Shown: positions 1 through 35,074 of the stretch, in pieces | How the letters are laid out: each line of letters opens with the position of its first letter | Numbering within the stretch: the stretch's first letter is position 1 | The notes under the pieces: model-generated | Databases searched by the model: none | The model's input: only the letters and a program-made list of their open reading frames with translations | Told to the model about the DNA's origin: nothing | Source: Desulfocapsa sp. | Lineage (GTDB): Bacteria > Desulfobacterota > Desulfobulbia > Desulfobulbales > Desulfocapsaceae | Assembly: GCA_013792135.1 (NCBI GenBank) | Contig: VMSP01000102.1 | Location: forward strand, 1 to 35,074 | Length of the DNA stretch: 35,074 bases | Reading direction: 5' to 3' | Program-made: the position numbers and the translations under genes

Positions 1-1
1 C

Positions 2-127
2 GACGAGTTGGATGTTATTGAATGCTTTGAGGTGCCAGGGCAACGACTTCAGGTTGGCGAAACCACCAAACGTCAGATGGAGCTATACTCCAAATTGGGT
101 GTCAAACCTCCCGCCTCGTTACAATAG
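2..127 (+). pseudogene. C-terminal end of an IS1634-like (IS4 superfamily) transposase
   Basis: The open frame entering from the left edge encodes 41 residues and ends at TAG 125-127. It reads DELDVIECFEVPGQRL, then a GETTKRQ segment, then LYSKLGVKPPASLQ. This pattern (IECFE, PG, VGE.TK.Q..LY..LGV.PP) resembles the extreme C-terminus of IS1634-type DDE transposases as I remember them. Only the tail is in the window, so it may be either the end of an intact element or a fragment. The next transposase piece follows within about 15 bases without an obvious complete IS end, which favours decay or nested insertion. Family assignment is from memory of the motif only. Confidence 0.5.
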
Positions 128-129
128 TT

Positions 130-381
130 CGGGAATTCAGGGTGTTTGCCAGAAGCAAGAATGGCCCAATGGTCCAAATCTTATCTGGTCTGATCACCTA
201 TCTTCTTCTGGCGATTTACTGCCATGAGCAGCACGGTGAGCAGGTATCCATTCTCCGGGTACGACAACTTCGTAACCAGATTCGCAATGAGGCCAGAGAA
301 CAGGCCAGCACAGAAGCAGTGTTACGAAAAATAAGTCAACGGAAGAGAAAACGGATAAAAAAACCACATGCAATTTTCTAA
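130..381 (+). pseudogene. C-terminal remnant of a second IS4-type transposase
   Basis: The frame through 142-381 encodes a segment with ARSKNGPMVQ followed by a hydrophobic helix (LSGLITYLLLAIY) and then a basic tail rich in R and K. IS4-type DDE transposases end in this way: a 'S.N.V..Q' step, a hydrophobic helix with YLLLA, then a charged C-terminus. The catalytic core is missing, because upstream in this frame there are stops at 19 and 28, so this is a remnant. A GTG at 142 could be called as a start but no ribosome binding site is visible. The frame differs from the preceding transposase tail, so the two are separate elements joined near position 130. Confidence 0.5.
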
Positions 382-510
382 CCGGACACTACTGATATTT
401 TATCAATTCCATCAACATTTCTTGCTTTTTCCTTTTTATTTCTATAAAAGTAAGAAATTGAAAATATTTAATGCAATTGCAATATCTTATCATCAAGAGG
501 AGAGAATGTA

Positions 511-1515
511 ATGAACAAGAGAGTACAAGCAGCTTGGATGGCCTTAGGTATCACCGCCATAACGGCTCTGCCTGTTTTTGCCGCGGGCAACAGTAGTGCT
601 TCACCTGAGCCGGTCACAATAACTACAGGACAGGCCAAGGCTGAGATTATGCTTGGTATTGAGTCATGGTCAGGGGACAACACCTATCAGATAGGATATC
701 CTGTCCACTGGTTTGACGGAGTGGTGGAAAATGGCTATTTCCCTTTCAGTCAACTGGAATTCCCCCTCGATATCTACATGATTAGCGCCAAAGGTAATGC
801 AGAATTTCATAATATCTGGATGGTGTCCGCCTCTGTTAAAAAAGATATCTCCTCACCTGACGACCAGATGATTGACCAGGACTGGATTACTACAAGCAAT
901 CCTGGCCAACTCGACGTTTATTCCAACAGTGATATCAGCGAATTTGAAGGCTATGAATTTGATGTCAATGCCAAGTACAAATTTTTCCGTGGGGAAAACT
1001 GGTCATTGAACGCAGGGGTGGGCTACATCTACCAGAACTGGCAATATACCGCGAATCTTGTCCAACAATACTCGCCTTCTGGACAGACAGGGTATGACTA
1101 TGTCGGTGATGGTACCCCCGCTATCAATTACAAACTTGAATACAATATTCCCTATATCCAGATAGGCGGCAAGCTCAACCTGGACAAGCAATTCTCTGTG
1201 GAGGGTAATATCAGCTATTCTCCTCTGGTTGATGCTAAAAATGTTGACCAGCACCTGCTCCGGCAAAAGGTAAACACTGGTGACCTGGATGGTTCTTCAT
1301 GGATGTTCAACCTCAAAGGAAGGTATGACTTCAGCGAACACTGGTTTATGATCGCATCCTACGACTTCAAAGAAATGAAGACCGACGGAACAATGAGCGC
1401 GGAATTTTCCAACACCTACCTCTATATTTACGGAGTGATCCCCAACCATACGGTGTATGAGGAAATAGAGTCAACCCAGCATGCCATGGCCTTGAGCATG
1501 GGATATTCTTTCTAA
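511..1515 (+). CDS. Omptin-family outer-membrane aspartyl protease
   Basis: A 334-residue protein with a Sec signal peptide (about residues 1-25, ending in PVFAA) and a C-terminal aromatic residue in a beta-strand (MGYSF), as in outer-membrane barrels. It matches the omptin family (OmpT, Pla, PgtE) along its length. The segment MIDQDW at 121-125 with a following SNPG matches OmpT MVDQDWMDSSNPG, and the segment VDQH at 245-248 matches the OmpT DNDEH site. The four catalytic residues are therefore D122, D124, D246 and H248, with spacing close to that of OmpT. INYK and MPYI-like strands (INYKLEYNIPYIQI) are also shared. Omptins cleave peptides and proteins at basic residues on the cell surface and need lipopolysaccharide. 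A ribosome binding site (AGAGGAGAG) precedes the ATG. The gene is single, between IS remnants and a terminator. Substrate unknown. Confidence 0.88.
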   Translation: MNKRVQAAWMALGITAITALPVFAAGNSSASPEPVTITTGQAKAEIMLGIESWSGDNTYQIGYPVHWFDGVVENGYFPFSQLEFPLDIYMISAKGNAEFHNIWMVSASVKKDISSPDDQMIDQDWITTSNPGQLDVYSNSDISEFEGYEFDVNAKYKFFRGENWSLNAGVGYIYQNWQYTANLVQQYSPSGQTGYDYVGDGTPAINYKLEYNIPYIQIGGKLNLDKQFSVEGNISYSPLVDAKNVDQHLLRQKVNTGDLDGSSWMFNLKGRYDFSEHWFMIASYDFKEMKTDGTMSAEFSNTYLYIYGVIPNHTVYEEIESTQHAMALSMGYSF

Positions 1516-1533
1516 GAAAAAGACCATAATAAC

Positions 1534-1572
1534 AGAAACAAAGGGAGTCTTTATTATACCCCCTTTGTTTCT
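1534..1572. terminator. Bidirectional hairpin terminator between convergent genes
   Basis: Perfect 12-bp inverted repeat AGAAACAAAGGG (1534-1545) and CCCTTTGTTTCT (1561-1572) around a 15-base loop. It lies directly after the omptin stop and touches the stop codon of the convergent nucleotidyltransferase gene, so it can end transcripts from both sides. T-rich sequence lies within the stem ends, but there is no long T tract outside it. Confidence 0.7.
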
Positions 1573-2456
1573 CACTGAGCCACCAGTTGGTCCACGACCC
1601 GGCGCCCCTCTTCAATGATGACCCCGTCCCAGACCACCGACCGTTGCAGATGCGTATTGTTGCCAATGACAGCATTTCCCACGCAGGCCCAATCCCGCAA
1701 CACAAGATCACTCCCTGTTTTTTCTTTGCCACCAAACAGAAAATGATTCTTTGCCGAAAATCCCAGCTCTGGCCAGAGAGGAACTTTCCTGGTCAACAGG
1801 CCAGCATGGAGCGCCAGATAATCTTCCACTGTTCCCATATCCGTCCAGAAACAATCATCCACACGAGTAACGCTGATCGGTAGCCCCTGCTCAATGAGTT
1901 GGCGATACAAGTCAATAATCGAATATTCTCCTTGCGTTGGAATCCCTGACAGCACTTCAGGTTCCAGAACATGCAGGCCGGTAAAGGCCAGCAGGTCCCC
2001 CTTATTCCGCTCATCAAAACTGCAGACCCGATCATCCTGAACTGCCACCGTATTAAATCGATGGCAATCATGCATGGCCATGGTCACTGGTGCCCCTTTT
2101 TTTATATGGCTTTGATAGAGATGCTGGTAGTCAATGGTATGATAGATATCTCCATTGGTCACCAGAAGAGGTTCCTCCCGGAACTGATCAAGGGCCAGTC
2201 GCAGACCACCGCCCGTTCCGAGCACAGAAGTCTCCTCCTGCACCAGTACGCCGGAGATCCCTTGCAGGGCATGAACGATCTGTTCACGAAGATAATGACA
2301 GTTGACCACAATAAGGTCACAACCGGCCTGTTGCAGACGTTTAATCGTGAGCAGCAACAAGGGGTGATTGAGAATGGGGAAAAGGGGTTTAGGACGAATG
2401 AGGGTGTAGGGCAACAAACGGGTTCCGAAACCGGCTGCCAGGATCATAGCCTGCAT
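1572..2456 (-). CDS. Sugar-1-phosphate nucleotidyltransferase (MurU/RmlA-like)
   Basis: NTP-transferase fold protein. The nucleotide-binding signature AMILAAGFGTRL followed by RPKPLFPI lies at the N-terminus, and GTGGGL and a metal-binding VTNGDI follow. It makes an NDP-sugar from a sugar-1-phosphate and NTP. The short length and the lack of a long left-handed helix resemble N-acetylmuramate-1-phosphate uridylyltransferase (MurU) or mannose-1-phosphate guanylyltransferase; substrate cannot be decided. I start at ATG 2456 because the family begins just before the signature. A TTG at 2501 would add 15 residues and overlap lpxI, with GGAG very close to it. It is last in the lpxA-lpxI order, and its stop codon is inside the terminator hairpin. 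Confidence 0.8.
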   Translation of the reverse strand: MQAMILAAGFGTRLLPYTLIRPKPLFPILNHPLLLLTIKRLQQAGCDLIVVNCHYLREQIVHALQGISGVLVQEETSVLGTGGGLRLALDQFREEPLLVTNGDIYHTIDYQHLYQSHIKKGAPVTMAMHDCHRFNTVAVQDDRVCSFDERNKGDLLAFTGLHVLEPEVLSGIPTQGEYSIIDLYRQLIEQGLPISVTRVDDCFWTDMGTVEDYLALHAGLLTRKVPLWPELGFSAKNHFLFGGKEKTGSDLVLRDWACVGNAVIGNNTHLQRSVVWDGVIIEEGRRVVDQLVAQ

Positions 2457-2497
2457 CAGAAGAAAAAAGCGGGATAAGGAAGAAAAAAACGAACCAT

Positions 2498-3340
2498 TCA
2501 AAACTCCAGGGTACCGTCAGGATTTTCAACAACCCCAACCACCACCAAGCCCGCCTTATCTGCCGCCTTTACCATAACCTCACGATCAAAAAGCAGAGAT
2601 TGACCAGCCTCCACTGCCAACACCGCAGCCTTGACGCTGGCTAGGCTTTCAACTGTTTTCAATCCGGTTGCAGGTAGATCAAAACGGAAATCCTGGGACG
2701 GTTTCCTGACCTTGACCACCACTGCCTTCTCCCTGGCCAGCCCTCCACCACGAAGAATGGTGGCGTCAGTTCCTTCGATGGCCTCTACCGCCAGTACTGA
2801 CAGATTTCTTACCACCACACACTGTCCGATATCTAGCTGACCTATGGCCCGAGCATTGCGCCAACCGAATTCAATATCGAGACGTTGTTCGCGACTTGGC
2901 TTCTTTTTGGTAAGCACTCCTCCGGGAAACAAGAGATGGCGCAAATATAACGTGGATTCCAGTACTTTAATATCCTCCCGTTCAAGTGCACTTGCCACTG
3001 CCCGAAGAATGGCGTCATCCTGCCTGGTATCAATCTTGTTCCAAAGAGTTAACCCCTTCAAGTCTGGGAAGACATCCTTAAACACCTGAGTTTTGGTAAT
3101 GGCGCCCAGAAAGACCGTCTCACCCACACCTTCTTCATGAAAAAACCTGATGATCTTCCCCAACTGCCCAAGCTTCACCCAGCAGACCACATCTGCAGCA
3201 GCAGCCACTTCCGGCAGGGTTTCCCCCTTATGGGCAACCACCGCCGCAATCCGACCAACTTCTTTCGCTGCCTTGATAAAAAGAAGTGGAAACTGACCAC
3301 TTCCGGCAATAACACCTATTTTTTCAGGATGAATATGCAT
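2498..3340 (-). CDS. lpxI: UDP-2,3-diacylglucosamine pyrophosphatase LpxI
   Basis: A 280-residue member of the LpxI (DUF1009) family, which hydrolyses UDP-2,3-diacylglucosamine to lipid X and UMP in the lipid A pathway of bacteria lacking LpxH. Visible family marks are the N-terminal GVIAGSGQFPLL Rossmann-like segment, the central DTRQDDAILRAV segment, and the C-terminal half with FDLPATGLKTVE and the final VVGVVENPDGTLEF. It starts 9 bases after lpxA, which supports the call and suggests co-transcription. The length is typical for the family. It acts in the cytoplasm or at the inner membrane face. Confidence 0.92.
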   Translation of the reverse strand: MHIHPEKIGVIAGSGQFPLLFIKAAKEVGRIAAVVAHKGETLPEVAAAADVVCWVKLGQLGKIIRFFHEEGVGETVFLGAITKTQVFKDVFPDLKGLTLWNKIDTRQDDAILRAVASALEREDIKVLESTLYLRHLLFPGGVLTKKKPSREQRLDIEFGWRNARAIGQLDIGQCVVVRNLSVLAVEAIEGTDATILRGGGLAREKAVVVKVRKPSQDFRFDLPATGLKTVESLASVKAAVLAVEAGQSLLFDREVMVKAADKAGLVVVGVVENPDGTLEF

Positions 3341-3349
3341 GGAGAAAAT

Positions 3350-4144
3350 CTAATCTTCAGTGCGTTTAGCCACACCACGCTTAGAGGTCTCAAGAAAATG
3401 CACCAGAGATTCCACCTCTGCACAATCAGGCAGCTCCTCACGTACCAGCGCCAGGGCATCTGCCTGCAACAGGTCAGGAGAACGGAAAAGAATACGAAAT
3501 GCCTGATCCAGCCTGCTGATAATCTCTTTGCTGAAACCATGCCGCCTGAGGCCAACCTTATTGATTCCAGAAACCCGCATCCGACTTCTAGTGCCGGTGA
3601 CAATCATAAAAGGGGCAACATCAAGACTGATTCCAGACATGCCACCGATATAGGCATATGAACCTATACGACAAAATTGATGAACCGCCACCAGACCACC
3701 GATGGATACATGTTCACTCACCTCAACATGACCAGCCAAGGTGGCCACATTGGCCATAATCACATGACTGGCGACATGACAATCATGGCCGATGTGACAA
3801 TAGGCCATGAACAGGTTATGATCACCAATGATTGTTTTGCCTCCACCCTTTGCGGTTCCGCGATGGATGGAGGTATATTCACGGATATTATTCTGATCAC
3901 CAATGATCAATTGCGTGGGTTCTCCGGCGTAGCCGAGATCCTGGGGCGGCGTACCAATGGAGGTGAACGAGCCGACCACATTTCCCGCACCAATGGTTGT
4001 CAGACCAGCTATAACGGCATGCGGTTCAATCCTGGTTCCAGCACCAATACGCACCCCTTTTTCTATAACGGTATAGGCCCCCACATGAACTGTGGAATCA
4101 AGCTCTGCTTTTTTATCAATAACTGCTGTTGGATGTATCAACAT
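3350..4144 (-). CDS. lpxA: UDP-N-acetylglucosamine O-acyltransferase LpxA
   Basis: A 264-residue left-handed beta-helix acyltransferase and first enzyme of lipid A synthesis, transferring a 3-hydroxyacyl chain from ACP to UDP-GlcNAc. Hexapeptide repeats run from the N-terminus (IHPTAVID, VGAYTVIE, IGAGTRIEPHAVI) to about residue 190. The catalytic histidine is H120 in the CHIGHDC segment, equivalent to E. coli H125, and the substrate-binding GGLVAVHQFCRIG segment follows. The C-terminal helical part has the NKVGLRRHGFS signature. It is the first gene of the lpxA-lpxI-nucleotidyltransferase run; the usual lpxD and fabZ neighbours are not present. Confidence 0.95.
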   Translation of the reverse strand: MLIHPTAVIDKKAELDSTVHVGAYTVIEKGVRIGAGTRIEPHAVIAGLTTIGAGNVVGSFTSIGTPPQDLGYAGEPTQLIIGDQNNIREYTSIHRGTAKGGGKTIIGDHNLFMAYCHIGHDCHVASHVIMANVATLAGHVEVSEHVSIGGLVAVHQFCRIGSYAYIGGMSGISLDVAPFMIVTGTRSRMRVSGINKVGLRRHGFSKEIISRLDQAFRILFRSPDLLQADALALVREELPDCAEVESLVHFLETSKRGVAKRTED

Positions 4145-4222
4145 AAAAACTCTCTATTACATTGTAAAAAAAAAAATTAATAACCGACTGAAATAACATC
4201 ATACAAAACCATTTTCATAACC

Positions 4223-4255
4223 AAAAATCAGAAATGCGGACAATACATTTCTGAT
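4223..4255 (-). terminator. Rho-independent terminator downstream of the MglA operon
   Basis: Read on the minus strand, ATCAGAAATG (4255-4246) and CATTTCTGAT (4236-4227) form a 10-bp stem with a 9-base loop, followed directly by a short T run (TTTTT including the stem base) and GG. It follows the 790-residue protein gene and precedes lpxA on the same strand. Confidence 0.6.
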
Positions 4256-4292
4256 AATAGGCAGAAAGTATTGACATATTACCACTGATAAC

Positions 4293-4334
4293 ACAAGGGC
4301 GGTTACTCCCGTAGAGGGAAATAACCGCCCTTGT
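4293..4334. repeat. Perfect 13-bp inverted repeat, probable first terminator hairpin
   Basis: ACAAGGGCGGTTA (4293-4305) pairs perfectly with TAACCGCCCTTGT (4322-4334) around a 16-base loop. It lies 36 bases past the stop of the 790-residue protein gene. No T tract follows on either strand, so it may act together with the second hairpin at 4223-4255 or protect the 3' end of the transcript. Confidence 0.55.
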
Positions 4335-4369
4335 CAAACCTATCATAAAAAATTCTCTAAAACAATCAG

Positions 4370-6742
4370 TTACTCCTTAGAAAAAAGATCATCCAAATCA
4401 TCGACTATTTCAGAAGAATGGGCCTCTCTCCCTTCCTTTGCAAGCATGGCGGAAATTAAACCCTGCTGCCAGCGCAATACGTTGCAAGTCTCTTCAAAAA
4501 GTACCTGCTCACGTCGCCCATCAAGAGCACTTTGTCTGAGGCATACCAGTTCCAATTTGTCACAGAGTGATTGAAGCAGGGTCAAAGATTCAGCATCTGC
4601 TCCCCCACGATTTGTATCAATATATTGACCTACAGTGAGCAGAAGTTGGAGAAAAGTATTCTTTACATACTGGTTCTTCCACCCCTGCCGCAACCTGCTG
4701 GTCTCAGCAAAAAAAGAAGGAAAAGCAGTTTCATATTCTTTCAAAAGAATTGAGGCAACGCATTTCTGAAGCTCTGCAAGAGATTCTTGTTCCAACCTAT
4801 TCTCAGCCTCAGTTGCAATACTTCCAGTAATATCGGGAAGTTCATCAACCTCTACCTCGTCGCCAACAGGTTCAAAAACAACCTCAAGATCTTCACTCGT
4901 TACATCTGCAGGTATAGCAACACCGACACCTTCAAAAACAAGGTCAGAAGCCGCTGCCTCAATTTCCCTGATTTCTGCCACTGGCTCTAAAACGGGAACT
5001 TCCTGTTCCTCTACATCCGCTGGCGCTATCTCTTCTATCTCACCGGCACAAGGTGCCTCAGGGGAGAGCTCTGCTGAGATTAATTTTCCAGGGACATCAT
5101 CACTGACCTGAACGCTACTCTCCAGAGAAGCCTCCTCAATCTCTGCACCAAAAAAAGAATCAAGTCGATCTTCAAGATCAAACTCATCCTCATCAGAACC
5201 GCTGGTAAGTTCTGCTTCTCGAAAACCATATTCCTCATCAGTGAACATCAAGGCAGGAGCTACTTCCCCTTGATCACGGGGTAAAGCAGCTTCTTCGGAC
5301 TCATCATCCGCCTCTGTTTCCACATCAACACCAGGAATTACAGGTGCGGTCACAAATATTTCTTTAGTTGGTGGCTTTTCTACCAATGTCTCCTCGGTGA
5401 ACAGACCTTGACCACCTGCCTCGGCCAAAGCTGGCGCCAACTCTCCACTCTGGAGAGGTAGAGCCTTTTCATCGGAATCATCATCTGCCTCGGTCTCGAC
5501 ATTCACTCCTTCCAAGGCAATATCCGGCGCTGGACCTAACAACTCAAAGTCTTCTTCCTCACCGAACAGTTCGTCTAGTCTGGATTTCACCTCAGGGACT
5601 TCTGAGGCCGTAGAAGTCGTCTCTCCAACTACTTTCTGATCGACGAACACATCTTCTTCACCCAGAAAGTTTGCCAAACCTTTATCAATTCCACTCTTAA
5701 CGACTTCGGAATCGACACGAAAGCCATGGACATCAACAGGCATGTCAGCGAAGGCCGGTGTAAAGGCTCCTCTATGTTCCTCAGAGTCCTCTTCTTCAGC
5801 CACTTCCTTTTCTGCTGCAAGACGGGTGGATTCATCAGGAACCACCACTTCGGATGCAACTTTTGCAATTTCCGCTTTAAAGGCATTAAATTTCGTGACT
5901 TCAGCCAGAAGGATTTCCTTTTCCTGCTGTCTGGAGAGAACCTCATTATAAATTCTTTCCAATCCATTATAGAATGAATGTAAAAGCTTAAAGGCATTCA
6001 GATGGGCATTACTTTTGGTGGAACGAATATAATTACCAAGAGCGCCAATACCCTGCAGAAAAATCAACTTAGCTCTGCTTTCGCTGAAAATTTGTTCCAG
6101 CTTATTTACTTCATCACTTAGACGAACAAGTTCTTTATCACTAATCTCCCAATCTATACCCAATACAATCGCCTTCAAATTCGTTAAAACATTCTTTTGC
6201 CCTTGTGAAACAGGCAAAGGAACCTCAACCGCGCATGCGACGCTTTGAGATACCGAACCGACAGTTGCAATTTTCTTTTCTTTGGGAACAGATGGAGCTA
6301 TCTGGATCTTAAATTGATCAAATTTCTTTATATCCTGAAGTAATAACTTTTTTTGCTCTTCTTCACTCATAGTAGAAGACACTATTTTCTCAAGATCAGA
6401 ATAAAAAGTGAGCAGTAACTTTATGGCATTGGGATGGGAATTTGCTTTTTCACTAGAGATATATCGACCAATCTTCTCCAAGGCCTGAATATAAATCAGA
6501 TTGATTTTATTCCCCGCCCAGACATCTTTCAGATCCTGCAACTCTTCATTTAACTGTTGGAGAATATCATCGGTAATCTCCCAGTCAATTGACAGAATGA
6601 TCGTCTTGAGCTTGGCAATAGGTGCATCGGCATCACCAAGGGGCTCAAACAAATCTACATACTCCGTTGAGAACGATTCATTGTACTCATCCGCACCAAC
6701 GGTCAGGTCATCGTCATATTGTCGTCCAGTATGCTGTGCCAC
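4370..6742 (-). CDS. Large acidic protein with three helical repeats, MglA-operon partner
   Basis: A 790-residue soluble protein of unknown function; I recognise no named domain. A helical unit of about 108 residues occurs at about 42-149 and 186-293 (both with an IDWEI segment, then FYS/N-L-E near the end), and a third diverged copy lies at 653-767. Between copies 2 and 3 is a long, very acidic, probably disordered linker with a duplicated block (about 412-440 and 472-500, both VETEADD..., ..APAL). A short motif LDxxFGxE-like appears at about 387-393, 526-533 and at the C-terminus (LDDLFSKE). It has no signal peptide or membrane segment. It begins with GTG 12 bases after the MglA-type GTPase gene, so it is probably a partner or effector of that switch. 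That role is inferred from position only. Confidence 0.75.
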   Translation of the reverse strand: MAQHTGRQYDDDLTVGADEYNESFSTEYVDLFEPLGDADAPIAKLKTIILSIDWEITDDILQQLNEELQDLKDVWAGNKINLIYIQALEKIGRYISSEKANSHPNAIKLLLTFYSDLEKIVSSTMSEEEQKKLLLQDIKKFDQFKIQIAPSVPKEKKIATVGSVSQSVACAVEVPLPVSQGQKNVLTNLKAIVLGIDWEISDKELVRLSDEVNKLEQIFSESRAKLIFLQGIGALGNYIRSTKSNAHLNAFKLLHSFYNGLERIYNEVLSRQQEKEILLAEVTKFNAFKAEIAKVASEVVVPDESTRLAAEKEVAEEEDSEEHRGAFTPAFADMPVDVHGFRVDSEVVKSGIDKGLANFLGEEDVFVDQKVVGETTSTASEVPEVKSRLDELFGEEEDFELLGPAPDIALEGVNVETEADDDSDEKALPLQSGELAPALAEAGGQGLFTEETLVEKPPTKEIFVTAPVIPGVDVETEADDESEEAALPRDQGEVAPALMFTDEEYGFREAELTSGSDEDEFDLEDRLDSFFGAEIEEASLESSVQVSDDVPGKLISAELSPEAPCAGEIEEIAPADVEEQEVPVLEPVAEIREIEAAASDLVFEGVGVAIPADVTSEDLEVVFEPVGDEVEVDELPDITGSIATEAENRLEQESLAELQKCVASILLKEYETAFPSFFAETSRLRQGWKNQYVKNTFLQLLLTVGQYIDTNRGGADAESLTLLQSLCDKLELVCLRQSALDGRREQVLFEETCNVLRWQQGLISAMLAKEGREAHSSEIVDDLDDLFSKE

Positions 6743-6754
6743 CGTACATTCTCT

Positions 6755-7360
6755 CTAAAGTAATTTTTTTTGTATCGAGACAACAGTCGATGAAATAATC
6801 TTCTTCAACGTTGCGGCAACATTATATCCAGTAATTGCGCTGGCTTCAAAATAAGGCACCTGCAATCTACTATTGAGATCCTGCTGAAGAACAGAAATTG
6901 GCAACACAGGAATTCCATGATCTTTTAAATCCACTTTATTGTATTGCATGACCAACGGAATTTTAAAAATAGATTCCTTGTATGCTTGCAGATTTTCATG
7001 GAGCTGATTCAGTGAACGGATATTCTTTTCTCGCTGTTTCTCCATGGCGTCTGCGACAAAAACGATTCCGTCCACACCTTTCAGCACCAACTTTCTGGTC
7101 GCATTGTACTTAACCTGACCAGGTACGGTATAAAGCTGTATTTTAATATCATACCCTTTAATCTGTCCCATATGAAAGGGAAGAAAATCAAAGAACAAAG
7201 TCCGATCGCCATGAGTCTTCAAACTCACCATTTCCGATTGGATCTGTTCCCTGAATTTACGATTGATATACTCAAGGTTTGTTGTTTTTCCGCAACGACC
7301 AGGTCCATAATAAACAATTTTGACCTGGACTACCTTATCTTTTAAGTTGATAAAACTCAA
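6755..7360 (-). CDS. mglA: MglA-type small Ras-like GTPase
   Basis: A 201-residue prokaryotic Ras-like GTPase. The P-loop is GPGRCGKT (19-26), a DRTLFFDFLP switch region lies at about 52-61, TVPGQ (78-82) replaces the usual Asp-containing G3 motif as in MglA, and NKVD (141-144) is the guanine-specificity motif. The start is TTG at 7360: the resulting MSFIN beginning matches MglA proteins and a GGGGGTGG tract lies just upstream. MglA with a roadblock GAP (MglB) sets cell polarity and controls motility in Myxococcus; the same pair occurs widely in non-gliding Desulfobacterota. The upstream neighbour is a roadblock protein and the downstream one the acidic repeat protein. The exact cellular output here is unknown. 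Confidence 0.88.
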   Translation of the reverse strand: MSFINLKDKVVQVKIVYYGPGRCGKTTNLEYINRKFREQIQSEMVSLKTHGDRTLFFDFLPFHMGQIKGYDIKIQLYTVPGQVKYNATRKLVLKGVDGIVFVADAMEKQREKNIRSLNQLHENLQAYKESIFKIPLVMQYNKVDLKDHGIPVLPISVLQQDLNSRLQVPYFEASAITGYNVAATLKKIISSTVVSIQKKLL

Positions 7361-7449
7361 CCTGCCACCCCCAAGCTTTTATTTCAGTCAAAACACATGA
7401 CTACTAACCAATCTTAATTCAATAACAAAGGTACGTCTCAAGGGTATCC

Positions 7450-7851
7450 CTATTCCTGCCTGTCCCAAACCTTCTTGATCTGATCTATGGCCTCAACGAC
7501 ATTCAACCTGAGGAATCCCAAAGAGATATCCCTTCCGAACATGGTTATCAATAAAAGCTCATCATCAATTTTACTAAAATGAATATTCGAATCCTGCCCC
7601 TTATGAAAGAGAAGTGAGAATTCAGTTTCACCAACTAATTTTGCCATGGCATCCACGGTCGCAAAATTACCTGCGGCCAGGGCAGCAAAGGAATAAATAT
7701 CATATTTACTCTTCGAATTATCTTTAACCGTGATAATATTTCCCGCCATATCAATGATAATGGCACAATCAACGCCGAGCTTTATCAATTTCTGGGTTAA
7801 AATTTCTTCAATTGCTTCCAGCTGTTCCTGACTTACAATACCATAATTCAT
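7450..7851 (-). CDS. Roadblock/LC7-domain protein (MglB-like)
   Basis: A 133-residue single-domain protein of the roadblock/LC7 fold, which binds and often activates the GTPase activity of MglA-type proteins. Visible marks are a first helix with LEAIEEIL, the strand CAIIIDMAGNIITV at about 29-42, a second helix with FAALAAGNFATVDAMAKLVGE, and a C-terminal strand-helix with SLGFLRLNVVEAI. The start ATG has a strong AAAGAGG site. It is the first gene of the operon with the GTPase and the large acidic protein. I use MglB-like, not mglB, because the family also holds related GAPs with other partners. Confidence 0.85.
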   Translation of the reverse strand: MNYGIVSQEQLEAIEEILTQKLIKLGVDCAIIIDMAGNIITVKDNSKSKYDIYSFAALAAGNFATVDAMAKLVGETEFSLLFHKGQDSNIHFSKIDDELLLITMFGRDISLGFLRLNVVEAIDQIKKVWDRQE

Positions 7852-8369
7852 TCTCTACCTCTTTATTCTTGATTGAAGCCCGTTGAAATCGGAACCTGCT
7901 TTTTCTCAATCCACACCTTTAAACAATATGGACTTTTTTTACGAAACAGCCAAAAGCGAACACTCACTGCCGATTTTGGGATCGGTTATTACTTTAACAA
8001 CGTATGTGATATACTTTGCGGCTCTCTCTTTGTGAAGAGAGAAAACATTGTTACATACATTATTTGTCAATATACGACAGTTTTTTTTTGATATGAAGCT
8101 ATTTTTTTAGTTTATTGTTAAAAATCGTCTCATTTTATTACTCAGACCATAAAATAACACCACAAAAGATCTTCTGTTAATGCATCTTTAAAGACATATC
8201 GATAATGGAAAAGAACTGTACAATCCGTCAGACATCTGAAGCCTCATGCACATGAACCACATTAAACCGATCCAGACGACCCGTGGGGTCAAACAATATC
8301 CAAAGCTTATCCTACTTTAGAAGGATAAAGCAAACTTTTCTCTTACATTTTCGACATTGCGACAAAAAA
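7852..8369. other. AT-rich divergent intergenic region
   Basis: About 500 bases between the roadblock operon (minus) and tatD (plus). It holds the candidate minus-strand promoter and inverted repeat described separately and a long T run near 8081-8089. I see no coding frame with protein-like character apart from a possible GTG-started extension of tatD from 8283. Confidence 0.5.
8008..8042 (-). promoter_or_regulatory. Candidate promoter with overlapping inverted repeat for the roadblock-MglA operon
   Basis: On the minus strand, TTCACA (8036-8031), a 17-base spacer and TATATC (8013-8008) fit a sigma-70 promoter. An 8-bp perfect inverted repeat (TCTCTCTT 8023-8030, AAGAGAGA 8035-8042) covers the -35 box and could be an operator. 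The leader to the roadblock ATG at 7851 would be about 150 bases. Promoter call by eye only. Confidence 0.35.
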
Positions 8370-9239
8370 ATGACATCCGCCAAGAACAGGCATGGAAAAA
8401 TTTCCGTAAAAATAGAACCAGCCCAACTTCCCCATCTTTCTGAGGGCACCTTTCTGATCGACAGCCATTGTCATCTTGACATGGATGCCTACCAAGATGA
8501 CCTAGACACCCTTCTTCAACAAGCATATCAAAACCATATTCGTACTATAATCAGTGTTGGCATTGACGAAAAAAGCTCTCGCCAGGCAATCTCTTTAGCC
8601 GCAAAATACAACATGGTCAAGGCAACCATTGGTGTGCATCCCCATGATGTAGCTCATATCCTGCCTCATACCTTAGACACCTTAGCAAATCTCGCAGAAG
8701 AGAACAGCAAACACATTGTAGGCTATGGCGAGATTGGGCTTGACTATGTCAAAAACTACACCGCCCCCGATATACAACGCACCCATTTTCGCTCACAATT
8801 ATCCCTGGCTAAAGAATTGAAGCTCCCTGTCATTGTCCATGACCGTGAGGCCCACGAGGATACTTTACGCATCCTCATGGAAGCAGCTCCTTACGAATAT
8901 GGCGGTGTCATGCATTGTTTTTCAGGTAACATGACCTTGGCCAAACAGGTACTGGATCTTGGTTTCCACATCTCGATTCCAGGGGTCGTTACCTTCAAAA
9001 ATGCCGCAGACCTCCAGGAGGTAGCAAAACAGACACCTCTGATGTCGCTGCTTGTCGAGACAGATGGCCCTTTCCTGTCCCCTGTCCCTCGGCGCGGCAA
9101 ACGTAACGAGCCCACATTCCTACTCTATACCGCCCAGATGATCGCAGACTTACGTGACATCCCGATCAATGAAGTTGCAAGACAGACCAGCGCCAACGCC
9201 ATGAAACTTTTCCGACTTCCTGGAACCTTGACGACGTGA
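8370..9239 (+). CDS. TatD-family metal-dependent deoxyribonuclease
   Basis: A TatD/YcfH-type TIM-barrel hydrolase. The metal-binding set is complete: DSHCHLD near the N-terminus, the Glu in GYGEIGLDY, His in PVIVHDREAHEDT, His in GVMHCFSG and Asp in VETDGPFLSP. Members act as 3'-5' nucleases on DNA or in D-aminoacyl-tRNA cleanup. I start at ATG 8370; a GTG at 8283 would add 29 residues that do not look like the family, and neither start has a clear ribosome binding site. The stop overlaps the next gene by 4 bases (GTGA), which suggests translational coupling. Family call is firm; choice between tatD and ycfH is not made. Confidence 0.9.
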   Translation: MTSAKNRHGKISVKIEPAQLPHLSEGTFLIDSHCHLDMDAYQDDLDTLLQQAYQNHIRTIISVGIDEKSSRQAISLAAKYNMVKATIGVHPHDVAHILPHTLDTLANLAEENSKHIVGYGEIGLDYVKNYTAPDIQRTHFRSQLSLAKELKLPVIVHDREAHEDTLRILMEAAPYEYGGVMHCFSGNMTLAKQVLDLGFHISIPGVVTFKNAADLQEVAKQTPLMSLLVETDGPFLSPVPRRGKRNEPTFLLYTAQMIADLRDIPINEVARQTSANAMKLFRLPGTLTT

Positions 9240-9937
9240 AAAAAATGATTGACTGTAACCTGCAAGATATTCGAGAAAAGATTTTAACAACAGCTATCAA
9301 ATGCGGACGCGATCCTGCCACTATCCAGCTGGTCGCTGTCTCCAAAAAATTTCCAGCAGCCGATATTCAGGAAGCAATACGGGCCGGCCAACTCCTTTTT
9401 GGAGAAAACTACATTCAAGAAGCAGCACAGAAAAAGACAGAAATCGGTGACACGGCCTCATTCCATTTCATCGGACACTTGCAAAGCAACAAGGCAAAAC
9501 TGGCAGCTCAGATCTTTCAGATGATAGAAACCGTTGATCGCGTTAAGCTGGCAACCGCACTTAATAAGGAACTCAAACTTCTAGGCAAGAGCCTGGATAT
9601 CCTCGTCCAGGTTAATATTGGCCAAGAACCCCAAAAGTCAGGAGTGCTCCCCCAAGACGCCGAAAATCTGCTCAAGCAACTTATCCCATTATCTAATTTG
9701 AGAATACGCGGACTCATGACCATTCCTCCACATCATGACAACCACGAACATGCCCGTCCGCACTTCCAAGCGCTGCGAATGTTGGCTGAAGAACTGAAAA
9801 GGAAAGCTTATTTCTTCGACAACAAGCATGTGGAGTTATCCATGGGCATGTCCAGTGATTACACCATTGCCATAGAGGAAGGCGCCACTCTTATACGAAT
9901 AGGAACCGCTCTTTTTGGACATCGTCCGGTAAAATAA
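9236..9937 (+). CDS. YggS-family PLP homeostasis protein
   Basis: A 233-residue single-domain TIM-barrel PLP-binding protein of the YggS/PROSC family, which buffers pyridoxal phosphate and affects amino acid and vitamin B6 balance. The PLP lysine lies in LVAVSKKFP (K37). FGENYIQEA, FIGHLQSNKAK, VDILVQVNIG and the phosphate-binding LSMGMSSDY with RIGTALFG are all present. The GTG start at 9236 overlaps the tatD stop; an ATG three codons later is an alternative. The length is normal. It is followed by a long non-coding gap. Confidence 0.93.
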   Translation: MKKMIDCNLQDIREKILTTAIKCGRDPATIQLVAVSKKFPAADIQEAIRAGQLLFGENYIQEAAQKKTEIGDTASFHFIGHLQSNKAKLAAQIFQMIETVDRVKLATALNKELKLLGKSLDILVQVNIGQEPQKSGVLPQDAENLLKQLIPLSNLRIRGLMTIPPHHDNHEHARPHFQALRMLAEELKRKAYFFDNKHVELSMGMSSDYTIAIEEGATLIRIGTALFGHRPVK

Positions 9938-10414
9938 GAAGAAACACTTTTTCAAGAGCAAGTTACGTTTCCCGCTTGAGGAGACATAGAGACATGAACA
10001 GCAAACATCATCACAAACAGCTTCTTTATGGTCTTAACGCCTTCTCATCAAAACAAAAATAACTACGCATATTCAGTCACATCTGTCAAATTTCTAACAG
10101 ATATATTCTCAAAACACTTCAAACACCTACCTGCAGGTGCAGACAGATATCACACAATCTGAAAGAATAAAAAAATCGCATCGCCGCCTTTTTCCAACTA
10201 CCTATCGTTCCCTCCTTGACAGAGTCAACTTTTTTTAGTATTTTTTACTGTTTTTAAGTTAAGATAGAATTTATTTTATCAAATATTATCGCTACCATTT
10301 TGCGACCTTGCGTACTGTTATATTTGGATATTTTGCTTCAATAACTGTCATTATAATCAGCTATTATTATTAAAGCTAAGTGATATTATTATTTTTGTAA
10401 CACTGTAACTATTC
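9938..10414. other. Long AT-rich intergenic region before ffh
   Basis: It contains the ffh promoter (10216-10244), an inverted repeat ATCTGT/ACAGAT at 10081-10102, and a perfect 10-bp palindrome ACCTGCAGGT at 10129-10138. A 22-codon frame at 9994-10062 (ATG, with GAGGAG about 10 bases upstream) would encode a short His/Lys-rich peptide. It has no recognised family and I do not call it as a gene. Confidence 0.5.
10216..10244 (+). promoter_or_regulatory. Near-consensus sigma-70 promoter for the ffh operon
   Basis: TTGACA (10216-10221), a 17-base spacer and TATTTT (10239-10244). Predicted transcription start is about 10251, giving a leader of about 160 bases before the ffh ATG. Confidence 0.6.
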
Positions 10415-11770
10415 ATGTTTGAGAATCTGACAGACAGGCTGGAAGGGGTCTTCAAAAAACTCCGCGGCCACGGCAAGCTGACTGAAGAAAACATTCAAGA
10501 TGCCATGGGCGAAGTGCGCATGGCCCTTCTTGAAGCCGATGTCAACTTCAATGTAGTAAAGCAGTTCATTGCCACGGTTACCGAAAAGGCCGTGGGAGTT
10601 GAAGTCAGTCAGGCCTTGTCTCCAGGCCAGCAAATCATCAAAATAGTCCATGAGGAACTGGTAGCCCTTCTCGGTGGGAATACGGAACAAATTAGGCTTG
10701 ATGGCCGCCAGCCGGTCATCATCATGATGGCAGGTCTGCAGGGTTCAGGAAAAACGACCACATCAGGCAAACTTGCCCGCATGCTTAAGGAGAAGGGAAG
10801 AAGACCGTATCTGGTTCCAGCCGATGTTTATCGACCCGCAGCCATCGAACAGTTGCAGATCCTTGGCGGGAAGATTGATGTCCCGGTACATCCATCCACT
10901 ACTGAGACCAAGCCGGTGGATATCTGCCGACAGGCTGTGGCAGTTGCCAGAGCGAAGAACTACGACACTCTGATCATTGATACTGCAGGCCGCCTCCATG
11001 TCGACGAACTTCTCATGGGTGAGTTGAAAGAGATTCAGGCAGCCATCCGACCTTCTGAGGTTCTTTTCGTGGCCGATGCCATGACCGGACAGGATGCAGT
11101 TACCGTTGCCGGCAAGTTCAACGAGGATCTGGAAATAACCGGTGTGGTTCTCACCAAGATGGAAGGTGACGCCCGTGGCGGCGCAGCCCTTTCCATCAAG
11201 AATGTCACTGGTAAGCCCATCAAGTTTACAGGTGTAGGCGAAGGTCTGGACGCACTGGAAATTTTCCATCCCGACCGGACAGCTTCACGCATCCTGGGCA
11301 TGGGCGACGTCCTCACCCTGATTGAAAAGGCCGAGGCCGTTGTTGACAAGAAGAAAGCCGACAAACTGATCAACAAGCTCCGGCAGAACACCTTTACCTT
11401 GGAAGATTTTCTCGACCAGATCCAGCAGATCAAAAAAATGGGATCGTTGGAGCAGATTATGGCCATGATTCCAGGGATCAACAAGCTCAAGCAGCTGAAA
11501 GATGCACCACAGCCGAACGAGAAAGAGCTGTCCAAGACCGAGGCCATTATTCGCTCCATGACCAGGAAAGAGCGACATAATTATGCCATCATCAATACCA
11601 GTCGCCGGCAACGGATAGCAAGTGGCTCCGGCACAGATGTGGCCGATGTCAATCGGGTCATTAAAAGCTATTCAACCATGCTGAAGATGATGCAGAAGAT
11701 GCGCGGCAAACCCGGATTGATCACTGGTCAGAAAAGGCGGAAGCTGCCGAAAGGATTACGCAAAAATTAA
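10415..11770 (+). CDS. ffh: Signal recognition particle protein Ffh (SRP54)
   Basis: A 451-residue SRP GTPase which, with 4.5S RNA, delivers nascent membrane proteins to FtsY. The N domain (1-90) has the ALLEADVN motif. The G domain has P-loop GLQGSGKT (107-114), the ADVYRPAA and DTAGRLH motifs, and TKMEGDARGG. The M domain is methionine-rich (for example MKMMQKM-type segment near the end), with the SM..KER RNA-binding region. The start ATG has no clear Shine-Dalgarno site, which is odd for a highly expressed gene. The next gene is rpsP, as in many bacteria with an ffh-rpsP-rimM-trmD-rplS order. The 4.5S RNA gene is not seen here. Confidence 0.97.
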   Translation: MFENLTDRLEGVFKKLRGHGKLTEENIQDAMGEVRMALLEADVNFNVVKQFIATVTEKAVGVEVSQALSPGQQIIKIVHEELVALLGGNTEQIRLDGRQPVIIMMAGLQGSGKTTTSGKLARMLKEKGRRPYLVPADVYRPAAIEQLQILGGKIDVPVHPSTTETKPVDICRQAVAVARAKNYDTLIIDTAGRLHVDELLMGELKEIQAAIRPSEVLFVADAMTGQDAVTVAGKFNEDLEITGVVLTKMEGDARGGAALSIKNVTGKPIKFTGVGEGLDALEIFHPDRTASRILGMGDVLTLIEKAEAVVDKKKADKLINKLRQNTFTLEDFLDQIQQIKKMGSLEQIMAMIPGINKLKQLKDAPQPNEKELSKTEAIIRSMTRKERHNYAIINTSRRQRIASGSGTDVADVNRVIKSYSTMLKMMQKMRGKPGLITGQKRRKLPKGLRKN

Positions 11771-11851
11771 GCACACTTTCTGATGCAGACAGTCAGAGAA
11801 TATTCAGAAGTTATTCAAAATTTTTTAAATACATCAAAGGAGTTATCAGTA

Positions 11852-12097
11852 ATGGCAGTTAGAATTCGTTTAACCAGGCTTGGCAGAAAAAAACACCCCT
11901 TCTATCGTATTGTAGTTGCCGACAGTGAGCGTCAGCGTGATGGAAAATTCCTCGATATCGTAGGAACCTACGATCCGATGCAGAATCCTGCCGCCATTAC
12001 TATCAACAATGTGAAGCTCCAGGACTGGATTGGCAGAGGCGCCTTACCATCCACTACAGTTCAGAGTTTGATCAAAAAAACTCCAGTCAGCGAATAA
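11852..12097 (+). CDS. rpsP: 30S ribosomal protein S16
   Basis: An 81-residue S16, starting MAVRIRLTRLGRKKHPFYRIVVAD, a near-invariant beginning, so ATG 11852 is chosen over the in-frame upstream start at 11783. An AAAGGAG site lies 9 bases before it. The SPRDG-like segment is SERQRDGKFLDIVGTYDP. S16 binds 16S rRNA early in 30S assembly. It is followed 6 bases later by khpA. Confidence 0.97.
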   Translation: MAVRIRLTRLGRKKHPFYRIVVADSERQRDGKFLDIVGTYDPMQNPAAITINNVKLQDWIGRGALPSTTVQSLIKKTPVSE

Positions 12098-12103
12098 CGG
12101 GTT

Positions 12104-12334
12104 ATGCAAGAACTGGTCACCTATATTGCCAGATCGCTGGTAGACAATCCCGATGCGGTAAATGTCACCATGAGTGAAGAAGATGACACCATCACCATCG
12201 GGCTGGCTGTAGCCAAAGAAGATCTCGGCAAGGTGATCGGCAAACAGGGGCGAACCGCAAGGGCAATGCGTTCTCTCCTTGCGGTCACAGCCGGGAAGGA
12301 GAACAAGCGATCAAGGCTTGATATTCTGGAATAA
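12104..12334 (+). CDS. khpA: KH-domain RNA-binding protein KhpA
   Basis: A 76-residue protein made of one KH domain. The nucleic-acid-binding loop is in GKVIGKQGRTARAMRSLL (about 42-59), which fits the GxxG rule, and LVTYIARSLVDNPDAV is the family N-terminus. KhpA (YlqC) proteins bind RNA, often with KhpB/Jag, and this gene sits between rpsP and rimM in many bacteria, as here. Length and position are typical. Confidence 0.93.
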   Translation: MQELVTYIARSLVDNPDAVNVTMSEEDDTITIGLAVAKEDLGKVIGKQGRTARAMRSLLAVTAGKENKRSRLDILE

Positions 12335-12347
12335 TATCCAAAAAGCC

Positions 12348-12902
12348 ATGATTGACGATTTTATATATCCTGCTGAAACGTATCTACTGATCGGAAAAAT
12401 TATTGAACCGCACGGTCTTAAAGGTGAGGTAAAAATTTTTTCTTATGCAGGGCAGCCGGAAAATATCAAAAGTTACAAGAAATTGTTTTTAGTAACCTTA
12501 TCCGGAGAACTTTCCCAAGCCTATAGTATGGAAAAGTGCCGGGTTAAGGGAAAATCAGCCATTGTGCGATTGACCTCAGTCAATGACCGGAATGGAGCTG
12601 AAGCGATAACCGGAACGGGTGTGTTAATCCTGAAAGAGGATCTTCCACAGCCAGGACAAAATGAATTTTACCTGTATCAAATGGAAGGCCTGACCGTCAT
12701 AACCGTCGACGGTCGCAGACTTGGAACAGTAACAAGCATCATGTCCAATGGCGCACAAGATCTGTTGGTGGTTCAAGATGACGATGAGGAGTATCTGATT
12801 CCCATCCTTGATAGTATTATCATCCACCATGATACCGAAAAGATTGTAATAGCGCCTCCGCCAGGACTTCTGGAGATAAACTCCGGGGACAGCTTACTTT
12901 AG
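12348..12902 (+). CDS. rimM: Ribosome maturation factor RimM
   Basis: A 184-residue 30S maturation factor that binds S19 and helps fold the 16S 3' domain. The N-terminal RimM domain has [19 protein letters not shown], and the C-terminal PRC-barrel has [32 protein letters not shown] and [14 protein letters not shown] 12348 gives the family-like beginning; an in-frame start at 12279 would overlap khpA by 56 bases. The stop shares bases with a GTG that could start trmD. Confidence 0.94.
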
Positions 12903-12916
12903 TGTCTATTGGCACT

Positions 12917-13681
12917 ATGATTTTTGACATACTGACCATATTTCCAGCGCTGTTGGATTCACCATTGAATGAATCCATCATTCGCCGAGCCAGACAGGAA
13001 GAAAAGATCCGTATTGATATCACCGATATCCGGAATTTTTCTTTGGACAAACATGCCATGACCGACGACAGGCCTTTTGGCGGCGGTGAAGGAATGGTCA
13101 TGAAACCGGAACCTCTAACTGCTGCTCTGCGCGCAGTGCAGCAGAAAAATGGATCAGGCAGGGTTATCCTCCTTAGTCCACAAGGTCGTGCATACACGCA
13201 AAGGGTTGCTGAAGAGCTCAGCTCATTGTCTCATCTGATTCTGGTATGCGGCCGATATGAAGGTGTTGATGAGCGTTTTGTGGACGCTTACGTAGATGAT
13301 GAAATATCGGTTGGTGATTATATTCTTACCGGTGGTGAACTTGCGGCCATGATTGTGATTGATTCCGTGACCAGACTTCTTCCCGGAGTTCTTGGGTGTG
13401 CAGAGTCTGCAACCAAGGATACATTCAGCAGAAATTTACTCAAGCACCCGCAATTTACGCGACCACGTGTTTTTGAAGAACAGGAGATACCTGAGGTTCT
13501 TCTCTCTGGGAACCATGAAGCAATTGAGCAATATCGGTTCCTGATATCAGTACAGCGCACTCTGGATCGACGACCAGAATTATTAAAACAAACTGATTTC
13601 AGCAAAAAAGAAATAAAACTGCTAAAAAATCATGGTTTATACCAAAAGATAGAGGCATTACAGTCACGCCCAAATGAGTAA
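12917..13681 (+). CDS. trmD: tRNA (guanine-37-N1)-methyltransferase TrmD
   Basis: The SPOUT-class enzyme that makes m1G37 in tRNAs to prevent frameshifting. The start region [14 protein letters not shown], the [22 protein letters not shown] segment, the trefoil-knot SAM site with [13 protein letters not shown] and the [14 protein letters not shown] segment are all present. ATG 12917 fits the family beginning; GTG 12902, which shares bases with the rimM stop, would add five residues and is also possible. It overlaps the next gene by 8 bases. Confidence 0.95.
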
Positions 13682-14255
13682 GGAAAAACCAAGAGCCATT
13701 GACATTGCCCTTATTCATTATCCTGTTATAAATAAAACTGGAGATACCATAGGCTCAGCAGTAACCAATCTTGATGTGCATGATATCGCCCGGGCAGCAC
13801 GGACATTTGGAGTGGATAATTACTATATTGTTACCCCTTATACCGATCAGCACACACTGGTTCAGGAAATTCTCGATCACTGGCAGACAGGCTATGGGGC
13901 AACATACAATCCCGCTCGCAAATCAGCTCTTGACCGAGTTAAAATTACAGGATCACTAGAGACAACCATTAACCTGGTCACTGAACAGAGAGGCAAGAAG
14001 CCATTACTCCTGACTACGAGTGCTCGAGTCCAGAAAAATAGTATCAGCTACCGGGATGCCCGAAGGCGCATCGAAGCAGGAGAGCCAATTATTCTCTTGT
14101 TTGGAACAGCCCATGGACTATCCCCGGAGATAAATGAGACAGCGGATTACACCCTGCCTCCAATTGAAAGTACAACCGGCTATAATCACCTTTCTGTCCG
14201 TTCAGCAGTCTCGATCATCCTTGATCGACTTCTTGGCATCCAGGAGGAATTATAA
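13674..14255 (+). CDS. SPOUT-type RNA methyltransferase (RNA_Me_trans family)
   Basis: A 193-residue protein resembling the predicted SAM-dependent RNA methyltransferase family usually found between trmD and rplS in Desulfobacterota and relatives. Family-like features are [23 protein letters not shown] at the start, [10 protein letters not shown], a SPOUT-like knot segment with [13 protein letters not shown], and a C-terminal [16 protein letters not shown] helix. The substrate RNA is not established to my knowledge. It overlaps trmD by 8 bases and is followed by a 99-base leader before rplS. Confidence 0.85.
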
Positions 14256-14354
14256 ATTTAATGGAAATTTTGAAAAAAAGATCTTTTCGAGCTTTCTTAT
14301 AAGATAGTGGTCAACAACCATTTCCTTCAACACACCTTAACGTAGAGTAAAATT

Positions 14355-14708
14355 ATGAGCGTAATACTTGACAGAATCAATCAGGAGCAGATGCGTTTTG
14401 ATCACCCGGATTTTCGTTCCGGAGACACCGTACAGGTTCACATCCGGATCATTGAGGGGAACAAAGAGCGGGTACAGATGTTCCAGGGCGTTGTAATTAA
14501 ACGAAAAAATGGGACAATGGATGCCTCGTATACTGTACGGAAAATGTCCCACGGCGTTGGCGTTGAAAAGACATTTGCCCTGCACAACCCCAGAATTGAG
14601 CAGATTGATGTAGTTACCCGTGGTCGTGTCCGCCGTTCACGCCTTTACTATCTGCGAAGCAGACGAGGCAAGGCAGCACGTATTCAGGAACGAAAATTTA
14701 TCAAATAA
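14355..14708 (+). CDS. rplS: 50S ribosomal protein L19
   Basis: A 117-residue L19 located at the 30S-50S interface. Typical segments are [23 protein letters not shown]-like N-terminal half, [27 protein letters not shown], and the basic C-terminus with [20 protein letters not shown] 14355 is the first start. A 99-base spacer before it contains an AAAAGATCTTTT palindrome, so some leader regulation is possible. Confidence 0.97.
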
Positions 14709-14736
14709 TTACTTCTTCTTAAGTCTAAACAATACG

Positions 14737-15393
14737 TTGCAACGAATTGAAGAGATTCTCTCCTCCATCGTTCCAGATACGAATGACACCTTTCTTCTAG
14801 AACGAACCCTGCGCACAAGAGGTTTTTCTTGTGTTGCAGGGTTGGATGAAGTTGGCCGTGGACCACTGGCTGGACCAGTGGTCGCAGCCTGTGTTGTTTT
14901 GCCACCACACTGCGACTTTTCACTTTATCTTGACTCCAAAAAACTCTCCCACAACAGGCGTTGCCTCCTGGCCGGAACACTCTCCGAAATCGGCGCCTTG
15001 ATGGGTGTTGGTATTGTTTCCATCGCAACTATTGATCGAATTAATATCCTGCAGGCATCTCTTCTGGCCATGAAAAGGGCCATAGAGAATCTGGCCAGCA
15101 CACTGCCAGCACCTGACTTTCTATTGATTGACGGCAAGTTCAAGATCCCCATGGACACCCCCCAGTTCACCCTGATTAAAGGTGAATCAAAAAGCGCCTC
15201 CATTGCCGCCGCCTCCATTCTTGCCAAGGTAACACGTGACGCCCTGATGGATGAACTGGCTACACAATTTCCTGTCTACAATCTCTCTCGGAACAAAGGA
15301 TATCCCACTCGGGAACATCGCAAGGCCATCGTAAAATATGGTCCTGCGCCATGCCATCGCAAGACATTTAAAGGGGTTAAGGAATTTGTCTGA
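14737..15393 (+). CDS. rnhB: Ribonuclease HII
   Basis: RNase HII, which removes RNA from RNA-DNA hybrids and single ribonucleotides. Catalytic DE are in AGLDEVGRGPLAGPVV (D37, E38 from the chosen start); later acidic residues are in LLIDGK and KVTRDALMDE, and GYPTREHRKAI with the R.TFKG tail is the family C-terminus. No ATG lies in frame between rplS and the DEVGRG motif. TTG at 14737 is the best start in the intergenic part, and a GTG at 14620 lies inside rplS. The start is thus uncertain though the gene is intact. Confidence 0.9.
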   Translation: MQRIEEILSSIVPDTNDTFLLERTLRTRGFSCVAGLDEVGRGPLAGPVVAACVVLPPHCDFSLYLDSKKLSHNRRCLLAGTLSEIGALMGVGIVSIATIDRINILQASLLAMKRAIENLASTLPAPDFLLIDGKFKIPMDTPQFTLIKGESKSASIAAASILAKVTRDALMDELATQFPVYNLSRNKGYPTREHRKAIVKYGPAPCHRKTFKGVKEFV

Positions 15394-15766
15394 CCGCAGG
15401 AGAAACATCCTTGGCCAACGAGGTGAAGATTTGGCCGTAAAGTTCCTTCTAAATGCGGGTTATCAGATTATTATACGAAATTACAGAAACTATTACGGTG
15501 AAATTGATATCATTGCCAGAGAAGCCAAGAGTTTGGTTTTTGTCGAGGTCAAAACCAGAAAAAACGAGCTATTCAGTCATCCTTGTGAAGCCGTTACCAG
15601 AAAAAAACAGATCAAAATCAGCAAGGTGGCCATGGCTTATCTGGCAGAAAAAAATCTGGCTGAAATCGCTGCCAGATTTGATGTAGTAGCCATTCTCTTA
15701 CCAGACAATGCCCCTCCAAAAATTGATCTCATCCAGAACGCCTTTGATCTGAGCGATGCTTTTTGA
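15386..15766 (+). CDS. YraN-family (UPF0102) nuclease-fold protein
   Basis: A protein of about 126 residues of the YraN family, with a restriction-endonuclease-like fold. Marks are LGQRGEDLAVKFLLNAGYQII, RNYRNYYGEIDIIA and VFVEVKTRKNELF; the GEIDII and VEVKTR parts provide the predicted D-ExK site. Its role is not established; it usually follows rnhB, as here. I choose TTG 15386, which has AAGGGG and TAAGGA upstream and overlaps rnhB by 8 bases; ATG 15338 would overlap by 56 bases. Confidence 0.85.
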   Translation: MSDRRRNILGQRGEDLAVKFLLNAGYQIIIRNYRNYYGEIDIIAREAKSLVFVEVKTRKNELFSHPCEAVTRKKQIKISKVAMAYLAEKNLAEIAARFDVVAILLPDNAPPKIDLIQNAFDLSDAF

Positions 15767-15770
15767 CAGC

Positions 15771-15794
15771 CATGCCGGATGCCTTCCCGGCATG
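15771..15794. terminator. Small GC-rich hairpin after yraN
   Basis: CATGCCGG (15771-15778) pairs with CCGGCATG (15787-15794) around an 8-base loop. No T tract follows, so it may be a weak terminator or mRNA 3' structure separating the translation cluster from pdxA. Confidence 0.35.
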
Positions 15795-15881
15795 AGAACA
15801 CAGAAAAATCCAGACCATCACCATACGGTTTCTCAATTGCAACCTTAACTTTTTCAGAAATCATCGTTTTCAAGAATTGCT

Positions 15882-16928
15882 ATGCGCCACATTGCCATCA
15901 CCATGGGTTGTCCAGTCGGAATCGGGCCTGAAATACTACTAAAATTTTTCAACCAAACAGACAGGTCTTCAAAATATGCTCCTGTGATACTCGGTGATAT
16001 CGGTGTCCTGCAACGCTGTGCGACTGAGCTAAAGATCAATGCTCAGTTTCTGGCATGGCATCCTGGAACCCCAATCAGAACAGAACAGATCCCTGTCCTT
16101 GAGCTGTCCCATCTCAATACCCATGATTTGATCTGGGGCCACCCGACAATTGCTACCGGCAAGGCCATGGTCAGCTATATTGAAAAGGCTGTCAGCCTCA
16201 TCCTCAATGGAACCTTCTCGGCCATGGTTACCTGCCCCATCTCCAAAGCAAGTTTGAACCGTGCCGGATACTCCTTCCCCGGTCATACTGAGATGCTGGC
16301 CGCACTCACCCAAAGTCCCAATTACGTCATGATGATGGCCGGCAGCAGCCTGCGCGTTACCCTGGCCACCATTCACTGCTCACTGGCTTCGGTTCCATCC
16401 CGTCTTAACATAGAAACTCTGACCGCCCTTATACAGACTACAAACACTGCCCTGCGCTGTGACTTTGGCATCTCTTCCCCTCGAATTGCTGTGGCTGCCC
16501 TGAATCCCCACGCCGGAGAATCCGGTCTTTTCGGCAATGAAGAAGATGAGATTATTTTGCCGGCAATTCAGATAATGCAGGCATTCGGGATTCAAGTTCA
16601 GGGCCCCTTTCCTCCCGATACCATTTTCTTCAAGGCCGCGTCAGGAATGTATGATGCGGTAATTTGCATGTACCATGATCAGGGCCTGATCCCGTTCAAA
16701 CTTCTTCATTTCAAGGACGGGGTGAATGTCACCTTGGGGCTGCCTATAGTCAGGACCTCTGTTGACCATGGAACGGCCTATGATATCGCCGGAAAAGGAC
16801 TGGCAGACCCGGCAAGCCTTTCTGCTGCCGTGGATCTGGCTGCCTCAATTGCCGTCAACCGGGAGACTGTTCAAAAAGATAATCAGGAGTCGAATCACAT
16901 CAATTCTGGCAGCCAAACACCATCCTGA
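15882..16928 (+). CDS. pdxA: 4-hydroxythreonine-4-phosphate dehydrogenase PdxA
   Basis: A 348-residue metal- and NAD-dependent dehydrogenase of vitamin B6 synthesis. The three metal histidines lie in GHTEML (H135), TIHCSLASV (H165) and MYHDQGLIPFK; VDHGTAYDIAGKG completes the family signature. The N-terminal motif is MGCPVGIGPE where many PdxA have MGDP.GIGPE, so the Asp is a Cys. This variant may mark a lineage subgroup or the PdxA2-like branch, so activity is inferred. ATG 15882 is the first start. It is not tightly linked to neighbours. Confidence 0.88.
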   Translation: MRHIAITMGCPVGIGPEILLKFFNQTDRSSKYAPVILGDIGVLQRCATELKINAQFLAWHPGTPIRTEQIPVLELSHLNTHDLIWGHPTIATGKAMVSYIEKAVSLILNGTFSAMVTCPISKASLNRAGYSFPGHTEMLAALTQSPNYVMMMAGSSLRVTLATIHCSLASVPSRLNIETLTALIQTTNTALRCDFGISSPRIAVAALNPHAGESGLFGNEEDEIILPAIQIMQAFGIQVQGPFPPDTIFFKAASGMYDAVICMYHDQGLIPFKLLHFKDGVNVTLGLPIVRTSVDHGTAYDIAGKGLADPASLSAAVDLAASIAVNRETVQKDNQESNHINSGSQTPS

Positions 16929-17149
16929 CCTTGTCACAAGATTGCGGGCAACGATCTTTTTACCTTTTTCATCTCTCCCTCTCCCTTGCATCTCGCATGA
17001 CTGTGATTAAAATTCTCAACTGTGCAACTGACGCATTTTTTTAATTCATTATTTTCGTGTCTTTCATCTATTTTTGTGGGTATCTAAAACATGAACATGG
17101 TAAGTTGAAGACAGAGTATAATGCAAGAAATAATATGGTTCGATATCAA

Positions 17150-17764
17150 ATGAATAAAGGATTACTCATAGTATTTGAAGGGATCGACGGCACCGGGAAA
17201 TCAACCCAGATGTCATTGTTGGCAAGTTCCCTGAAGAAAAATGGACTTGCCGTTATTGAGACCAGAGAACCCACAAACGGACAATTCGGTCAACAGATCA
17301 GAGCCCTTTACGCCAACAGAAATGGCATCTCCCGGGAAGAGGAATTGGAGCTCTTTATCGCTGACCGACAAGAGCATGTCCACGATCTACTCATACCCGG
17401 GCTGCAGGAAGGAAAGATTATCCTCTGTGACCGCTATTTTCTCTCCACAGCTGCCTATCAGGGAGCTGTCGGCTTTTCTCCAGCGGAGATCATTGAAAGA
17501 AACAGTTTTGCTCCCTCTCCTGATTTGGCCCTGCTCTTCTGCGCCCCTCCAAAACTCGGTATTGAACGGATTACAACAGGACGTGGAGACTCACTTAATG
17601 ACTTTGAGCAGGAGGCGAGCCTGCAAAAAGTAGCCGCCATTTTTGACAATCTGGAACTCCCTTATATTCAGCGTATTGACGCCTCTGGTTCCATTGATGC
17701 CGTCCATCAGGCCGTGCTGCAGGCCGTCACCCCCTTGTTGCGCAACATGATTCAGAATGCGTAA
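17150..17764 (+). CDS. tmk: Thymidylate kinase
   Basis: dTMP kinase of dTTP synthesis. The P-loop is FEGIDGTGKST right after the start, followed by TREPT, the CDRYFLSTAAYQG segment (DRY), and a LID region with ITTGRGDSLNDFE. I choose ATG 17150 because the family has only a few residues before the glycine-rich loop; ATG 17135 adds five residues, and the start at 17057 adds an unlikely extension. No strong ribosome binding site is seen. It overlaps the next gene by 8 bases. Confidence 0.93.
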   Translation: MNKGLLIVFEGIDGTGKSTQMSLLASSLKKNGLAVIETREPTNGQFGQQIRALYANRNGISREEELELFIADRQEHVHDLLIPGLQEGKIILCDRYFLSTAAYQGAVGFSPAEIIERNSFAPSPDLALLFCAPPKLGIERITTGRGDSLNDFEQEASLQKVAAIFDNLELPYIQRIDASGSIDAVHQAVLQAVTPLLRNMIQNA

Positions 17765-19535
17765 AATGACATCCTTCATCAGCCGCTATGCGCTCTGCCT
17801 TCTGTGTGTTCTCAGTCTGCAGACAGCACTGACCAGTTGTGCCGGTAAGGAACTGCCGCCCCCTGCTCCTGATTCAATCGCTCCTGCACCCGCAATCACT
17901 CCTGCACCTGCGCCACCACAATCACAGGATGCTGCAGGTGAAAGTACAGATCTTGCCTGTTCCTATTTTTATTTTCTCTGGGGAAGCCACGCTGAGAGTA
18001 ACAATAAATACAGTGAGGCTCAAGAGGCCTATGAAAAAGCTCTCATCTGTGACCCTGATGCTGAATATATCCTCAAAAAGCTTCCTGTACTCCTTATCAA
18101 AATGGGGAAACAACAGGCAGCGGCACAATGGCTAAGGGAGGCCACCAAAAAGAACCCAGACGATATTGACAGCCAACTGCTTCTGGCACGTCTGGATATT
18201 AATTCCGGCGACATGAATGAAGCTATCCTGATTTACGAAAAAATCCTTGAGCTTGCCCCTGACAACAGTACCGTACGACTTCGTCTTGGCTACCTCTATA
18301 GCCAACAGGGTCGTTATAAAGAGGGAGAGAAAACCATCAAGCTTCTTCTGATCAAAGATCCGAACTCGTACTTTGCCCTCCTCTATCTTGCTCGTCTTGC
18401 TATTCAATCAGCTGATTATGACACCGCTGCTACCCTCTATGAAAAAATTCTGCCCTTAAACTGGTCTCCAGAGTTGGTCTATGAAATGGCCGAATTTTAT
18501 GGCATGCGTGAGCAATATAAACGGGTCGAACAATTGTATGCATCTATTCTGGCGAAAGAACCAGGGAATGAGCAGGCAGCCCTTGGCCGCGTCCATGCCC
18601 TTCTTCTCATCGACCAGGAGCAGAAGGCCTTGGAAGAACTTACCAGAATTCGCGCCCTGAGCAGTAAACCCACCGATATTGATCTTATCTCCAGCCGGAT
18701 ACTCATTCGCATGCAGAATTTTGACAAGGCTAATGTCCTGCTGGAAAAAATCCTGGCCAGAGAAGAGTCCTCTGCAGCCCGATACATGCTGGCAGTAATT
18801 CGGTATGAACAAAACAAGCAAGAGGCAGCGCTGGCACATCTCAGAAAAATAAGCCACGACGACAAGGAATTTGAAAATAGTATTGCCCTGCAGACCAAGA
18901 TACTGAGTGAGCTGAAAAGAGCGCCTGAAGCGATCGCCCTTCTCAAAAAGTTAATTGAGAGCGCAAACCGCCGCCAGCCCCTCTACTACAGTCTTCTGGC
19001 TGGTGTCCATGTAAATCAGAACCAGCTTGCCAGCGGCCATGAAATCCTGAAAAAGGGAATCGAACGATACCCGGACAATGTCCAACTCTTTTTTGAGTAC
19101 GGACTTCTACTGGAGCAGGAAGGAAAACAGAACGAGGCCATATCCAGCATGGAAAAAGTGATTGAGCTACAATCTGACCATGTGGAAGCCTTAAATTATC
19201 TTGGATACACCTGGGCCGACAACAATGTCCATCTTAAAAAGGCATTGGAGTACATAAAAAAAGCCATTGCCCTCAAACCAGACAATGGCTATATCCTTGA
19301 CAGTCTTGGTTGGGTCTATTTTCACATGGGAGATCTGGAAAAGGCCAGAATAGAATTAGAACATGCCATAGCCCTAGAACCCGACGACCCCTATATCCAG
19401 GAACATCTTGGCGATATCTACCAGGCGTCCGGTCAAAAGAAGAAGGCGCTGACTGCTTATCGTAGAGCCAAAGAACTGTTCAAAGAACTGCAGATGAAAG
19501 AGAAAATACAGCAAAAAATCGATGAAATTAAATAA
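17757..19535 (+). CDS. TPR-repeat lipoprotein
   Basis: A 592-residue protein with a lipoprotein signal (hydrophobic helix then LTSCAG, C28), a Pro/Ala-rich stretch to about residue 60, then tetratricopeptide repeats to the C-terminus (for example AQEAYEKALICDPD, AILIYEKILELAPD, ALEYIKKAIALKPD, ARIELEHAIALEPD). The last repeats, with LNYLGYTWADNNVHL and LDSLGWVYFHMGDL, match a TPR lipoprotein type often found beside lolB in proteobacteria. Likely periplasmic, anchored to the outer or inner membrane, acting as a scaffold; the partner is not known. It overlaps tmk by 8 bases and the following LolB-like gene by 14 bases, so the three form an operon. Confidence 0.88.
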   Translation: MRKMTSFISRYALCLLCVLSLQTALTSCAGKELPPPAPDSIAPAPAITPAPAPPQSQDAAGESTDLACSYFYFLWGSHAESNNKYSEAQEAYEKALICDPDAEYILKKLPVLLIKMGKQQAAAQWLREATKKNPDDIDSQLLLARLDINSGDMNEAILIYEKILELAPDNSTVRLRLGYLYSQQGRYKEGEKTIKLLLIKDPNSYFALLYLARLAIQSADYDTAATLYEKILPLNWSPELVYEMAEFYGMREQYKRVEQLYASILAKEPGNEQAALGRVHALLLIDQEQKALEELTRIRALSSKPTDIDLISSRILIRMQNFDKANVLLEKILAREESSAARYMLAVIRYEQNKQEAALAHLRKISHDDKEFENSIALQTKILSELKRAPEAIALLKKLIESANRRQPLYYSLLAGVHVNQNQLASGHEILKKGIERYPDNVQLFFEYGLLLEQEGKQNEAISSMEKVIELQSDHVEALNYLGYTWADNNVHLKKALEYIKKAIALKPDNGYILDSLGWVYFHMGDLEKARIELEHAIALEPDDPYIQEHLGDIYQASGQKKKALTAYRRAKELFKELQMKEKIQQKIDEIK

Positions 19536-20358
19536 GGTGCTTAGAGCTCAGGTGCGCCAAACCCTTTTCAGACTCATTCTGACCTTACTGGTCCTGCTCA
19601 TACAAAGCTGTGCCGGAAAACCCTGGACCAGCCCGGTGGCTGACAGCGAGACCGGGCTCATCACCCAGACTTTTGAAGAAATGCAAGAGCGGGATGCCTC
19701 CTGTTTCTCTTGTCTGGACGCGAAGACAATGCTTTCCTGGGACACCCCTGGAGAAGATCGATCTATTGTGGGCTTTCTCCAGTTGATGCTCCCGGCATCA
19801 GTAAAATTCGTGATACTGAATCCTCTGGGCCAACCTCTTTACGCCCTGGTCAATAACGGCCAGGATTTTCAGTCTATCAATACAAGCTTGAAGCAGCACA
19901 TCATCGGCAAAATCGGCTCGTTGGCCACGCAAAACAAGATCCCGAAGTCTCTGCTCTCTGAGAACTGGGGTTATTGGCTGACAGGAAGACTCCATGAGCA
20001 GGGAGCAACGATTGAGGCCATCCACCAAGATGGATCAGGGCGAGGTGTGTGGATTACGATGCGCTATCAGGACGAGGCGTCCCTGAATAAAAGCCACCTC
20101 TTGATTCAACCGGCCACAAGGCAACTACTGACCCGTATTCTTGTTGATCGTGACGGAGAAACCATTGCCACCATCTCCTACGATCGCCGGAATGAACAGA
20201 ATAACTGTGCGCCGGTCAGCAGGATCAACATCAGCGACTTGCCATACGGCTCACAGCTCAGCATCGATTTCACAGAGATCTTTACCGATCGCTCTTTTTC
20301 TGCGGCTAATTTCAGGCTGAAGGTACCAGCAGACTATGAGACTCAGGAGCTTCCTTAG
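19522..20358 (+). CDS. LolB-like outer-membrane lipoprotein
   Basis: A 278-residue lipoprotein with signal helix and lipobox IQSCAG (C30). The body has weak likeness to the LolB/DUF4292 fold: KFVILNPLGQPLYALVNNGQDFQSI resembles the 'P.G......NG' strands of LolB, and a middle YWLTGRLHEQ segment is followed by repeated beta strands (LLTRILVDRDGETIATISYD). LolB receives lipoproteins from LolA and inserts them in the outer membrane. The TPR-then-LolB gene pairing supports the call, but sequence evidence is modest. Start ATG 19522 overlaps the TPR gene. Four cysteines, one pair in CFSCLD, are unusual. Confidence 0.6.
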   Translation: MKLNKVLRAQVRQTLFRLILTLLVLLIQSCAGKPWTSPVADSETGLITQTFEEMQERDASCFSCLDAKTMLSWDTPGEDRSIVGFLQLMLPASVKFVILNPLGQPLYALVNNGQDFQSINTSLKQHIIGKIGSLATQNKIPKSLLSENWGYWLTGRLHEQGATIEAIHQDGSGRGVWITMRYQDEASLNKSHLLIQPATRQLLTRILVDRDGETIATISYDRRNEQNNCAPVSRINISDLPYGSQLSIDFTEIFTDRSFSAANFRLKVPADYETQELP

Positions 20359-20400
20359 ACAGTTGGGAATTCGAGCTATTCTTTCTCCACTACTCCTTTA

Positions 20401-21123
20401 TCACCTGCCATTCAATATCGACTCAACTGTTTTTTCACCAACCTTCCGCGTGAAGATTGCAGCCAGAAGCGGGGCAATTTCCCCCATCTCATCTTCAAGC
20501 AATAAAAAGCTTGGCAAAGGTTTTGCTTTGACCAACTGGACCCGGGACTGATCCACAAAAGAAGCGGGAAGCAACGTTGCATATTTCCTGTTTTCCGGAA
20601 GGTCACACAGGGTTGCGAGGACATCAAGCATGTTGCCCCAGTACTCTCCCTGCCCCAGATGTTCAATAATCTGCATAACGGCGGTGGATGCTGAGAGGTA
20701 GTATTCCGGCAGAAGGGCTGACATCCCGGCAACGCACGTCTGTTCGGAAGCAAAACAACGACAGGAAAATGGCCGCGCCTCATAAATCAAGCAACAACCA
20801 TCCTCCAGAAAAGGGCAGGGTGACATATTCCCATACTGTTCCGACTGCACATCCTCACCCTGCAGACAGGCGCCGGCAAAATCATTGGTGGTCATCCGGG
20901 GACGGCAGGTGGTCCCTTTTTTCTGCAGCCCCTCGGCAAGCCACAATTCACGCCCATTTTCCCGAATCAGGCGATGAATAACCTCCCCTTCAATAGCCGT
21001 AACGGTCACATTCTGGGTACAGCAGACCGCACAGTTTTTTTTACAGGCAAAGGTTAACCCGGGCGACCACTCGGCAAAGGCATCATAAATGCCATGCAGG
21101 ATTTCTTCTTTCAACGGTAACAT
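20401..21123 (-). CDS. YkgJ-type cysteine-cluster protein
   Basis: A 240-residue protein of the YkgJ (zinc/iron-chelating) family. The cysteine clusters are FACKKNCAVCC (C27, C31, C34, C35) and a later PCPFLEDGCCLIYEARPFSCRCF segment, as in the CxxxCC ... C.F...CxxY..RP..CR pattern. Additional cysteines (for example in TCRPR and ACLQG) are present. A GAGGT site stands before the ATG. Family function is unclear, with metal binding or redox suggested. The gene is convergent with the LolB-like gene, and 64 bases separate it from the AMIN gene on the same strand. Confidence 0.82.
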   Translation of the reverse strand: MLPLKEEILHGIYDAFAEWSPGLTFACKKNCAVCCTQNVTVTAIEGEVIHRLIRENGRELWLAEGLQKKGTTCRPRMTTNDFAGACLQGEDVQSEQYGNMSPCPFLEDGCCLIYEARPFSCRCFASEQTCVAGMSALLPEYYLSASTAVMQIIEHLGQGEYWGNMLDVLATLCDLPENRKYATLLPASFVDQSRVQLVKAKPLPSFLLLEDEMGEIAPLLAAIFTRKVGEKTVESILNGR

Positions 21124-21187
21124 ATTACCTCAACAGCCAGCCCTGTAACAACCCGTTCAGGGTCAAACGGAACATATCCAAAGATCC

Positions 21188-22183
21188 TTATGGTTTTTCA
21201 CTGTTTCCGGCATCTGCACCGTCAGAGGAATTTACAAAAAGGACATATAAATTCTCCTCTTTGAAAAATACCTGTTGCAGGTCATAATGTCGATTCGGCA
21301 CTAACTCTAGAACCACTCTAATCTTGTGAGAATTCACATTCCTCTCCACCCTAACCTGCTTAACAAATTTACCTGTTGAAGGTATGACCTCCGGCACATT
21401 CTCCCCAAGGATTGCATCCATAAAATCGCAGACGATACTAGGCATTCCCTCTTCAATACCAAAGATCACAGGGGGATGAAAGTTACTCAATTTAAACACT
21501 ATCTTTTCCCCTTTATCAGGGGTTTGCTCATAGGAAATAGTATGGATCAAAAGTTGTGACGACGCAGAAAGCGATGGTTTTTTTTCAGAACCAACGGGAG
21601 GTGCAACAAGTGGCGGCGTATTTTTTCTCTCTTCCTCCTGCGGAAATGCGGTTGCCTCCTTTTTCACCTTCCCGAGAGAAGGGGTAACTTTTTCAGAAAC
21701 AAGGTCATTTTTTTTCGTCTTCCCGACTGGCTGTTCGCGTTGTTGCTTAGTCTCCTTCTGCCCGGCATGAAAAATCGTAATAATCAAGCTGTTATCTTTT
21801 TCCCGAAAATCCTGGGAAAAGTCATAGTCACCTGCAGGAACGAGATCAATAACAACCCTGGTCTTGAGCTGGGGGTCAGTATGCATCCCGGTCCTGATTG
21901 CCGAGACCAGATTCCCCTTAACCTTCATCACTCCCTTGACTGATGTGGAATGACGGGTATCATAAAAATCAAAAACAACTTTTGGAGACTCTCCTTGAAT
22001 GGCGAATATTTTGGGGATATATGGGCCATTGAGTTTAAAGGTGATGGTTTCCCGACTACTGCTTTCCCGGTCAAAGGAAATATTTTCAAGCAGGGCGCCA
22101 CTCTCTTCAGCACAACTCTGAACAACAGGCAAGGCAAGAAAAACGATAACAGCCAGTATAAGAAGATGGATAGCTTGACGCAT
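21188..22183 (-). CDS. Secreted or lipid-anchored protein with two AMIN domains
   Basis: A protein with a signal (HLLILAVIVFLALPVVQSC, possible lipobox VQSC), then two AMIN-type domains. The first has ISFDRESSSRETITFKLNG, FDFYDTR and VRT.MH..PQLKTRVVIDL-like strands; the second has ISYEQTPDKGEKIVFKLSN, VCDFMDA and KIRVVLELVP. A Lys/Glu/Pro-rich linker separates them. AMIN domains localise cell-wall amidases and secretins to the peptidoglycan or septum; no catalytic domain follows here, so it may be a pilus or wall-binding accessory. I choose ATG 22183, which gives a clean signal peptide; ATG 22195 is close, and ATG 22288 has the best ribosome site (AAGGG) but gives an odd basic N-terminus. 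Confidence 0.72.
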   Translation of the reverse strand: MRQAIHLLILAVIVFLALPVVQSCAEESGALLENISFDRESSSRETITFKLNGPYIPKIFAIQGESPKVVFDFYDTRHSTSVKGVMKVKGNLVSAIRTGMHTDPQLKTRVVIDLVPAGDYDFSQDFREKDNSLIITIFHAGQKETKQQREQPVGKTKKNDLVSEKVTPSLGKVKKEATAFPQEEERKNTPPLVAPPVGSEKKPSLSASSQLLIHTISYEQTPDKGEKIVFKLSNFHPPVIFGIEEGMPSIVCDFMDAILGENVPEVIPSTGKFVKQVRVERNVNSHKIRVVLELVPNRHYDLQQVFFKEENLYVLFVNSSDGADAGNSEKP

Positions 22184-22481
22184 ATCATGACCCATGGGAA
22201 GCCTGGCTGGAAGAGGCCGGCAACTTCTCTGCCTGCTCAAGGAAACCGGCAGAAATAACAAATTTATGATACGACCTTTAATTTTCATAATGCAACCCTT
22301 ATTCAAGATAACATACTATTTTTATTCGAACAAATACATCTTTAACTTGAATACATTATCCGCCCTTGTAAAGTCAACTTATTTCCAGTAAATCTGCAGA
22401 TGAAATATAAATACGAGAGACAGACACCGGACCGACCGTCCCTTTCAATGATACCATAAACAATTTCCTGAAGACTCCCCC

Positions 22482-25067
22482 ATGCAAGCTAAAATAGCTC
22501 GAAACAAACTTCTTCCTTTTGTCACCAAACCAGGGCGTTACCTGGGACATGAACATAATGCAATCATTAAGGACTGGGACCAGACCCTGGTTCACTGCGC
22601 CCTCATCTTCCCTGATCTCTATGAAGTTGGCATGTCCCATCAGGGCCTGCAGATCCTCTACCACATTCTCAACGGCCAGGAAAGGGTACTGGCGGAGCGG
22701 AGTTATTGTCCGGACCGGGACATGGAGAAATTATTGCAGGAGAGACAAACTCCTCTCGCATCGCTGGAATCAGACCACGCCCTGGCAGACTTTGATATCA
22801 TTGGCATCACCCTGCCCTATGAACTGTGCTACAGTAATATTATTACCATCCTCAATCTTGCCGGAATTCCTCTGTGGTCCAAAGACCGGGATGAATCATC
22901 TCCCCTTATCCTTGGCGGCGGCTCCTGCTCCATGAACCCGGAACCGGTTGCCGATTTCTTCGATGCTATCCTGCTCGGCGACGGCGAAGAAGCGCTGGTG
23001 GAGATCACCACCATGGTAGGCCAGGCCAAAGAGAACAACCTCTCAAGAGCAGAACTGCTATCTCGGCTGGCCACCATCCAGGGGCTCTATATCCCCTCTT
23101 TTTTCCAACCTCAATATACTGACCAGGGAACTATTCGCGAGATCTTGACCCTGCAAAGTGACATTCCCCATGTTCAGCGCAGAATTTTATCCGACCTTTC
23201 CTACACCGAACACCTGAAACGACCACTGGTGCCCAATGCCAAGATCGTCCATGACCGTCTGGGAGTGGAGATCGCTAGAGGATGCACCAGGGGCTGTCGC
23301 TTCTGTCAGGCTGGAATCATTTACAGACCGGTCAGGGAGCGCAGCCCGGAACAGGTCATGGACATTGCTCGCTCGGCACTGAGTGACAGCGGATTTGACG
23401 AGTTGGCGCTTCTCTCCCTGTCCACCGGCGATTATTCCTGTATTGAACCGCTCCTGACACAACTGATGGACAATTTTGCAGCTGACTATGTCTCGGTCTC
23501 CATGCCCTCCATGCGCGTGGGCACCCTGACCGAATCGGTTATGGATCAGATCAAACGGGTACGCAAAACCGGATTTACCCTGGCGCCCGAGGCAGGTAGC
23601 GAACGCTTGCGCCGCTTCATCAACAAGGGCATCACCGAGGAAGATCTGCTGACTACCTGCCGGGACGCCTTCCGTCTGGGCTGGAAAATCATGAAGTTCT
23701 ACTTTATGATCGGCCTGCCTACTGAGACGGAAGAAGACATCGACGCCATTGCAGAACTGGCAAAAAAGGCCAAACAGGAGGGCGATAAAGACGGACGCGG
23801 ACGCCGCCAGATCAATGTCAGCGTTGGCACCTTTGTGCCCAAACCCCACACCCCATTCCAGTGGGCGCAACAGATCAGTATTGATGAAAGCCGGGAAAAG
23901 ATCAGACGCATCAAAGGAGCCCTGCCCCGCAGCGGCATCAACCTGAAATGGCATGACCCTGAGCAGAGTTTTCTGGAAGGAGTTTTCTCCAGGGGTGATC
24001 GCAGACTGGCCAAACTCCTTGAGACGGCCTGGAAGGATGGGGCACGCCTCGATGGCTGGTCTGAACACTTTCATTTGAGCATCTGGCGGGCAGCCGGCGA
24101 AAAGTGCGGCCTGCCCCTTGACACCTTCCTGCGCCCGCGTGACCCGAACGAGGTTCTCCCCTGGCAGCATCTGCACAGCGGCATCGAGACCACCTTTCTG
24201 CAAGAAGAACTGGCAAAGGCCCACAGCGAGACCTATACTCCGGACTGCCGCTATAATGGCTGCCAGCAGTGCGGACTCTGTGATTTTAAAAAGATCAGGC
24301 CCATTGTCCATGGCAGAAAGGCGGGAGACAGTGACGAGAAACAAGCTATCCCTCCAACAATAACGCCCGCAAGTCAAACCGTTAGTCATACAGTATCAGC
24401 AACTGAGGAGAATCATTTCAAGTACAATGTCATCTACTCACGCACAGGCGACATCTGTTTTCTCGGCCATCTGGAGTTCTTGCAACTGGTCTTCCGGGCT
24501 CTGCGGAGGGCGGGAATCACCACCCATTTTTCTCAAGGATTCAACCCCTCACCCAAGATCTCTTTTGGACTGGCCCTGCCGGTTGGCACTGAAAGTCTGG
24601 CCGAATACTTTATCATGGATCTTCCAACCCCACTCAAATCACCTGAGGACACTGTATTACAGCTCAACAGACAACTCCCGCCAGAACTGACGGTGCAGTC
24701 CGTAACCCTGCACTCGGGCAAGGTTCCCCAGAGCCTGCAAAGCAGCTATACCATCACCTGTCCGCGACCCTTATCACCAGAAGAACTTTCCCGCATAGAT
24801 GACTTCATGGGCAGAACGGAATTCCCCATCACCCGCAGTCGTAAAGGGAAGAAGTCAGAGTTTGACATCCGTCCTCTGGTGGTGGCCATCACCTCGGAAA
24901 CAGCAGATACCCTCAGGCTGGAGCTTCTTTACACCAGCAGCCTGCCTGGCGTTAAACCCGTTGAGATCCTGACCCAGATTCTGAAAATGGACGCGGTAAG
25001 CGCCGCCACCAGCAAGGTGCTCAAAACCTCCTGGCACAGCATCGCAGAGGATAAAAAAGCAACATGA
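22482..25067 (+). CDS. Radical SAM protein with B12-binding-like N-terminus fused to DUF2344
   Basis: An 861-residue fusion. The N-terminal part (about 1-230) resembles the B12-binding-like domain (FPDLYEVGMSHQGLQILY, LILGGGSCSMNPEP, LLGDGEE). The radical SAM core begins near 265 with ARGCTRGCRFCQAG (C268, C272, C275, binding the [4Fe-4S] cluster) and a LAPEAGSERLR segment. The C-terminal DUF2344 (TIGR03936) region starts near 646 with FKYNVIYSRTGDICFLGHLE and GFNPSPKISFGLALPVG. Families TIGR03960 plus TIGR03936 are usually adjacent to ribosome and RNase G/E genes; the reaction is not established. The final TGA overlaps the ATG of the next gene. Confidence 0.88.
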   Translation: MQAKIARNKLLPFVTKPGRYLGHEHNAIIKDWDQTLVHCALIFPDLYEVGMSHQGLQILYHILNGQERVLAERSYCPDRDMEKLLQERQTPLASLESDHALADFDIIGITLPYELCYSNIITILNLAGIPLWSKDRDESSPLILGGGSCSMNPEPVADFFDAILLGDGEEALVEITTMVGQAKENNLSRAELLSRLATIQGLYIPSFFQPQYTDQGTIREILTLQSDIPHVQRRILSDLSYTEHLKRPLVPNAKIVHDRLGVEIARGCTRGCRFCQAGIIYRPVRERSPEQVMDIARSALSDSGFDELALLSLSTGDYSCIEPLLTQLMDNFAADYVSVSMPSMRVGTLTESVMDQIKRVRKTGFTLAPEAGSERLRRFINKGITEEDLLTTCRDAFRLGWKIMKFYFMIGLPTETEEDIDAIAELAKKAKQEGDKDGRGRRQINVSVGTFVPKPHTPFQWAQQISIDESREKIRRIKGALPRSGINLKWHDPEQSFLEGVFSRGDRRLAKLLETAWKDGARLDGWSEHFHLSIWRAAGEKCGLPLDTFLRPRDPNEVLPWQHLHSGIETTFLQEELAKAHSETYTPDCRYNGCQQCGLCDFKKIRPIVHGRKAGDSDEKQAIPPTITPASQTVSHTVSATEENHFKYNVIYSRTGDICFLGHLEFLQLVFRALRRAGITTHFSQGFNPSPKISFGLALPVGTESLAEYFIMDLPTPLKSPEDTVLQLNRQLPPELTVQSVTLHSGKVPQSLQSSYTITCPRPLSPEELSRIDDFMGRTEFPITRSRKGKKSEFDIRPLVVAITSETADTLRLELLYTSSLPGVKPVEILTQILKMDAVSAATSKVLKTSWHSIAEDKKAT

Positions 25068-26050
25068 TCAAAGGCCGAATCATGAGTCACATCATCCTGA
25101 TTCTTATGGTCATCACCTTCTGGCCGGGGCCAGTGCAGAGTGCCGCAGCCCCCCCTTTGCCAATCCTAATTCAGCAGACCAGGTTCATCGCCTATACCCC
25201 CCGCAGCTTTTCCATTGGTGGCGGCAAGATACGTGCTGCCACTGCGGCCGGCATCAGAGAGGATCTCACCCTGCTGCGACCTTTCTTTAACGGTGTGATC
25301 ACCTACTCCACAACCAGCGGCCTGGATGCCGTTCCCCGGATTGCCCATGAGCTTGGTTTTCGGGCGGTCATCCTGGGCATCTGGGACCCCTCATCCGAGA
25401 CCGAGATCGACAACGTCATCCATGCCGCCCAAAAACACCCTGCCCTGATTGTTGCGATTATTGTCGGCAACGAAGGGCTGTACACCCGACGATACCTACC
25501 GCAGGACGTCGACAAGGCCATGCAGCGGATCAAGAAAGAGTGCCCAGAGATGGCAGTCACCACCTCCGAGCCTTTTTTCCTTTATTTTGAAAAAGAGTAC
25601 ACCAATTTTTTCAACAGCCACGATCTCTTAATGCCAAATATTCATCCGGTCTTTGAGAAATGGTTTACCGCAAGCAACCCAACCCAGGGTGTTGACATGG
25701 TCATTGAGATGGCTGAAAAATTTAAAACGACCTACAACACTAAGCCGCTGCTGATCAAGGAGACAGGCATGCCTGGTACTCCTCAAATTGGCCACAATGA
25801 CAAGGGTTTTTCCATGGAAAGACAGAGGCTCTTCTGGTCAGATATTCTCAAAAGGTTTCCCTTCTCCCCCAACCAGTCCCTGGCCTGTTTTGAGGCCTTT
25901 GACGCCCCCTGGAAACCAGCGGAAATGGCTGCAACCCTTCCAGGCGATCACTCCAGTGAGGCATTCTGGGGATTCTTCACCAAAGACGGCAAGGCCAAGC
26001 AGGTACTTGATGCCCTGCCCAGACTTCCGGGCTCCCCTCAAGATTTATAA
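25064..26050 (+). CDS. Secreted GH17-like glycoside hydrolase
   Basis: A 328-residue exported protein with a signal peptide (MSHIILILMVITFWPGPVQS, following a short lead; M7 at 25082 is a possible start). The TIM-barrel has FIAYTPRSFSIGGG, the acid/base segment AIIVGNEGLYTR (E137) and the nucleophile-like segment LIKETGMPG (E233), both as in GH17 beta-1,3-glucanases. A late FEAFDAPWK segment is also GH17-like. Its substrate may be a beta-1,3 or related glucan, but bacterial members are poorly studied. ATGA overlaps the radical SAM gene, so the two are translationally coupled. Confidence 0.75.
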   Translation: MIKGRIMSHIILILMVITFWPGPVQSAAAPPLPILIQQTRFIAYTPRSFSIGGGKIRAATAAGIREDLTLLRPFFNGVITYSTTSGLDAVPRIAHELGFRAVILGIWDPSSETEIDNVIHAAQKHPALIVAIIVGNEGLYTRRYLPQDVDKAMQRIKKECPEMAVTTSEPFFLYFEKEYTNFFNSHDLLMPNIHPVFEKWFTASNPTQGVDMVIEMAEKFKTTYNTKPLLIKETGMPGTPQIGHNDKGFSMERQRLFWSDILKRFPFSPNQSLACFEAFDAPWKPAEMAATLPGDHSSEAFWGFFTKDGKAKQVLDALPRLPGSPQDL

Positions 26051-26170
26051 AAAGCGCTTTTTTATCTATGAACAGAAAGGACTTTACATCTAGCAGACTC
26101 TGAGAATAGAGACAATTACGCGACACTCTTCGTTGTGGCTTGAAAGGTTCACCACAAAGGGAGCATGAGA

Positions 26171-26941
26171 TTATTTTTTGCGGGCAATAAAACAAGTGCT
26201 GACATAGGTCACAGGAACGCCTTCAGGAGTACCAAAACGGGATAGATACTCCCGCTCAAAACGCCTGAGTCCGGCTCTCGTCCAACAATAGTCACGCACC
26301 CCGCCCACGCCGGTGGCCCGCAGATGATGCAGGACATCCCTGGGGATGGGCAACAACAGCCTGTTCTGTTCGGTTTCCATCTGTTCCAGAATAAAATTCC
26401 TCTCCAGCAAGCCGGCAATCTCTTCAGGACTCCGGTAGTCAAGGCCCACTCCGGTCAGTTCCCTAAACTCCGCCAGAGTGCCGGGGCCAAAGATGGAAAA
26501 GGCAAGGAAGCCATCCTCCCGCAGTGCCTGGGCCAGACGATGGAGAAAGCCAGGCAGATCCGCCAGCCACTGGAAGGTGGCGCTGGAAATGGCCAGAGTG
26601 AGCCTGTCCGGGAGCGGGATGGTTTCGATATCACCAAAAAACGGCAGGAGGTGCGGTATCCTCTCTTCTGGAATCCTGACCCTGACTGATGCGGCAAAAT
26701 CAGGGACCAGATCATTGAGAAAAAGGGAATTAACCCGGTGCTGCCGGCAGAGCATCTCAGTCAGCATCCCCGTACAGCAACCGATCTCCAGAACCTGTTC
26801 ATAGCTGATGGCAGGGACCTGCCCGGCAAGTTTCAGCAACCGACCGCTGACCTGCCTTTGCACCGTGGCATGGAGGTCATAGGTTGTTATGGCCTGCCGG
26901 AAGCAGTGGGCTATCCTCTCCTTATTCAGAGTCATGACCAT
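26171..26941 (-). CDS. bioC: Malonyl-ACP O-methyltransferase BioC
   Basis: A 256-residue SAM methyltransferase that methylates malonyl-ACP to start pimelate synthesis by fatty-acid enzymes. BioC features are the N-terminal KERIAHCFRQAITTYDLHATVQ segment, the SAM motif VLEIGCCTGMLTEML (51-65), LTLAISSATFQWLADLPGF and a FSIFGPGTLAEFREL segment. It is last in the minus-strand biotin run, 28 bases after bioG. Starts at 26941 and 26935 are both ATG and both plausible. It ends in KK just before the convergent GH17 gene. Confidence 0.93.
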   Translation of the reverse strand: MVMTLNKERIAHCFRQAITTYDLHATVQRQVSGRLLKLAGQVPAISYEQVLEIGCCTGMLTEMLCRQHRVNSLFLNDLVPDFAASVRVRIPEERIPHLLPFFGDIETIPLPDRLTLAISSATFQWLADLPGFLHRLAQALREDGFLAFSIFGPGTLAEFRELTGVGLDYRSPEEIAGLLERNFILEQMETEQNRLLLPIPRDVLHHLRATGVGGVRDYCWTRAGLRRFEREYLSRFGTPEGVPVTYVSTCFIARKK

Positions 26942-26969
26942 GGATTATCTGCTATTCCCTTCGTTTTGC

Positions 26970-27638
26970 TCATAACAGTGTCCCCACCAGGTCATCCCAA
27001 CTGTTCCAGCCATAAAAGAGAAAGTGAGCCCCTTCGACCCGATGGATATCACATCCCTGCCAAAAGGAAATCTGGTTGGCGGTGGGTACCACCATATCCT
27101 GACCGGCGATCACGATTTTTTTATAGATCGCATCTGCTGCCGGCTGACAGGTCACCTGCCCTTGCAGAGCCGCAAGCTCCAGGGCCTGACTTTCAACGGA
27201 TCTCTGCGGCTGATGACCAAGAAAGGTGTCCAAGGTCTGGTGGTCCCGACACATGCGGCGATAAAACTTCAGGCGAATGGTCGCACTGAACTGCTCCAGG
27301 GTGGCACCATAAAGCTGCACCGGAATCCCGAACTGATCATGGATGGGACAAAGGGTGCCGTTGATAGCCATGGCACCCTGAAGAAAATGCGACCAGGGCT
27401 GGAAGATCTGCTGTCCGGCCCAGACTCCCATGGACCAGGAGATGAGGAAGCTAAGCTGATATTGGCTGAAAAGGGTCGCTGGATCAAAATCGAGTGCCAG
27501 ATCGCGATAATCGGAGAGCATGAGGACATCATACTCCCCGGCGCCAAGGGGCAGAAACGGCGTTGCATCCATGCCCCAGCCATTACAGAAGATGATCAAT
27601 TGTTTTTGCTGATGATGATGCAGCCAGGTACTTATCAT
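26970..27638 (-). CDS. bioG: Pimeloyl-ACP methyl ester esterase, BioG type
   Basis: A 222-residue alpha/beta hydrolase of the BioG (DUF452) family, which removes the methyl group from pimeloyl-ACP methyl ester. It begins near the N-terminus with IIFCNGWGMD, has the nucleophile elbow ISWSMGVWAG (S69), a PIHDQFGIP segment and the catalytic histidine in VEGAHFLFYGW near the C-terminus. BioG replaces BioH in many bacteria. Start ATG overlaps the bioF stop by 4 bases (ATGA). Position between bioF and bioC supports it. Confidence 0.9.
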   Translation of the reverse strand: MISTWLHHHQQKQLIIFCNGWGMDATPFLPLGAGEYDVLMLSDYRDLALDFDPATLFSQYQLSFLISWSMGVWAGQQIFQPWSHFLQGAMAINGTLCPIHDQFGIPVQLYGATLEQFSATIRLKFYRRMCRDHQTLDTFLGHQPQRSVESQALELAALQGQVTCQPAADAIYKKIVIAGQDMVVPTANQISFWQGCDIHRVEGAHFLFYGWNSWDDLVGTLL

Positions 27639-28969
27639 CTCCGGCCCCCAATTCCCGGCCGCATGGCTGCGCCGGGCAGGGCCGGAGTCTCCGCTTCGCT
27701 GCGCTTACCTGCCCCAGTGTCGCGACATCCAGGGACGGAAGAGCGACTAATTTCCCTGGCCAGGATCTCCGGGAGTCCCTGCAGATCCTGCCAGGCCATA
27801 TCCGCGGTCAGGGAGAGACGGAAACGGGCAGTACCTTCCGGCACGGCAGGGGGTCGCACCGGGAAGATAAGAAAGCCATGATTCTGCAGGGTTTCAGCAA
27901 GGAATACCGTTTCCTGGTCACTGCCGATAATCAGCGGGATGATATTGGTATTGCCGGCAGTGGGCAGACTGTGCTGTTGCAGCCCCTGACGGAATTGGAG
28001 GGAGAGTGAGGCCAGATGACGCCGCTGTTCTGCCATGGCCTGCTGCTCCTGAAAGACAAAGCGAGTCCAGTTAAGCACCACCGGCGGCAGGGCCGTGGTA
28101 AAGATCAGCGAACGGCTGTAATTGACCAGATAGTCACGGATATCCTGGCTGCAGATGACAAAGGCACCGATGGAGGCCAGGGCCTTGCCGAAGGTTCCCA
28201 CCAGCAGGTCGATATCAGCCACAACCCCCTGCTCTTCCGCCTTGCCAAGCCCTCTCTCCCCATAGAGGCCGACACCATGGGCCTCATCCAGATAGAGCAG
28301 GGCAGCAAACTCTTTTTTCAACTGAATGAGACGGCCAAGGTCTGCCACGTCACCATCCATACTGAAGACCGACTCACTGACAATGACCACCCGCTCATAA
28401 CGATGGCGATGGGTAGCCAGCAGACGCTCCAGCTGATCATAGTCACGATGGGCAAAACGTTTATGGATGGCACGGCAGAGCTGCATCCCGTCATGGATGG
28501 AGGCATGATTCAGCTTATCAGAAAGGATCAGATCGTTTTTGCCCAGCAGGGCCGGCAGGATGCCGATATTGGCGTGATAGCCTGAATTAAAGAGCAGGGC
28601 CGCGGGGCGTCCATAGGCCATGGCCAGATCCTGTTCCAGATGATGGGCCAGATCCGTGTCGCCTGCAAGCAGCCGGGAAGAGGCTGCACCCAGTCCATAA
28701 CCCTCAAGCATATTCCCGGTATCCATCCCCTCGTAAAAGCGGCGGAGCAGAGAGGAATCCCCGGCCAGACCCAGATAATCATTGGAGGTCAGATTCAGCA
28801 ACTCCCGTCCATGACACTGAACATGACAACCCCTGCGACCGGCCAGGGGCCGCAGTTGACGCAGCCGTCCGCACTGTGCAAGCCTGGCCAGCTCCTCCTT
28901 GTACTCAGGACTCACGGCCGCTCCCGCCATCCTTGGCTCCCGCGGCATTAGGCCATCCCTGGCCGTCAT
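27635..28969 (-). CDS. bioF: 8-amino-7-oxononanoate synthase BioF
   Basis: A 444-residue PLP enzyme that joins pimeloyl-ACP and L-alanine to give KAPA. Signatures are [57 protein letters not shown] and the PLP lysine in [11 protein letters not shown] (K262). It is longer than usual (about 390): the last 36 residues (409-444), rich in G, R, A and P, lie beyond the normal end and may be spurious or a recent extension. ATG 28969 overlaps the bioA stop (ATGA); ATG 28948 or 28930 are alternatives. Confidence 0.93.
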
Positions 28970-30252
28970 TGCCCCTCACCCGCCACCACCTCGACAATGG
29001 CCGCGGTCAGGGTCTGTAAATCAACTGCGCTGATACAGTATGGCGGCATCACATAGACCAGACGTCCGAAGGGCCGCACCCAAACCCCGCGCTCGACAAA
29101 GGCCGCCTGGATCTCCCGCATAGCCACCGGCTCTTTCATCTCCACCACGCCGATGGCGCCCAGTACCCTGACATCCCGCACCTGCGCCAGCTCCCTGCAC
29201 GGTGCCAACCCCTCTTCCAGCAGTTGCTCGATCCGCCCCACCTTCTGCTGCCAGTCAGACTCCAGCAGGAGCCGGATGGAAGCGCAAGCCACATGACAGG
29301 CCAGGGGATTGCCCATGAAGGTCGGGCCATGCATAAAGACGCCGGGACTGCCCTGGGATACCCCCAGCCCCACCTCGGCAGTGGCCAGGACTGCGGCCAG
29401 GGTCATGGTCCCGCCGGTTATGGCCTTGCCCAGACACATGATATCGGGGGTGATGCCTGCATGGTCACAGCCAAAAAGGGCACCGCTACGGCCGAAGCCT
29501 GTGGCGATCTCATCAACAATCAGCAGGACACCAAAGGTATCGCAAAGACGCCGCACCTGACGCAGATACTCGGGATGATAAAAACGCATGCCGCCTGCAC
29601 CCTGAACAATGGGTTCCAGGATCACCGCACACAATTCCTGGTGGTGTTGCTCGATCAGCCGGGCAAAGGAAGCAATATCGCGCCCGTCCCAAACATGTGA
29701 GAAGAGACACTCGGGGCGATCGGCAAAGTAGTATTGGGGCAGAGATCCGGCAAAGAGATGGTGCATGCCTCCCTGCGGATCAGAGACCGACATGGCGTGA
29801 AAGGTGTCCCCGTGATAACCGGAACGAATGGTGAGGAAACGACAACGCCGGGGATGACCAGTCGCATGGTGATATTGGATAGCCATCTTCATGGCCACCT
29901 CCACTGCCACCGAACCCGAGTCACAGAGGAAGACCTTTTCCAGACCAGCCGGGGTCATATCCACCAATAACTTTGCCAGCTCTACGGCCGGACCATGGGT
30001 GAGCCCGCCGAACATCACATGGGACATGCGGACGGCCTGTTCCTGCAGGGCCTGGACCAGGACCGGAGGGCTGTAGCCATGGATTGCCGACCACCAGGAG
30101 GCCATGCCGTCAATCAGTTCTCTGCCATCCATAAGGCGTATACGTACGCCTGCTGCCGACTCCACCGGATAGACCGGCAAGGGATCTTCCATGGAGGTGT
30201 AGGGATGCCAGAGATGCTCCCGGTCATAGTTGAGAAGGGTTTGGGTATCCAT
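28966..30252 (-). CDS. bioA: Adenosylmethionine-8-amino-7-oxononanoate aminotransferase BioA
   Basis: A 428-residue class III PLP aminotransferase that converts KAPA to DAPA. The start [21 protein letters not shown] is family-like, so ATG 30252 is chosen over an ORF that runs upstream to 30408 in a remnant gene. Signatures are [42 protein letters not shown] and the PLP lysine in CLGKAITGG (K276; E. coli K274). No clear ribosome binding site precedes the ATG (AACCTTGATTCTC), perhaps because the original leader was replaced by the upstream fragment. Distance to bioB is about 760 bases, interrupted by two remnant genes. Confidence 0.95.
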
Positions 30253-30297
30253 GAGAATCAAGGTTTGATGTTGATGGTGTAAAATATTGACTTTTCT

Positions 30298-30463
30298 TGC
30301 CACTGCCGTTTTCACCACAAATGAAGATATTCTTTCCACCGCCATTGATCGTATGCTTACCGAGGAAGGCCTTGTAGTTGGTAATTTCGACACAGTCTGG
30401 ATCTTCACTTATTTCTACAACCCTCCTTAAAGGTGACGCAACGTTGCTGTCGGGATGATCCAT
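30298..30463 (-). pseudogene. N-terminal remnant of an AAA/SMC-like ATPase (defence-type)
   Basis: On the minus strand, ATG 30463 opens a frame with [15 protein letters not shown], then [14 protein letters not shown]. The order 'EI.NYKAF', a short loop and a Walker A motif G.NGSGK is the beginning of AAA ATPases of the SMC/RecF/OLD-like type, often found in defence systems. Coding likeness stops immediately after the Walker A lysine (30298), where the frame continues into the bioA leader with no ATPase features. The gene is therefore truncated right after the P-loop. Confidence 0.6.
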
Positions 30464-30464
30464 T

Positions 30465-30573
30465 ATCAAACACCCATCAAACAAAAAAAACGACCTTAAC
30501 TAGTTGTTATTAATAATCTTAGACATAACACAAAGCAGGCCATCTCCCCTGTCCATCAAACAACGATCAAACA
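30465..30573. repeat. Four ATCAAACA motifs in two 19-base pairs
   Basis: On the plus strand ATCAAACA occurs at 30465, 30476, 30555 and 30566. Each pair is separated by 3 bases (ATCAAACA-CCC-ATCAAACA and ATCAAACA-ACG-ATCAAACA), so motif starts are 11 bases apart, one helical turn. The pairs are 90 bases apart and flank a stretch with an 8-base A tract. They could be operator or iteron-like sites left from the remnant genes. Confidence 0.6.
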
Positions 30574-30588
30574 AATTCATCTTCCTGA

Positions 30589-31011
30589 TCAGGCCCATCC
30601 GGGTAGATATTTCTTGGCCTTGCTACCGACCGAATCGTCATAACACCGTATAAGTCCAGCCGTCAACGTGTCTTTAATAATTCTGAAAGCTGTCGCGCTA
30701 TTCTTATCCTCAATTCCAAACCGGCCTCGCAACGTCGTGTTGGTCATGTAATCGCGCTGGGCATACCGCAAGCAGGCGGGGAGATAACAGGCCCGAACAC
30801 GATCTGTCTTATCCATTTCTTTCAGCTCGCGATGAGCAAAGAGAATGGCCCGGGTATGTTCTTCGGTTGTTTCAAAAACTGGAGCAGGGAGTTGATAAAA
30901 TTCGGTTTGAAACACGACCTTGTCGATCCCGCTCCCCCGTTCTTCACATACTCCAATTCGGCGCATGAAAGAGGCTATTGCTTCGTTACGGGATTTCGGC
31001 GGGCAAGCTCT
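30589..31011 (-). pseudogene. C-terminal remnant of a COG2865-type ATP-binding regulator
   Basis: On the minus strand the frame has PPKSRNEAIASFMRRIGVCEERGSGIDKVVF, which is the end of the histidine-kinase-like ATP-binding domain of AlbA_2/COG2865 proteins, followed by a winged-helix-like TLRGRFGIEDKNSATAFRIIK and the ending KAKKYLPGWA. The N-terminal AlbA_2 DNA-binding domain is missing. Similarity begins only at about 31010, directly at the end of bioB, so bioB is joined to the broken gene within a few bases of its stop codon. An apparent ATG at 31038 lies within bioB and is probably accidental. Confidence 0.7.
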
Positions 31012-31012
31012 T

Positions 31013-31969
31013 TTAAAACTTGAATCCCATCTTGCCAATGGCTTGTAGATCCTGCTCCAGACCGTTGCCGGCGGTGGTCAGATAGTTGCCGACGATGGCT
31101 CCGTTGGCGCCGGCAGCAAAGAATTGATACTGCTCCGTCCCAAACTGATTGCGGCCACCAGCCAAACGGATAATCGCTTGCGGATTAATAAAACGGAACA
31201 TGGCGATGGTGCGCAGGACCTCAGCAAAAGAAATAGGTTCCAATTCACCAAAAGGGGTTCCGACAATGGGAGTCAGAATATTGATGGGGATGGACATGAC
31301 CTCAAGCTCCCGCAACTCACAAGCTAGTTGCAAGCGCTGCTCAAGACTCTCACCCATGCCGATGATGCCGCCGGAACAGACATCCATGCCGGCCGCCCGG
31401 GCTATACGGATGGTCTCCACCTTTTCTTCCCAAGTGTGGGTGGTGCACACCTGCGGGAAATATTCCCGGCAGCTCTCCAGATTACAGTGATAGCGCCGTA
31501 CCCCAAAGGCAACCAGCCGTTCCGCCTTTTCGCGGGTCAGCAGCCCCATCGAGGCACAGAACAGAAGCCCTGTCTCCCGGCCAAGCTCGGCGTACAATTC
31601 TCCCAACTGTTCAAGCTGCTCACTTTTAACAGAGCGACCGGCCGTGACCAGAGAAAGGCGACGCACCCCGGCTCGATCATTTTCTTTGGCCTGTTCCAGA
31701 GCCGTAGCGGTCTCTATCTGCTCATAACTGTCAATGGCCACAGGATAGCGGGCAGACTGGGCGCAATAGCGGCAGTCCTCCGAACAACGTCCGGAACGGG
31801 CGTTGATAATGGAGCAGAGATTAAAAGAACTGGCATGAAAAAAACGACAGAGCCCGTCCGCTTCCCGGCATAATTCGATCAGGTCAAAATCACGCGCCAG
31901 CGCCAGCGCACTCTCATAACTGAGCGTGCCGCCATCGTGAATCTGCTGCAGACAGCTGTGAATGGACAT
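31013..31969 (-). CDS. bioB: Biotin synthase BioB
   Basis: A 318-residue radical SAM enzyme that inserts sulphur into dethiobiotin. The cluster motif is SGRCSEDCRYCAQS (C62, C66, C69); SLVTAGR, YHCNLES-type ECREYFPQVCTTHTW, GGIIGMGES, PINILTPIVGTPFG and RLAGGRNQFG are all present. It ends MGFKF, and the stop is followed within a few bases by the COG2865 remnant. It lies 49 bases after mlaD on the same strand and may be read through from the mla genes. A 5-bp inverted repeat TGTTA/TAACA precedes it but does not fit a BirA site. Confidence 0.96.
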   Translation of the reverse strand: MSIHSCLQQIHDGGTLSYESALALARDFDLIELCREADGLCRFFHASSFNLCSIINARSGRCSEDCRYCAQSARYPVAIDSYEQIETATALEQAKENDRAGVRRLSLVTAGRSVKSEQLEQLGELYAELGRETGLLFCASMGLLTREKAERLVAFGVRRYHCNLESCREYFPQVCTTHTWEEKVETIRIARAAGMDVCSGGIIGMGESLEQRLQLACELRELEVMSIPINILTPIVGTPFGELEPISFAEVLRTIAMFRFINPQAIIRLAGGRNQFGTEQYQFFAAGANGAIVGNYLTTAGNGLEQDLQAIGKMGFKF

Positions 31970-32018
31970 TGGGAAAGGTTGTTAAAAACGATAACAGGTC
32001 TATCGCTGGCCAGCGGCC

Positions 32019-32474
32019 TTATTTTTTTTCTACACTGCCAAAGGCAAACTTGCTGATCAGTGATTCCAGATCAACCGCCGACTCGGTATCGGTCAGCACA
32101 TCCCCTTCAACAAAGAGTTTTTCATCACCGCCCAGGCTCAGTTGAATGTACTTGTCACCAATAATCCCCTGAGTTTTGACCGAGGCCATGGAATCCACGG
32201 GAACTTTCACCCCTTTATCAATCTGCAGAGCCACATGAGCCAATTCATCTTTGCCAAGCCAGGTACGTTGGACCTGACCCACCACCACTCCGGCGATCTG
32301 GATTGCGGCGCCCTTCTTCACCCCGGAGATATTGTCAAACTCGGCATTGACCACATAGCTGTTTCCCGCACTCAGAATCTCGACCTCGCCAAGCTGTAAG
32401 GCCAAATAGCCAAAAGCTAGAAAACCAAGCACCATAAAAAGACCAACAAATAATTCAAGACCGTTCTGTTTCAT
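32019..32474 (-). CDS. mlaD: MlaD, substrate-binding MCE protein of the phospholipid transporter
   Basis: A 151-residue inner-membrane protein with one N-terminal transmembrane helix (LELFVGLFMVLGFLAFGYLAL, about 6-26) and one MCE domain (YVVNAEFDNISGVKKGAAIQIAGVVVGQV, then VKTQGIIGDKYIQLS). MlaD hexamers carry lipid between MlaC and the MlaFE transporter, maintaining outer-membrane asymmetry. ATG 32474 overlaps the mlaF stop by 4 bases. Gene order mlaE-mlaF-mlaD agrees. No mlaC or mlaB is seen next. Confidence 0.93.
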   Translation of the reverse strand: MKQNGLELFVGLFMVLGFLAFGYLALQLGEVEILSAGNSYVVNAEFDNISGVKKGAAIQIAGVVVGQVQRTWLGKDELAHVALQIDKGVKVPVDSMASVKTQGIIGDKYIQLSLGGDEKLFVEGDVLTDTESAVDLESLISKFAFGSVEKK

Positions 32475-33256
32475 TGTTCCACCAGATGACTCTGATAAAT
32501 TTCACCCATTGTACTCTCCACAAACTCACGGATATGCGGTTCCCGCGACCATTGCAAGGCCTCAGGGCTGGCAAACACATCAGTTTTCCCATTATTTAAA
32601 ACAATAACCTGATCCGCCAGATTAAAAACCTTGGGGATATCATGGCTGACAATCACCGCGGTGTACCCAACTTGTTCCTGGGTTCTGGCAAAAAGCCTAT
32701 AGATATCCTGGGTCATAACCGGATCAAGACCGGTGGTTGGCTCATCGAAAAGCATGATCTCCGGCTTCAACTGCAAGGCCCTGGCCAAGCCCACCCGCTT
32801 ACGCATGCCGCCGCTCAACTGGGCGGGAAACTTTTCCTCATGACCGGTCAGCTCAAGCTGGGTCAAGATGGCCATGACCTGCTCACGAATCTCACCATCC
32901 GACTTGCTGGTTCGCTCCCGCAGCGGCAGGGCCACATTCTCATAGACACTCAAGGAATCAAAGAGGGCCGAGCCCTGAAAAAGCACCCCAAAGTGAGTGC
33001 GCAATTGTTCAAGGGAACGTCCCCGTAGTCCGGTCACATCTTCACCTCCAACCAGAATCTGGCCGCTGTCAACCGGCATCAGGCCCAGGATCAGCTTCAA
33101 AGTAACACTTTTCCCCTGGCCGCTGCCGCCGGCAATGACTGTGGTCTTGCCAACCGGGATGGAAAAATTCACATGATCAAGGATCATCTGCCGGCCCCCA
33201 TCCTTTTTGGCAAAGGATTTGGTCACATCTCTGAATTCTATGGCAAATTCACTCAT
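32471..33256 (-). CDS. mlaF: MlaF, ATPase of the phospholipid transporter
   Basis: A 261-residue ABC ATPase. The Walker A is AGGSGQGKS (42-50), the signature is LSGGMRKRVGLARAL, the Walker B is EIMLFDEPTTGLDPV, and the H loop is VIVSHDI. RKRV in the signature and the IAGGSGQGKS form are typical of Mla-type ATPases. It powers lipid movement through MlaE. A gap of 115 bases separates it from mlaE. Confidence 0.93.
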   Translation of the reverse strand: MSEFAIEFRDVTKSFAKKDGGRQMILDHVNFSIPVGKTTVIAGGSGQGKSVTLKLILGLMPVDSGQILVGGEDVTGLRGRSLEQLRTHFGVLFQGSALFDSLSVYENVALPLRERTSKSDGEIREQVMAILTQLELTGHEEKFPAQLSGGMRKRVGLARALQLKPEIMLFDEPTTGLDPVMTQDIYRLFARTQEQVGYTAVIVSHDIPKVFNLADQVIVLNNGKTDVFASPEALQWSREPHIREFVESTMGEIYQSHLVEQ

Positions 33257-33371
33257 ACGCCGTCGTCCAAAAAAAATTGCAACATTGAAATACCATAACC
33301 GGCATAATGATCCATAACGAAATTAGCCCAAAATGTAGCAGTGTCAACGGCGATCGTTATTTCGTAACGGC

Positions 33372-34163
33372 TCATAACAAGACCGCTGTCAACAGATAAT
33401 CAAAGATAAGCACCGAAATAGAGGAAAAGACCACGGCCTGGGTAGTCACCCGGCTGACACTCTGGGCCCCGAAACCGGCCCCACGGATCTGATAGATAAA
33501 ATAGCCGCGGCCTGTACAGATCCAGACCACCAGCAGGGCAAAAACAAAGGACTTAATCACGCCGAGGTTGATATCATGGTTGGTGACGCTGGTGCGCATA
33601 CCCTCCAGATAACTGCCGGGATTTACTCCCATGAGATGGACTCCGGCAACATAACCACCGGCAATCCCCACCACATCAAAAAGGGCCGTCAACAGGGGGA
33701 TAGAGACAAGTGCGGCCAGAAACTTGGGGCTGATCAGATAACGAAAGGGATCAACTGCCATGCACTCGAGAGCATCAATCTGCTCCGAAATCCGCATGAT
33801 GCCAAGCTCGGCGCACATGGCAGAACCCGCACGCCCGGCCACCATGATGGCGGTCAGAACCGGCCCGAGTTCCATGATAAGGGTGAGCGATACCGCAGAG
33901 CCAAGCATACCTTCCGCTCCGAACTTGTGCAGCGAATAATAGCCCTGTAACCCCAGCACCATACCTGTGGAGGCAGCGGTACAAAAGATCACCACCATAG
34001 AGCCGGCGCCGATAAAATGCATCTGGCGCATGAACTCGGCAAAACGGAAAGGACGTCTGAACAACCCTTTAAGCGCCAGCAAAAGATAGAGGCCCATACG
34101 CCCCATATCCTGAAGCATATAGAGGCCTGTCTCTCCTAATTTCCCCACGGGATTTCGTTGCAT
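33372..34163 (-). CDS. mlaE: MlaE, permease of the phospholipid transporter
   Basis: An inner-membrane permease with five to six hydrophobic segments. Typical MlaE residues are in FCTAASTGMVLGLQGYYSL, ELGPVLTAIMVAGRAGSAMCAELGIMRISEQIDALE and VDPFRYLISPKFLA. The C-terminus has GVIKSFVFALLVVWICTGRGY. ATG 34163, preceded by GAAGG, is chosen; ATG 34190 and GTG 34202 are upstream choices. It is the first gene of the mla run and has a near-consensus promoter. Confidence 0.93.
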   Translation of the reverse strand: MQRNPVGKLGETGLYMLQDMGRMGLYLLLALKGLFRRPFRFAEFMRQMHFIGAGSMVVIFCTAASTGMVLGLQGYYSLHKFGAEGMLGSAVSLTLIMELGPVLTAIMVAGRAGSAMCAELGIMRISEQIDALECMAVDPFRYLISPKFLAALVSIPLLTALFDVVGIAGGYVAGVHLMGVNPGSYLEGMRTSVTNHDINLGVIKSFVFALLVVWICTGRGYFIYQIRGAGFGAQSVSRVTTQAVVFSSISVLIFDYLLTAVLL

Positions 34164-34236
34164 ACTGCCTTCACCCTGCTCAAACGCCATCTCAGATAGC
34201 ACAAATTTTCAGAATATCTTTTTAAAAAGTCTCTGG

Positions 34237-34265
34237 ATAATAAAAACGACAAAAGCAACTGTCAA
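34237..34265 (-). promoter_or_regulatory. Near-consensus sigma-70 promoter of the mla operon
   Basis: On the minus strand TTGACA (34265-34260), a 17-base spacer and TATTAT (34242-34237). The predicted start is about 60-70 bases upstream of the chosen mlaE start. It could also drive bioB by read-through. Confidence 0.65.
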
Positions 34266-34458
34266 CTTCTTTCAAAAAAACACACACTATCCTTACCCAA
34301 TTCTTCCAGTAAGTTCACATGCTACCTCACCTGACACCAATTCGCACCTATCATTTATCTTTTTATAGGGAATGTGAAAAATTGCCAGAGACAGCTTTCT
34401 TTGACCAGCAGGTATGAATCCGTCAGAAATCTCCTGATAGTGGGCCAGCGTTTGCCGA

Positions 34459-34488
34459 TTGACAAACAAAACATCCCTGTGGTAAAAA
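34459..34488 (+). promoter_or_regulatory. Probable tRNA-Leu promoter
   Basis: TTGACA (34459-34464), an 18-base spacer and TAAAAA (34483-34488); the tRNA begins 10 bases past the -10 box, giving a very short leader. Confidence 0.5.
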
Positions 34489-34497
34489 CAAGCGCAT

Positions 34498-34585
34498 GCC
34501 TGGATGGTGGAACTGGTAGACACCCGAGACTTAAAATCTCGTGGGCCTTGTGCCCGTGCGGGTTCGACTCCCGCTCTAGGCACCA
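34498..34585 (+). tRNA. tRNA-Leu (anticodon UAA)
   Basis: An 88-base class II tRNA including an encoded CCA end (34583-34585). The acceptor stem is GCCTGGA with TCTAGGC (one G-T pair). The anticodon stem is CGAGA/TCTCG with loop CTTAAAA, so the anticodon is TAA. A long variable arm (GGGCC...GCCC region) fits Leu, and the T arm GCGGGTTCGACTCCCGC is canonical. It is a common integration target, and a recombinase fragment lies downstream. Confidence 0.97.
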
Positions 34586-34593
34586 ATAGAATT

Positions 34594-34632
34594 AGGGGTT
34601 TCAGTGATTCACTGAAACCCCTTTCTTTTTTG
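34594..34632 (+). terminator. Strong rho-independent terminator after tRNA-Leu
   Basis: A near-perfect long hairpin AGGGGTTTCAGTGA...TCACTGAAACCCCT (34594-34607 and 34609-34622), followed by TTCTTTTTT. Confidence 0.85.
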
Positions 34633-34650
34633 TACTGTGACTACATTTGA

Positions 34651-34845
34651 TTACCGCTTATTCTCACGTTGTTGTATCCGTTGCTTCGCCATCACATCAA
34701 CTTCTTTTTTATCCAGGGCATAACAGAATCAATGTTTACCATAAAAGAGATTCCACCCTTGATTTCTTTCTTTTAGGTCCGTCTCAGCCCTTTCACGAAC
34801 CTGACCAATGCCAAGACATTGATCATCAAAAAAATGACCTCCCAT
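34651..34845 (-). pseudogene. Small antisense reading frame with one in-frame TGA
   Basis: On the minus strand ATG 34845 opens a frame of 64 residues that runs to TAA 34651, interrupted once by TGA at codon 39 (34731-34729). The product begins MGGHFFDDQCLGIGQ, has an acidic-basic helix-like middle, then GKH-stop-FCYALDKKEVDVMAKQ and a basic tail. It is not a shadow of another gene and both halves have protein-like composition. I recognise no family. It may be a decayed small gene or, less likely, a selenoprotein. No ribosome binding site or convincing SECIS hairpin is visible. Confidence 0.3.
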
Positions 34846-34927
34846 GTCGGAAGATATTCAAGAAGATAACGTTTTAAATCACCGACTGGACACGGAGCCA
34901 CCGGGATGGTAGAGCGAAAGACATTGA

Positions 34928-35074
34928 CAGATAAACGACCTTACATCTGACCAGTTACTTGACTATTTCAACGAACTTCTGGGTTCTCATTCCTGGAGCT
35001 CGGTCAAACTCGACCTGTATGGCCTGAAATTTTTCTACACCATGGTGCTGAATAAAACCTGGGATGACATTCCG
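34928..35074 (+). pseudogene. N-terminal fragment of a tyrosine recombinase (phage-integrase type), runs off the window
   Basis: The frame open from 34928 (after TGA 34925) to the window edge encodes LTSDQLLDYFNELLGSHSW, then SSVKLDLYGLKFFYTMVLN, then TWDDIP. This is the SAM-like, core-binding part of a family of tyrosine recombinases that usually continue with a KPPK-type linker and the catalytic domain. No start codon lies in frame after the stop, so the N-terminus is broken or frameshifted. Position about 340 bases past tRNA-Leu fits an integrated element. Confidence 0.6.

Follow-up and report, generated by a model that had tools for sequence, protein, structure and literature searches.

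This locus raises the question of what is done by the product of a long gene that lies just behind the gene of an MglA-type GTPase, with the gene of a roadblock protein further upstream. Knowledge of MglA partners comes mostly from M. xanthus and Bdellovibrio. Among prokaryotic small GTPases MglA is called the best characterised in the portions of PMC4316618 consulted, and the excerpts of PMC11580455 used here report that direct SgmX-PilB or SgmX-PilM contacts were undetected in M. xanthus. We use EFF as a label for the 790-residue multidomain protein linked to MglA, and the window denotes the whole stretch of 35,074 nucleotides that was analysed.

The roadblock, mglA and EFF genes

Three co-directional minus-strand genes were found at 4370–7851 of the window, and their features were as follows.

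7450..7851, minus strand: roadblock (MglB-like) gene, open reading frame of 133 residues
6755..7360, minus strand: mglA, 201 residues, TTG start
4370..6742, minus strand: EFF gene, 790 residues, GTG start
6644..6718, minus strand: EFF N-terminal conserved segment, residues 9–33 (YDDDLT...VDLFE)
6296..6619, minus strand: EFF helical repeat 1, residues 42–149 (repeat self-alignment; five-helix model)
5864..6187, minus strand: EFF helical repeat 2, residues 186–293 (repeat self-alignment; profile match at G000:C128:5864-6199)
4787..5863, minus strand: EFF acidic linker, residues 294–652 (residue composition)
5564..5578, minus strand: EFF short motif LDELF, residues 389–393 (context SRLDELFGEEE)
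5150..5164, minus strand: EFF short motif LDSFF, residues 527–531 (context DRLDSFFGAEI)
4442..4786, minus strand: EFF diverged helical repeat 3, residues 653–767 (self-alignment; profile match at G000:C128:4487-4789)
4382..4396, minus strand: EFF C-terminal short motif LDDLF, residues 783–787

The open reading frames confirmed the layout given by a sequence-only reading of this DNA, with the roadblock gene upstream and 12 bases (6743–6754) separating the mglA stop codon from the first codon of EFF. The three genes may be expressed as an operon. The next gene after EFF is lpxA, with no ATPase gene there, and a terminator-like site after EFF (4227–4255) was at chance level, three such sites being found in the stretch against 3.0 expected.

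The window MglA matched Pfam Ras (E 2.8e-12). Group 1 MglAs are defined by a TVPGQ G3 motif and an intrinsic arginine adjoining the G2 threonine, according to the sections consulted of Wuichet and Sogaard-Andersen (2014, PMC4316618). Both features, TVPGQ (T78-Q82) and R53-T54, were invariant in 24 of 24 rows of our MglA alignment (A2), the window included, and the window MglA is assigned to Group 1 by these motifs and not by a tree. The roadblock protein scored 22.8 bits against Robl_LC7 (cut-off 23) when searched as a protein and 23.2 bits, above the cut-off, in a six-frame search of the genome; it also matched the NCBIfam MglB model (E 1.1e-14) at 54.8 bits, below that model's 200-bit cut-off. 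With a Robl_LC7 domain and a gene adjoining mglA, it can be regarded as a putative MglB. The window genome held exactly one Robl_LC7 match and one MglA match (E 0.001), both at this locus. PADLOC defence models returned 0 families for each of the three proteins (E 0.01).

Architecture of EFF and the affinities of its domain

Results of the self-alignments bore out three copies of a helical domain, the third of them diverged. Repeats 1 and 2 aligned gap-free over 108 residues with a score of 247 (shuffled mean 29.6, sd 5.3), and repeat 3 scored 65 against each of them (shuffled means 27.5 and 27.2; sd 4.9 and 4.7); 0 of 500 shuffles matched any of the three observed scores. The A1 profile, for which copies of repeats 1 and 2 alone were used, recovered the window's repeat 3 at E 1.2e-11 in a one-genome search. 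The linker was likewise as acidic as had been claimed, with 103 D/E and 19 K/R in its 359 residues, and it is probably disordered. Two other parts of the sequence-only reading need revision. It had called the protein giant, but 790 residues is unremarkable in a family of which one member, L157, reaches 2549. It had also described a triple repeat, which stands for the window but is not general in the family: 16 of the 42 named loci encode a single-domain EFF, and lineages beyond the window's have one EFF domain and a distinct C-terminal domain. The triple repeat is a local elaboration, a feature of one lineage.

A short motif accompanies the domain. The pattern I/L/V/M-D/E-x-L/F/M-F, which was picked after inspecting the sequences, preceded the domain in 52 of 64 relatives outside the window's lineage (mean of 0.9 in shuffles that ignore relatedness). 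The same motif was enriched in EFF linkers; the count for the window's lineage covered 68 sequences, partial copies of the same proteins among them. Two N-terminal patterns, also chosen post hoc after viewing, were counted on the 46 distinct N-termini of that lineage: a DLT-type element occurred within the first 60 residues in all 46, and a VDLF-like element in 43. In a structural model of the 207-residue protein of L053 (mean pLDDT 67), the motif-bearing blocks were at ~38–51, too uncertain for motif-domain contact.

The repeats of EFF matched no Pfam or NCBIfam family at its cut-off, and phmmer against PDB sequences gave a single match at E 0.13. Among Pfam matches up to E 1 the window EFF had neither a TPR family nor a Response_reg (receiver) domain, and no CheW or kinase domain was matched. 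The structure prediction for a single repeat, which the sequence-only reading had proposed, was run on repeat 1 and gave a five-helix model (pLDDT 90.2, pTM 0.83). Its fold appears to resemble most closely that of CheA P1, which is a signalling domain.

Support from sequence for a kinship of the EFF domain with CheA P1 is marginal. Eight weak or odd matches to a wide profile (L209–L216) comprised six that are CheA-like by their H-box, one (L215) without an open frame, and L216, which we take from its sequence to be MazG-like; L214, from the window's genome, was the only one of the eight with independent Pfam support as CheA. Of eight CheA pieces compared with the EFF profile, the six CheA-like P1 pieces among the matches listed scored 20.7–27.2 bits, and the MazG-like protein scored similarly (E 5.4e-5). 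Because these matches are mixed, they are no proof of CheA kinship. Comparison of A1 by hhalign with nine HPt domains of the window's genome gave a probability of 0.2, and profile searches of PDB sequences returned no CheA, the best matches of the wide profile being designed helical repeats. A1 contained no invariant or nearly invariant histidine that could serve as phospho-acceptor: its His-rich column (66%) falls in the turn between helices 3 and 4, and in the profile alignment the CheA histidine stood opposite non-His positions of the EFF domain. Judged by these alignments, the EFF domain lacks the phospho-histidine (H-box) of CheA P1. It further differs from that HPt domain in coming without a kinase match and in being present in two to three copies in the window's lineage.

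The C-terminal domains of relatives were compared separately. CheW was matched by 2 of 24, and one full-length relative (L151) was above the CheW cut-off. CheW kinship of these domains in general was rejected, hhalign against six CheW domains giving a probability of 14 and sub-alignments 1.9 to 21.5. Between two groups of relatives these domains did match each other (hhalign probability 97.6–97.9).

Linkage of EFF to mglA across genomes

Of the 42 named loci, 40 have the order roadblock-mglA-EFF, and the link of EFF to MglA is much wider than one locus. In a class sample of 197 genomes, the EFF domain was present in 132 of 132 genomes with a close MglA (E up to 1e-100) and in 11 of the 65 others. 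In a phylum sample of 394 genomes, 93 of 115 close MglA genes were followed on their own strand by an EFF domain no more than 2.5 kb away; in this count each protein's additional repeats are left out and MglA rows are taken only to E 6e-76, the phylum cut-off. The remaining 22 had no EFF that near, and 10 of them lie in EFF-less genomes. Here close means close, by E-value, to the MglAs that adjoin EFF, since the model (A2) was built from those. The sequence-only reading had suggested an effector or scaffold dedicated to a polarity switch; the genome-context scan supported EFF as a partner dedicated to MglA and roadblock, and revealed a link broader than the single sequence had shown.

Many of the linked domains were diverged, with 10–25% identity to the first row of the wide profile (A8). 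The E-values of such members come from a profile that they had already joined; the first profile run on the diverged loci gave only 9e-3 for L163 and L165 and no score for L164. A8 includes some of the loci that it finds, and the phylum sample has many loci outside it. The wide-profile count of 113 phylum genomes retains matches above ~E 1e-6, including CheA-like and MazG-like proteins. Five class genomes (G084, G085, G139, G170 and G004; 86–100% complete) kept the domain with no MglA at E 1e-30, and the match in G004 sits at a contig edge.

ATPase genes were also found behind EFF. Among loci with a more distant type of MglA (L163–L165, L168, L169, L171–L180; several end at contig edges), a homologue of the PilB-type ATPase of L168 came next after EFF in 15 of the 15 with room. 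The two of these ATPases that were scanned (L168, L169) had TPR, MshEN and T2SSE domains. In L217 and L218, which have no EFF, the gene directly after mglA encodes a homologue of the L168 ATPase. Of the six scanned ATPases that adjoin EFF or mglA, four (L139, L168, L169 and L217; not L140 or L150) have TPR matches of their own. In a set of 20 loci an ATPase followed EFF in six (L139, L140, L143, L150, L152, L153) and L136 had a partial match to the TPR region; in the remaining 13 no ATPase was seen after EFF in the DNA examined, some of which is bounded by contig ends.

EFF as a probable adaptor between MglA and a pilus-type motor

We favour, with moderate confidence, the view that EFF is an adaptor (effector) dedicated to a polarity module of roadblock and a Group-1-type MglA, and that the output of this module is most likely a type IV pilus-type ATPase. 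EFF probably acts as an adaptor because it co-travels with the switch and because, in many relatives, its gene has the switch on one side and a gene for a pilus-type motor on the other. Roadblock, as GAP, and MglA would form the GTP switch; EFF may use its five-helix domains, the repeated L/V/I-D-x-L/F-F motif or both to recognise MglA, and would relay the state of the switch to the output, most likely a type IV pilus-type extension ATPase that is assembled or recruited to the pole. The EFF of the window's lineage has a pair of domains near the N-terminus, a third at the C-terminus and a long, acidic, motif-bearing linker in between; this would make it multivalent, a form that would suit a pole-forming scaffold. 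The sequence-only reading had seen in this bacterium no reason to glide. That remark was not supported: the window genome has nine CheW-domain matches and encodes four ATPases of the MshEN-T2SSE type along with two T2SSE proteins that are shorter and PilT-like in length, so pili and chemosensing are possible. The output in the window's own bacterium may be a pilus.

No description of EFF was found in the open-licence literature searched, in line with the earlier view that its architecture is new, and the main text of PMC4316618, in the parts consulted, describes Group 1 neighbourhoods that vary widely, with occasional PATAN-domain proteins, and names no EFF-like conserved partner for Group 1 MglA. 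Known systems offer partial likenesses, here drawn from excerpts of the papers cited. MglA-GTP of M. xanthus acts on the PilB extension ATPase via the TPR protein SgmX (PMC7519303, PMC11580455). SgmX thus connects MglA in function with the pilus extension ATPase, and in several lineages the EFF gene has a comparable place, with mglA before it and an ATPase gene after it, but SgmX consists of 14 TPRs whereas EFF has a different, five-helix domain and no TPR match. SopA, the partner of SgmX, also has two domains and an unstructured middle and aids the MglA-pilus pathway; its homologues are reported to be confined to the Myxococcales and not encoded in an operon (PMC11580455), and the two are likened by description only.

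Other roles for EFF would place it elsewhere in the module. It could act upstream of MglA, as a polar localiser or exchange factor with a role like that of RomR/RomX in M. xanthus, and not as an effector. RomR, which partners MglA and MglB, has a signalling domain that is folded and a conserved, helical, Glu-rich pole-targeting end (RomR-C), joined by a long linker that is variable and not conserved, as described in the parts of PMC3441718 consulted, and this modular build resembles the folded domains and long acidic linker of EFF. RomR has a receiver domain, however, for which EFF gave no match, and in several lineages the position of EFF between mglA and an ATPase gene suggests a role in output; we regard an upstream role as unlikely, while taking it seriously. 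Somewhat less probable still is that EFF is a chemosensory-derived input adaptor through which receptors or receiver proteins would be coupled with MglA, a role with which the CheA-P1-like domain without phospho-histidine and the few CheW-like ends would be consistent.

A role for EFF primarily as partner of roadblock, as co-GAP or GAP scaffold, would account for L057 and L061, where EFF follows roadblock and mglA is elsewhere in the genome. It is at odds with L156, where no roadblock or MglA was found next to EFF, and with L140 and L143, where EFF is present with no match to the roadblock profile (A3) within 9 kb, and we consider it improbable. Linkage by itself is no proof of joint function, and the three genes could be mere neighbours. 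We think this very improbable, because a linkage kept across the phylum by domains so diverged is hard to explain without joint function.

Taken as an adaptor of MglA, EFF offers a testable answer to how this GTPase reaches pili, because it is found with every close MglA of the class sample and has a defined domain, a repeated motif and, elsewhere, an adjoining ATPase. FliM and CheZ hold CheY through short motifs. A doubtful but far-reaching extension is that a family derived from a chemotaxis kinase, now without its chemistry, links a Ras-like polarity switch to a pilus ATPase in a large part of the phylum, its parts being the CheA-P1-like domain without histidine, the FliM/CheZ-like short motifs and, in few relatives, a CheW-like end. 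If so, EFF would connect chemosensory arrays directly and physically with a small GTPase and a pilus motor, and the window's lineage would have amplified this bridge into a multivalent pole scaffold. Cultured carriers of EFF are Desulfoprunum benzoelyticum, Desulforhopalus singaporensis and Desulfosarcina widdelii.

EFF and its switch in the window

The gene EFF encodes the 790-residue protein beside the polarity GTPase MglA, and forms a triad with mglA and roadblock, the regulator gene of the switch. The genes of this region were as follows.

7450–7851, minus strand, roadblock
6755–7360, minus strand, mglA
4370–6742, minus strand, EFF (790 codons)
3350–4144, lpxA, downstream of EFF
2498–3340, lpxI, after lpxA
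1572–2501, nucleotidyltransferase gene, after lpxI
8283–9239, opposite in direction to the triad, TatD-type gene, upstream of roadblock

Spacing was 89 bases between roadblock and mglA and 12 bases between mglA and EFF, and a 225-base gap separated EFF from lpxA. The sequence-only reading had described three repeats and an acidic linker in EFF; both were as described and far above shuffled expectation, and its observation at this locus was real. An omptin-family outer membrane protein was encoded near the lipid A genes (511–1515, plus strand; Pfam Omptin, E = 1.1e-16).

The window MglA carried TVPGQ at residues 78–82 and Arg53-Thr54, both invariant across 24 aligned sequences, and these features fit the Group 1 definition (PMC4316618). 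Judged by its sequence, the protein is an ordinary, motility-type MglA. The genome (4.2 Mb, listed completeness 99.99%) gave a single match each to Robl_LC7 and to MglA, and both lie within the window; thus, no switch of this kind other than the one adjoining EFF was detected in the cell.

Linkage of EFF to MglA

We concluded that the main point is the EFF family, not the triple repeat. EFF is a widespread, tightly linked MglA partner, and no description of it was found in the open-licence papers searched, supplements aside. Relatives occurred in 41 of 58 related genomes in a whole-protein search, and scanning of named genomes confirmed 42 loci. Roadblock lay upstream of EFF on the same strand in all 42, with mglA between them in 40 (L035 was scored as mglA-present although masked bases interrupt its mglA). 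In the two exceptions, roadblock was followed directly by EFF and mglA (57% identical) was elsewhere in the genome. In both of these loci, L057 (369–1947, minus strand) and L061 (497–2053, minus strand), genes resembling FHA-protein and PP2C-phosphatase genes in sequence lay upstream on the other strand. The order at locus L122 was mglA-roadblock-EFF. A contig titled Chlorobiaceae (locus L031) held the triad in multi-domain form, with 65% identity in the best segment, and was probably wrongly binned. At L137, a 203-aa EFF-like protein (3390–4001, minus strand) had no adjacent mglA and adjoined a gene presumably of FHA type, judging by likeness; the same genome has a second EFF within a triad (L136).

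The class sample comprised 197 genomes, each at least 85% complete. A1, the domain profile from repeats 1 and 2, matched in 143 and the MglA profile (A2) in 161, which we divided by score into 132 with close and 29 with more distant MglA. The EFF domain was present in 132/132 genomes with close MglA versus 11/65 without it (Fisher p = 8e-38, which is overstated because class genomes are related). Six of these 11 carriers had distant MglA, and five (G004, G084, G085, G139, G170) had no match to A2. Genomes G084 and G085 retained the domain with no MglA found at E 1e-30, and EFF of G085 (L156) had no adjoining roadblock match. A diverged EFF domain lay downstream of distant mglA in 16/16 fetched loci (L163–L165, L168–L180), representing 13 of the 29 distant-MglA genomes plus 3 second copies in close-MglA genomes. 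An iterated profile detected it at these loci with E-values of 2e-10 to 4e-18, flattered because members had already joined that profile; A1 alone scored L163 and L165 at 9e-3 and gave L164 no score.

Across 394 phylum genomes, each at least 90% complete, the wide domain profile (A8) matched in 113 and MglA in 212. Close MglA was defined as 115 places at E up to 6e-76, spread over 103 genomes, and at 93 of these places the EFF domain followed on the same strand within 2.5 kb. The other 22 fell in EFF-less genomes (10), in genomes whose second mglA has EFF downstream (8), or in genomes with EFF elsewhere (4: G243, G301, G325, G556), which in G243, G301 and G325 was about 5–7 kb downstream of mglA on the same strand. 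Per genome, the domain matched in 94/103 with close MglA versus 19/291 of the others. Genomes with only weaker MglA matches gave a domain match in 9/109, all at E 4.8e-6 or worse, a level at which A8 also picked up CheA-like and MazG-like proteins. Thus, the EFF family follows one branch of MglA.

Domain architecture and a short motif

At least two domains were present at 26 of the 42 named loci (L026–L050, L065) and one at 16 (L051–L064, L066, L067), Desulfosarcina among them. One-domain proteins consisted of a short motif, the domain and a C-terminal helix, and measured 202–249 aa in 15/16 cases (L063, 348 aa). In the window's lineage, EFF had a pair of N-terminal domains followed by a long linker and, in most cases, a third domain, reaching 2549 aa. 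The 2549-aa protein (L157, 5209–12858, plus strand, genome G109) has two N-terminal domains, and listed EFF open frames in its genus, g49, ran from 1,426 to 2,644 aa. Beside distant MglA and in some other lineages, the motif and domain were followed by a variable linker and then a distinct C-terminal domain; these C-terminal domains matched across groups (hhalign probability 97.6–97.9).

Outside the window's lineage, 52/64 distinct proteins carried the motif [ILVM][DE]x[LFM]F in the stretch of up to 150 residues that precedes the domain (500 shuffles: mean 0.9, maximum 4). Within that lineage, 27 linkers contained it 55 times (300 shuffles: mean 5.0, maximum 12). These counts serve as description, because the sequences had been viewed before the pattern was set and because the proteins are related to one another. 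Window EFF carried it at residues 389, 527 and 783.

Position relative to the switch and possible output

Our first choice, to which we give an even chance, is that EFF acts after the MglA switch. EFF may instead act before the switch, or may form a bridge to chemosensory proteins. The FliM N-terminus and CheZ C-terminus bind CheY. The EFF motif resembles both ends in E. coli (ILSQAEIDALLNG for FliM and SQDQVDDLLDSLGF for CheZ, K-12 records), a likeness that offers a lead only. One relative, L151, matched CheW over the Pfam cut-off (27.4 versus 23.5 bits), and CheW matches appeared in 2/24 C-terminal domains of EFF relatives at E up to 1. Profile comparison of these domains with CheW failed; therefore, a CheW-like end is shown in only a minority of relatives.

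For action after the switch, gene order provides a parallel. In M. xanthus, SgmX is recruited by MglA-GTP and PilB placement needs SgmX (PMC7519303, PMC11580455). EFF adjoins an ATPase gene in several lineages, and the parallel suggests that in this phylum EFF connects MglA with a pilus-type ATPase. The gene after EFF encoded a homologue of the L168 ATPase in all 15 distant-MglA loci with room to show it (several loci end at contig ends); the two scanned, L168 and L169, carry TPR, MshEN and T2SSE. An ATPase followed EFF in 6/20 loci of a further fetched set. The ATPase has TPR, MshEN and T2SSE at L139, MshEN and T2SSE at L140, and T2SSE only at L150. At L139, L140 and L143 (genomes G301, G243, G325), a T2SSE ATPase came after EFF, and mglA lay on the same strand some 5–7 kb upstream. 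In two genomes without an EFF match (G420, G383; loci L217, L218), mglA was followed directly by a T2SSE-type ATPase (that of L217 was scanned), with no roadblock match within the 7–8 kb examined. Genes near EFF included DUF4388 and HAMP/Cache genes at L140 and a response regulator with DUF4388 at L168.

No ATPase gene adjoined EFF in the window. Elsewhere, its genome encodes four MshEN-T2SSE ATPases and two short T2SSE proteins, from which we infer that a pilus output is possible in this bacterium. One of the four, a PilB/GspE-type ATPase on contig C19 (L192, 838–3087, plus strand), combines MshEN and T2SSE with a C-terminal cyclic-nucleotide-binding domain.
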